From assembly GCA_951230915.1 (NCBI GenBank), contig OX579636.1, positions 42,535,912 through 42,599,911 on the forward strand: a stretch of 64,000 nucleotides of DNA. Reading direction: 5' to 3'. Positions 1-64,000 of this stretch are shown piece after piece. How positions within the stretch are numbered: the stretch's first letter is position 1; the number at the start of each line of letters is the position of its first letter. The translations under genes were made by a program, and so were the position numbers. Source of the DNA: Antitrichia curtipendula (Eukaryota > Streptophyta > Bryopsida > Hypnales > Leucodontaceae). The notes under the pieces are model-generated. The model ran no database searches. It saw only the letters and a list, made by a program, of their open reading frames with translations, and was not told where the DNA came from.

Positions 1-805
1 CGGGCGGATACCTTGATATTCTGGACGTGGACACAGTCTATTTTCGTAAGTTGTTTCTATTTTTTGCAGAACGATAAGCATACAATTTCAAATTAGATCA
101 TGTACAAAAAATAACCCAAGAAGATAACTTACGGACTCCAACATTTTCATGTTCCGGACTTCCGGCATGAGGACATCTGAGGTTTGGAAATGATTGATTG
201 AAAATGACCGAGATTTTTTGGAAATTTTGAAAAGAAGAATCTTAACCAATCATTTCCAAATTAGATTTTTGATGTTAAAAATAGGCCGCAAATTTAGTTT
301 TCCAAAAATATAAACTACTGAAATCAGGAACTTAGTTAGGGCTCATTTACCTCCACAGTATTATCGACATAATAATTAGTTGTCTTGGACATTTACTTAG
401 GACTTAACCAATTCATCGGTCTTTATGATAAAAAAGTTAGAAGTTTCAACTTTCAAACGTAAAATTTAATAATAAGTTATTTGCAATATGTCAAATAAAG
501 ATTGCAATTTGCAAAACACAAACTCACAAAGCATGTAGTATTCTATGTGGTTCGCAAGCGCATTTAACATGCATGACACATTAAAAAAATAAGACGCATG
601 CTCTCATCATTGTGATAACTAGAAATACTTATAGATTTCATGCATTGCAAAATAAAATAACAATACAACCATGACACGCTGACTACATGGCTAAAGATAT
701 AAATGTATACTAAATATCTAGCCATATACTTCCTTGACAAATGGACTTTTGTGCTGGTTATCAAAAGAACATTCCAACCCTTTCTCTTCATCCTGCATCT
801 TTCTT
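1..805. other. AT-rich DNA beyond the 3' end of the hAT gene
   Basis: No convincing coding frame is seen. The first bases (cgggcggata) are GC-rich, like the DNA just inside the hAT-type terminus at 16367, so the window may begin close to the left end of an element. That is a guess from ten bases; no CAGGG terminus is visible here. Confidence 0.4.
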
Positions 806-3800
806 TCAAGTGCTTGAATTGTCTTCAAGATCTGGTGTTGGTTGCGTTGCATTATTCAAACGACTTGATCTACGGACTTCCTGGCCAGAAGGCCCTGCTC
901 GATGAGCAGTTGGAATACGCACATCAGCATCTTCTGGTGCCTCATCACAGTCGCGATTCGCGTTGTTGTCATCTTCATCGTCTACACCATCAAAATCGAA
1001 TGGATCTTTGACAGCATCTGAGGTCTGATAGCCCTCGACCTCGGAATTTTCATTTTGAAGCTCAGTGACTATTCTTCCACGTCCACGATATCTGGGCACA
1101 AACCTCTTGTGCCGTTTCGCAGCAGGGTCTGTGCCATCAGCCTCTACAGCCGGTCTTCTTCGACCTCCGGAAATCACACATGGTGTGGTCGTCAAAGTGG
1201 GGTCCGGAGTGTCCGTTCGGGTGAACGGTTCTATCAGCACTCCATGGCGTCTCACTCCTATTCCCCGGATAGGGTTTGTAGGGGGGGTTGACGATGATGC
1301 TCTGCTAGTGTTCTTTCCTCCGCGAGAACCACAAGAACGCGACACATATTCACCCATGGCGGGGTCACAAGGGATTTGAGGGGGTCTTCCACCTCTAGTA
1401 GTATTCGAAATGTTCTCCACCGTCACTTCAGCATTCCCTATAGAGCCTAATCCTTCTCCAAAATGTATGGAGGTAGGATTTGGAGTTCTAGTAGCAGATG
1501 GAATAGACCGTTGCGCCTCTCGGACTCGTCCATGACCAATTATAGGAGCCGCAAAAGAAGGCGGGAGCGCAGCACTAAATTGTGTTTGAAGAATGTCATC
1601 ATTTTCCACACGCTCAGGGTCAAAACGCCTCCCAAAACCAATGTGCCGTTCATTTGTTGCATCTATACGAGCCATTCTCGTACCTCCGATGTTTGTAGCA
1701 TGGTGCCTTGTTTCGGATATATTGTCACCGGCTTGGCCTCCCACCCCGCCAAGTCTCCTACTACCGTTGCCATTATGGGCAGACCCATCATTATTTTGAG
1801 TTGTACGATTCCCCAAATTCCCTCCATTCCCATCATTGGAGTCGTCTCTATTCCCTCCATTGTTTCCTGGACGGGGGTGATCGTTGTTGTTGTCATCGTC
1901 GGAGGGGGGATCATCATTGCCAGGAATTGCTGCATTGGCTTCTTCACCCTCGGAAGAAGAAGAGATTCGTTGATCAGCGTACGCTCCACCAACGCCTTCG
2001 TTTGGAACAGGAGGAGGTGAAAGGTTGCGGCGAGGACCGGGCCCCCAATGATTTTTAGGAATATTGTCATCGAGATCTGGTCCAACCCCGTAGTAATTCC
2101 TCGCTTCCTCAAGGTGATCGGCCCCTTCTCCTCACAAATCTACATTTGCCCGGAATGGCGTAGGGGCCCTAGGCATTTCCATCTCTTCGTCTTCCGCATC
2201 TTCTGCTTACATTGCAGCAAATGCTCGATCAGGTTCGTTCACTGGGATGGGGCCAAGATCATCTTGATCGGAATCCTCCGAGAGCACATTTACGTCATAC
2301 CAACAAACTGGATCGGCCCCTGGTCTCTGACGAAGGACACGGCTATTGGTATAGATGTATACCAAAGCTTCGGCCTTATCCACTGTCAAGCGATTTCTGC
2401 TCCTGTTGTGGATAAAGAAATACATACTCCAATTCCTTTCACAAGACGATGCCGAACATGTAAGGGATAGAACACGCTCTGCTATTTTGGACAAGGCCCG
2501 ATCTGCGATCCAGTGCCACCATTGGTGGGGAAGCAAACTGCTCTCACGAATGTTGGGTGTTTCGTCAGGACTGTATGGTCCAGTATCCTCTTCGTATTCA
2601 GTTAGTTCCTCCATGACGACATCAAAACGCACACCCACCACATCTTTTAATTTGTGGACAACCCGATACAATGCACGCAGCGCAGTTCCGTCTTCTTTAA
2701 GCTGCGGATGGTCCCTGATGTATGGATTCAACAACGCACCTGCATAGTGAAGATCAGTAAATCTGAATTTCCATCTTTTTTTGAAGGTTATCTCCAACTC
2801 GTTAGCTAAGACGTCGGGTAGGTTGAAGGGTGGCTCTCTCAGTGAAAACACGTGTGCCCTTAAATTGTGCATTGTAAGCCACGCCTTGCCCATGGCTGGT
2901 TCTCGGCCATCAAACACACGCAAGGCCTTCAGCACGTCTTCCACTATGAACACATAATCTCTGCATCGTTGCCAAAAACCCAGCTCTCTAATAGTGTGGA
3001 CCACAGAGCCTGCGATGGTAGCCAATTGCGGACCATTTGGTACATCCCGTAACCCCGCCATGTAATTCTGAACACGTGGGTGTAGTATCAAGGCCTCCAG
3101 TGCAGTCCTCAATAGAACCAACCGTTGCATCATCAGGAAGTTACAAGCAAAGCGGGTTTTGGCAGGCACTAAGAGCTGCTTGTTTGGACTCAACTCACGA
3201 AAAGTGGACATTGTTGCATGATGGGCCCTAATGTATTGGCACAAGTGTTTTGCCCGGGCAATTAAGTTCTTGAAACCGGGGAGTTTGGCCCAATCTTCCA
3301 ACAACAAATCTAGTGTATGCGCCATACAACCCTGCTTGAAGATATGTGGGTATGTGGAAATGACATCCTTCATTGCTCCAAGCATGTTTTTGGCGTTGTC
3401 CGTACAAATTTGGGTTACATATTTGGGACCTACCTTGTCGATGAAGGCTTTCACTTGGTCTGCTATGTACGTCATAGTCTTCAGTTGCCAAGACGTGTCT
3501 ATGGATCCCAAAAACACATCACCAGTGGGACAAGACATCATGATGTTCATTAGGGGCCGACGATTGACGTTGTCCCAACCATCGGTGCATAGCGTGACCC
3601 CATAATTCTTCACAGCAAAGGCCGTTTTTGCTTTGATCTCGTTCTCGATTTGCAATCTCTTGGATTCAATCAAATGGGTCCTGAACTGATGGTACGAAGG
3701 TGGACTGTATTCAAAGCGCGCTACAGAGGTTGCCCTCACCGCCGCGATGAATGCTGGATTCCTCGCCACATTGAATGGCACATTCGCTTCATAGAAAAAA

Positions 3801-4366
3801 CTTGCCCACTTTTCATCCAAGTCCTTCCTCTTTGCCATATTCATAGCATCCTCCATGCGTTGTTGACGTACTGGTCCAGATCTTGTTGAATTTAAGGCAG
3901 CGCGGCTCATAGATTGTTGCGGAGGCTCAAATGATTTGGATGGATGACTACCATTTGTCTGCCCTCCCCCCTTTACTTCATTTTGAGTGGACTGGCTTGA
4001 ACTCGCTATGGGACCAACTATGCTTGGAGCGATCGGATCTGACTGCATGCCTTCCACGTTTTCAACCATCATTCGTTGAGGAACAAAGTTGGCACAGTTG
4101 GCAAATCGATGCCGCACAGCCCGAGGCATTTGGGGACACAAAGATTTATCCGACTTATTTTTGAACCCAAAATGCGCAAAAGCTCGCTCACGTTTGTAGC
4201 TAAATGTGTTGTTGCAGAAGAGGCAAGTCACTTTACTTCCATCATCTGAAAAATCGTACTCCGGTTCCCACTCCCTCGTTTGTTTTCGTAAGGTACCCAT
4301 TACAGCCCCGGGTAAGTGCAAAATAGGATGTTTCAACAAGGGTTCAGGATTCTTCAATGTCTTCAA
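806..4366 (-). pseudogene. hAT transposase with long C-terminal tail, two in-frame stops
   Basis: DNA transposase of the hAT superfamily, which excises and reinserts elements by a DDE mechanism in the nucleus. The first 719 codons (4366 down to 2207) contain a BED-like zinc finger (C48, C51, H65, C77), a DUF659-type RNase H-like core with TDGWDN (D262) and CTDNAKNM (D323), a C-x2-H near 347-350, and the hAT C-terminal dimerisation block around 620-680 with SSCERNWS (E643). A TAA at 2207-2209 and a TGA at 2132-2134 interrupt the frame. The same frame then runs on to 806, giving about 1187 codons, with a low-complexity Asp/Asn/Gly/Ser-rich and basic tail. The stops read most simply as Gln-to-TAA and Trp- or Arg-to-TGA changes. 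Start at 4366 chosen as first Met; Met23 is an alternative. The tail is unusual for hAT and could be a fused second protein. Family assignment is firm; present activity is doubtful. Confidence 0.9.
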
Positions 4367-4543
4367 GGAATACGTGCCAGTAACAACTGTTAGCGCCGAT
4401 CGTCCGCTTGAACTGATTTTGACATCACCTCAGCAGAAAATCGGGGCAGTCCTCCACCCACTATCTCAATCAACCCAGGAACTCAAAATGAACACCTGGA
4501 AAGAGGCACGGGTGGAAGACAAAGGGCCTCTTGCTGCCCCCTC

Positions 4544-4556
4544 TGCTTTTATACAA
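4544..4556 (-). promoter_or_regulatory. TATA box of hAT gene
   Basis: The - strand reads TTGTATAAAAGC about 180 bases upstream of the start at 4366 and immediately downstream of GC-rich array A. The same order (array, TATA, gene) occurs at the RING and kinase genes. Core promoter role is inferred from position and sequence. Confidence 0.55.
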
Positions 4557-4566
4557 TATCGTTGTA

Positions 4567-4775
4567 GTGGCGGGGACCTAGTTAGTACAGGCGGGGACTT
4601 GTCGCATGGGCGCTAACGTTGTTGGGCTTGGGCGTGGACGCAAACAGCCCGGGCACGGACGCGAGAAGGTCAGGCGTGGACGCAGGGCATGGGCGGGGAC
4701 GTTGTCGCGGAAGTCCGCGCCCTGACACATTGCCGGGCGGGGACGTCCGCGCCCGGACAGTTTCACTGGGCGGGA
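4567..4775. repeat. GC-rich array A (GGGCGGGGAC-like motif)
   Basis: Spaced, degenerate copies of GGGCGGGGAC or GGGCGTGGACG lie on the + strand, with a few inverted copies (gtccgcgcccgg) near 4709 and 4750. The array stands out from the AT-rich surroundings and lies directly upstream of the TATA box of the leftward hAT gene. It may be a promoter or subterminal transposase-binding array; many hAT elements carry short subterminal repeats bound by their transposase. Confidence 0.8.
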
Positions 4776-4845
4776 ACGAAGTGTGCTCTTCGTGTGCGCA
4801 CTAGGGCCCATAAGTACCCGCCCAGTCCGGGTACGTTCCCCAATG

Positions 4846-4862
4846 CCGACCGGTCAGCCCTG
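4846..4862 (-). other. Possible hAT-type terminus (alternative element end)
   Basis: Reading leftward from 4862, the - strand begins CAGGGCTGACCGG. This resembles the CAGGG-type hAT end at 16367 and sits about 500 bases upstream of the transposase start, a normal distance for an autonomous hAT. If real, the transposase belongs to a smaller element ending here. The match is short and no target duplication partner is visible in the window. Confidence 0.3.
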
Positions 4863-5425
4863 AAATCGTGGAATTCGCTCTAGAGCTCCATGTTGGGGCT
4901 TTAGACCTCGGCATTGCAATCAGGACTTGTCACGTCCATTTCACTACTTCCTTCCTTCCAATTAAAATCAATTGCACTATTCCGTAGTTGAGATTTATTC
5001 TTAGCATGCGCTAAAATCTTGATGCAGTATGTCCCAATCTAGTCAGGGCACGGTAAATGAAACGGTTGATGTTTTTTGTACTATGAGGCCTCGTGATAAG
5101 GGGAGGGCTCGCAATTGCAAAGCATCCAAAAAGCGCTTGCATATTCTATTTGATTCAAATAAGCAAATATGGATAAAGGCTTAAAAGTTTAATTCTCTAA
5201 ATAAGCAAATATGGATAACATATCATTAAAACATCATTGAACGATATGGACATATATTTTTAGAAGCAGAATAGGAAAGACATATAGAGGTAGTTACTTT
5301 AGTAATTTAAGTAATCAAGGACGTTAGGATTTATGGTTTTCAGGGTTTTAGGGTATTAGGTTTACTGGTTTAGGGTTTGGAAATGGGTTTCATCTGAACG
5401 TCTAGGGTATGGTTTCTGAAAGTGT

Positions 5426-5600
5426 TTGGGCGCGGACGCATGGCAGGGACTCAATGCAGGGCGTGAACCCTGGGGCGGAGACGTAATTCCCTGTCGCGTC
5501 TGTTGCGCGCGGGCGTGGACTCCTGGGCGCGGACAGAGGAAGGGCGAGGACTCATGGGCGCGGACTTACGTCCGGGCGGGGATTGAAGGGCGGGGACTTA
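5426..5600. repeat. GC-rich array B
   Basis: A second group of GGGCGCGGAC/GGGCGGGGAC-like motifs on the + strand. Just upstream (about 5335-5390) is a run of TTTAGGG-like degenerate repeats. No gene lies immediately next to it; the following DNA is AT-rich and contains two TTAA-flanked elements. Confidence 0.7.
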
Positions 5601-6344
5601 GGGAAACAGCACAATGGACTTCGGCATGGGATTCTTCCTCTATAGTTAATTGCAGTTTTTTGTACTTTGCCTCTCATTTATGCTTCCTAGTTTGTATGAT
5701 TAAATACCCAAATGGAGAAGTTCACCTACTCCACTTTCCAAAGGAGTTGAAGGGGAGATTATATTTTCATGGCCAACAATACATGTGTTGTTTTTCCACA
5801 AGCACTTGCTAATGGAATTGTTGAATTAAAATTATGAACCACTCATAATGGATTTTTCAATGGCCGCGCTCACAAGTTTTGACATTTCTTATACTTCTTC
5901 TTGTACTGCTATATTCCAAGATGGCAAAATCCTAATATTAGATATGCAATCATACAATTTTGGATGTCATGTACAGATTGCAATTGAAGTAATGGTCCAA
6001 GAGAAAATATCATCTTTTATTTATGGTTTGTTATAAGTTTTTTTTCTTTTCCCCATATCAATTTATCCATTTCATTTTAGACGGTATGGAAACTCTTGTT
6101 TACCGGGTAATGTCTGCATGTTCTTAAAAAACAACTCACAAATTTCTGAATTAAATTTTTTTTTTAAGGAAAGGTTCATTTGGAACTTGGAGGGATAGTC
6201 TTACCATTGGGATTATGGTGTCTGAATTGTATGTATTCAATTTTTGTTAACACATTTTTTTGTTTCATTCAAATCTTACTATCTTAGACCTACTTCGACT
6301 TCCGAATTTTTGGATGAAAACATGTCCACAATGGTGGTGCTTAT
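5601..6344. other. AT-rich spacer without a supported gene
   Basis: Short open frames exist (for example 5848-6036) but show no recognisable motif or exon structure. I see nothing functional. Confidence 0.4.
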
Positions 6345-7287
6345 TTAACCTCTAAAGGCCCAAGGCCAATTTTCTGGCAAAAACTACTCAAAACTGCCAT
6401 TAATATAGCAAAGAACCCAAAAAAAAATTTAATGTGTTTTTTGCATATTTTACCATAGGATCTTGTACTAAACTAGTGTAAGAATGTGTGGAAGAAATTT
6501 TAGAAACTTTGACCAAGTAGATTGCAAGATATTTGCATTTAAAGTGAAGGAATCTAATTTTTTCGCACCTCGTTCAACTACATTTTCGGGCTTTCAACCT
6601 TTTTAACTTAAAATTTTTGCTCCAATGATTTTGAATTTCAAATTTTATATGTTGAAGAATTGAGTTTAGAATCTAGGAAGAAAAATTGAAAAAAGAAACA
6701 CTTAGTTTTCACTCATTCAAAATTTGTTAAGTAGAAGTACGTTTAAGATTGAAGGAAAAATGAAATCATTAATAGCTGTAAGATAGGGTTGAAATATACT
6801 AATCTCAACGGTGAGATTGTTCTAGCAAGAAATCTTAACCTTGTGCAATTTTTTTTTTTTTTTAATTGTCAAAATTGAGTTCAGAAATGAATCCTACAAG
6901 TTATTTTTTGATTTTTTTCAAGAAGATGCTGTAATTGCCCGAAAAATAAGATTGTCCATAACTTTAGCATAACAAATCCAAATGGAATGAATCGAAGCTT
7001 CCCATGTGCATGAAAATAAAATCTATATGATAAAAATTTAAAAAAAATTAAAATTAAAAGTTCTTGTGAGGGTTTTGTTTCTGCCCGCCGAACTAAAATT
7101 TGGATTTTTTCTACCATAACTTTTGCTACCAGGCACCGGTTGAAATAAAAATTACATTTTCGGAAAGCTAATGTGATTCTCTATTTTCACAAAAAAATTG
7201 AGAAAATTACAACAAATATTGAGACCGTAGGAGCCTGCCCAAAATTCATTTTGTCCCTCCAGCGGACAATGGGCCTTTAGGGGTTAA
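6345..7287 (+). mobile_element. TTAA-flanked MITE-like element, copy 1
   Basis: The element starts TTAACCTCTAAAGGCCC and ends GGGCCTTTAGGGGTTAA, so it is flanked by TTAA on both sides with imperfect terminal repeats of about 15 bases. TTAA target duplication is the hallmark of the piggyBac superfamily. The interior is AT-rich with no coding capacity. Copy 2 at 7874-8798 is related but inverted, and another relative lies at 42019-42988. Confidence 0.75.
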
Positions 7288-7873
7288 ATTCTATTTCGTT
7301 CTCTCGTTGGCTACAATGCCTCATGCTTGAAAATATTCACCACATTTGGAATTGTCCAACTAAATGATAAAAAATAGTAAGTACATAGCAGTTAAGGAAG
7401 GTTCAACATTCTGACTGGTAAATAATTTTATTATAAAACTGAAAAATGCCAATCTTAAAGGTTGCCATTTTTTAATCAACAATCGCCATTGTAGGATTTA
7501 ATTTTTTTTAAAGAACATTGAAAATTGAGTACGAAGAAGGAGCCGAAGGACTGCAAAATTTATTTTACAGTAGCCACTAAGTAGTAGAGAATCCATAGCT
7601 GCCTACAAACTAAAAATCTTCATAACTTTTGACTCATTCATCAGAATTAAATGATTCAAAGCTTTCCACATATATACAATTGTAATACTGTATAGAACCA
7701 ATTTCCAAATTAAAAAAAAAGAAAAAAGTGATTTTTTAGAATCTCGATCCATTTGTCCAATGAAACCAGAAAATAAAATATAAGCCCATAACTTTTGACT
7801 TACATTTCCAAATGTCCTAGAATTTAGTGCAAATGAAATATTCAAGAGCACACCTTCAATTAAAATTTAAGCC

Positions 7874-8798
7874 TTAACCCCTAAAGGACCATTGTCCCCT
7901 CAGGGGACAAATGGGTTTTCGGGCAGGTACCTACGAGCTGAAATTTTCTCCTGATTTTTTGAAACTTTTTTTGGAGGTAGAAAATCTGATTAGCTTTATG
8001 GGAATATAATTTTTTTCACAATCGGTGCCCGGGAAAAAAAGTTATGCCCAAATAAGCTCAAAACAGGGGTCGAGGGGCAGCAAAAATAATTTACATTTTT
8101 TTTTTTTTTTCTAATTTTTTTTTCTTGTAGATTATATTTTTGTCTATCTGAAAAGCTTTGATTCATTTCATTTGGATTTTTTATGAGAATGTTATGGACA
8201 AGCTTGTTTTCCAGCCACTTAGAGCATCTTCTTGAAAAATTAACTTGTAGGATTCATTTCTGAATGTAATTTTTATAATTTTTGAAAAAAAAAGTTCCAT
8301 AAGGTTTAGTTTTTTTGCTAGAACTATCTCACCATTGGGATTAGTGATTTTTAATTCCATATAAAAGATATTAATATTTTAGATTTTCTTTCTATCTTGT
8401 ACCTACTTCTACTTAACAATTTCTTTAATAATGAAAATTAAGTTTTTTTGGATTTTCTTTTTTCCCCTAGACTCTCAACTCAATTCTCCACTATAAAGAT
8501 TAAAAGCTCAGAACTCTGTAGTGCAAAATATTTAAGTTAAAAATGTTCAAAGTCATAAAATCTAGTCCCGTAGTGTGCTGAAAAACTTGTTTTTTTCACT
8601 TTAAACGCAGATATCTTGCAATCTGTGCGGTCAAAAATTCTGAAATTTTTTCCATACATTTTCATTCTAGTTAGGTATAAGATCCTATGGTTAAATGTGA
8701 AAAAAAAACAATTTTCAATTTTTTTTACTCTTTGCTATAGAAATGGCAGTTTTGAGTGTTTTTTGGCAGAAAAATGGCCTTGGTCCTTCAGGGGTTAA
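7874..8798 (-). mobile_element. TTAA-flanked MITE-like element, copy 2 (inverted)
   Basis: It starts TTAACCCCTAAAGGACC and ends GGTCCTTCAGGGGTTAA. Read from the right on the - strand it aligns with copy 1 (shared stretches such as aactgccat, atagcaaagag and accataggatctt), so the copies face each other across about 590 bases. Non-coding. Confidence 0.75.
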
Positions 8799-9130
8799 AG
8801 TAAGAAATCTCTAGTCATAAATACATGCACAAAATTTTATATAGCCCTAGAAAACATGGCAGTTCATTAGGAATTCAACAGTTGTGCAATGAATTAATTC
8901 AGAAATCCCACTTGCACATACTGAAAAGAGAAAGTGTATATACATTTCATATGCATCAACAATACAAAATGGAAAAAATGTATGATTTCGTCACTGTACT
9001 ATTATCTGCACATCAATATATGTAATGAATTACAGTAGAAAAAAAGGATTCTACGAGTCTGTCTAAAGCCTGTAGCTATGTACTTTTGTGCAATGTGCCT
9101 TGATGTTATCTACAACACCATGAAGTGCAC

Positions 9131-11497
9131 TTAATCGATATTCATGGGGCTCTGTGCCGTACCACTAGGACCTGCTTCTTCGTCGTTTGCCCCGGCTTCT
9201 ACAATGCAGTCCTCATCTGAGCCAAGCTGAAGTCGTCGAGCTCTAGACCGGGTTCGTTTCGCTGGTCCATCTTCCTCGAGTATGGCCTTCAGAAACTGCG
9301 AGCCATGCATTTGTTCAAGAGCACGCTTCGTCCCAGGACTGTGCATGTCGAGCAAATAATCCATTGCATCGTTCTTAAAAATCTCTCTCCATTCCGACTC
9401 TGACATCATAAGCATCTCCTGAGTTCCTGGTACTTCATATCCAGACTCATCCACGACTTGAACCCCGTCATCATCAGTGATACGCACTCCATCACGTCCC
9501 CATCGCCATGATTTCGGATGAAGTCCAAATCGGAATTGTTTGGTGGCTTCGTCCCAATGTCCGTTGAAGCATTAGTAAAAGAAATTTCGCTGTCCGAGAC
9601 TGAACTTGTCTTTGATGGGAATCAAGTTCTCACACACTTGTACGACCTCAGTCGGATCGTTTTTCCAACCCCATTCTCTAGCAAGCATTGATTTCTCTCC
9701 AGAGTGATGCTTGAAACGCCAACTCCAAATAAGGTCTTGTCCCCATATATCAGAGTTATGGGGGGAATTTATTACATTAAATTCCCAATCCGGTGGCATG
9801 TATGGGACCAGGCCGAACAACTCGTACAAGCGCTCGTGGAAGGGAGCCTTGCATACAGCGCATCGCCTACGCGTTATCATCAAACTGATCAAACAAAACG
9901 GATGGTAGAGGTGCTCGCATGTGCCTAAGTGCATTCCACCTTCAGGGCCAAATGGATTTAAACAAATGATGCACGTGGTCTCGTCTAAAACGAAGCTAGA
10001 AGGTTGTGGCCACAACAACTTCGGCTCGTCTGTAAGATGTGAAGAAATGGCGTTTGCGAAATCCCAGTTGTGTGAGGACCAGTCAATGATCTTCATGTTG
10101 CCACCAATGGATTTCATTACCCAGTCTTCCCGATCAAAAAGATCGTCTATAAGGGCCCATGATGTTAAACCGAAGGCCCTCTCCTGATTGTGCTCAAAGT
10201 AATTGTTGGCCACCTTTTTGAACTCCGTGGCCATTTGTCGGTTCGTATCGACGGTGAAGATGCATGCTAACTTCCACTGATAATATTGTGCTACCAACGC
10301 AGCCAACCGACCTCGCAACTCGACATTGTTGGCACGTAAAACAGTGAGTTCTTCACTATTTTCAACCGTTTGGGCGCCCACCAACCCTACGACTGGTATG
10401 TTCGCAAATGCATCTAATACGTCAAACGATAATGAACCATGTGTTGCTGACATGGATGCACTAGCATTTATGGCTGGCAGCGGTGCAAGAACCGATTCAC
10501 TGAGGCCTGTGGTGGGACCCCTCACGCCTTCTAGCACTGCAGTTGTTGTATTTTCTTCAGCCAAAGATATTTCTGCGCCATCTACTTGTGAAGGCATCCC
10601 TTGAGCATGCCCTCTTGGATCGTGCCCTTCATATCTCATCATAGCAGCTTCGAGAGCTTGTCGAAGTTCTTCTATGTCACGTTCCCGCTACGATAGTAAG
10701 TCGCTCTTGTCCTTCAGTTTGGCCTCGCATTCAGCCAAATTGACATTCAATCCTTGAATGAAGAGATCTTTTTTGGCCAATTGAATCTTCAAGGTGTTGA
10801 CCACATCCGTGTCAGCTTCGCCCACCGCTGCATTTGCAAGTGAGGCAGCCATTGATAATTGCGTGGCCCTCCTTCTTTTAGTACGTTGCGTCACCCTAGG
10901 ACCAGGTGGACCTGGTGGAGTACGAGTTCCATCCGAGTCTCTATCTGTTTTAGAATCATCGGTCTCGTAGTTGTCAACGCTCGTAATTTGCATCCTGATG
11001 CTGCCCAAACCACCCTCTGGATACTTTTTTACCCCCCTTGGAATAAATCCGTTGGCCGGCGTCGGAATAGTGACGTTGGAACCCACGTCATTTAAAGTTG
11101 ACCAATCCACTCGCTTGTGAAGCTTTATTTCCGCGTGGACCCCACGTGCAATGAAAAGATTGACTTCGTTTTTTTTCACAGTGGGCTGGTCGTACAGAAC
11201 TTGATACACCTCAATGCAGCGATTTTTGAATTCTTCGTCGGTGCAATACTTCAAGTTCGCCTTGTGAAATCGTCGATGAAAATTGTGTCGTTCTTCTGGG
11301 AACGCCTTGTCAATGTGGCACCACTCTATGTATTGAGCGCAATTTTCGGCACTCCACGGTTCTAATACCTCCTCCCATCTCTTGAATGCAAGTTTCGTTG
11401 GATTTCAAAGTACGTGCAGCCGCTTGGGATGCTTTTGTCCGGCACGTTCTCTTGTCTTGTCTCGTTTAGCTTTTGTCCTCCTCGGTGGTGTCTCCAT
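9131..11497 (-). pseudogene. RING-H2 protein gene, element-associated, three in-frame stops
   Basis: One reading frame runs from an ATG at 11497 to a TGA at 9131 (about 789 codons). It is broken by a TGA near 11403, a TAG at 10688 and a TAA at 9572. The N-terminus is basic; a conserved-looking Trp/Glu-rich segment (WEEVLEPWSAENCAQYIEW) follows, then a Pro-rich and basic linker, a coiled-coil-like stretch ending at the TAG, and a RING-H2 finger coded around 9850-9975. Its ligands are C-x2-C-x14-C-x-H-x2-H-x2-C-x10-C-x2-C, the spacing of RING-H2 ubiquitin ligases. The C-terminus is acidic with a basic patch (AKRTRSRARR) that could be a nuclear signal. It is leftward, between two element-type genes, with the same array-TATA promoter layout as hAT and kinase. 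A ubiquitin ligase role is inferred from the finger only. Two stops replace likely Gln codons. Confidence 0.75.
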
Positions 11498-11850
11498 CGC
11501 TCGTGGACTTTGGAAAAGTACGGGTGTGTAATAAATAAGACCCCACAAAGCCGCCCAAGCAACCAGCTCAATGAAGAATTGGAGGACCCAGGAAGTTGTG
11601 AGGCAAGAACTGAGTGAATGGGCAGGGACTTATATAGTCGCTGGGGGGCGCAAGCACTGGGCGGGGACGCAGTCTCGCTAGGCGGGGACGGAAAAGCATG
11701 GGCGAGGACGGAATCGCGTTAGGGCGCGGTTTAAGGACAGGGCGTGGACGTAATCGCGTCTGGGCGGGGACGTAGTTGCGTCAGGGCGGGGACGCAAATC
11801 TGTCTGGGCGTGGACAGTTTTCCGTAGGGCGGGGACGTAAGGTGAAGAAA
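11405..11850. repeat. GC-rich array C and RING promoter
   Basis: From about 11619 to 11845 the + strand carries about nine GGGCGGGGACG-like units spaced roughly 20-30 bases apart. The - strand has a TATA box (ACTATATAAG, 11629-11638) at its gene-proximal edge, about 135 bases upstream of the RING ATG. The bases from 11405 to 11497 are the 5' coding part of the RING gene. The motif strand is the same as in arrays A, B and D even though this gene is leftward. Confidence 0.75.
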
Positions 11851-11879
11851 GTAAGAAAATTTTAAAAAAGGGAAGTTGG

Positions 11880-13320
11880 GGTCAAATACCAAAAATAGGG
11901 TCTGGAAAAGGAAATAAAATTTTCAAGTACATCAAAGAAAGTAAGAGACCTATAGGATGTGCCAAAGTATAGGATGTGCCAAAGAAAGACAAAATTTCAC
12001 CTAAACTAAGGAGACGTACTCCACGAAATACAGTGTGAACAATAAGAACAAAATTGTTTAGATGCCTTTACAGAAAAAGAGGGTGTGAAAAAATAACTAA
12101 ATTGTTTTGCTCAATTTTTTTCATTTGATCAGCCTTTGGGGCTTGGCTATTTTTGTATTTTTTTTTTTTTTAATGCAATGGGTCTATCATTTGTTCACCC
12201 CCCCCCCAAAAAAAAAAAAAAAAATAAGAAAAGGAAATAAAAATCTCACCGAAACCAAAGAGACCTATCCAAAAGAATAAGGTGTGGAAGAAGAAATAAA
12301 GAATTCACCTACACCAAGGGGATCTAGCCCAAAAAATAGGGTTTGATGTCTTAAAAAGGTTTAATATTAACCAAAGTGTCTTGTCATTAAAATAGGGTGT
12401 GAAAAAAGAAATAAAAATGTCACCTAAACCGAAGAGCCGTATTCCAAAAAATAAGGTGTGGAAAAAGAAATAAAAATTTCACCTAAGCCAAAGAGAACTA
12501 CCCCAAAAATTTGGGTTTGAACAATAAGAATAATTTTTTTCCATTAGAGTCCTTGAAACTTAAAAGAAAAAGTGTGTGAAGAAGAATGGATCTTTTATAT
12601 TATCCAACGTGTTTTATTGGCTTAATCTAAAAAATAAAGTGTAAAAAATGAAATAAAAATCACACCTAAACCAAAGGGACATACGCAAGAAAACAGGGTG
12701 TGTAAAAAGAAATGAAAATGTGACTTGAACCAAAGAGACATAGCTTGGAAAATAGGGTATGGAAAAAAGAAGAATTATTTATATTAACCAAAGTTTCTTG
12801 TCCATTAAAATAGGGTGTGAAAAAAGAAATAAAAATCTCCCCTAAATAAGGAAAATCTATAAAAAAATATAGGTTGCAAAAAGATAAATGCAGAATTGAA
12901 CTAAACAAACATGAACCACATCCAAAAATAGGGCGTGAACAATAAGATTTTCTTTTTAATTTTCCACTAGAGTACCTAAACTAAACAAAATAGGATTTAA
13001 AAAAAAGAAAAATGTCACCTAAACCAAAGAGACCTACTTAAAGAAACAAATTGTGTATGAAAGTGAAACAAAATGAATTTTTTATACTAACCAACATGGC
13101 TTAAATGCTTAATGTCTTAATCCCCCCCAAAGGTATAAAAAATGAAAAAAAACAAAACATAAATCAAAGATATATACCCAAGAAAATAGGGTATGTAAAA
13201 AAAATAAAAAATTGACCTGAATCAAATAATCGTATCCAAAAATATAGGGTAAAGAAAGGGACATTAAAATTTTATCTAGAATTACCCTTGGAAATAGGGC
13301 ATCAACCAAGAGAATTAATT
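11880..13320. repeat. Degenerate tandem array, period about 60 bp
   Basis: A repeated unit combining AAAATAGGGTGTGAAAAAAG, AAATAAAAATCTCACC and TAAACCAAAGAGACCTA recurs through roughly 1.4 kb with many small indels. It includes poly-C/poly-A tracts near 12200. No coding content. It separates the RING and kinase promoters. Confidence 0.8.
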
Positions 13321-13389
13321 ATTTTCCCCCCAAAAGGCCCTGAATTCAAGAAAATAGAAAATTAAAAATAAAAATGGCGACTTCATCGA

Positions 13390-13680
13390 CCGGGCGGGGA
13401 CTTCATGGACAGGGCGGGGGCGCCATCGATCCCGGATATAATCCGACGGGCGGGGACTCAAAAAAGACGGGCGGGGACTCAAAAAAGACGGGCGGGGACT
13501 GAAAACCGCATGGGCGGGGACGTTACAGACTATGGCGCGGACGCAGTTGCAGTGCAGGGACGCTGTTCGAGCTGGCGGGGACTCAAACTGTACGCGCGCG
13601 GACGTCGGGCGGGAACGTTGGGGACAGGGCGGGAACGTAGTCGGGCGCAAGCGCGTTCGAGGGGCGGGGACTATATAATC
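13390..13680 (+). promoter_or_regulatory. GC-rich array D and kinase promoter
   Basis: About a dozen GGGCGGGGAC-like units lie on the + strand; two adjacent 20-bp copies (around 13453-13500) are almost identical. The array ends in a TATA box (CTATATAATC, 13671-13680), placing the transcription start near 13700 and the kinase ATG about 200 bases downstream. The TATA-proximal sequence (TATATAATCCCTGC) resembles that of the RING promoter (TATATAAGTCCCTGC), which suggests a shared origin. Confidence 0.75.
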
Positions 13681-13874
13681 CCTGCACACTCCAGTTATCC
13701 CTTGCCAAGCCCTCTCTGGATGCCTCCCACGTTAGCTCGCTCAGGGGTCTAATAAGGGAGATTGATGGAGTTTGGGGCTTGGTCCTAAGAGCATATCCGG
13801 GTTTTTTGTCGTTTTTTCCAACGAATATCACTTTAGATTACTCACCAATCATATACAAAGAATACGATTTCAAA

Positions 13875-15461
13875 ATGCAAGCAAAAGGAAGTGGTTCGTC
13901 TGGGAAGCGTCCGCTGCTCGTGGACATGGAGTAGATTGATGAAGAAAGTCTTCCACCAACACACATGTCATTGGCGTCAGGTTCATCACAGCCTTCATCG
14001 TCATTAGGGAAGAAGAGGGCAAAGAAGCTGCCGAATCCGAATTGGCCTCCACTACAATATTTAAATGAAGCTAGGCTAATATTGGTGGAGTTCTACAGAG
14101 TGCGAAGCATTGCATCATTGGAGAGAAACTATGTAAACAGGAATGTCAACGGTTACGATGCGTTAGTAGAGCATTTACGGAGAGAGCTTGACGAGAAGTT
14201 TGCCGCATCTGAGCAGTTCAACAATTGCACAGATTATTGGTTATACTCAGACTTCTTGGATAACACGGTGGTTCAGCTGACTACCAATGTTGTGGACAAT
14301 TGGCGTTATTGTATGAAAAAGAAAGAGGACAAGAGCAATTGGGATGAAGCAGATCTAGAATTTGTTTCAAAATTACGCATAGTTGAGACTTGGTGTCGTA
14401 ACTTTAGCGTAAGTCGCCATAAAACAAAACAACCGTGGAAAGAAACACAGGAAGAAAAAATTCTGGATGAATGTGTGAGCGGATCAATGTATTGGCTATC
14501 ACTGTCGGTAAAAGTGGTAACAATGCCAGGACGAGAGGCTGAAGGTACCTACGGGCATGTGAGGAAGGTGCGGCTTACGAAACTTGCGAACATCCCCACC
14601 TGGCTCGAGTTTGCGGGAAAGCACTTGAAGACCACAGATCAAAAGGCAAAACGTTGCGAGATGTTGGTTGAGGCTACAGGATGTCCGGTGAAGCATCCCG
14701 ACATCATCAGGTTGACATACATGCATCCAAAAACGATGGAAGGTTATTCACTTTGGTGGAATGGCGGGTCTTTAATTAATTTCCTAAGCAAATACGATTC
14801 CAAAGTTCCCGAATCAATGGAAGTGGATGACATTGTGAAGATGACGGATACCCAATTGACAATTGACGAGTTGCAGTGGATTGCCACATACCGCAAAAAT
14901 CGAGTGAACTTGGCACTGTCATTGTTGGTTATTGTGGGCAAATGCCACGAGGCGGACTACATACACAACGACATATCTACATCTAATAATTTGCTCCATT
15001 TTGATCCATGGAAAAAAGAGAAAGTATATTTGGGGATTTGTGATTGGGGACTTTCTAGTCAAGTCCTAGAGAACGCGCCATCAAGATACGGTTACCGAAA
15101 GCAGGAGGCACTTGATAAGGAGAAAGCAACTCGAAGGTTTGCTGCTCCGGAATTGTTCTATTTGTACGGAGAGCAAGGCTCAACTACCTCACTGGAGGTC
15201 ATGGAAAAAAAACATTTATACTCTAAAGTTGCTGATGCATATGCCACAGGATGGATAGCAGCTCAAATCTGGAAACAAGAGTGGGATCCAGCTTATTTTC
15301 GCAAGGACCAGGTGTGGAAATATACAAACCTACTAGTGAAATTGAAAAGCCTTCAAAACGAAGATCCGCAAGGAAGGGCGTCCATCCCGGATGTTCTTGA
15401 TAAATTGAGAATGGCACAGTACTGCTGGATTATGCCTAAGTGTTGTTATCGGAGACCGTAA
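13875..15461 (+). pseudogene. Protein-kinase-like gene, element-associated, one in-frame stop
   Basis: An intron-less frame of 529 codons runs from an ATG at 13875 to a TAA at 15461. A TAG at 13932-13934 (codon 20, probably a former Gln) leaves a 498-residue frame from Met at 13965 that could still be made by reinitiation. Numbering from that Met: an unrecognised N-terminal region, a glycine-loop-like GTYGHV (194-199), a candidate ATP lysine in FAGKHLK (K219), a catalytic loop YIHNDISTSNN with HND in place of HRD (D336 and Asn 341/342 kept), a metal-binding DWG in place of DFG (D360), and an activation-segment APE (394-396). Key acidic residues remain, so it is a divergent kinase rather than an obvious dead one. 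Substrate unknown. It lies divergent to the RING gene, with arrays D upstream and E downstream. Confidence 0.75.
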
Positions 15462-15877
15462 TTTTTTTTTCACTCTAGAAAGTTCGGCAGGTGAAAGTTA
15501 GGTTGAAGGAAAAGGTTAACGTAGTTAATCTATTATCCTCAGAGAGGATCATGTACACTTTACCTCATCGGCTCAGCCAAACATTGTTCCATATATAAAA
15601 CTACGGATATATTCAAAAGACTATTCTTTCCAATTACTATTTATTTTTTGGCATGAAGTAAAAATTGATGACCTATGTATGTCCAAACTCTTGAACAATG
15701 CAATTATAACCCTAAATCAAACATTTGGCGCAGATAGAAGATACAAAATAATAATAAACAAATGCCTGTTGTATAAATGTATATGTAACTACCAAGTTTT
15801 AATCCAAAAATGTCTGGCTTCAAAAAGGCAGGGATGTAACAATGTAGCACTTCCCAAGAGGAAAATGAGCAGCAGCG

Positions 15878-16215
15878 TCCACGCCCCAACCAAATACCGT
15901 TGGCGCCTATGTTAAAGTCCGCGCCCAATCAAACTTCAGTCCGCGCCCTGACATGAGTCCACGCCCCTACCTTATTATGTTCGTGCCCTGACACGAGTTC
16001 GCGCTCTGCCCGACTTAAGTCCGCGCCCGTCCTTTTTAAGTCTGCGCCCGTCCTTTTTAAGTCCGCGCTCTGCCCGAATTAAGTCTGCGCCCACACATGA
16101 GTCCGCGCCCCGTCCTGTTTAGGGTCCGCGCCCGGACTTAAGTCCGCGCCCCGTCCTGTTTAAGTCCGCGCCTGGACTTAAGTCCGCGCCTTGTTCGACT
16201 TAAGTCCGCGCCCAG
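15878..16215 (-). repeat. GC-rich array E, inverted orientation
   Basis: About fifteen copies of AAGTCCGCGCCCGGAC-like units, the reverse complement of the motif in arrays A to D. It lies downstream of the kinase gene and about 150 bases inside the hAT-type terminus at 16367. No gene starts from it. Subterminal position and inversion fit a transposase-binding array at one element end. Confidence 0.8.
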
Positions 16216-16261
16216 AGTCTGAGTTGGCAGCCATGTAATTCCACGTCAACCTTTTTTTTAA

Positions 16262-16367
16262 TTCACATAAAGTCAACAACATGTTGACTACATCGGACGG
16301 GCGAAGCCTCAATCGGACAGGCGAACCGGGCGGGCGGGTGGGCGACTTGCCCGGTGTGACAACCCTG
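16262..16367 (-). mobile_element. hAT-type right terminus of a large element
   Basis: The element end reads CAGGGTTGTCACACCGGGCA on the - strand, starting at 16367, followed by GC-rich subterminal DNA. CAGGG termini with 8-bp target duplications are typical of plant hAT elements. The flanking octamer outside is caccatgg (16368-16375); its partner is not in the window. The first ten bases also match a sequence at 60272. Confidence 0.6.
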
Positions 16368-16444
16368 CACCATGGTTAGTATTCTATGTACAATTTCTTT
16401 TTTATAAAACTTAATCATTCACAATTCGGTAATTTTTGTAAATT

Positions 16445-16785
16445 AGCTAACTTTAGTGGTCATTTACTTATAGAAAACAACTTGTTTAAAAAAAAATCAA
16501 CTAAAAAAAGTTTTTAAATCAAACTAACTTTCATCTCCAAAAATCCGTTTTCAATTTAGAGTTTTCAATCAAAAGTTATGAATAAATTTCAGAAAGAGGT
16601 TGGAATGAACTTTTTTTTTGACACCTTTAAACACCCTCTCTGAAATTTTATTCATAACATTTGATTGAAAACTCTAAATTGAAAAAGGATTTTTGGAGAT
16701 GAAAGTTAGTTTGATTTAGAAACTTTTCTTAGTTTGAGGTTTTTTGAAATAAGTTGTTTTTCTATGCCCAATGACTTTAAAACCA
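16445..16785. repeat. Long inverted repeat (foldback/MITE)
   Basis: Two arms of roughly 150 bases face each other around a short centre near 16605-16625. For example AACTTTCATCTCCAAAAATC at about 16527 is matched by its reverse complement at about 16690. It begins about 80 bases outside the hAT terminus. Non-coding; as RNA it would make a long hairpin. Confidence 0.8.
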
Positions 16786-17440
16786 AATGGAAAAAACAAA
16801 CCAAAACTACATAAATCAAAATGTACTCCCTACACACACATGCACATGAGTGCATGGTGTGTAGACCTTGCACCCCTTTGCTTGGGGTGCAAGGTTCAAA
16901 CCTCAATGGCACCCATTGCCCATGTGGCGGGTTAGGTGGCATGTCCACATGGTGGGTTGCCTAGCTGGCTTTTAGTGGTGATGTGACACTTGCCACATGC
17001 CAAAATTTGATATGGTTAGATTTATTTTTTAAATCGTTCAAATTAATATAAAAAATTAACACCTTTTTGTTACAAACTACCCAAATCAATATGTCCAAAT
17101 CACAAAAAAATCAACACTTTTGTGTTGAATTTTTGTTAATTTTGTCATTGAATTTTCTACTAGTAGAACTGTGCACAAAGAGTTTTTTGTGTCATGAATA
17201 TTCTTGAGTTTTATTGTCCTCAAACTTAGGGTTTTATGAGTCCTTTGACCACTATCTGTGATGCTCATGATTTCCTAGCTTCCTAGACATTTTCAATTCT
17301 AATTGGAAATTTCTTTCCTGCGACGTTTGTAAAACCATGGTTTGTTGTCAATTCAATGTATGGGAGTACACTTTTGAGAACTTCGCCACAATTTTTGGAA
17401 TATAATATTATATTATCTTGTACATGGTCTCTGTAAAATG
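16786..17440. other. AT-rich spacer with a small hairpin
   Basis: A perfect 11-bp stem (CCTTGCACCCC / GGGGTGCAAGG) lies at 16866-16894. Otherwise I see no gene or repeat structure. Confidence 0.4.
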
Positions 17441-17449
17441 CGGGATATC

Positions 17450-17950
17450 ATTTCACTTGACCCTAGTCAAAGTGGCAAAAGAACATGTCACCTAAAAAAC
17501 TGAATTTCAGTAGTTTCAACTTGATCCGAGTTAAACTAGCAAAAGTATACTTCCCCAGGATTAGTGTATGCCAGATGTTTTAATTTGGACTGAGTTAATG
17601 TTGCAGAAGTACTTGCTTTCTGGAGAAATGTACTTCAGATGATTTAACTCAATCCGAGTTAAGGTGGCAGAAAAACATCTCACCTAGACGGCTGGACCAT
17701 TATTGAGTCATATGTTCAACCAGATCGAGTTAAAGTGGTAGAAGAACAGCTCACCTAAATCATTGGGAAATTCAATACATTCAACTTGACTCGAGTTAAA
17801 TCTTGTCTTGTTGTCCTTTACTACAAAGATTGCGTGGTTAATATCATAATCTTGTACTAGGTTGAGAACCACCAACAATAATCATTTGAAAATTTCAAAT
17901 TATTGTACCTATTAACTCGATCCAAGTTAAACCTTATATCTAGTCCAGGA
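17450..17950. repeat. Degenerate array, period about 62 bp
   Basis: A core like TTGATCCGAGTTAAAGTGGC followed by AGAAGAACATCTCACCTA recurs at about 17458, 17520, 17584, 17646, 17709, 17778 and 17913. The copies are diverged by substitutions and small indels. No coding signal. Confidence 0.65.
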
Positions 17951-18500
17951 GGAACGGTATTATTGTGTACACCTTCTAAGTCGTTGAAATTGCCGGTTGT
18001 GAGGCATATTGTTTTGCAAATGCAGTTCAGAAGAGTGTACTTTTATTGGCAACATGATGTGTTTCTTGTAGTCCAATTTGTATTTCTTAGCTCAAGACAT
18101 GTTAGATGTGGGATAAAACCATATCATCTTGTCTTGGAGAATTGTAGTTAATATGTACAACATTGATCTCTATTGGAGATTGACATTGTATTGTTAGATG
18201 TGGAAGTCACTTTTATTGGTTTGAAGCACATGTCTTTCAATTTATGATGGTAATTGTAGTTCTACCACAATCATTTGAAATTAGACTACATTTCCAATTC
18301 TACATTTCTACACAACAGTCATTAATTTAAACTTGGCTTGAATTAGACTGAGCACTTCGAGCATATGCATAGGTATCCTTGCAATAGGTGATGTTTATGA
18401 TCATTTTGTCTGCAATACACTAAATTGCAATCTTAAATTTGGTGTTTGTTTACAATTTCAAGATCTTATTGTTGGTCATGGATGCTTACAGTCTTGTGTG
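17951..18500. other. Spacer upstream of the DUF7869-like relic
   Basis: Low-complexity AT-rich DNA without a clear frame. It may include decayed 5' sequence of the relic that follows. Confidence 0.35.
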
Positions 18501-18509
18501 CTAGGGAGT

Positions 18510-21330
18510 AAATTTAACTCATCTGAAGACATCCTGGTCACAATTACACTTCCGATGAAGAGGAGGTGGAGAACATGGCAATACAAGACATGGACATTTT
18601 TGAATGTGCTGGTATTCCAAGACAATTGTGGAGTATTAAGATTGTAATCATGCACAATGAAAATGGATTGCCTGTAGCTGAGGGCATCTATCAATTCCAA
18701 TCATGTTGTGAATAGCAATGGTCCTTTAGAAGATTCTCTTGTGGTAGTTCAAATCTCCAAATCCTTAAAACCTAAAGAGGTTCCAAAGGATTGGAAGTAC
18801 TCACTTTGTGTATGGCCCACTGACCGGGTCTTTTTGAATGGGACAAGCCTAAGCGATCATGACGTTAGAGACAAGTATAATCATCAACAGGCAAGGCTTT
18901 CATGACCATCTTTGTTAAATGCAAGACCGTATACAAGTGTTGTAAAGAATCCTTTGCCCCTCAAACCTTTGTGAAGGCCAACGATCTATTCACTCAAAAA
19001 TCAATCAATTTTGTATTGAGCAAGGTGTGTTGCCTGAGCAATTGTGTCCAACCTTTTCCTAGATTCGAGCTTTCCGTGAACGTATGTACTACAAGACAAT
19101 ATTTGAGTTTCGCTACCACATGAAGTTGGAAGTGCATTGACAAGTCTACCGTGATGCTCATAGAAAGAGGGTGATCACTCTCGAAGGGATAAATGTTTGT
19201 CTGGCTGCATGGCAGCATATTGTAGGCATCTCAGAATACACCTTCCATCGTTTTCAAGCATATGCTACTAGAAGTGATTGAGCTCAACTACATGGAAATT
19301 TGGGGACGCAAAAAGCTAGGAAGCGTACGCTTCAAGCCACTGCGACATTGAAGTCCATACTTGAAAAGTCGGCTGACCATATGTTGCATCATATGCATAC
19401 TCTTCTTTTTGGAGAGAATGTGGTCTCTAAGGTTTTGCCAGCCACTTTCACATGGAAAGAGACAATTCTAGAGGTGAATGCATCAAATGTTGTGTTTGGG
19501 TTGAAAGAGGTTTCTACCTCAAGTATCAACAAAATACAAAAACTAAACTTCCTTGAGTATTGTGTGAAAAATCCCGGAGATAATTTTGCTCGTTGCAATG
19601 ATTGTGATAGATATCATGCTCAGTGAAGGACGGCTCCAATTGGATTACGATGAAAATGGGATCATCTATTGAAACAACATAATGCATGTGCTCGAGCTCA
19701 TCAAGATAATTATTATACAAATCAGTATAGGTCAACCGCCTACCCTCACGAATGCTTAATTATCATACATGACAAAATGAATCATGCAAAAATGGCATCT
19801 CCGGTGTTCTTACACAAGAGCAAACAACTTAATGGACTCATGAAGTTGCCAGTATCAGTGATCGGAATGATTGCTCATGGCCACGGTGATATACGTTATA
19901 CGCATTATAATCTTGATATCTTCCTTCATGACTCGAATTATACAGTGGGGGCATTAGCGAAGCTCTTGCAAGACCTGGAACTCCTTCCGCAGTACTCTTC
20001 CAGGGAATTGTTTGTTGAATTAAACTCTACTCTTCCATTTAAAGCAGTGTTGAAAGGAACCGAAATGTGCAAGTCGTCACTTCACCCAACACCCAAAGTC
20101 CCTATTGTAGCGACTCCTCTTCCTTTAGTTTTAAACGTTCAAATGGACACACCACAGGAGACAACAAAAATAATTATGTCTTTGTGTTTTAGTCCATCCT
20201 TATTGCAAAGAAGATCTTTTGAAAGGTGTATGTGAATTTCATGTTGGTCAGTCATGTGCATGACAACATCAATGCCTTGTTTGGCAGATGGAGCATGCAA
20301 TTGAAGAAAGAAAGTTTTCCAACCATTCTTGCCTTGGTAAAGTCCTTTATGGATGTGGATTATGTACCTACAATTCCTCACTTGATTGAGGAGGTTCCAA
20401 TTTTAAAGCCTTTATAAAAGGTTCTATTTTGAAAGGGGATGAAGCACTTGGTGGTCACACCAAGGCGCAACAGTTCAAGTTCTATTTAAACTTGGCGGTT
20501 ATTCTGATCATGAAGTACAAGAGGTACTGTACAGATAGTGACTGGCTTCCAGAAGAAGGGGTATCAAATTATGACGAGAAGATTCAAAAGGACAAAGCCT
20601 ATGGCCTTATAGTGAGCCCGTACATGTTGCTTACCTCCCAATGTGGGGTGTGGGCAACATTTCTAATGGAATATTGAGAATCATCAAATATTGGGAGGCT
20701 TTATGCAACGAAGATGGGAGTGGCGAGTATAGAAGATGTATCGAGCACTTGATATTCTATTGGCATGCAGTGAAAGAATGATTGTTGGAACCTATTGAAT
20801 CATTTGAGGTGTTGAGAGATGGCTTTTGGCCTTCCACCCGAGTCCAAGCGATTGAGGAGGACAAACTTGATGACAATGGTGACGTTCGTGAAGAATTTGC
20901 TGAGGATGAAGTCTTTGTGGGGCAACATCATAATCATCCATTGCCATCTTTTTGAGTGGGGCGTGGTGTTCAAAAAGATTTTTTTGTTGCACTTTGGCCA
21001 ACTAATGGTGATATAAAACCTGTATAGATTGCTAGAGCTTTGTTTGACCCTTTCACAAACTTGGAGCATCCAAGTTGTATCATGATTCAATATTTTCGGC
21101 CAACATCATGCAGACAAAATGTTTAGGGATTTTATAATGGTTGGGACTCTACCAAGGGTTTGCGTTGGAAAGTGGATGAGACCCAAGACCCTATTTGAAA
21201 AGACATGAATTCTCTTATCACGGCATGGAGGTCCAAAGTGAAGAAGGACACAATGGAGTGTGTCCTTAAAATCCCTACAGCTTAGATTGATGTCATCAAC
21301 GGGAGTTTGTCTTCCTATAATTTCGATTGA
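18510..21330 (+). pseudogene. Decayed gene of a DUF7869-like mobile family
   Basis: Many short + strand frames line up in order as one long broken gene. Recognisable pieces are PKDWKYSLCVWPTDRVFL (18795), a transposon-like region with ARKRTLQATATLKSILEK (19318), CNDCDRYH (19594), the segment HDKMNHAK (19770) followed by MIAHGHGDIRY (19870), a DUF7869-type block with NALFGRWSMQLKKE (20270) and HLIEEVP (20380), GGHTKAQQFKFY (20450), and later DGFWPSTR (20818) and IQYFRPTS (21088). Between them are frameshifts and stops, so it is non-functional. Such proteins occur as large multicopy families in several eukaryotes, including plants; their biochemical role is not established, though I suspect a KDZ-like transposase. 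The family label rests on recall of the conserved block and should be confirmed by a profile search. Confidence 0.65.
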
Positions 21331-21672
21331 GTATGTATCGCGTATTAAGGAGGTACTTAGTAGTATTTGAAGATAAGTTCGATAGTTCGTACTCCATGGT
21401 AATGATAGTTGCATAACCATAGATAGTATTAGATGATTTTATATCGTGTGTTGTAGAGTACATGGTGTGGAACAAAATATTATGATTGGATTTTGTAGAT
21501 TTGTACTAAGAGTATTTCTTTATTTTGCGTGTAGTCACTTGCATACTAAGTGCACTTATTTATAGCCATTAATTTATTTTCAATTCCATTATACATGTGA
21601 TATTGTGTATGTTTGCATCATTTTATTATTGTATTATTTATAACTCAATCACTACTAGTAGTGAATGTCTTT

Positions 21673-21720
<48 letters not shown>

Positions 21721-24700
21721 GAGTTGAAAAAATAGTAGTGGATAAGACCACTTTTTATTTTGCTAAGATGTCAAGCATTTGTCACAATTTTGGATATGGG
21801 GTTAGTTGGTTGTTACAACTTTCTTGCCTTCGATGTTCACTAAATAACACCAAGTCATGTATATCACAGAGCCATTCATACGGGTTCAATGGGAATTGAA
21901 CTCAGACCACCTAAATGAGATAAACAACCTCTTACAACTAACCATTCAGCTCATAACTTGGCATTCAGTAAAGACCATTCATGGCATTTATACAAAAATG
22001 AGTATTGTGAATCTAACCAATTATTTGCTCGAGATGCTCAAATTATATGAAATTGTTTTTTTTAATGGAAATTATAGGTAAGAACTGAAAAATTGAGTTT
22101 CCCTCCACTTCAATTTCTTTCAATTCAATTTCAATTTTGGAGGCACAAAATAGACAATATTATTTTGGGAGGTCCCCAATCTTCCAAAATAATGAATATG
22201 ATGTTAAAAGGTATAACCAAATTTAAAATAGGAAGTTCAAGAGCTTTGTAGTAATCTAAATCGTTAGCACTTTAGCTAAGCATTTCATGAATTTACACAT
22301 TCAAACGAAATTACAAACTAAAGTCAAACTAAACATTTGTATATACATTATCCATGCCAAATTGCAACTTACAAATGAAGCATTCTTTTCACAAGATGAA
22401 TACAATTTGCATAGATACGTACCTTGGAATTGCTCAAGGCAAATGTATTGATCAAAAGTGACACATGACCTTGAGCATTGATTTCTAATACTACAAGAAT
22501 CCAAATTGTTGAGATCAAAGTATTTGCCTCATTGTAAACATGAAATTACATCTATATCATGAATATAATATTTAGCTTTCAAACTATTATAGCAAGAATA
22601 AACGCATGCCTCCTAGATCTATCATATACTAAATATATTGCATAAGCTTTCAAAACACATCTATCTAACTTCTTCTCCTCTTGACAAGATGTTCTTTCAA
22701 AAGACAAAACTTTAGTACCTCTAAGTAAATTTATGTGCTTGCATTGACAAAGATAGACATAACAATAACTCTTCATTAGCAATTGCACTCAAACTTGAAT
22801 CTCCACCTATCCCAAATTGTTAATCTTATAGTGCCTAAATTAAAATAACCAAACGTACTTCAGATGGAAAATGATCCTATCTTGATAGATTGACATGATG
22901 TAAACTCCAAGAAATAAGGACAAATATTTCTCTTAAGACGTCAACTAACACAAATGTACTTTAACTTTGTGTCTTTCTTTACACAAAAAGGGTCTTTCGA
23001 ATTAGTTCTCTTTGTATTTTTATTATTATAACTGCAGATTATGTCAATTGTTGTGATTGTGCAACAATTATTGTTGAAGTTCCTTCTGTTTTTCTTTTCT
23101 TTTGGATTTCGTTGAAGGGTCAGTGTCAATTGTTACTTGTCAATGAGATCCACATCCTCAAGATTGTCCTAACAAATGAAATGGGTTTGAGGTTGGCCAT
23201 ACTATACTGTAATGTAAATTTTGTCTACTTATCCAAAATCACAAGACAACTAGTATAGGGGTAATTTCCAATGGAAAGGTCAATAAGTCTAATGTATTGT
23301 GACTAAGGTCACTTGTTTCGTATGTTGAAGACTTATCTACTTGTTTTTATAACTTGTCTTGGGGTTTTCAATGAAAGATCCCATACTCATGTCAAATCAT
23401 CTCAGTCCATTATCAATGCTAGTATAATAGACACAATGAATGCTGTCACAGTCAGTTACTAGTGGTTGTCTCTTTGTCAAATATTCTTTATCAAATTGTC
23501 ATTGTGTTGGTCAAATGGTCTTATGCATGCTTTAACCACTTAATTTATATATTTGAATTACAAATATTTTTAAATATAAATTCCTTGATTATCTTTTCTT
23601 CTTTTTGTTTTCTCATATCTAAACAGTATTATATTTATTAGCCTAATTCCAATTTAATATGCTCAAATCAAATCTGTATTGCTATCCAATTTCACCGTAT
23701 GCAAGGTATGTTTAAGTTTGGAATTCTTTCATGTTATGGTCAATTTATCTTTAAGTCAGCCCTTTAGCTTTAGCTCTTCCAAATCAATTAGTCCCAGTCT
23801 TTAAGCGTACGAAGTAGGTTCAATGCGTCACAGTGCTGACTTAGTACCATATGATTGATCAAATAGACCCAAAGACCGTGCGATTTGACTTTACTGTTAT
23901 TTGCTGGAACTCAGCCAATTGGTTTGGAATTACGGAGTTCAATCCAACTTGACAAACTATACAAAGTCTCTACTGGATTGGATTCTTATGAACAATGGGA
24001 CTAGTATCAAGTTTTATTCAGTTTCTAATCTCTAACATTTGGTGCTATTGCAAATTAATATTCATTATTCAACTTGACTATGTATTCATCTAAAGATTTA
24101 TTACAATTTCCAATTAATACAAATTTCACCACAAGTGTAATGTAAGTTAAATTATTTGACGATAAAATTCATACAACAATTTGCACAATCAATTTATCCG
24201 TTAATTAAGGAAGTTATAGTTAAGTCAATTTGCACAATCAATTAACATGCACAATCTACAAACAAGTTTATAATAACAATTACACATGCATACTCAAACA
24301 ACTAGACATAGTTAACACAAGACTCAATCTGGGTCAAATTATAACTCCTGCATAGTTGATTAATCACATACATTTGATCATAAGCATATAACAACTTTTT
24401 AGTTGGTAAGGGTCGACTCGTCATTACAACTCTCGACAAACAGTAATCACCCAATTCATTTATCCGTTTGCCAATTCCAATTTATTTAATTGTCAGATTA
24501 TTAATTACATATTTTCAACTCACATGCCAATGTGAAATTCATAACAACTAGACTCAATTCAAGCCTAACAAAACATTCAATCAATTCGATTGCTACATAT
24601 TCCAACAATTCACAATATTGAATTTAACTTACCAATTTGAATTAATGAGCTTGTAGATACTTACTAGACTATTCGACTCACAAATCTTCTTAAATAATCA

Positions 24701-24880
24701 ACACCGAGTCAATTTGAATTCCAGTTGTCTTCAACTCCTCTAGCAATCGATTTGAACAATGAATTTAATTGATCCTCACTCAATAACAAATTGACTCATC
24801 CTGGCCAATTAGTTTCAACTAGAGTGATCTCAAAATAACTTAACACAACAATAGATCATTCCTTAGAGTGAGCTCCCAAT
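21331..24880. other. AT-rich non-coding DNA with a TA microsatellite
   Basis: A (TA)n run lies at about 21675-21716. The remainder, including a stretch rich in CAATT/GACTCAA words at 23900-24880, has no supported gene. Similar word usage returns at 29080-29640, so both may derive from one repeat family. Confidence 0.4.
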
Positions 24881-27800
24881 TTGTCACTTGGGACTTGTAG
24901 AATTATTTTTTGGAAATTTGCAATTTAAAGTTAAGAAAAATATACAAAAAGTCATAAAAAGAGTGTAGAACCAAAATAGGGTTGTGACATATCCATTATA
25001 GTATTTGGTCTAGATTTGTGTTTAGATTTAGAATCCCACCAAACCTGGCCTAAAAATAGATAGAAAGAACGAAACGGTTAGAGTTAGAGGATTTGAGTCA
25101 CATAGGCCCAAAAGGGCTAAATCCCACCATGAATGTGGCAATTCATGGCTAAGTCGGTCCAAGGGATCCACAACGAGGCCACTAGGTCGGGTCCTAGAAT
25201 TAGGTTTAGAATTCCCCAAACCCCAATTGTTAGCATGCAGGAGCCACTGACGCAAGATCGGGCCTGTGGAGGAATCTACAGCCCAAGGATGGTGTCCTAG
25301 GATAAATCCCATGCCAAGAGTCCAACAACGAAATCGATTCGCCAAGATTCCTCTATTTGCAAAAGATTCCCACACCATCGCTAATTCGAGGAGATGGCCA
25401 TTTCATCGCCATTGACCAATCATGCCAGGTACAAAAACGCACTTGCACGTCTTTCATGTGATTCCCTGAGAGGTGATGTGAAAAATCCCGTCATCTTCCG
25501 ACTTGCAGAAGAACCTTTTGCGGGTGGTCAACCCTGGTAACCTCCAACGGGAATTTTATGGAAATTACCCAGGTAGCCAGAAAATCTCACTAAAAATTAG
25601 ACTAGCTTGTTTTATGTTAATAATGCGCTCCGTGAAGTTTCACAACATTTCAATAGCGGCAAGTACCCGAACCAGCGAGATTCTTCGGAAATTAATCACG
25701 TGGCGGGGTCCCCGCCGCGTTGACCGGCACCCCGGGACCATACGATGGCGAAACGAAGTCAACCAAGAGTCCTTTCCAACTCTCTCACACCTACCGGAGA
25801 CCCTCGGCTATTTACATTTCTCAAAGTAGGAGACCCCCAAGATCTAGGATTTTACCACGATTTGGTTTTTAAACTAAATTAGCCTACGATGGATTTTTGG
25901 CCTCGGGACGGGGGGTAAGAGGGCTCTGGACTAAACACGGAGATCTGGATCCAATGGCCCAATCCATTTGACGATTGGAGTTAATCTCCAAAAGTTAGGA
26001 GGTTGGTCCAACGTAGATAGGTAAAAGTAGTTTTTTAGGGATTAGGATGAAAATCTTTAAAGATGAGGATGAAAATCCAAGTTGATAAGGTTACCTTAGA
26101 ACTCTTGAGGGAGGGGTGGGGCCTTGAAAACCTATTTAAGGTCCCCATTTTTCTTTCTAGAACACCTCCAATTCTTTTTTCGGGTCCATGGGTCCAACTT
26201 ATGTTGGGAGATTTTGGCGTTTTAGCCATAAAAACTCTACGGTGTTTTTTGAGCTCTTTTGGGCTCCATTCTTGTTGAAATTCAAGCTTTGAAGTTCTTT
26301 GTGGAGTTCTTCTACCTTATTGTGTGTGTCATTCAGGTTTTTCTCTTCTTGTTCATTTGGACTAACGGGTTCTATTGTCAAGTATCCTTGGATCAATTGT
26401 ACTAATCCTAAAGATATCCCCCACCGTACCTTGGCGATGCCGCTTTGGGGGGCTTTTAGTGTGGATCTTTGAGTGCTTAAACTAATTTGTATCGTACTAA
26501 CCCATGCATGTTAAGTAGAACTAACCCTTGGAAGCATTCTTGTGTTAGAAGTGACCCCATTTGGGAACTAACCTTTGTTGAAAGTTGTGTTCATTGTGTG
26601 TGGGACCCCCATGAACGGCGAAACTTTGAACCTGTGAGTGTCATAAGTCCTAGATTGTGAATGAAACCCCTATAGACGGCGAAGCTTTGAACTTACGACA
26701 AAGTTAGAGTCTTTAAGTTTGTGTTAAAGAGTTTAGGCGGCGGAGCTTTGAACCCCGGGGTACCACCAAGTTCTAAAGTTGGTGTTAAACCCAACTTAGC
26801 GGCGAAGCTTTGACCCTCCCCGGTGTTCCATTCCAAAGTCTAGTTTTCAAGACCTTTGTGGAAACCTCCAAAGTTTAGCTTCTAAGATATGTAGGTCGTT
26901 AGAAAGTCCGTTTACCAAGTTAGGACCCAGTCCCTTAGAACTAACCCATTAGAATTAGCCCATGATTAGCAATCAACCATTAGAATTAGCCCGTTAGGAA
27001 TAAGCCCAGTGAAAAAGAAAAAAGAAAGAAAATCAGAATTCAAACGCCAACCCATTAGGAATTAACCATTAGCAATCAATCATTAGGACCAGCTCGTTAG
27101 GAATCAGCCAGTGAATAGGGAAAAGAAAGAAAACCAGAGCTCAAGAACTAGACCCCTAGTCCAGTCACAAGGGAGGTTCAGTCACTGGGGTCAATCCAGT
27201 CACCGGGCAGATTCAGTCACTGAGGTCAGGCAGTCACCGGGGTCAGGCAATCCAGTCATCGGGAGTGGGTTGCCGAGCTGGTCAGGGAGCTGGGGAGTTT
27301 GGGTTGCCGATCTGGTCCGGGGAGCTGGGGAGTTTGGGTTGCCGAGCTAGTCCAGGGAGCTTGGGGAGTCGGTGCCCTTGTATTGGTATTTTGATTTGGT
27401 CCAAGTAAATAAGTCTAAAAACTAGGGGTCAAGGCTTATTGGGGGAGAAACTCGATTGCAAGAAATCAAGAAAGGAAAACAAAGGAAGGGGGGAGAAGAG
27501 AAGCCACACGTCCAAATATATTGAAAACCTGCATACAAAATACTCACATACCACCTCTCTCTCTTCACACCAATTTGAAACTAACAAGAATGGAGGAAGA
27601 TTAGAGGGAAATAGGATGAAATAGGAGAAGGATTGAGAGAGACGATAAATAGTAACCTAGGTTTGGCTAAATAGGCGTTAAGAGGAAAATCTCGAGGATT
27701 CGTAGTGACCATTAGAAGGGGGATTAGGATGACACCAAGATAAAATGGTGTAAGAGAATAGAAGGGGCATTAAAACCTCCTTGGAGTTTGAATCTATAGT

Positions 27801-28030
27801 TGTAAGACACCCATAAAAGCTTAGGTGGAATAGTCTTAGTGTAGAAGGAAAAGAGGGAGAAAGAAAAGGAAGGAAGAAGGGAAATAAGACGTTTAGATCG
27901 CGTGGGTACACTAGTCTTCCCAAATTAAGCGGTGAGCTTGGGAAAAATTCAACCACGACCAAAGGACCACCATGGAGCGCGAGGAGGTGTACATGGACGA
28001 AGACGAACTGATTTCCAACACTGGAAGTGA
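24881..28030 (+). mobile_element. Probable LTR-retroelement remnant (leader region)
   Basis: A GC-richer tract. It has a TATA-like CTATTTAAGGTCC near 26132 followed by an untranslated-looking leader. The leader contains repeated GGCGAAGCTTTGAACC-like units (about 26615-26820) and AGGAATTAGCCC-like units (26930-27110). Three copies of a 45-50-base GGGTTGCCGAGCTGG unit follow (27268-27370), and then purine-rich DNA. At 27972 ACCACCATGGAGCGCGAGGA opens a short acidic frame that ends at a donor-like GAG|GTGAGT near 28034. No reverse transcriptase or integrase is visible and no LTR pair was found, so a host gene's 5' region is an alternative. Confidence 0.3.
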
Positions 28031-28139
28031 AGAGGTGAGTCTTTGACTTAATCCTTGGTGTTTCTCCTAACTAACGTTGATTTCCTTAATTAGCCTTTGT
28101 GCGGGAGTAGCAAGTCGTGATTAATATAGGTAGGTGTTA

Positions 28140-28690
28140 AATTCCAAAGTGCTAGAGTTGGAATTTAGGTTAGAAGAAGATCTCAGATTAAATCTCGGAG
28201 TAAAAATCTAGAGTTAAATTAGGAGTAAAAAATCTAGAGTTAAATTTAAGAGTAAAAATTTAGAGTTAAATTAGGAGTAAAAATTTAGAGTTAAACTAGG
28301 AGTAAAAATTTAGAGTTAAACTAGGAGTAAAAATTTAGAGTTAAATCTAGGAGTCAAAATTTAGAGTTAAATTTAGGAGTAAAAATCTAGAGTTAAATTT
28401 AGGAGTAAAAATTTAGAGTTAAACTAGGAATAAAAATTTAGAGTTAAATCTAGGAGTAAAAATTTAGAGTTAAATTAGGAGTAAAAATTTAGAGTTAAAT
28501 TTAGGAGTAAAAATCTAGAGTTAAATTTAGGAGTAAAAACTTAGAGCTAATTTAGGAGTAAAAATCCGAGGGTAAAAGTCAAACCATAGAGTCAAAATTA
28601 GAAGTAAAAGTTAGAGTTAGCACTCGGGAGTCAAAATCTAGAGTTACATTTAGAAGTTGGAAATTAGAGTAAGAAACTAAGCTTAGGGTT
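28140..28690 (+). repeat. Minisatellite, period about 23 bp
   Basis: About twenty tandem copies of a unit like AATTTAGAGTTAAATTAGG followed by AGTAAA. They are nearly identical in the centre (28250-28540) and diverged at the edges. The low divergence suggests recent expansion. Confidence 0.9.
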
Positions 28691-31600
28691 AGCCCGTAGA
28701 GTTAAAACTTCCGAGAGAAGTGTCAAACCTCAAAAGATAGTCTGGGAGGTTCATGGAAGGAACGTGAGGGTTCCCCTTTCACGTAGTTAGGGACGTTAGA
28801 AATGACACCAACTACCAAGCCAACCCTAGACATAGGATAGATAGTTAGGGATTTAGAATTTTACTATCAACCCCGGTCATTGCAGTTAGCCTGTTAGTTA
28901 TCCATGCATTTCTAGTAGTTTCGCTGCCATCCACGACACTTAGGAAACGTTAGCAAAAAAGATCCATTGCTTGGAAGGCACAGTGGATCGCGCTCACAAC
29001 ACCCCCATATATTTAAAAAGTGGATAAAAGCATAGAACCTGGTCGGTATTTGCCTAATTACCAAGGGTGGGTAATCTTGCGCCCACACTTAGCCAATTTG
29101 CTTCACAATAGTTTCCACATAATTATGCATACATCCAATCCAGTCATGCAACTTACTCACATACTCAGGCAAATTGATCACATATACCATTTAACATTCA
29201 CTTATTTTAATTCGACATGTCCAGAACTTCAAACACAATGTGACAACAATTGCAACTTAACTCAAGCTTGTCGATTAGAAATTGTGACTTTGCAGTGCAT
29301 TCCACACAAACCACTTGACTCAACTTATTCAGCTTGACTTAATTCAATGCACAAATACAACTCGCAGGCAATTAGCTCTCAACAATCACTGATTAGACTT
29401 TGGTCAATCACACAAGCAAATGCACATACACAAGCAATTAGATAGTCAATTACACTTTGCAACTTGACTTACACACATACAATTCACACAAGGAACTTCA
29501 CCACCTATGAGTTCCTTACAATTAGTCACACTTACTCACAACATGTGAGCTTACAAAGACAATGGCAATTTAACATATAGTATTAATATTACTTTGGCAA
29601 ATTGTATAAAGCTTGAGAGTTTGTAAATTAGATAATGACTCTTCTTCATGCTGGAGAGAGAGAGAGAACAACTAGACATTTGGACTTAAAGTCCCCAAAA
29701 TACAACTTGAAGGATGGCACATGTTCAAATTGCGTGTCAAATTGAAATTCATGCCTATCTACTTGACCACGTTCATATCCTAGTCCATTAGCCCTGTTCG
29801 TATCTAAATTTTTGTCATTTAGTCTTTTACATACAACATCCATCTAAATGACACATTGTAATGGGAAATAGACTCTTTTACTTGCTCTATTCACATTTAC
29901 AAGCCAAGTAGACCAAAAATTTCAAAAAATTAGAACTACATATATTGTGTAGATTCTTTTTCTTGCTTAGCAATCCAAGAACTTGGAATTGAACAGTACT
30001 ACAATTGATAGATAAGTTGTGGAATGCCTTGCTTCAAACTTGCGCTTGCTCACAAATGTATTGCACAGTCACAAGAGTTTAGGTCTGCAATCAATTAAAT
30101 GGAAGTCATATGTTGTTGATCAATTTGATGAGGGTGAAATTTTTGTCATGGGCTTTGATGTTTAGCTTAGTCTAAGTAGTTCATTTTTGCCGGTAAAGTA
30201 TTGTAATTGCCGAGATGCTGCCACGTTCTTATATTTTGTACTCTTGCTGTCAGATATTAAAAATCAGAAATGAATTGATCGCATTCTATGAATTGAGCAA
30301 CATAATGTGATAATATCATCATGAAATATCTTTAATGTGGATGTAGGTGTGAGGAAGAGCATTGAGGGCTTATTAAATTAAATCTTTGTGTGGGTTACAA
30401 AGAAGTACAAAGTAGAATCTTTCAGCAAGTGTATTCACCATTCTTGCTTAGGTCATGTTTCACTTATAGTACAAGAGGCTGATATTGCAATAATTTTTGT
30501 ACTGTTCTTTCAATAATTTTCAAAAACCTATTAACAAATTTGCAACTATGCAATGTACTTGCAACTACAGACTTGAGATTGCAATATTTTTGACAATAGT
30601 TGAAGTATATATACATTGGTTCTGTGCTTAAGACTTTTGCAACAAATTTGTAGCACTTTTGCAGTGCTCACAATAGACCACAAGCTTTAATTTGAGTGAA
30701 GTACTAAGCCTCTAACAAACCATTACAAAGTAATTGATGATGTGTTGCCCCTGCTACTGACTGTTGTTGAATTTGCTTCTTTATCGAGGAGGCTTGTATG
30801 GCTTGTGAATCCAACATCTTTTGAATAGCTAAAAATATATATTTTTCTTTCATGATTACTTTGAGTGTTGTGGTAGATGTATTAATTAGATGAAATTCCT
30901 CATGCTAAGACTACTGTAAATCTTTGTGATTACCAAATCTTCCTAGTTTTTAATTTCATATGGAGAGGTTCGTTGCCTCTAGACAAAGTCTCTTTGTATC
31001 AATTGATTAGGATGTCAATTACATCTTAGAATTGCTTTAAATTTTTTAGCAATTTGGGTAGTTTGTCATTTGTCAAGGATGACCAACTAAAACTAAAAAG
31101 TTGGTCAAGAATTGTAAATGAACCCTCAAACAATAGATCCAGCCCAAGGGGCTGGATTTTCAAAGAATCTTCAAAAAAACTCTTCTAATATTCTACTACA
31201 TGTGAACTTCCTTGTTATCATCTCTTTGTCTTTACAAGATGCATTTAATAATTAAAGTCTTGAGTTTTGAATCACAATTTGAATTTATAATTTTTGCTTA
31301 GGAAAGTTTGGTAAATTCTTTTAATAGGGGCTATGAAGTTGCCCATGGCCTTGAGGGGATAGAAACACATTATTGATTGGTCATTTGAACAAGCTACATG
31401 ATGCCCATTTAAAAAAGATTCTAAAATCCAAGTTTAGATAGGCCCTCCCAACACTTCAATTGTCCTTTTCAAAACTAACTTTGCATTGGTTGTATATGAT
31501 GCAAACTTGTTCAAAGTTTTGTAATATGCATGGGAAGAAATGCATTACTTTGAAAGTGCACATTACTTTAGAACATGTTAGCATGGAGGATAGATATGAG

Positions 31601-32887
31601 GAATTTGAGAACAAACAAGTGAGGAAATCCTTGAAGCTCCAAAGAATCTGCCTTCATGGCCAAGGATATTAATTATTCATATTCAAATTAGTGAACTAAA
31701 AGTAAATTTTCCATTTACCACATACATCCAAAAATTGGACAACATCCATTGCCATATGCCAAATAATATTTTGCACAATTCAACTACCAATTCAATTGTG
31801 ACGGGAATCAAATTTAATTTGTATCACTGCCCAATGACTGCACACTATGCGGTGAAGGGTTGCAAAAATTTTTAACTAGATTTTAGCTTTTTCACCTTTA
31901 AATTGCAATAAAATTTGTAGGAAAAATCTTTTGGCATTATGTTTTTCGAAAATGAATCCTAAGATGACATTTAATAATCATGCCGAATTTTAAAACATGC
32001 AAATCTTTACATTTATGTAGAGAAAGATTTGAATTTTGTCTTTCTCTAAGGTATACTGTGAGAGTAGTGCGCTAACACTTTCCTCCCACCATTCGTATTG
32101 TTTACATTGTAGACAAAGAAAATGTTTGATTGCATTCATCTTCAACATAGCTACTAACCAATCTCTCCATTTTATGAAACAAGTTTGAAATATAGGAATA
32201 CATTGGAAATAAAAACATTGCAAGAGAACTTCAATTCTTATACCATCAATTTACATAACCACTAAGAGAGACAAAAGGAAATAGTCAACAAAACAAAAGA
32301 AAAATGGTATGAAATAAAATAAACTAGTATGAAACAAACAAAAGAAAATGGTGTGGAACAAAAAGAAAGGCAATCCTTAGGACCCCGGATTGCATTAACA
32401 AAATGCCTCAAACTCAACATGATGATGCATAAAGGAATTCAAGGACAAACAAATCATACAACAATAAAGCAAGGTATTGATAGGGACTATAGAAGTGAAA
32501 AGGTAAAACATACCTCAAGATGAAATAAAGCAAGGTCTTGACAAGGTGGGTGGTAGAGTGGAGGTGAAATATAATTAGAAATGAAGTAAGCAAGGTATTA
32601 TCATAGAAATTTGTAAGCATGGGCTATGATTGACTTCAACTAAACGAGACTTCAGTTGAAAGAAATGATAATGGTTCACGATACACTTATACTAAGTAAG
32701 AATATCATAACAAGACTTCAATAAAAGTTTCAAAACTTGTTTTGGCAAGATTGAGGGTTTTTTTTCATTTTGCCTTCAATATATAGAAGTACTATGTTTC
32801 AAAGTTTCTTGAAAGAAAACTATGAGCCTCCAAGAAGCACCAAAAAATCATAGGGTGTACTAGGAGGCTTCAAAAATCTACATATAT
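28691..32887. other. AT-rich non-coding DNA
   Basis: Long stretch without exon-like frames. A GA run occurs at about 29653. Short frames (for example 29020-29337, 31460-31672) lack motifs. I see nothing that I can name. Confidence 0.4.
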
Positions 32888-33204
32888 GGGCAATTTCGTT
32901 AAAATGGCGAAATTCCGTAACTTTGGCAGTTTTCACAGTTCAGAGCGGCCGCTCTGAAATGTTCAACTATCCTAGATTTTTGAAATCTAAACCACTTATA
33001 GATGTCTGAAATCTACAATAGTCATAGATGTTGCTTTCAAAATTCAGACCGCGCGATTTGAAATGTACATTAGTGCTAGATTTCTGAAATCTATATAAGA
33101 CAAAGATTTATGTAATCTATACCCCTCGTAGATGTCACTTTCGCAGTTCAAAGTGGCCACTCTGAAAATAGCATACGGAATATGCCATTTTAACGAAATT
33201 GCCC
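32888..33204. mobile_element. 317-bp MITE with terminal inverted repeats
   Basis: It starts GGGCAATTTCGTTAAAATGG and ends with its reverse complement, flanked by ATATAT on both sides (a TA or longer duplication cannot be resolved in this palindrome). Inside are a NotI-like palindrome (CAGAGCGGCCGCTCTGA) and several TAGATTTNTGAAATCTA short palindromes. Non-coding. Confidence 0.8.
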
Positions 33205-33853
33205 ATATATCTAGTTTGGAAGAGTCACTTCAAGGTTTCAAATAGCCACACAAAATATTATAGAAGTCCCTTAAAATACTAGGCAAATATACATAACATT
33301 AAAAAAAGGTTTGGTTTCTACAAAGTCCAATAAAAGGATGAGAATTGATGAAGGATGTAACTATGTTTGTTACAAGGAATACACACTTATAATTGCCACT
33401 AACTGCCACTAAACATAGTTACAATTGTATGACAAGATGTAATTTTATTTGGCCGTATTGTCAAATGAAAAGAATTCTAATACAATTTTCTATGCATTAT
33501 TTGGACATTGTATAAATAAGTTACGAATCTTCAAAATTCTAATGATATGTGTACTATAAATCATTGCTATATTATAATGTTTAGATTTTGCACATTTTGA
33601 CAATTACTATCTACATTCTAGACAAGAATCTAAATGCAACAGTCATTTATCAATGATCATTTTGGACGGACAGACTTACTTTATGTAAAATGTAAAAACT
33701 ATTGCACTAGCGTGAAAGCACTAAAATTAGCATTGAGGTTGATTTTGGATTTTCAAGCAGTAGAGGCACCTTTTCTTTGTATGCTCCTATTTAGCAACAT
33801 ATGTAAATGAGTTTTGTTTTTTTATAAATTTAATGATGCAATCACATATCTTC
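33205..33853. other. AT-rich spacer
   Basis: No gene, repeat or motif recognised. Confidence 0.4.
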
Positions 33854-34499
33854 TTCAACCCCTAACTACCTGAGGCACCAGATTCTGGTGTTTCATAAAT
33901 TTTGAAGTTAAGTAAAACCCAACCAAATTGCTATTTTTAGTAGTTCATATTTTTGGAGAACTCTTTTGGAAGTCTAGTTTTAGGATCAAAAAGCCGATCT
34001 TAAAAATGAAGAATTATGGTTTTTCTATTCATGATTTTGTGCACGGATACCCATTGCAATCTTGACTTCCCGTAGTGTTGAGGGCTCTTGGAAATGAACC
34101 TCAAATACACTAGGTCTCGGAGAAAAAATCCTATTAGAAATTCATTAAAAAAAGTTGTAGAATAGATTTTCTTAAACCGTAAATTGATTGAGGTTGTGCA
34201 TACTAGGCCCTATAACCTAATATTTTTTTAGTGACCAACTTTTTAGAATTGACATGCAAAAAGAGAATTGAAATTTTTTCATAGTTTTAACACCCTCATA
34301 ATCAAACATTATAATCTTTCAATCTGTAAGTGATATTGTTATGTTTTCTTTTCCTATGTGATCTCTAACATGTCTAGTTTGAATTTGTATGGTCACAATT
34401 CTAAAGAAATTGGTATAACTTATGAGAATGTTCATTTTTTGTAAAATTTAGAACAAATTTCAAGAAGCTCCAAACAGGCCTTGGGCATTTAGGGGTTAA
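33854..34499 (+). mobile_element. TTAA-type MITE, second subfamily, copy 1
   Basis: It ends GGGCATTTAGGGGTTAA; its left end is mutated (TTCAACCCCTAACTACC). It aligns along its whole length, in the same orientation, with 50006-50672 (for example ACCCATTGCAATCTTGACTT is shared). Non-coding. Confidence 0.75.
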
Positions 34500-37241
34500 G
34501 TCGTAGACATTTCAAGTTTATTTTATAAAATTTAGAAATCATTGTAAACTTTGAATTAAAAGTGATAAAAAAATCACTTTGATTCAAATTAAAAAATTAA
34601 ACTTTGAAATTGGGGTAGAAACTAGATTTTATATAAGCTTCATATTATTAGTTGTCTCAAATTTAAGAAAAAATAATTTTATGTCTTAAATTCAAATCAA
34701 GAAAAAAGAGAAAAAATTGCCAAAATACACTACTAATACAGTGATCTATAGACTTGCTATTTTTTAATGTAGGAAAGTCAAAATATCACAAGGAGGGAGT
34801 ATCCAACACCATTAGTTCAACATGGATTCAAATAACTTCTTCCAAAAAATTGGATGAATTTTTTTTCAAGTCTTTAGGCTTCTTCAAAATTATCAAAGGG
34901 ACAATAAAAAGTCTTGTCAGGCAGTTTGGGGGCACTTAACCCTAAAAAAACGGGCTTAAGGTCATTGACTTGAATATCAAAATCCTTAAACTTTGTATGT
35001 TTTCATTTTTTGATGATTTATATTTAAAATTTTAAAATTTTATTAAATTTTATTAAATTTTATTAAATTTTCAAAGCTGAAAACACATGTCTTTTGTAAG
35101 TAAAGAACATTCAAATCTTTCGGTTAGAATTTGAAATAGTTGTGACTTTTTTAACAAAAAAATAAAATACACTTATCTCAAATACAAAATATGCTCAAAA
35201 AATTTGAAAATTTCTATTGGGATATAATTAATAGTATAAAATATCACGACGTAGAAATATTTAATGTATATATTTAACCCATAAATGATGTTGCAGCCGA
35301 TTTTGGGCCAATGAATGACAAAGAATCCTTCTATGTGGGACAAAAGTACAACTATTCATCTTCCAAATCTTGTATGAAAAGCAAAAGGTCTTTTATAGCA
35401 GTTTGACTTCTAATGAGTATTTTTGGATATTTTTAAACCAATGATTAGCACAATACCAAAATGAATGGTTTCTATGGTTACTAGTCTATCGTTTGAGGGT
35501 TAAATAGCAAATGACCATGGTTATAGGTCCAAACCCCAAGTTCAAATTGCATTAAATGATTAAATTTAGGAATTATTTTTAAATTTTCAAGTTGGAGTAG
35601 AAACTACATAATTCATTCAATTTATTAGTTGTGTTTAAATTCTAAAAAGATCAATTTATGATGCAAATTCACATCAAGAGCAATTAATTTGAAATTTCCA
35701 AAGTTCACTATATGGATCAAGCATCTTTACACTTTTAAAAATCAAAATATACCAAACTAAGGGAATATTTAGTTTCATTCACTAAAAATGCATTTGAGCA
35801 ACTTTCTAAATATTGGACAAAAACTCTCTTTTTTCATCCTAATCGCTTTTTTGAAATCCTTCAAAGGACGTTGAACTTATACATTTTAAGATTAATGCTA
35901 AGGATTTCAAACCCAATTTACATAAGTCTTAAAATATAACTTCCTATAGTTTTTTGAAGTTTTGCATATTATCCCAAAACATCAATGAAGAAAAAGAGAG
36001 TATGATGAATGACTTTAAGAAGAACTAGAGTGTATCTTTACATCCAAGAATATAACAATTTTTGATAATTGTCTCGGTGATAGACTTTGTCCTTCCTTGG
36101 TTAAGGAAAAAATATGATAGATTTGATTTTTATAAATTATCTAAAATTTCAAATATGAAAAAATCTTAATAGCTATTTGTCAAATCTATTCAAAAGTACA
36201 TACTCTTATATTCCAAAATATAATATTTATTTTTGGTATTAAAATAAGATATAGAATGATAATCTAAAATTTTGAAGTAATTAACCTCTTGATTAACAAG
36301 GTATGATATGAATGCATACTTTTAATCGAGCAAGTTCAATGTACTAAATTTTTTTATGTATAGTAAATGCTTTAATAAAAAAAAAATTTAATCCTTAGTT
36401 GATTTTTCTCCTCCTTAAAGTATAGTACATATCTACAAGAATCCATTTATTTGATATTTTAGACTAGGTGCATTCCTTGTATATTTTGCAGAATTCAACA
36501 CCAACTTCTAAAAAGTTTCTAATTGGATGAAACTTTATTTGAAGGTAATGAACACTATTCAATAGTAGCATTATGTAATAAGAGTTCAAAGAATGTTTTA
36601 GCATCATTAACCTTATGGGATCTCAAAGGCGTTTTTTGAGTATAAATGTATATGTTATGTGTTTAGGTTGAATTTTTAAATTAAAATACTAATAAATATT
36701 TAAATATTATAATGAAATAATGATCAAGCTATTGAAAGGATAATGTATAAATAAAAAATGCCCTTAACTTCTATTCAAGGATCAATTCAATAAAAAACAG
36801 TTTTTTCTTTAGTTGCAATTTAGAACAAAACTTCTTAGTTGTTGAAATTAAAGAATCCTAAACACGTTTACAAGTTACTTGAATCTTTAATCTAATAAAA
36901 TGATTTTAAAAATATATTTTAATAATATCTTAAAATAAATTATTTAAAAATGTACTTGATATACTATTGAATTTTATTATTTATATTCCATCAAAATATT
37001 ATATTTTATTACTTAAATTATTGAATCCATACTCATCTTGAAAGTTTTATAAAGATTGTTCTATGTATAGAAAAAAAATTATTAAGCTATTAAAAATATA
37101 ATTATTTAAATCGGACATTTTGGAATAGAAATTATACTTTATAGAAAAATTGATTAAAATGTTTACAATATACACTTGTAATAAATTAATTATAAGGACC
37201 AAGTTTTGATGAATTTTGAATGAATCATTAATATACAACAT
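34500..37241. other. AT-rich non-coding DNA
   Basis: Very AT-rich with no conserved frame. Poly-A/T tracts and short repeats such as TATTAAATTT (35038-35070) are the only structure seen. Confidence 0.4.
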
Positions 37242-39068
37242 ATGGCACCAAAAAAAGAAGACAAAAAAGAAGATAAGAAAGACAAAAAGAGAGATAGTAA
37301 ACGAGGTAGTGAAAGCAAAGGTAATGAAAATGATTGCTCTAGTGTGCTAAAAAATACAATGAAATTATTATTTTGAAATTATTTTCAATAATATTTTTTG
37401 AAATTTGTGCACCAAAAACTATTTTGTTATACAACATTCTTGAATATATGAAAACACTATGTAACAAATTTTTGAATATTATTTTTTGTTTTGTCTATAA
37501 AAAAAATTAAAATTTGTTATATTTCAATGAAGACTTTCTTATTGATTGTACATGTACATTATTGGACATGATGAAACTAAATAGAGGTGATTCTAAAATA
37601 ATTTTATTTATATGTAAATTAAGATAGTGATAATTTTATTAAATTAATTGATATTATCTAATTATTATATATATATATATATATAAGTATACTATACATT
37701 TATATTTTTAAAATCATAAAAATACAATTACTTAGAAATAAAATTTTGAATACAATTTTGAACATCAAAACTATTCAATACTTAAAATTGTATTGATGAA
37801 ATTCTTATAAAACGTTTAATTTATAATAAAATTTACTTATTATGCATATTTATTCTTTGAGGTCAATTCAATTTTACTCAAATCAATAAAATTTTGAATA
37901 GAATTTGAACATCAAATGATAACATCGAAACTATTCAATAAAATAAATAAATGAGGATATAAAATTGAATTGACCTCAAAAAATAAATATGCATAATACA
38001 TAAATTTTATTCTAAACTAAATATTTTATAATAATTTCATCAATACAAATTTAAGTATATGAAAAATCTTAAAAATTGACATTATATAAAAGAGTCATCT
38101 TGGTTAGTTGCATTGATGATGGAATGATTAAATATGATTGTTTGAAAGAATCACCATATAGTATTCAAATGCATTTGATTCACATACATTGCTATTTGTA
38201 ATAGGTCATCATTGTAACAACATTCTATCGTTAATAGATATTCATGATAGATATTTTATTTTAATATTAATATGATTATTTTAAAATTTTAATTAATGAT
38301 GTATTTGGATATTAGATATTAAAATTTTAAAATCATTTGAAATTATTTAATGATATATAATAAGAATATAAAATTATATATATAATTCCAATTTATTTTT
38401 TAGTATTGGTTACTAAATAGGGGAAAGAAACAAAAGAAGAACCTCTACCCCCTCTAGATGTCAAGGATATGCATATTCAAGATTATTTGGTATAAATTCA
38501 TACAATTTTAAAACATTATATTAGTATTTATTGCATTAATACATAAATAATTCTTTTATATTTTATAAATTAAATTTTATTAACATATTTTTCAGGAAGA
38601 ATCTTTGGTACCTCTTCTAGAAAAAGGTTACCAAATGATTGTTGAACAAAGGTAGTATGCTACAAACTTTACATTTAAAAATATAACACAATGATCTTAC
38701 ATCATTCACTGTTTATAAATTAATAAAGCATTTAGTGTCTAAAAATGATTTCTTATTAATCAATATTATAAAAACTTCAACCAATACTTTCCAATTTATA
38801 TATATATATATTCAATGCTTCATTTAGTCTATATAATTAATTTATTCTAAATAAATGAATATTATACAGGAAAGATGATCCATTAGAAGAGTTGGCAAAT
38901 TTCTTATTACTCAACGATCCCCAAAGTCCTAGAAATATCAAAAGATTTGCTGAAGAAGCAACAACAAAAGAATTAGCTGATGTTGAAGCTATTGCACTAG
39001 AAGAAGTTGAAAGGAAATCGATGAGAAAAAAAATAAGTTTAAAAGAAGCAAAAACAAAGAAAAAATAG
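37242..39068 (+). CDS. DPY-30-motif protein, likely axonemal, multi-exon
   Basis: A spliced gene hidden in very AT-rich DNA. Exon 1 (37242 to about 37320) starts MAPKKEDKKEDKKDKK, a Lys-rich start common in axonemal proteins, and ends at a GT. Exon 2 (about 38421-38489) codes KEEPLPPLDVKDMHIQDYL. Exon 3 (38596-38651) codes EESLVPLLEKGYQMIVEQ. Exon 4 (38870-39068) codes KDDPLEELANFLLLNDP and a Lys-rich end before a TAG. All internal boundaries are AG/GT, and the exon 3-4 phase joins cleanly (AG+G). Together exons 2-4 match the DPY-30 motif (an L-x-P-L-L helix followed by DP-x-x-LA-x-x-LL-x-x-NP), which docks onto amphipathic helices in radial spokes and in histone methylase complexes. Short length and the Lys-rich start favour a flagellar protein. 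The exon 1-2 junction is uncertain, and a further exon may lie in the 1.1-kb gap. Confidence 0.7.
37780..38055. mobile_element. Inverted-repeat element inside the DPY-30 intron
   Basis: Arms of about 90 bases (37784-37875 and 37963-38055) are reverse complements with few mismatches, for example TTTGAGGTCAATTCAATTTT at 37856 against AAAATTGAATTGACCTCAAA at 37962. It looks like an intronic MITE. A short (AT)n run lies just upstream at 37665-37685. Confidence 0.75.
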
Positions 39069-39530
39069 TATACTTCTAAACAAATAAGTATAAAAAGAAT
39101 CCATTTATCACAAAAATTAACCACAAAAATGACACATCATGCAAAATGGACAAAGTAATTCATATCCATTTTGTTATATATTTTAGTTTGCCAAAGTCAC
39201 AGCCACAGTAGGCTTAACACTCTATATATCAAGTAAATATACTTTCTTTTTAAATTGTTGCAAAATTCAAGAAAATAGTTAATAATTTTTTTTGTTGTCA
39301 TTTTCAATTTATCTTTTAAAACTTGGCATTCACTCAATTAGTTTAGTAAACTTAGAATTGCATTAATCTATTATATCAATGTGTATCAATGAAAACATCA
39401 AAATGCAACAAATTTGTTAATCCTTTGATATCATATAAAGAATGGAGTAAAGTGATTAACCATGTACTAAAATTTATAGAAATCAATCGATCAAAGCGTA
39501 CACTAATTACAAAATGTAATTATTGAATTA
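39069..39530. other. AT-rich spacer
   Basis: The 3' flank of the DPY-30 gene. Nothing recognised. Confidence 0.4.
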
Positions 39531-39533
39531 TAG

Positions 39534-40499
39534 GAATTGACGAAATTGAGTACAATTTTGAAAAAAATTCATTCAAACAACCATACTATAAGCATCAATG
39601 GACAAAGTCCAAAAGGTAGATACACAAAAGTTGTAGTATGCAACATACTACACGTCACCATGAAGAAAAAAATTAGTTTTTATTTGAAAGAAAATCAATT
39701 TCAAAGTTAGCCATGTCAAAAACTTAATTTTGTTCAATGTGATTTAGAATTACTTTATCTTCTGCCAATTTTTTCTTAAAACTCCAAAATAACTTTTTGT
39801 GCTTTGGCATGTTAAAATTTTTATAAAGGTTAGTGTTTTTTTTTGCAATTTTCAATTTTTTTACAATATTGACAATGATGATTTTTGAATTTTTTTTTGT
39901 TGGATCAATTATATGCATCATGATTTCTAGTCTTTTGACAAAAAGATTGAAATTTAAAATGCATTATAGAGCTGTGAAGTATATTTGAATGCATTGTCCA
40001 ATTCAACAAATGTTTCAAATGCAAGGACATGAAAGATGTAACAATGCTCCAAATTGCATTCTGTACTTTCTCTACAATGGCTAATGCCATTCCATGCTCT
40101 CAATTTCCAAAAAGTTCAAGAATTGTGAGCACCAACATTATTTGCATGTTTATCAAACTGTTGTTATTTTAAATTCTATAAATGTTAATTTCCTTCAATT
40201 TTTGTGTACAATAATCCAAAACGATGTATACCAACATGCCTAGGCACAAAAAGTTTTTTGGGAATTCTAAGAAAAAATTGAAAAAAGATAAAGTAACTCC
40301 AAATCATGTTGAACAAAACTGAGTTTTTGATATGGCTAATTTTGAAACTGATTTTCTTTCAAATAAAAACTAATTTATTCTTCATGATAACATATAGTAT
40401 GTTGCACACTACAACTTTTGTATATCTACTTTTGGACTTTCTTCATTGATGCTTATGGTATGGTTCTTTGATTCAAAATTGTACTCAATTTCGTCAATC
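39534..40499. mobile_element. Large foldback element with arms of about 280 bases
   Basis: The left end ATTGACGAAATTGAGTACAA is mirrored by the right end TTGTACTCAATTTCGTCAAT. The arms (39534-39815 and about 40220-40499) pair over their full length with moderate divergence. The middle is unique and non-coding. Typical of long-TIR MITE or foldback elements. Confidence 0.8.
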
Positions 40500-42018
40500 A
40501 ATCACAATATTAGCTAAGATTTTAGAAGAATTAAATGTCTCAATTATGCTAGCTTTGACTTTTAGATCAATACTCATGACATTAAATGGCAATGGCAAAA
40601 TTCAACATTTGTATTCAATCTTTTTTTGTTCATTAGATAACCTTTTTAAAATTGTTACTCTACTTTTTATAATATAGAGATTGTATGTACAAATTGGCAT
40701 GTAATTCATTGAGGCTAGGGTATGAAATCTTCAATTGCTTAAAGTCATATCCATTCTGTTTCTTAAGGCATGTAGTGTTCACAGTAGTGTCCTTCATTCA
40801 AATTTTGAAAGATTGGATCTAGAGGATTTTTTTGTAGACGACAATAGTTATAATTTGTGAAGCAAAACTTGAGCTATAGAATAGTGATCCCATTTTGAGT
40901 GTTTGATAATCCATCAATGGTGCGTTATTTCTAAAAACTATTTTTATTTCTAAAAACTATTTCTAAAAAATCCAAATACCAAGAGAAAATAACTTTAAGA
41001 GAAGATGAACCCAAAAGTTTAGTATAGGATTCTTTCAAAACATTCCTATCAAAATAATTTAGAGATTGATTGACTTTGACCTTCAAATATTTGTTTTTTA
41101 ACTTAGAATCTCTATAAAAAAAATGAACAAAATTTAGATAGTATTGGAGTTATATTTCATATATTTCTCTCTAAATTTTGTCTACAATATTTTCATCAAA
41201 GATTCAAATCTCAAAAAAACAATTAGATGTGTGAATTAACATTATTATTATTATTATTATTATTTTTTCATCAATTCTTCTTAAAATGTTTGTTTACCAT
41301 GCATAAGTTAGATTAAAGTTTTAATAAGAATAAAACTTAGAGCTTTTGACTTGATTATGAGCTGTTCAAACTTTTGCATAATCTAATTCATCTATCTCAC
41401 ATAGGTTGTTGTACCTCATATTATACTGTTTATATAAGATATTTGTCTTCGTCTAAACAATTTAATATTGATTTGCACATGAAATTGTGTTTCAACCAAA
41501 TAAAGCAAAACAATGGTATAATTCCAAATTCTTCATAGACAAAAGAATTATCAATTTTCAAAAACTATTGCTTGCATATGATGGTTTTAATTGTAACAAA
41601 ATCAATCTTCAAAATTTACAATGGAAATATTCAACTTCGTATATAGAAGATCATAACCTCATTAGTATGTTCATTTTTCCAATAATATTACAAGAAATGC
41701 AAATATCATGGCAAGTATACAACATTTACAAAAATATTTTTTTAAATATTTTTTTGCATCTTTGTCCTTTCTTGAATATCTTATCAATATCCAAAGCGAC
41801 TATAATATCTCAATGGACACAACATATTATTATATTTTATATTAAGTATTTTAGACCTATGCTTGAAAAAAGGTGAATGCTTAGCTAGAATTGTAAGCTA
41901 GCTCAAACTTTAGACTGCAATAGTTCATTAGATGCTCATTATTCATACATTTGGGTTCCAAACAATGACATAGTTCTACATTTGGATAAAAACTTCTAAA
42001 TTGAATGTACGTTCTAAT
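40500..42018. other. AT-rich non-coding DNA with an ATT microsatellite
   Basis: An (ATT)n run lies at about 41240-41267. The frame at 41487-41876 has no recognisable motif and the base composition of the surrounding DNA; I do not call it a gene. Confidence 0.4.
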
Positions 42019-42988
42019 TTAATCTGTAAAGGACCAAGGCCTATTTTGGGCAGAAATTGTGAAAAATTGCCACTTTGTAGGACAATGGAAAAAAAATGAA
42101 AAAAAGAAGTTTTTTTTCAAAATTAAACCGTACAAATTTGTACGTGATTACTATCAGAAAGTGTAGAAAAAATTTCAAAAACTTTAATTGCACGGATTGA
42201 AAGATTATAATGTTTGAAAGTTAGAATTTTTTTTCCGACCTTGCTTGACAGGGCCAACAACCTTTAATTGCTCCTAGAGTGAAATTTTTACACTATACAT
42301 GGTTATTTTTTTGACATTTGCATCTTGTATTGAATAAGTCACATTTCTACCAAATTTCAGAAATAAAATAGAAGTTTTGCAAAAGATGTTAGAAGCTGGC
42401 CAAGAAATTTAGGGTAGCATAACTTTTGATCAAGGCATCCAATTGGAAAAAAATAATATTCCCACTGAGGGGGTACATGTTTACACTGTAAATATTAAAA
42501 TTTCATGAACATCTGAACAAAATTGAGTTTATAGGAACCTAAGGTGAGTGCACCCAAATTTAAAAAGAGTCATTTGTGGACACCTAGAATGAACCCTCAC
42601 CTAACTGCAAGTGGACCCAATGCTAATAGGTGAGTTTTCATAAATGTGTCACAATGATGGGACTGAGTTTTGTGTTGGCCCGTAAAACAACCTTGATACA
42701 AGCTTCGGATCTGTCACTTTTAGATGTTTCTATATCCACTTTGGTGGTAGTCTATTGTCCACAATAGGTGCATCTACATACTTGTTTTCACAAATTCATA
42801 TTATATTCATACAAGCTCAGAAAAATACTAAACTACTCATGTTGTTTTTCTGAATAAGCTCACATCATTTTATTCTGTACCTACCCCCTCAGGATTTGCA
42901 AATCTTGAATAAGTGTCTCATTTAGGTGCTTCTACTTTACCTAGATTTCAATTGTCCGTTCAACAAATAATTGTCCTTCAAGGATTAA
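42019..42988 (+). mobile_element. TTAA-flanked MITE-like element, copy 3
   Basis: It starts TTAATCTGTAAAGGACCAAG and ends TTGTCCTTCAAGGATTAA. The left 60 bases align with the left end of the element at 6345 (GGACCAAGGCC...TGGCAAAA pattern). More diverged than copies 1 and 2. Confidence 0.65.
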
Positions 42989-44290
42989 GGCTTAGAATAA
43001 GTGCATAATAATACTCAACTTTCTCTAATAATGCACTATATAATTGCACCCTCCTCTAAAGTGAGGTGTGCAAAAAAATAACCCTCTTCTACAAACATGT
43101 ACTATGCAAATCTACCACATTTTTCCAATCAATTCACACTGAATCTTTTAAGTTGAGGTACCTTGATTGCATTTTGTAGACCAAAGTCTTCATTTTCAAA
43201 AATTCATAACTAATTCTCAAAAATTGCAAATAAATATTAATCAAAGTGGGATTAAATGCAGTTCTTCTTTGTCCATAAAAGAAAAAATATTGAAATAAAA
43301 TGTTTCAAAAGCTCTAGACCCTCCAAAAGGGTGGTCATCCTTTAAAGCATCATCAATGGTTCATGCTACAAAGATCAACAGTAGCATTTTTAGTGTGAAG
43401 ACTAGAAAAACTTTTAGCAATTGAAAAAAGTCTTCACACAACATCAGGAACTTTGTTGAAAGCCATTACATCTGAGTCAAGTCTTTTTTTCAATTTTTAA
43501 TGAAGTGCCAAAGTGGCGATATAAAATGTTATAGTGGTGCTCCTGCAAAATTCAACATTCATCCACATATTAGATAGAAAATATCACACTAGCACATATC
43601 ACATGTCCATATTTCTGTTTCCATGCACAATTTGGCGATTTCATTCAAGATTTTATTTTCATTCGAAGTGTTGCCATTTCGTAGCCAAATTATTTTTTTT
43701 GGGTGCAATCTGGCACCAGAAAGCCAAAAAAGAAAGCCCTGATCTGAGCCCTATTGCACGCCACTTTTGCACCATGTGCTGAGGCGTTCAAGCATCTCTC
43801 TACCCCTCTTGTCAATTCCTTGTTAGAACAAATAGCTACGTTGTCCAAGCGTGGCGGTGCCACGGCGGCATGTCTAGTCTAGTCCAGTGTGGCACTTTCA
43901 GAAGCTCGTAAGTAGTCTCAACATAATGGGAGCTTCCAATCTTCACAAACCACACTAAATGCGTCGGCCCACAAGAGTTTTGTTTTCATGTGCAAGCAAA
44001 CATTCATCAAGTAGACAAACAAACAAACAAACAAAGGCTGGTAATCTGGCGTTATTAAGCTAACCAACGTTTCAGCTTGCAAGCTAATTGCTGCTAAAGC
44101 TAACTTATATGAACAGATCAAGAAGTAACGGTCGCACAACCAAGACACACATACAGACAGAAAAGATATAACAACTCCCAAGCTCAACTCCAGCGAGAGA
44201 GACTATGGAAACCACAGGACAACACCAGCGGATGAAAAGCGTGAAGGCTAATGGACAGAATCTTGTAAGAACAGTACTTATCCATTCACT
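42989..44290. other. AT-rich spacer, composition rising toward the gene island
   Basis: No supported gene. The open frames at 43534-43782 and 43918-44187 lack motifs. Confidence 0.4.
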
Positions 44291-44311
44291 AGACGGAAAT
44301 GAAAGGCTGAA

Positions 44312-44432
44312 AATTTGCCCTGCTCTCCTTGCTATGAAATTCCGTTTCACTTGTTTCAAAAAATATTTAAAAAACTGTAAATTTGCTCTGTCCTCCTTGC
44401 AATGGAATTCCGTTTCACTTGTTTCAAATAAA
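44312..44432. repeat. Two-copy tandem duplication, 68-bp period
   Basis: AAATTTGCCCTGCTCTCCTT at 44312 recurs with few changes at 44380, and both copies continue through CCGTTTCACTTGTTTCAAA. Probably a simple local duplication. Confidence 0.75.
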
Positions 44433-44884
44433 AACAAAAAACAAACCCCTGTAAATTTGATACAGCACGGGAGTACCACTGATGATGCTCTTTGAAGGAC
44501 GCTTTAAGGACCCTCCCCCAGTCCCACCTTGTATGAGCTATTATAGTCTATCTTCAAAATCTGACATGTTGTGTGCTTAAGTTATGCGATTGCATAACTT
44601 CCAAACTCCAAAGGCCAAGTTATTATTATCCACAAAATGTATGATGAGTGCACTTTAGAAGTCCGTTTGCCCTCTCGACGCAGCGCCATTAGAGGCAGTT
44701 CAGTGTACTTTTCTGCTTACATAGGACCTGGAGGAGTAAAGAGGTCGTCTGCGCACCACTGTAAACAGTAACAGTAACCTGCCTTGATGACCAATTCAGC
44801 ACAACCAATAATAACCGTATGGGATACCACTACAACCCACCGTATAAAATAGGGAAAAAAATACGAAACCGTACCTGATCGGCC

Positions 44885-45044
44885 AGAATGGGCAGCAGAC
44901 ACACAAGATTGCCTCAACGGGAGATGTGTCTCCTCTCATGAACCGAACGTGACCACCTCGGGCTTCACGTCAGACGAAGACGACCTCTTCGACGCGGGCG
45001 CACGTGAAGTGCTGGCCGTGGCCGCCCGCATCGGTCTTGCTTGA
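44885..45044 (+). pseudogene. Orphan coding-like exon, unknown protein C-terminus
   Basis: A GC-rich open segment reads ...DCLNGRCVSSHEPNVTT, then SGFTSDEDDLFDAGAREVLA, then VAARIGLA and a TGA at about 45042. Composition and amino-acid use look coding and differ from the AT-rich flank. No start is visible and an AG acceptor could lie at about 44885. It may be the last exon of a gene whose other exons were lost. I do not recognise the family. Confidence 0.3.
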
Positions 45045-45831
45045 GCTACGAGGATTCCCCCGGCAACCTGATGCAAACTAGCCCGTTGTAGACAGTGGTT
45101 GTCCGACCTTACTTACTTGAAGTACTTCGTGGACCTCTTTCAGACCAGCGCCAGTTGCAACATGAAGCAGAGCCGTCGCATTATTGGGGAGACTTTTTCA
45201 GAGGATCACAGGGGTTCGGAACTCTCTTTTTCAGTTGCGTTGTGATCTTGGGATTGAGACATTTAGTGCTTAATATCTGTATGCTTGGGTTACATTCCTC
45301 ATGGGTTGAGATACCTTGCACTTTGCCAGACATTAAAGCTAGCCTCGTGGTAGAGTAGTAAGGAAGGCGTTCGAGCTTCTGTGCTGAGGTATAGTATTCC
45401 CCTGTCACTGATCATTTTCGTTTTTCTGTCATTCTAGCTGGTTTTGAGAAAAAAAAAATCTTGTGAGGACGAGGGTGGTCATTTTGGCTTGCAATACGTT
45501 TGTAACACAGAGGTTGAGTCTCGAGTTAACAAACTTGATGCCAAGAAAATTGAAACGTGTTGCAAATGTAGTTACTAATTATGAGTAGGACCTATGGATT
45601 TGCTGTGACAGTAATGATTGGGAAAATTGAGGAGATTGGTAGCATGGTCTATATATGCGGGTGCTTTGAGCTTGTGAGTTTTGCTTCTGATTATCGAAAA
45701 TTCCCTCGTGGATATGAAAGCCAGTGGCCAATTTCGTGTTTTGGTTGTTAAATTTTGTGATGGGCTTGCTGTGTTGTTCCAGTTGTGAGCCGATCGTTTG
45801 TCAGTAACTCTGGAACGGGCAACAGGAAGAA

Positions 45832-47429
45832 ATGCTGCCATGTAATGAGAACTCGAAGTTGAGTCGAATCGGACCGGACCAGTCAAGAAGATGGTCAGAT
45901 TCTTGTTTTTTTCCGACCGGCCCCTGTGCGAGAACTGCATGCACGATTTGCGTCTGCTTGATTCTACTTTCATGCACTTGGGTTGCGTCTGCCGCAGCCA
46001 ACTATCCCGATGGTACTAAATTCTCTTGCTCTCCTCACTTTACATTCTCCCCAAACCGCCTGTGGAAGCACTGCAGTGGCATTTGCTAAATTTAGGTGCC
46101 TTTCAAGTAGGGCTTTCAAATGCCTGTCAAATGTGAATTAGGTCATGTGGGACCTAAGTTACGTAATTCACTGACGGAAGTCCTTCGCCGGCTGTGGTGG
46201 GTACTAGGACGTTGTTGATACTGTAGATACTCTACAAGTGGTCACACTTCCGAGCGTACTCTGGACTGCCTGTGCTGAGGAAATTGGTTGTGCTCTCTAT
46301 TTTGACAGAGCCCCTCACTCTAGGCATCAACTATGGAAGGGTTGCAGACAACCTGCCTACAGCGAAAGCGACAGTGAAGCTAATCAAGAACATGGGAATT
46401 GGAAGGGTAAGGATTTTTGACCATGATGGGCCAACAATCGAGGCATTTGCGGGTTCAGGGCTTGACTTTATCGTTGGAATGGGAAGTGACGAAATCCCGC
46501 CGCTTGTGGATGCCAGTGCTGCAGACGCGTGGGTCGCTGCCAACATTGTGCCCTACTACCCGGCCACCAACATCGTCTACATCCTGGTCGGGAACGAACT
46601 CTTCGCAGATTCAACGCTGTCCGCTACCTGGCTGCAGCTCGTCCCTGCCATCCAAAACCTCCACACAAGCCTCCAGAGCCGCAACTTGTCAGCGATCCGT
46701 GTCTCCACAGCTGCTGAGTACGGCATTTTATCGCTCTCGTATCCTCCATCCAAGGGAGTGTTCCGCACGGACATTGCAACCCAAGTGATGACGCCGCTGT
46801 TAGAGTATTTGGACTCCACAAACTCATATCTCTTCATCAATGTGTACCCCTACTTCGGGTGGTCTTCAAACTCCCAGTACATCCCCTTGGATTATGCTTT
46901 ATTCACCCGGACGACCTCGTTCTTTAACGACTCCCAGTATGAATACTATAACCTTCTAGATGCCCAGTTGGATGCCATGTCGGCCGCTATGGCAGCGGTA
47001 GGCTATGGTACTGTGCGGATTGCCGTTAGTGAAACTGGCTGGCCGACAATGGGCGACTCGAACGAGCTTGGAGCCAACATCAGCAATGCGCAGATATACA
47101 ACCAGAATCTTGTGAACCATATCCTGAACACTCCGACGCAGGGTACTCCCATGAGGCAGGGGATCTTCATTCCCACCTTCATATTTGCGCTCTACAATGA
47201 AGACCTCAAGCCTGGAGGTACAACTGAGCGGAACTGGGGACTTTACTATCCCAGTGGAAGCCCTGTGTATCCCATAGACATCACATCCGTAAGCACCCCA
47301 ACCCCTGGTGGATCACCCAGCGGTGGAGGCGGCGGGGGTGAAGAACCTGAGAATACATGCCACGGTAAACCAAGTATTCTCCCGATGTATGCGTCGTTCT
47401 TAGGAGCCCTATTTAATCTTAGGATTTAG
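45832..47429 (+). CDS. Glucan endo-1,3-beta-glucosidase (GH17), probably GPI-anchored
   Basis: Secreted enzyme that hydrolyses beta-1,3-glucan (callose) in the wall and around plasmodesmata. Two exons: exon 1 (45832-46012) codes about 30 polar residues and a hydrophobic signal segment ending CTWVASAAA. An intron with GT at 46013 and TTTTGACAG at 46308 follows. Exon 2 (46309-47429) starts in phase at LTLGINYGRVADNLP. The GH17 barrel is complete: acid/base Glu in VGNEL (codon 46596), nucleophile Glu in VSETGWPT (codon 47031), FINVYPYF and NWGLYYP. After the barrel come a Pro/Gly-rich linker and a short hydrophobic C-terminus fitting a GPI signal. About 433 residues, no X8 domain. No frameshift or stop. 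The first Met gives a long n-region, so the start is less sure than the rest. Confidence 0.85.
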
Positions 47430-48384
47430 TTCACATGTAGGATTCATTTGGTATCTTTTTTGTAGATTACACTTACACTATCTTGGGTTAGTAATGCCCT
47501 TCATCTTTGGGTTGCGATTCAAAGACGACCCTTCCAAGATGAATAATACGTGACATTTGGTAACATGATTAATTTGATGAAGGCACTTGCCAGGATCTGA
47601 TCAGTGCTGTGCACTTTCTAGCACGGGTTTAATTGTGCAAATTGTTCTGATTTGGTTGTGATCGTTCGGCAAAAACTCCAAAGCCTGAATATGTGATATT
47701 TTTGAAGACCTTCACGCCAATAAACAAAAACAAAAACAAAAACAGTTTGGAGGTTCCTAGGCAACAAGAAACACTTGGTATGCTTTGATCCAGGTTACAA
47801 ACTAATCCTTCCAATCTACATCACCAAGTGCCTTAGAAATGTTTGTCCATTCTACCAAATTAGAGTATGTTGATCACAGTGTACAATACATGAGTCACAG
47901 ATACTCCCAGCAGCTGGATACGAAGAATCTTTCAGCGTGGATTCTCGGACACTTCATTCAATGAGGGTTGAGTAAACCTATACCCACACGTGACCACATG
48001 TAACCTGCACTGTATAAGTGGGCATAGAATTGCCATTGATCATCCCCAGAGATGTAGTCACAAACCTGGTGACGCAACCTGCACCATAACCAACACAACT
48101 TGGTGTTCATGGGCAGAAGAACAATTCAAAATAGATTCATAGCCATCTCAATCTGCTTTTCTAGGTAACTCAAGTTAATCTGGAGCCTGGTCGTGGAAGT
48201 ACATGCTTTGCTGCTTGCACAGCTCAGCATCTCTGTTTTCCACAACAAGGCATAAGATTTGAGTAAGCTAGTACGCAGAATGCTCAGTCTAAAGTTGCGT
48301 GTTCTTCAAAAGTTGGTTGAGAAATATAAACTCGTTGCAGGCAAAATTGCTTTTATTCTTGGAAACAGTGGAGGGATAGAAGAC
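47430..48384. other. Spacer between GH17 and the nitrite reductase relic
   Basis: Moderately AT-rich, containing the GH17 3' untranslated region. No conserved frame seen. Confidence 0.4.
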
Positions 48385-49911
48385 AGACCTCAATTTGAGC
48401 GCAAGAGTTGGGGCATCCAGGGAAATGCAACCAAATGGAGAGCGGGCTGGTTTCCATAGTGGTGTCCAGCTCCAGCGTGAGCTCCAGGGAGCGGGCTTTG
48501 GTCTCGGCGATGGCTTGTCCGCAGAATTGACTGCCCGTGCACACCACCAGATTCGCCAGCAGGGGCGGGGGAGTATTTCTCCAACAGAAGCTCGTTCATG
48601 AGCTTGTCGACCTTCGCCGACGGGACGTTCGGAAGGGTCAGGTTCTGCTCCACGGTGATTCGAAGCTCCCCGTTGCAATACTCGTGGGCGATCCGAGGAA
48701 GCTCGAACATCTCTAGCGCTTGCAGACGGCCGACTGGAATGTGGAGGCCAATGTAGTTCAGTCGTTGTTTCTCGGGGACGCGTAGAGGCTGCGTCGCTGC
48801 CACGATGGGTCCACCAGATCCTCCCCTGCTCTCTCGATGGCGCGGCCGCTGTCCATTCGTCTCTCCACTTCGGCTTTGAACTCTTCAATTCCCTGCAAAC
48901 CCGAGACTTCGTTAGCAATTCGCTGCATCCCAAACCCTAAACGCAACAATTTGATGGATCCCAAACCCTAAACCCTAGGTTTGCGCAATGAGGCAAATCG
49001 AAGTTACCATTTCGTCAATCAACCACATCATGCGAGTCTTCTGTCGGTTGCCACGATTTCCAAGGTCTCGGTGCGTCTCCAGCATTACCTTGCACAGCGG
49101 AACGACGCCGTCTACTGTACCCATGAGTCCATGGGAATGGCTACCGCGCACCGCTTTGGGCTGAAGAAGCCTCCCACTAGAATGCTGAAGCCGAAGACGC
49201 CGTTCTTCGTTGCAGTCTCGTAGGCGAGGCCGTTGATGTGCGGGTGCTCGAACAGGTGCGTTCCTACCACGCATACATTCCATTTCCAAGGGCTGCATGC
49301 AGAAAACGGGCATTGCTATCAGATTGATATATCGTAGGGATTCGCCATAGCTGTCGAGATTGTGCGATTGTGCGAGTATTAACCTCTTAAGTATTAAGAA
49401 CCCCAAGAGAACCAAGGGCATTCTGTATTTCTTACAGGCAGCTCACATGGGGACGTTCTCCTGTCCAATTCTACACAATAATTTATCAAAACATGCAATG
49501 ATCATCACTGATTGTAACCATGAATCCTTCGAGTCAAGAGAGCTTACAAGTTGGTGATCTGGACATCGCCCTTGCCAGAGCTGACGATGTAATCGTTGAG
49601 CGCCTTGCAGAAAGGAGCTGTGACGACAATTTCGTCTGGGTCAACTCCTGCGAGAGGATTGCCAACTAACATACATACGTTTCTGAGATTGTCCATGCCG
49701 CTCTGAAAAAACGACAGGCCCACCGACTCTAAGCCTCTCAGAAGAGCCGGTACGTCTTCCAGAACGACCCCGTGGATCTGACAGTGCTGCCCTGTCGTCA
49801 AATCCGCGCACCCTTCTTTTCCATACTTCGTGATTTGCTCGACCAGGAAACGCGTCTGCGCGGTATTGGTGATTCCGTTGGGAAGCTTGAAACGCATCAT
49901 GAATCGCACAT
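48385..49911 (-). pseudogene. Ferredoxin-nitrite reductase fragment, frameshifted
   Basis: Relic of the plastid enzyme that reduces nitrite to ammonium with ferredoxin, using siroheme and a 4Fe-4S cluster. Three exons remain in order. 49911-49548 has RFMMRFKLPNG, the KYGKEGCADLTT region and GNPLAGVDPDEIV. 49292-49008 has WNVCVVGTHLFEHPHINGLA, GFSILVGGFFSPKRC and LGNRGNRQKTRMMWLIDE. 48892 to about 48385 has GIEEFKAEVERRM, GLHIPVGRLQA, GELRITVEQN, CTGSQFCGQAI and GCPNSCAQ. Both cluster-binding Cys pairs remain. The introns keep AG/GT borders, so it is not a retrocopy. Frame breaks occur near 49120, 48772 and 48560. The transit peptide, the first exon and everything after the second Cys pair are missing. 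Cys counts and order match the nitrite rather than sulfite reductase branch as I recall it. Confidence 0.85.
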
Positions 49912-50005
49912 CTGCACAGCAACCGCCGGGTTAGCCTTAGCAGGAGTAAATAAAATCCAACAACAACATTCGTGGAGGATACTTTTGCTAGACTAATGCA
50001 TCACT

Positions 50006-50672
50006 TTAACCCCTAAATGCCCAAGGCACCCGAATCTGGTGTTTGCAAAACTTTGAAGTTATATAAAACCTAACCAAGTTGCTATTCTTAGTATTTTATA
50101 TTTTTGAAAAGTTATTCTTGGAGTCTAGTTTTAGCATCAAAAATCCAATCTTGAAAATAAATATAGTGATTTTTCTATTTAAGATTTTGTGCAAGGGTAC
50201 CCATTGCAATCTTGACTTCTCATAGTGTTGAGACCTCTTGGAAATGAGCCTCAAATACACTAGATCTTGGAGAAAAAATCACATTCAAAATTCATTAAAA
50301 AAAATTGTAAAAGAAGTTTTAAGAAGCCATAAATTGAATAGGATTATACATGTTAGGCCCTTTAACCTCATATTTTTTTGGTCACCAGATTTTTAGATTT
50401 GACTTGGAAAAAATTGATTGAAAGCAAGAGCAAGTATGACTTTACATCACTTTTGCAGTTTTAACACCTTCATGGTCAAACATTATAATCTTTCACTCCA
50501 TATGTGATATTGTTGTATTTTCTTTTCCTATGAGATCTCTAACATGTCTAGTTTGAATTTGTACGGTTACAATCCAAAAAAATTGATACAACTTATCAAA
50601 AATTTGGCATTTTGTTCAATTTAGAGCAAATTTCAAGATGCTCGAAACAGGCCTAGGGCATTTAGGGATTAA
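50006..50672 (+). mobile_element. TTAA-type MITE, second subfamily, copy 2
   Basis: Starts TTAACCCCTAAATGCCCAAG and ends GGGCATTTAGGGATTAA. Near full-length relative of 33854-34499 in the same orientation. Inserted about 95 bases beyond the upstream end of the nitrite reductase relic. A further partial left end of the other subfamily may start at about 50848 (TTAACTTCTAAAGCCCAAG). Confidence 0.8.
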
Positions 50673-51790
50673 AGCATTTTAACTGTAATTCTTGAGAGAT
50701 GTATAGAGCCTTAGAAAGTCAAATTAGTTGCAATTAAATTTTATCACTATGTATGAATGTCTTTATGCAGTTTCAAAGTGATAGGTTGTAGACCACAATA
50801 ACACAATCCACAACCCCATTTCCATTCAAAGATCAGTGACAACAGGTATTAACTTCTAAAGCCCAAGATCTTTTTGGATTCAAAAACATCATTGCTTTTG
50901 AAGTGTTATAAATCTAAATGTCACTAAGGTAGAGAAATCTCAACCGTACAATCTTGTAGTGTATGCGTTGTAGATGATGTGAATCAAATTTGGAGTCATT
51001 TGGCCACATAGATTGCAAGATTATAATGTTTTAGTATTGAAAAAGGACGCTAAAAATTTCCTAGCAATACAGAAGTGAAATTCAATTACTAAACCTACTC
51101 AAATGAAAAAACTTGAAACTGTAAAGTGCTTCAAAACTAGCATATAAACAAATTGGTGAAAGAAAATATCATTCAATTGTCTCATCGTGACTGCAAAATG
51201 GCTTTGAAATGTCAAAAAATAGCAAGAAAAAATACATTTGAAGCTAAACCTCCTTCTATTAAAATGCTTCTTAGTCACTCATATCTTCTTGGATTGATAT
51301 GAAATTTTAAACACAAAAACTAAACTAGTATGCGCAACATTTCCAAAAACAATTATTAGAAACGGACATTGTATGAAGAAGACACAAGCCACCGAAGCAG
51401 AGTTGCTAGTATGTGAGCCTAGGAGCTTGAGCTTAAGAGCCTAGGAGCCTAAAAGCCTAGCTGATTTTGTGGATTTGACCTATGACCATGGACCTATAAC
51501 CGTGGAAATATGACCAAGGATTTAGACATAACCTTATATCTAGAGCAAGAGATTTACAATACAAATCATTTAAAATAAATCATAGTTGGTATAGTTTTGA
51601 AAAAGACAATTTTGTGTAAGGTGTTAATGATCATATAAATAAAATAAATCCACCAAACACTTACCAAACGACAATAATATCGTAGTCCAATATATCATAA
51701 ATAAAATCCAAAGCAAAGCGAAGCCTCCACCAATCAAAATGACAACCGAGTACTACACCAAAAAATAAATCCTCCTAAGCAGTGGGCATA
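50673..51790. other. AT-rich spacer
   Basis: Contains a short GAGCCTAGGA-like tandem (51414-51460). No gene supported. Confidence 0.4.
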
Positions 51791-54700
51791 TCAAGGTGAA
51801 TCCTCAAAAGACTCTGCGCTACTCGAGGAGCCTATCATGGAATCACCATTTGACTCTACTGCTTCTTCATCAATAAAATCTAAAAGTCGAGGATCTATAG
51901 TAATGATCTTCTATCGTGAAGGCCTAGAACCGTCTTGGATGTATGCATTTGCCATGTTTGTAGTGTACATTGGCGAATCAAAAGTCTTCTCTGGGCTCTG
52001 GAAAAATGCCGGGTTACAAAAGAAAGGTTGCGTTGTTATAGGGTCGGAATCTATAAATCTGACAAGCCACACATTTCATATTAGAAAGTAGTGAAGGACC
52101 AAACTTAAAGAACGAATGGAAGACAAGACTTTGTAAGGTTGACTTACTTACTAAAACGGGATTTTTTCTTCTTCGGCACAATGTCACGCAATTCTTGGTC
52201 TGGGTCATTAGAGGTCAGTGTCACAACTTCTATAACTGTAGTAGGTTTGGGTGCAATAGGTTTGGATGCAAGGCGGATCAATGGAGCCAAAAGCGCATCA
52301 AAGATTGCTTTATCTTCCTCAAGAGCAACAATGTGTCTTCCTGTTGATTGACATGCTAAAATTGAAGCCCCTGCCAATAAATTATTATTAGAGAGTTTTA
52401 ACATTGAACACAAATGAAGAAAATTATAGTGCAACAGAAAAGCAATAGAAAATAAATAGAATTAACTACTCACCAGTTGCAGCAGTGGCATCCAAAACAA
52501 AGTCACTAGGTATAATGCAAGACTCAATCAACATATGCATGAACATTTGATCTTTCTGTCAACCTCCCCGCCATGGGAGCTTTTCATTCATCAATTATAG
52601 ATCACTCTTTCTTGTGAAATTCTGCAATACATCATCTCTACTGACATTGAAACCTCGGGATTCAAGGTCTGGAATGTCTTGAAAGTTGAATTTTGACGGT
52701 GAACAACCCTCCAAGTCCCGAACAAGAAGAGTGACTCCAAAACGGTTGGTCTGCAAGGATTTGTAATCATTGAATGTCAGAAGCAAATTAACCAAGAATT
52801 TTAGAATTACAACTTTTCACAACTACACTTTATAGAAAAAATTAATCATATCAAGCCCGAAGGAGTGATCTTAGAGGACAAGTGGAGACGATTCATCCCC
52901 CACCATTCCTTTTGGATCTTCACTCCATTCCCCTGGTAGAGCTCTAGAATGCACCTCTTTGCTGGCACATTGTGTGGATGTATAACAATGAATGCCCCAT
53001 TGTCGTGAAGATGATTGTCCATCAAATCAAATACAGGGTCCAACCACCCTTCTGGTAACACATTCCAAGAGGGTATTTCCGAATCAAGATGACTCACCCC
53101 AGGGACCGGCAACCCCTCCGGCATGTCCACAATGATAAAGTCAAAACCAGGATGCTTGTTGATCTCGCCTAGGAACGAACGAGCCTTCTTTGATGCATGT
53201 TGAAAAATACAGTCATTGTCAATTCTTGGATAAAATTTGACATAAATTATTTTCAATTCAATGAAAAAACAACAACATATAAGAATGAGGATGAATGTTA
53301 AAGAACTCACTTTCCCAGCAAATGCCACCATGCCGTTGAATTCTTGAGTCAATGGACCATCATCACCACCAAGTAACTTAGCCACCGATAAATTGAGTAT
53401 TAACTCTTCTGAGCAAATTATATCGTTATCCTCTAATTGAACCAGTAGAGGTCTATGAGTGATCCTCTCTTGAATGAGCGATATGAACGAAGACGGTCGT
53501 TTAGTACCCACCGTGGAGGTGACAACAACCTGAGAGCCGCCATCAAGCACTGAAGATGCACCACCACCACCCTGATTCTCAATGTTGGCAGTTGGTACCT
53601 TGCCTTTCTCCGCAGCTTTCAAAGTTGCACGTTCTTTTTTTAGCACATTTCTTTCAGTTGCCTTCTCTACTTGCAATTTCATACGAAGTTCCATCTTCTT
53701 CTCAACTTCAACTCGCTTTGCAATGGCCTTGTCCTTTATATCGTCTTGCAAGCCTGTATAAACATTTACCACATCGTCTACCACCCCAGACTCTTGAATT
53801 GTTTGCCTAAGAAGAACCTTAGTGGTTGGTGTAAATGTTGGAACACACTCCAAGTACCATCCACATCCATTGAGATACGTTGATGTCCATGTCTTCAACT
53901 ATGTGGTGCTGAACATACAATCATCGGACCAAAGATCTAACCACGACCCCAAGAAAGGAGGAAGATCGGATTTTGCAATGGCTCATTTGGGAAACAACTC
54001 CAATTTGAAATATCTGCCATACAATATATTTCAAGTACACAAACAGAAATTTGATAGCAAAGTGCAAAATAATTTGAAGAATGATGAAATGGTCAAAGAA
54101 GAATGCATCGTTACTTGTAGACAACACGTTTTACAATAAGCGAAGAACCATCGTAATTCTTAAAAGAATCCGAGCGTTTGAAGTGCCCCTTCCTCGACAA
54201 ATCACCATGAAAAGCATTGTCCCACACCTTCATTCTCCAATTCTCCACATACTCGGATATGGTCTCGGGTTCAAGTGTTGAACTCATGTCCACGGGTGTA
54301 TTATCTCTGTTCACAATAAGTTCAAAGGATTCTCGAGCACTCTCCTCAATCTGTACAAATACTCACAAAGAATTAAAATGACAGTCTTATTGAATTCAAA
54401 AAACAAAAATGAAATGAAAAAGATAATGACATGGGCACTCACTCCTGCATACCACACAACTTTGTGCAAGAAGGACATGAGTCAATTTTCATTCACAGGT
54501 CTAGGTGGAAACCGACAAGCCTCCCTTGTCGGAGGAGAAGAATTCCACCACTTGAGCCAACGAACCTTGTAAATAGACTCAGCATTGGAATTTGCTAGAA
54601 GTTGAATCTTGTCAAGCGTCAATTCCGGATCCACATTCAAGCTCCAATGCCTCCCAATCTAATCACTCAAAATAGAGGTTAGAGGTTTAAATTTTTTGCT

Positions 54701-55351
54701 ACATGTATTAAATATAAAGAATACAATTGCTAGGCTAAAATAAATGGCACTTGTTATTCACCTCAACGAGCCACTTAGGAGTCAGGACTGAGAGATGGGT
54801 TTGCGACCGTCACCATCTTTGCAAGTTTTGAGTACATTTTCGTGGTTTTATCCTTCGCACCTTTCCGCATTGCTGTTGCAATACCTGCTTCACTAATGTC
54901 CGCCTCAGCAGTGCTTTCATGATAAATATGGACGGCAGCATCCGCCGCAAGCCCAATCTCGTGCTACACATGAAGTAATTCAGTTACAATATGTCAACTC
55001 TTGTTTTCACAAAAGAAAGCATTGGAATAAAAACAAAATGAGTAGAGCTTGATGAAAACCAAATTCATACTCTGAAAATGAAAGCTGTGAATACTTCCAA
55101 TGGCATAGAGTACCAAGTGTTCTTCACATTTTGTTGGCACTTTTGGAAATTTGATGCACTTAGGATTTCATTGAACTTGTCAACTGCCAAACCCCCATAC
55201 TTCTGAATTTGGTACAAAGTGTGCACCAAATTTGTCTTGACATGGGAATCCTCTGTTTGTCTGACAAACCAACAAAAAAATATACTAGAATGATACATAT
55301 AAAAACATGACCATCTACTACAAATCCCAATACAAAGGAATAAATTCTTAC

Positions 55352-55985
55352 TTGTTTATATCATGCATAGATTGCATGACAGCCCCAATTCTGCCTTTTG
55401 TTTCCAAGACAATGCAGTCCACTGAAATATGCCATGATTCATCCAAGCTTTATGACGGTGGTTACCGTCACAAATGAAGAATTTGGAATTCTTCAAATGT
55501 CGGAGCTCGCCTACTTTTTGCAAAATAGCAAAAAAATTCTTGCTCTCCTCCTCCCACACATCCCCCCATTTAGTGGAATCTTGTTCTGAAACTTCCATAG
55601 ACTCATCAGCCTCATTTGTAGTGGATACGTAAAAAACGCAAGCACCTTCCTTGTAGCCATAAACGAACTCTTGTTCTAACTTTGTTAAATCACCTGCAAG
55701 CGTGGGCCTAACCATAGACATGGGAACAAGCCGGCACAATGGGATTCGGAGCCTTGACAAATGGTGAGGCTTCAAACGCAAACTATTAATAGTCCCCACT
55801 GAATCGACCTTTTGTTCCCGCCAAATGTCATGCTCAAGCATTGTTGCAACGTCGTCGCCTTCTTCTTCCAAGGACTCCACGTCTTCGTCATCGCCTCCCA
55901 TTTCAGGTTGCTCTATCTCTGCATTGTCCGTGCTATCTATTTGTTGTTGGATTTCCAATTGCGATCCACTTGGTGTACAAGGTTC
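55352..55985 (-). pseudogene. Exon 3 of the ParB/methyltransferase gene: ParB-like domain
   Basis: The exon opens after TTGTAG with an acidic stretch (MGGDDEDVESLEEEGDD), then RLVPMSMVRPTLAGDLTKLE, then HLKNSKFFICDGNHRHKAWM. The DGNHR signature is the nucleotide/phosphate-binding element of ParB-like and sulfiredoxin folds. After AWMNHG a 2-base insertion shifts the frame; the other frame continues as ISVDCIVLETKGRIG to the donor CAA|GTAAG at 55352. Domain identity rests on this signature and the spacing around it. Confidence 0.6.
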
Positions 55986-56560
55986 CTACAAACAACATAT
56001 TTGCAACTAAGAGACATATTATAGAATAAAGACAATTTTTGGGAATAACATGAAAGAATTCTATCCCAATGCAAATATATAACTTCAAAAATAAGTCATC
56101 AAAGCTTACCGGCAAGCCGCGGCCATTAATTTGCGCAACAGCTGGTGCATTAGAGCTTTGACCCTGAATTCTAATGCCCTACTCATACAAAGGAACCAAA
56201 CATGTTATTACTAGTCACTCACACAATGTTATATGCACCAAAGCCAATTGCAATGCCACAATAAAAAAATGACCTATCCAAGGTTTAAAGTGAAATTGCT
56301 AACCTCATTTGATCAAATGGACAGTTTTCGTGGCGTTGTGACCCGTATTTGTTGTAGAAAATTACACGATAGAATATTATGCTTAGTGACAGTCATGGTT
56401 TAGTAATTGAACACTCTTACAACATATTCAAGGATCCAAGCCCAATTAGAATAAATAAAATGAAATATTAAAAAAATACTAATCAAACAGATGGCACTTT
56501 CCTACCTTCCACTTCCTAAACCATTTCAAGGTTTGGTAGTTCAAAAGAAGAAGAGGCTAG

Positions 56561-56582
56561 AGTCTTTCGGTACCGAAAGACT
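56561..56582. repeat. Perfect 22-bp palindrome with CTTTCGGTACCGAAAG core
   Basis: Every base of this 22-mer pairs with its mirror. The same core recurs imperfectly at 57219-57236, 57548-57565, 57795-57812 and 57949-57970, all in the same 1.8-kb intron. Confidence 0.85.
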
Positions 56583-57522
56583 ATGACGGGGCAAGACTAA
56601 TAGCTCTACATTCAAGTAATCAAAGGTTTCAACAATGAGAAATTCATTGATCATTTATTTAGCATTTGATTCATTGATCATAGCATCAATACGAACAACA
56701 ATTGTATAGTAGCATTCATCATCTAATTGCAATACTTTCCATATCATTACAACTTTATTATGGCCTTCAATGAATACTTCAAAGACTTTAAACCACTAGA
56801 ATCCTTTGGGTGCAACCAATTAGAGGTGAAGAGTTTATTAAAGCAACTAATAAAAGTTTAGACATTTTGTACTTCAAGCGTTTCCATTCTAGGTGAGTAC
56901 ACTATTCTATATTTTCAACTTCAAGAGTTATAGAATATTACTAGAGTGTCAAAAAATTACGAAACCACTTGAATTGCATTTCTCTTGAGTTCACAAATAA
57001 CCTTATCAAATTTTTGGGTCATTTGACCTTTCAAGATAAAGTGTCTCTTGTAATGTATCTACCGTCAGTTAAACTGTAATTTTGATGCAAGAGGGACAAG
57101 CATCAAAACATCTCTCGGTAATGATAGATAGAAACCCAGCATGCTAAAGAGTACAAAAAAATAATTGTGCACATAAAATTCCTTGGGAATTGAGCAGCAA
57201 TGCCCATGGCCAAAATACCTTTCTGTACCGAAAGAGGATTACACCTGAATGATTTGTGATCTGAATTTGTGGTTTGAAAAATATTTACGCCTAAATATGA
57301 TTTGTATGTTCATTCAGTCACAATTGGAATCCAATGTCCCGTGGTAAATTGTGCATCTAGAATGAAATGTCTTGTGATGTACAAGTTAATAGTTCTGACT
57401 GAGTTGATAAGTATCAAATAGGTTGTGCATACGGGATTTGCCTGAGATCAAATTGTTGTTTCATGCAATTGATCAAATGTTGCTTTCATGCCTCACCAAA
57501 ATGTTGTTGTTCAATTTTTGTG

Positions 57523-57590
57523 AGCACCGTGTTGGTGATGCTGGAGGTCTTTTGGTACCGAAAGACCTCTAGCATCACCAACACGGTGCT
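57523..57590. repeat. 68-nt hairpin, copy 1
   Basis: Two 34-base arms meet at GGTACC. Only two positions mismatch and both would be G-U pairs in RNA. The stem runs from AGCACCGTG through TTGGTGATGCTGGAGGTC to the core. It lies in an intron of the ParB/methyltransferase relic. Confidence 0.9.
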
Positions 57591-57770
57591 TAATGTTTAT
57601 AAAAACTGTGAACCATATTGCGACATAATTTGACATGCATTCTCTCCAATAATACTAATAAGACCTAGAGCATTTTAATAAATCAATATCTCATGGCAAT
57701 CATATGTTCACTATATTATTTACTTGAGTACTTTTAGATCCATGGACTGTTTACATTTTTGGTTTTTATG

Positions 57771-57838
57771 AGCTCTGCATTGGTGATGCTGGAGGTCTTT
57801 CGGCGACGAAAGACCTCTAGCATCACCAATGCAGAGCT
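57771..57838. repeat. 68-nt hairpin, copy 2
   Basis: Same length and same inner stem (TTGGTGATGCTGGAGGTC) as copy 1, but the outer nine bases differ (AGCTCTGCA instead of AGCACCGTG) and still pair with their own right arm. The central loop reads CGGCGACG. Confidence 0.9.
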
Positions 57839-58249
57839 AAACTTTTATAATAAAATTTCTTATGATTGTTTTGCCGTGTCTCAAAATCAATATAGTAAAG
57901 ATGTAATGCTACCTAAAGTTCAATCGGTCACACTGCAGACGACGACAAAAAGATCTTTTGATATCGAAAGAAAAATTCAAGCACAACTACTGTGCTTTAG
58001 GAAATGACTTACTATTGCTTGCTGTGCCGTGTCGAGAGATGGTACTGGAGGCTGCGTGCTTACAACAACAGGAATTTTGTCACCCACAACAGCATTGGAA
58101 TCAAAGCCTCCGGTTTCCTTCGCACGAGGTGCAGCCATTTTTGTTGCGCCGCTACGAGTCACAGTTCCCTTATAAGGTAACATCTCTGAACGTTGTTGAG
58201 CCCGTTGCACAACCTTTTCTCCTTCAAGTTCCTGCGCAGTCTGTCCTCG

Positions 58250-59002
58250 AAGTTAGTACAGAGTGAGTACAACAATTAGTACGTGGTGAGTACATCATCT
58301 TCAAATGAGGTTGCACAATCTACTAAGAGAATATTACAATTCGACGCAATGGATTGCTATTAGGACTGCTCAATCACCGTTAACGTGTTCAAAAGGTTGT
58401 TTAGTTGCATAAGCTACACTGTAAGAGGTAAGCCAGAAAACTTGACCTAAACCCTAAAGCCGCCAAGTCCACCCTTCGGCGACCTAAATTTTCCAAGTCC
58501 CATGATTCTAGCCAGTATGCCAGCTTGGGCTCAATTACGATGTGCTGGCACTGCGATTCGTTTCCTACAAAATTCTACATTTGTGTCTATTTGATTCATT
58601 ACTAATGTAGGCTAGGGTCCATTAAAGGTCAAATGACAAAAAAACATTTGATATGGTTATTAGCAAACTTAAAAGAAATCCACCTCAAGCAGTTTCGTAA
58701 TTTTTTGATACTCTAGTAATATTTTACAAATTCAAAAGTTGACTACATAGGATAGCGTAATGACTTGGAACGGATACCTTTGACATAAAAAATTTAAATG
58801 ATTGCTTCAAAAAAATCCTCACCTCTCCTTGGTTGCACCTGAAAAGTTGTGGTGGTTATATCTCTTTGAAGTGTTCACTTAAGACCATTTTTAAGGTGTT
58901 GTAAAATGAAAAGTGTTGCAATTAGGTACTGCTACCTAAATAAAGTAGCAATACACTGCTACCTACATTAGAAGCAAATTCGAGCCACCAAAAGGTTGTG
59001 TA
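58250..59002. other. Spacer upstream of the visible exons
   Basis: May hold the first exon and promoter of the ParB/methyltransferase gene; I could not place either. A telomere-like CCTAAACCCTAAAG occurs near 58446. Confidence 0.35.
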
Positions 59003-59300
59003 AGGGCTGTTCCCTGTGCTGGGAACAGCACAACGCTGTCTGAATATTTAAATAATTAAAAAATTATTAAAAAATTAAAAAAATTAAAATTAAAAATTAA
59101 AAAAATTAAAAAAATTAAAAAAATTAAAAAAAATTATTAAAAAATTATTTAAAAAAAATTATTTAAATCATTTCTGACCTGGCAGTGTCCCGGCCAGGTC
59201 AGCAGCCTCTGTGTACAGCTGAATTTTCAGTTGACTGAGTTCCCGAGGTTGGGAACCCAGTGATAACTCGCGGCCCTTTGGGGGCCTCAGTTATCTTCTA
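59003..59300. repeat. GC-rich hairpins flanking an AAAATT simple repeat
   Basis: A GCTGTTCCC...GGGAACAGC hairpin lies at about 59008-59032. A long AAAATT-type simple repeat follows (59041-59165). GTTCCCGAGGTTGGGAAC and an imperfect GATAACT...AGTTATC hairpin lie at 59240-59295. The whole may be one small transposon, but I cannot define its ends. Confidence 0.5.
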
Positions 59301-60239
59301 ATGCTTAAAGAATCCCACTCAACTACTTCACTAGGTTCAAGAAGCAACATCAAGAATTATTTGATAATGAACTGCATTTTTGACGCTGAGCATGAAATGG
59401 AAAATCTAGATTAATTGAAATAAAAGACTTGAATATCAATGAAGAATCAACCAACATCTCTATCAATCAAACTAGGAAAGGAACGACTAACTTACTTCTT
59501 CTTGAATTGCACTCAAATCTTCTCAAATACCTACATAGATGGTTGCCTTAGTTGTTGATGAGTGACTCTCAAACTCTAAGGCTTTCTGGGTTCCCCCAAA
59601 AGAATACTCCTCAATAGTGTCCAAGACTCTGCCTGATCTCATCAGGGATTGATGTAACGCTCTTGGCGTCAAATATCTAAGTGAACTAATCCTTCTCTTC
59701 TACTTCCTCTTCTTATTACCTAGTGCGAGTAGGACATCTTCTAAGATAAAGAAATCACCAATCTAATGCGCTTCTAAAGACAATACAAACTGTAGCCTTC
59801 TTGGAGCTCAAGAAAATGACGCTCTGAAGTCCTACAACTCAAATGAAATTGCCATTAGAGAATTGGTTAGTAGAAGTATTTGAAACCATTGAAGTTGGTT
59901 ACAAATAAATGTGCCACTATAAAGTTAGTTTAAATTTGAAATTATGGCGCCTCTATAGCTATCAGTGCCGTTTATATCATTATTGTTCTCCTAGATTTTG
60001 CTTGTAATCATAGAGATTGGCGCACATGATGTCATTCAAACAATTCGCTACCCCATAAAGGTTTGATTTGATCCTGGATTTTGATCCGGTGCCGTCATGG
60101 AGCATTTACCACTTTCAATGATAAATGCAAATGTACAATTATGTCATCTTCAGCTTTGAGGTATCCTTCAGATAGTTTACATTTAACTCATTTTTTATCG
60201 GAGATCAAAACGGTTCAATCTCAAAGATCACCAAGTATA
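59301..60239. other. Spacer without a supported gene
   Basis: Balanced composition but no long frame. It could contain 5' sequence of the gene that resumes at 62782, because the transposon in between is an insertion. Confidence 0.35.
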
Positions 60240-60242
60240 TAA

Positions 60243-62703
60243 GGGCCGGTTTATACTTGGGGCTGGATGAACAGGGTTGTCCGTGTCACGTCACGTTTGG
60301 ACGGACGTGACGTCAAGATGTGACGTGACGTTTTGTTCGAACGACGTCATGACGGAATATTTTAAAAATTTGAAGGAATTTTACAAAATTCTTTACATAG
60401 AAAATTGTACATTAGACTAATATGTTCAATAGTAGTAGTACAATTGATATTCCATTTATATTTGTAAAAAAAATGAAACTAAAGTTCAAAATTTTCTGAA
60501 ATTTTAGGGTTAGGGTTAGGGATGTCACTTTAGGGTTAGGTATGTCAGGATTCGTGACGCGTCACGACGGACGTGACGTGACATCACGACGCAAAATGCC
60601 CACGTCACGTCCAGGCCGGCCGGAACTCTCCAAATGAACCAATAGGATGGCTCAATTTCTCCAAATCCGGCCCAAGGGCTTTATACTAGGGCTGGATTGA
60701 TACCACCATTCATCCTATGTGTCGCCTTAGGTGGCGTAGTTTTGGCGCCAAACCATCTAGCCCCAGAGGAGCAATCGGGATGAGGTTTTGGGTGGCCCGA
60801 TTTTCCATCTAGGGCCGGATTGGGGCCGGATTGGGCTCCTCCATTAGGTTGTACAAATCTCCACCATTGATGAAAAGAATTTTATTTTTTATTTTATTTA
60901 CAAAGTCTTTGAATTTACAAACAAACTAAATAAGAAGTGAAACAAGAAAATTTTGGTCTGCTTGTTCTGTCACACTGAAGATTTATGTTCTGTCACTGAT
61001 TTTCTGCTAATCAAAAATCAAAAATTATTTTCCATTCACTGCATTACAGATTTGCAGTGAAGGCCAGTGACTAGCCATATGTTAATAGAGCCCCTGGAGA
61101 CAATTATAATGAAAATTTCTAAAATTTGAAATTTTAATTAAAAATTAAAAAAAGTAATAAGATTAAAAAAGAATTTCAACATAAGAAAAAAAACTTCAAG
61201 AAAAAACAATAAAAAACAACAACTTTTCTTCTATTTTCCACTGAAATATTATATAATTAAAATCCACATGCTTCACAACTTGAGTGACAGATCAATGTCT
61301 AGACCCATTTCTTTACCCAAAAAATAATTAAAAAATAATTAAAGCTATTTGCATAAGCGTCAACATAGAATTGAGATTGAATTTGAAACTAAGGAATAAT
61401 ACTAATGATACAAAGGTAAATTTGCTTATGATAGGCAAACCACCTATGACATGCACCTAGGAAATGACCCATTAGAGTCTTACATCAACCCATGACAATT
61501 TTTTTTCAATACATGAGATTAGGACTTCATTAGGTTGGTTAGTGGCCAAAATCAATGCCTTGGGTGATGGTGATGGAGCTATTAGTGATTGTTTTAGAAA
61601 CTTCTACCTTTTTAGTATTAATTCATCAAAGTAAGTGATTTTTTTATTCCTTTATGTTGTGACCCTATTATGAAATATTGTAACTATTTTAGGTAGTAGG
61701 ATAGTCATCAAGCATACATTGACTTTTTGCTAGTTTTAGGATAGTGTATAGACTCTTTTAAGCCAATTGGACAATACACTTCAAAAATTTATAAGAAATT
61801 TATACTTTGTAAAAAAATATCCAATTGCTCTCTTTATTTCTCACTGTTATGTTTGTATGGAAAAAAATCTAAATATTTTTGCCAATTGTAACAAGGCAAA
61901 GCACTCATTTTGTCTTATATAGGCAAATTTACTTAGAAACATTTTGCATTTGTATAGTCACCATGTTGCAAAAGTAGGAAAATAGGGAATGTGACTTAAT
62001 GTACATGGACTACATAAATAATAAAATAAATATAATAAAATAAATGAAGTCTGCTTTCATTTAAATATGATTTTAAAAAATTAAAAAATTAAATAGAAAA
62101 AATAGGCAAGGAAAAGAAAAGTTCCAAGTTTTTGTTTTTGTTTTTAATTCTTTCTTTCAAAAGACAGAAACAAGAAGAGAAAGGAAAAGGTTCAAATAAA
62201 ATAAAATAAAATAAAAATTCCAATAGAAATTAGGAAAGAAAAACAAAAAGGTTTTAAAATATTAAAAAAATCTCTCTTCTATTTTTGAAATAGATAAAAT
62301 AGGAATAAAATAAAAAGTTTTAAAATATCTTAAAAATATCTTTTATATATTTGAAATTGAACAAATAAAAAATAAAATAAAAAAACTGAAAAAATCTCTC
62401 TTTTATTCTTTTAAAATAGAAAAAATAAGAAGAAAAATGAAATATTCATGTTCTATGTTTTTTTAATTGAATTTTAAGAAAATTCAAGAACACATTAATT
62501 GAAAATTCAGCCCTAGAATCCGACCTCACTACTTTACATTATCGAAGGCCGAGTGATGAATTGGAAATCTGGCCCTAGAATCCGGCCTCACCACTTTACA
62601 TTATTTAGGGCCGGAGTGGTGAATTGGGGCCGGATTGAAGGCCGGATTGATGGCAAATCGGGCCAGTAATCCATCCGACCCCAGAGCATGTATAAACCGG
62701 CCC
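60243..62703. mobile_element. PIF/Harbinger-like non-autonomous element, 2461 bp
   Basis: It starts GGGCCGGTTTATAC and ends GTATAAACCGGCCC, with TAA on both flanks (60240-60242 and 62704-62706). A 3-bp TWA duplication with GGSC-type ends is the PIF/Harbinger pattern. The interior has repeated GGGGCCGGATTG words, a tandem duplication of about 65 bases at 62510-62640, and an AT-rich non-coding middle. A second left-end-like sequence (AAGGGCTTTATACTAGGGCT) at about 60674 and a CCGGCCC at 60667-60673 suggest a related element nested at the left side. No transposase gene. Confidence 0.8.
60272..60632 (+). mobile_element. Nested hAT-like MITE
   Basis: Begins CAGGGTTGTCCGTGTCACG within the left part of the PIF-like element. 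Inside, CGTGACGTCA-type words recur in both orientations near both ends (60280-60350 and 60555-60610). The left flank GGATGAAC and the right flank AAATGAAC share six of eight bases, as a decayed 8-bp duplication would. The right terminus is eroded. It shares CAGGGTTGTC with the end at 16367. Confidence 0.5.
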
Positions 62704-62781
62704 TAAGAGTGTGATAGGTCCTCCTACAATCAGTAATATCTTGTGTAGCAAATTAATTGCAATAACTTGGTTTCTACAAGT

Positions 62782-64000
62782 ATGGCATCAATTAGAGCTG
62801 ATGGTTATGAGGTGCCTTTGGTATTGCTTGCAAATGATTTGGGACTAGCAATGGTTTCCAATCATATGCTGCATGTTAAGTTTAGATTTGTTGAATTGTC
62901 AATATATGTCAAAGAGGAGGTTTATTCGGATTCTGGTCAGTTGAAGAAATCCATCTTATTGCAAAAGTTCTTAGGAGAAGATGGACACTTCTGGACGCTT
63001 CCTCCAGGTTGTTTTAGAGCTTTTGGGCTTTTGTGCCCCCTCATGGCAACGCCCACTGAGATTCTAAGTCGTCATTCAACAACTTCTACAGTAGATATGC
63101 CATATGGCACCCCCACTTGTTCGGAGGGTCCAAGTTCGTCGGGTGAACATTTGTATGTTACACCTCCGCTATTGCGCTCCATTAAACAAGAAAGGTTAGA
63201 ACCCATTATTGAACTCTCGAGTGAGTCTGATGGTGATTCTCCTCATATTCCTATAACATGTTGTTCTAGGAAGCTTGCTACGACATCAATTCCTTCAATT
63301 CTTCCTATCTTTCAAGATACACCTAGTTTTCTTCAGTGCCTACGTCGTCTAGGTGATGTTTGGAGGGCTAGGAATGAACTTGCTAGTCTGAACTTTGACA
63401 AAGTTCCTTTCTATCCTGTGCCGTGTTTATCGCCATCTTACAATGGAAACATTGTATTCTAGTTACCACCGCTATCAAGTACTTCATCTAGTAAAGCATC
63501 ACCTACTATGCTTATTGGAATGGACAAACGTTATGATGGGAACATCTGGTGTAGGACTTTCACCACCAATATCCATAACTATGATAACTTGACTTTTAGA
63601 AAGTCACACTGCGTTGGACAGTTAGTATGTATGAACTCGAATTGTGATTTCTTGACAAGATCATCATCAAGAAACAAAACAGAGTGGTCTGGATGTTCTA
63701 AGGAGTCCTTCAAAATTGGTGGCGACCCTCCACTAGGTAGTACCATTGTCGGTAGGATTTGCAAAAGTCCTCTTGCTTGTGTGAGCATTTGCCAAGCCAG
63801 AATTTATTATGTTATGAACAAGGATGGAACAACTCGAGGATGCATACATCTAGGGACACATTTTCACTCGGTCGCTCTTGGTACCTGTCGCAAATCATTA
63901 GATACAATATCGACGCTCATTGGAGAAGAGGTGTCAAAGACTGCAACAACAACAAACTCAGTAATTGCTATGGCAGCTAGTAAGGAGTTCTTGGAGAGCT
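62782..64000 (+). pseudogene. Unknown Cys/His-rich protein gene, one in-frame TAG, runs off the window
   Basis: A continuous frame starts at ATG 62782 (MASIRADGYEVPLVLLANDLG), passes through a TAG at 63460-63462 and continues open to the window end. The first part has a Ser/Thr-rich stretch and an acidic SUMO-interaction-like IIELSSESDGDS. The part after the TAG is Cys/His-rich: HCVGQLVCMNSNCDFLTR, then ICKSPLACVSICQARIYYV, then CIHLGTHFHSVALGTCRK. The order of C-x4-C-x4-C and a later H-x3-H-x-H resembles zinc-binding DNA-recognition modules (FLYWCH/WRKY-GCM type) found in front of Mutator-like transposases, but I cannot assign a family. The TAG most simply replaces a Gln codon. The start may not be the original one because a transposon sits 79 bases upstream. 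Confidence 0.5.

What the first reader, a model, noticed from the sequence alone, without database searches (positions are those of the whole stretch)
51791..58249. A plant-type genome carries an intron-rich ParB-like plus DNA-methyltransferase-like gene
Seen: a DGNHR segment, a coiled coil, a motif IV-like IIVDMPEG block, and a downstream motif I (FVLDATAATGAS, then GRHIVALE), spread over at least twelve spliced exons. Known: ParB-methylase fusions with motif order IV-to-I are familiar from bacteria and phages. Inference: an acquired and intron-populated modification gene, perhaps carried by a mobile element, now decayed here. An intact relative elsewhere could be an undescribed eukaryotic DNA modification enzyme.
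Basis: partly seen in the sequence, partly recalled or inferred. Interest (0 to 1): 0.92.

Follow-up and report, generated by a model that had tools for sequence, protein, structure and literature searches.

The report
Moss-type jumping gene carrying methyltransferase-like protein
This is one decayed copy of a large family of plant jumping genes that carry, beside their transposase gene, a gene for a ParB-like protein fused to a DNA-methyltransferase-like domain, and also clusters of short mirror-image DNA sites that look like docking sites for it, so the element may recognise and mark its own DNA.

Summary
On the minus strand, 12 exon pieces (51794-58252), mostly with canonical splice ends, encode a ParB-like exon, a charged linker and an N6/N4-type methyltransferase domain in motif order IV to I. 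This copy is broken by two frameshifts and six stops. Better-kept relatives exist: 150 of 150 scored matches (1106 candidates) in the same 400-Mb genome, and two proteins of the moss Ceratodon, one above Pfam's cut-off for N6_N4_Mtase.

The gene belongs to a 15.5-kb DNA transposon (51398-66899, past the window end) with 9-10 bp target duplications and a divergent transposase gene. Of the listed matches, 79 of 79 methyltransferase/transposase pairs 4-16 kb apart are divergent (random mean 0.44).

New here: sub-families carry arrays of their own 16-bp inverted repeat, NNNNCG-N4-CGNNNN, 5' of the ParB exon. CTCTCG-N4-CGAGAG occurs 1552 times in the genome; with a 5-bp spacer 6 times. In this genome the catalytic motif is D[M/V/L]PEG (22 of 22 copies seen) instead of DPPY.

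ParB-methyltransferase accessory genes are already reported in algal transposons. The land-plant host, Mutator-like carrier, site arrays and altered motif are the additions. Best reading: a self-recognition system analogous to VANC anti-silencing. Binding and activity are untested.

The parts
51398..64000 (.). Mutator-like DNA transposon, left end to window end; it continues to 66899 in the contig (15,502 bp)
   Evidence: paralogue own2, 93-98% identical in pieces, aligned end to end; termini and target duplications
51388..51397 (+). Left target-site duplication GCCACCGAAG (right copy GCCACTGAAG after 66899)
   Evidence: paralogue has ATCATGTTCT on both sides, exact
51398..51454 (+). Left terminal sequence CAGAGTTGCTAGTATGTGAGCC..., similar to the ends of other copies and sub-families
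51794..52058 (-). Exon L (C-terminus, one in-frame stop)
   Evidence: 5' limit read from the acceptor by eye
52147..52371 (-). Exon K: rest of motif I (GAS...GRHIVALEED)
52475..52750 (-). Exon J: region before motif I and FVLDATAAT; two in-frame stops (near 52595 and 52560)
52873..53199 (-). Exon I: motif IV region, IIVDMPEG; splice limits not clear in this copy
53311..54012 (-). Exon H: conserved middle plus charged linker; in-frame stops near 53984 and 53900
54117..54350 (-). Exon G
54443..54658 (-). Exon F (in-frame stop near 54483)
54762..54963 (-). Exon E (frameshift near 54786)
55071..55262 (-). Exon D
55351..55985 (-). Exon C: ParB-like domain with DGNHR; deletion with frameshift near 55430 relative to relatives
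56110..56178 (-). Exon B
58013..58252 (-). Exon A (5' limit not determined)
56564..56579 (.). Inverted-repeat site CTTTCGGTACCGAAAG, exact
57219..57234 (.). Inverted-repeat site, 1 mismatch
57549..57564 (.). Inverted-repeat site, 1 mismatch
57797..57812 (.). Inverted-repeat site, 3 mismatches
57955..57970 (.). Inverted-repeat site, 3 mismatches
62749..64000 (+). Divergent transposase gene, first part (frames 62749-63459 and 63463-64320; further pieces to about 66216 beyond the window); also broken by stops
   Evidence: relatives with open frames up to 858 aa

Best explanation
The locus is a decayed copy of a high-copy, two-gene DNA transposon of Mutator type in a moss-related plant genome. One gene is the transposase. 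The divergent gene encodes an accessory protein: a ParB/sulfiredoxin-fold N-terminal domain, a conserved helical middle, a charged linker and a beta-type amino-methyltransferase-derived C-terminal domain. The proposed mechanism is that the accessory protein, probably as a dimer, binds the element's own arrays of 16-bp inverted repeats (6-bp half-sites ending in CG, 4-bp spacer) in the 5' introns and intergenic region. There it methylates, or reads with SAM bound, the element's DNA and so blocks host silencing or controls expression of its own element. Shown: gene, element, two-gene architecture, purifying selection, site arrays and their exact spacing. Inferred: that this protein binds the sites, that it uses SAM, and that the outcome is anti-silencing or self-marking.
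For: Element ends and duplications in three copies. 79 of 79 pairs at 4-16 kb are divergent, involving 79 of 150 methyltransferase and 79 of 140 transposase matches listed; random mean 0.44, maximum 4. Methyltransferase homology. ParB-like model. Site arrays: 5 matches in the 64-kb window, all in intron A-B, shuffles mean 0.16; spacer 4 gives 94 sites against 2-14 for each other spacer from 0 to 12 over 12 element regions; 65 sites in 52.4 kb upstream and 1 in 22.9 kb in or downstream of exon C, nine regions. Genome-wide, CTCTCG-N4-CGAGAG 1552 places (pattern read backwards 6) against 6 with spacer 5 (backwards 34). dN/dS 0.04-0.36 for exon I, median 0.13, 10 pairs. Functional precedent: VANC proteins of VANDAL elements bind family-specific motif repeats in introns and upstream regions of their own element (PMC5735166, abstract and one results section; PMC10398659, passages).
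Against: No direct evidence links the protein to the sites. Eleven of 16 site clusters examined on contig C1 (the first 50 of 1552 places) have no listed methyltransferase copy within 8 kb, although only 150 of 1106 candidates were listed. One class A copy with exon C (L017/L018) shows no site of its family within 3 mismatches. With up to 2 mismatches the window family's 18-mer has 44 places against 18 for the control. In the window copy only 2 strict sites remain, against 1.7 in shuffles. Motif IV lacks the aromatic residue in all 22 copies seen. No Pfam transposase or ParB model matched.
Confidence: 0.6

Rival explanations
1. The inverted-repeat arrays are binding sites of the transposase (subterminal or internal transposase sites), and the ParB-methyltransferase protein does something else.
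For: The transposase is encoded by the same elements; one site in L028 lies between two transposase open frames. Transposases are known to bind repeated internal sites (recalled).
Against: 65 of 66 sites in nine regions lie upstream of exon C (52.4 kb upstream, 22.9 kb downstream examined), and in the three full elements they mostly cluster near the 5' part of the methyltransferase gene rather than near the element ends. CG-containing, family-specific motifs in accessory-gene introns resemble the VANC pattern.
Confidence: 0.2
2. The accessory protein is a catalytically dead, SAM-independent DNA-binding regulator; the methyltransferase fold is only a scaffold.
For: D[M/V/L]PEG replaces DPPY in 22 of 22 copies seen.
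Against: Motif I residues D...TGAS and the acidic pair after it are largely kept, exons are under purifying selection, and the Ceratodon homologues have DTPF and DQPY, nearer the catalytic form.
Confidence: 0.35
3. A host modification gene captured by a transposon (Pack-MULE-like), with no role for the element.
For: Plant MULEs capture genes (recalled; a passage of PMC12477816 mentions Pack-MULEs).
Against: The same divergent two-gene arrangement recurs in sub-families whose accessory proteins are about 50% identical, with coding exons under constraint.
Confidence: 0.05
4. Endogenous viral or bacterial-contaminant DNA.
Against: Spliceosomal introns, chromosome-scale contigs with copies throughout, target duplications, no relative found in viral contigs (only two peptide patterns scanned), only two weak methyltransferase hits in phages.
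Confidence: 0.02

Closest known systems
[quoted passage not shown] its refs 50 and 51 not read)
   Same: Same two domains in one protein of about 1100 aa, carried by a DNA transposon on the strand opposite to the transposase; the authors already propose binding and epigenetic modification of their own transposon.
   Different: Here: land plant, Mutator-like element with 9-10 bp duplications instead of Sola1, well over 100 copies, element-specific inverted-repeat arrays, motif IV D[M/V/L]PEG. Sequence relationship to the algal proteins not tested.
Ceratodon purpureus hypothetical proteins M758_1G295400 and KC19_7G101700
   Same: The first is homologous over nearly the whole length (31% identity, 88% coverage, E 3.8e-152); the second over the middle and methyltransferase parts.
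   Different: Motif IV is DTPF and DQPY; genomic context not available here.
VANC anti-silencing proteins of Arabidopsis VANDAL elements (Mutator-like: recalled)
   Same: Accessory protein of a plant transposon; short motifs in repeats in introns of the accessory gene and upstream regions, differing between families.
   Different: VANC has DUF1985/DUF287 and causes methylation loss; no such domain was found in the Ceratodon homologue, and no methyltransferase domain is mentioned for VANC in what I read.
Beta-class DNA adenine methyltransferases CcrM and DpnA
   Same: Motif order IV then I; profile match E 3.3e-6 and 8.4e-6.
   Different: Motif IV not canonical here; the roughly 700 profile positions before motif IV have no match in CcrM.
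Bdelloid N4CMT (PMC8885841, passages read)
   Same: Bacterial-type amino-methyltransferase working in a eukaryote on transposons.
   Different: Host gene with chromodomain and SPPY motif; not element-borne.

Membership tests
Beta-type N6/N4 amino-methyltransferase (PF01555) | Profile match above the curated cut-off | tested here: met
   Met by the Ceratodon homologue, 30.4 bits over 26.7. Not reached by the joined window copy itself, 20.6, nor by the L027/L026 joined relative, 25.0.
Beta-type N6/N4 amino-methyltransferase (PF01555) | Motif order IV before I | tested here: met
   profile aligned to CcrM residues 32-254
Beta-type N6/N4 amino-methyltransferase (PF01555) | Catalytic (D/N/S)PP(Y/F/W) | tested here: not met
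   D[M/V/L]PEG in 22 of 22 copies; Ceratodon DTPF, DQPY. Hence filed as a derived homologue, not as an active member.
Beta-type N6/N4 amino-methyltransferase (PF01555) | Methyl transfer to DNA | not testable with these tools
   needs biochemistry
ParB / sulfiredoxin fold | Sequence profile match (PF02195 or PDB ParB) | tested here: inconclusive
   No ParB hit in Pfam at E<=10 nor in the PDB profile search
ParB / sulfiredoxin fold | Fold | tested here: inconclusive
ParB / sulfiredoxin fold | CTP-dependent clamp | not testable with these tools
   needs biochemistry
Mutator-like transposon | 9-11 bp target duplication | tested here: met
   10/10 (own2), 9/10 (window), 8/9 (L028/L027); none found for six class A copies, whose other end is unknown
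Mutator-like transposon | Terminal inverted repeats | tested here: met
   43 bp, 84% in L028/L027; weaker in the window family, seen by eye
Mutator-like transposon | MULE-type DDE transposase | tested here: inconclusive
   No Pfam or PDB match. A SWIM-like CTCPDF...CKH C-terminus is seen by eye in L028; label recalled.
Algal ParB-methyltransferase transposon accessory genes | Both domains in one protein in a transposon, opposite strand to the transposase | tested here: met
   ParB part by model only
Algal ParB-methyltransferase transposon accessory genes | Sequence homology to the algal proteins | not tested
   algal sequences not held
VANC | DUF1985/DUF287 | tested here: not met
   Only PF01555 at E<=10 in the Ceratodon homologue. 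So it may work like VANC but is not a VANC.
VANC | Family-specific motif arrays in own noncoding regions | tested here: met

The most novel reading that the evidence does not exclude
A eukaryotic transposon family carries a complete self-marking system: a ParB-like/methyltransferase-derived protein plus co-evolving parS-like arrays (NNNNCG-N4-CGNNNN) that address it to its own DNA. It runs on an unusual amino-methyltransferase active site (D[M/V/L]PEG) that either modifies cytosine at the invariant CG pairs or reads their methylation state. Sub-family divergence of half-sites would be the signature of repeated re-targeting.
Probability: 0.4. Interest if true: 0.92.

Novelty: new variant of a known kind. 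Interest (0 to 1): 0.8.

Why it matters
If right, it is a bacterial-style DNA-partition/modification module turned into a transposon's own targeting system in land plants, with its DNA addresses readable from sequence. It would make testable how transposons tell self from host during epigenetic silencing. It would also supply a set of sequence-specific DNA-binding proteins, each with its site already predicted, and show whether non-5mC DNA marks exist on plant transposons.

Tried and rejected
Pfam on nine separate exon frames: nothing above noise. First homologue search with the decayed joined copy: 7989 candidates, none at E<=1e-3; a family alignment succeeded. Phage tblastn with exon C: none. 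Viral-contig scan: 126 stretches matched a pattern, none a relative. First fold, of the whole Ceratodon protein: pLDDT 45, not used. Transposase class by Pfam and PDB: none. Viral, contaminant and captured-host-gene readings are held unlikely for the reasons given. Near-palindromes of any kind: window element 9 (shuffles 0-7), L028/L027 element 10 (0-7), own2 6 (1-9, so not above shuffles); it is the family-specific sites that stand out. Class A copies: no target duplication found in the first 9 kb of each of six regions.

Post hoc choices: the core CGGNNCCG was read off the first three sub-families. Of five further copies, 2 of 5 had it repeated (L030, L033) and 3 of 5 did not. The wider form NNNNCG-N4-CGNNNN was defined after seeing those three, so searches are partly descriptive. 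The genome-wide spacer comparison is the cleaner test, but tandem duplication of arrays inflates 1552, and only one half-site type was searched that way. Shuffled half-site controls, 20 each: maximum 0, 1 and 2 hits against 9, 15 and 17 observed.

Papers: PMC12477816 abstract, passages, first part of one results section and parts 1-2 of 5 of the reference list; PMC5735166 abstract and one section; PMC10398659 and PMC8885841 passages; others only in listings. Searches for ParB with methyltransferase/methylase and transposon, plant, alga, fern, moss, Volvox or MULE terms; in what they listed I saw no land-plant report. The library lacks most subscription papers, and refs 50 and 51 were not read.
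Full report
WHAT IS THERE. The minus strand of 51794-58252 holds 12 exon pieces, mostly bounded by canonical splice signals (exon I has no clear canonical site in this copy). They read, in order, a low-complexity start (A, B), a ParB-like exon with FFICDGNHRHKAW (C), conserved exons (D-G), a charged linker (H), motif IV of an amino-methyltransferase (I, IIVDMPEG), the region before motif I (J), motif I itself split by an intron (J/K, FVLDATAAT|GAS...GRHIVALEED), and a C-terminal exon (L). Exons of the same order were recovered in nine other copies, two of them cut short at the 5' side. The window copy is decayed by two frameshifts (exons C and E) and six in-frame stops (F, H twice, J twice, L); many relatives are open over these exons.

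METHYLTRANSFERASE. The joined window copy gives Pfam N6_N4_Mtase at E 4.6e-4, below the curated score. A less broken relative gives E 2.2e-5, still below it, and a PHROG methyltransferase family at 8e-6. A search of 5.8 billion proteins with an alignment of three copies found one protein among 5355 candidates, Ceratodon purpureus M758_1G295400, E 3.8e-152, and with that added a second, KC19_7G101700. The first exceeds the Pfam cut-off over profile positions 2-217 of 221. A family profile matches CcrM from motif IV to I, E 3.3e-6, and DpnA. In this genome motif IV is D[M/V/L]PEG in 22 of 22 copies examined (12 chosen for diversity, 10 already held), whereas the Ceratodon proteins have DTPF and DQPY. 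Motif I is largely kept as D-x-T-x-x-TGAS.

THE ELEMENT. A paralogue 2.2 Mb away on the same contig is 93-98% identical in pieces along the whole unit and ends sharply at both sides, with a perfect 10-bp duplication; the window copy has 9 of 10 matching. The unit is 15,502 bp in the window copy and 14,970 bp in the paralogue. A third copy from another sub-family (L028/L027) is 15.0 kb with 43-bp terminal repeats, 84% identical, and an 8-of-9 duplication. Each of these three copies carries a second gene on the other strand, divergent from the methyltransferase gene. In L028 its main frame is 709 aa, with a C-terminal CTCPDF...CKHFYYLF stretch in a further frame. Pfam and PDB do not classify it; I call it Mutator-like from the duplications, the terminal repeats and the zinc-finger-like C-terminus.

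COPY NUMBER AND ARCHITECTURE. The motif IV exon gave 150 matches of 150 scored, 1106 candidates, all at E below 1e-22. The transposase core gave 140 of 140 scored, 1507 candidates, all below 1e-142, with open frames up to 858 aa. Between the two lists, 79 pairs lie 4-16 kb apart and all 79 have the transposase upstream on the opposite strand. Random placement of the transposases gives a mean of 0.44 and a maximum of 4 such copies. Leaving out a tandem cluster on C1, 65 of 136 methyltransferase copies are paired. Both lists are capped, so these are lower bounds.

SELECTION. Pairwise dN/dS between copies (pairs with dS 0.08-1.2) is 0.04-0.36 (median 0.13, 10 pairs) for exon I, 0.09-0.20 (3 pairs) for exon C and 0.04-0.87 (median 0.26, 17 pairs) for exon J. 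The highest values in exons I and J (0.36 and 0.87) belong to the window/paralogue pair, as expected of decayed copies. The protein, D[M/V/L]PEG included, has therefore been kept by selection while the family spread.

SITE ARRAYS. In the window the palindrome CTTTCGGTACCGAAAG (up to 3 mismatches) occurs 5 times, all in the intron between exons A and B; shuffles average 0.16 and none of 100 reaches 5. Its exact 18-bp form occurs at two places in 400 Mb, the window copy and its paralogue; with two mismatches allowed there are 44 places against 18 for the control. Other sub-families have other palindromes at the same place: CCCTCGGCGCCGAGGG (L026, L027/L028) and GTTGCGGTACCGCAAC (three of the four class A copies that keep exon C; the fourth has none). 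In five further copies fetched to test this, two had the original core repeated and three had a wider form. The general form is a 6-bp half-site ending in CG, a 4-bp spacer and the inverted half-site. Over 12 element regions spacer 4 gives 94 such sites; each of the other twelve spacers between 0 and 12 gives 2 to 14. Flanking DNA of the window copy gives 7 (5.1 in shuffles) and 0. In nine regions 65 sites lie upstream of exon C (52.4 kb) and one in or downstream of it (22.9 kb); six other spacers together give 20 upstream. Half-sites are mostly constant within a copy, while spacer letters vary. Genome-wide, CTCTCG-N4-CGAGAG occurs 1552 times against 6 for the pattern read backwards; with five spacer bases it occurs 6 times (backwards 34). 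Of the first 16 clusters listed on C1, 5 lie within 8 kb upstream of a listed methyltransferase exon; of 11 such exons in that stretch 4 have a site upstream and none downstream (circular shifts P 0.0004). Eleven clusters remain unassigned.

HOW IT MOST LIKELY WORKS. An inverted repeat with fixed spacing implies a dimeric binder. ParB-like proteins bind palindromic sites (established knowledge), so the ParB-like region or the neighbouring exons are the natural reader, with the methyltransferase-derived domain delivered to the element. VANC proteins of Arabidopsis VANDAL elements, also Mutator-like (recalled), bind short family-specific motifs in introns of their own genes and upstream regions, and these motifs evolve through tandem repeats (PMC5735166 section read; PMC10398659 passages). 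The layout here is the same, with a different protein. Every strict site keeps two CG pairs by definition, and the four half-site types seen (CTTTCG, CCCTCG, CTTGCG, CTCTCG) share no A or T position, so if the protein methylates its sites a cytosine is the likelier base; this is inference. An alternative is a SAM-binding reader that has lost catalysis.

WHAT IS KNOWN AND WHAT IS NEW. Ectocarpus Sola1-1_Ec32 carries a 1104-aa opposite-strand protein with ParB-like and N4/N6-methyltransferase domains, and the authors cite similar algal cases and suggest self-binding and self-modification (PMC12477816, passage). So the protein kind and the idea are known. New, as far as the searches named above go, are the land-plant host, the Mutator-like carrier with a conserved two-gene plan in 79 listed copies (65 outside one tandem cluster), the candidate address sequences and their genome-wide spacing rule, and the altered active site.

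Noticed in passing
window 806-4429, minus strand: Two long open frames that look like a BED-finger hAT transposase (recognised from memory, no family search run).
   Followed up: no
window 46227-47429, plus strand: Open frame resembling a plant GH17 glucan endo-1,3-beta-glucosidase (from memory).
   Followed up: no
window 13935-15461, plus strand: 508-aa open frame with a kinase-like stretch (from memory).
   Followed up: no
G000 C1:41.44-42.12 Mb: At least 14 methyltransferase and 16 transposase matches, nearly identical, many about 40-50 kb apart (some in opposite orientation): the transposon sits in a large segmental amplification.
   Followed up: partly
G000 C1:23958764-23961052 and C1:14497969-14499411: Dense arrays of CTCTCG-N4-CGAGAG (12 and 6 sites) with no listed methyltransferase copy within 8 kb upstream; could be non-autonomous relatives or unlisted copies.
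   Followed up: no
L009, L015 (class A copies a3, a6): Nearly identical copies cut off at different 5' points inside the gene.
   Followed up: no
L017/L018 (class A copy a7): Keeps exon C but shows no family palindrome within 3 mismatches.
   Followed up: no
L027:7578-8195: Open frame resembling a CACTA (En/Spm) transposase start, just outside the element's end (from memory).
   Followed up: no
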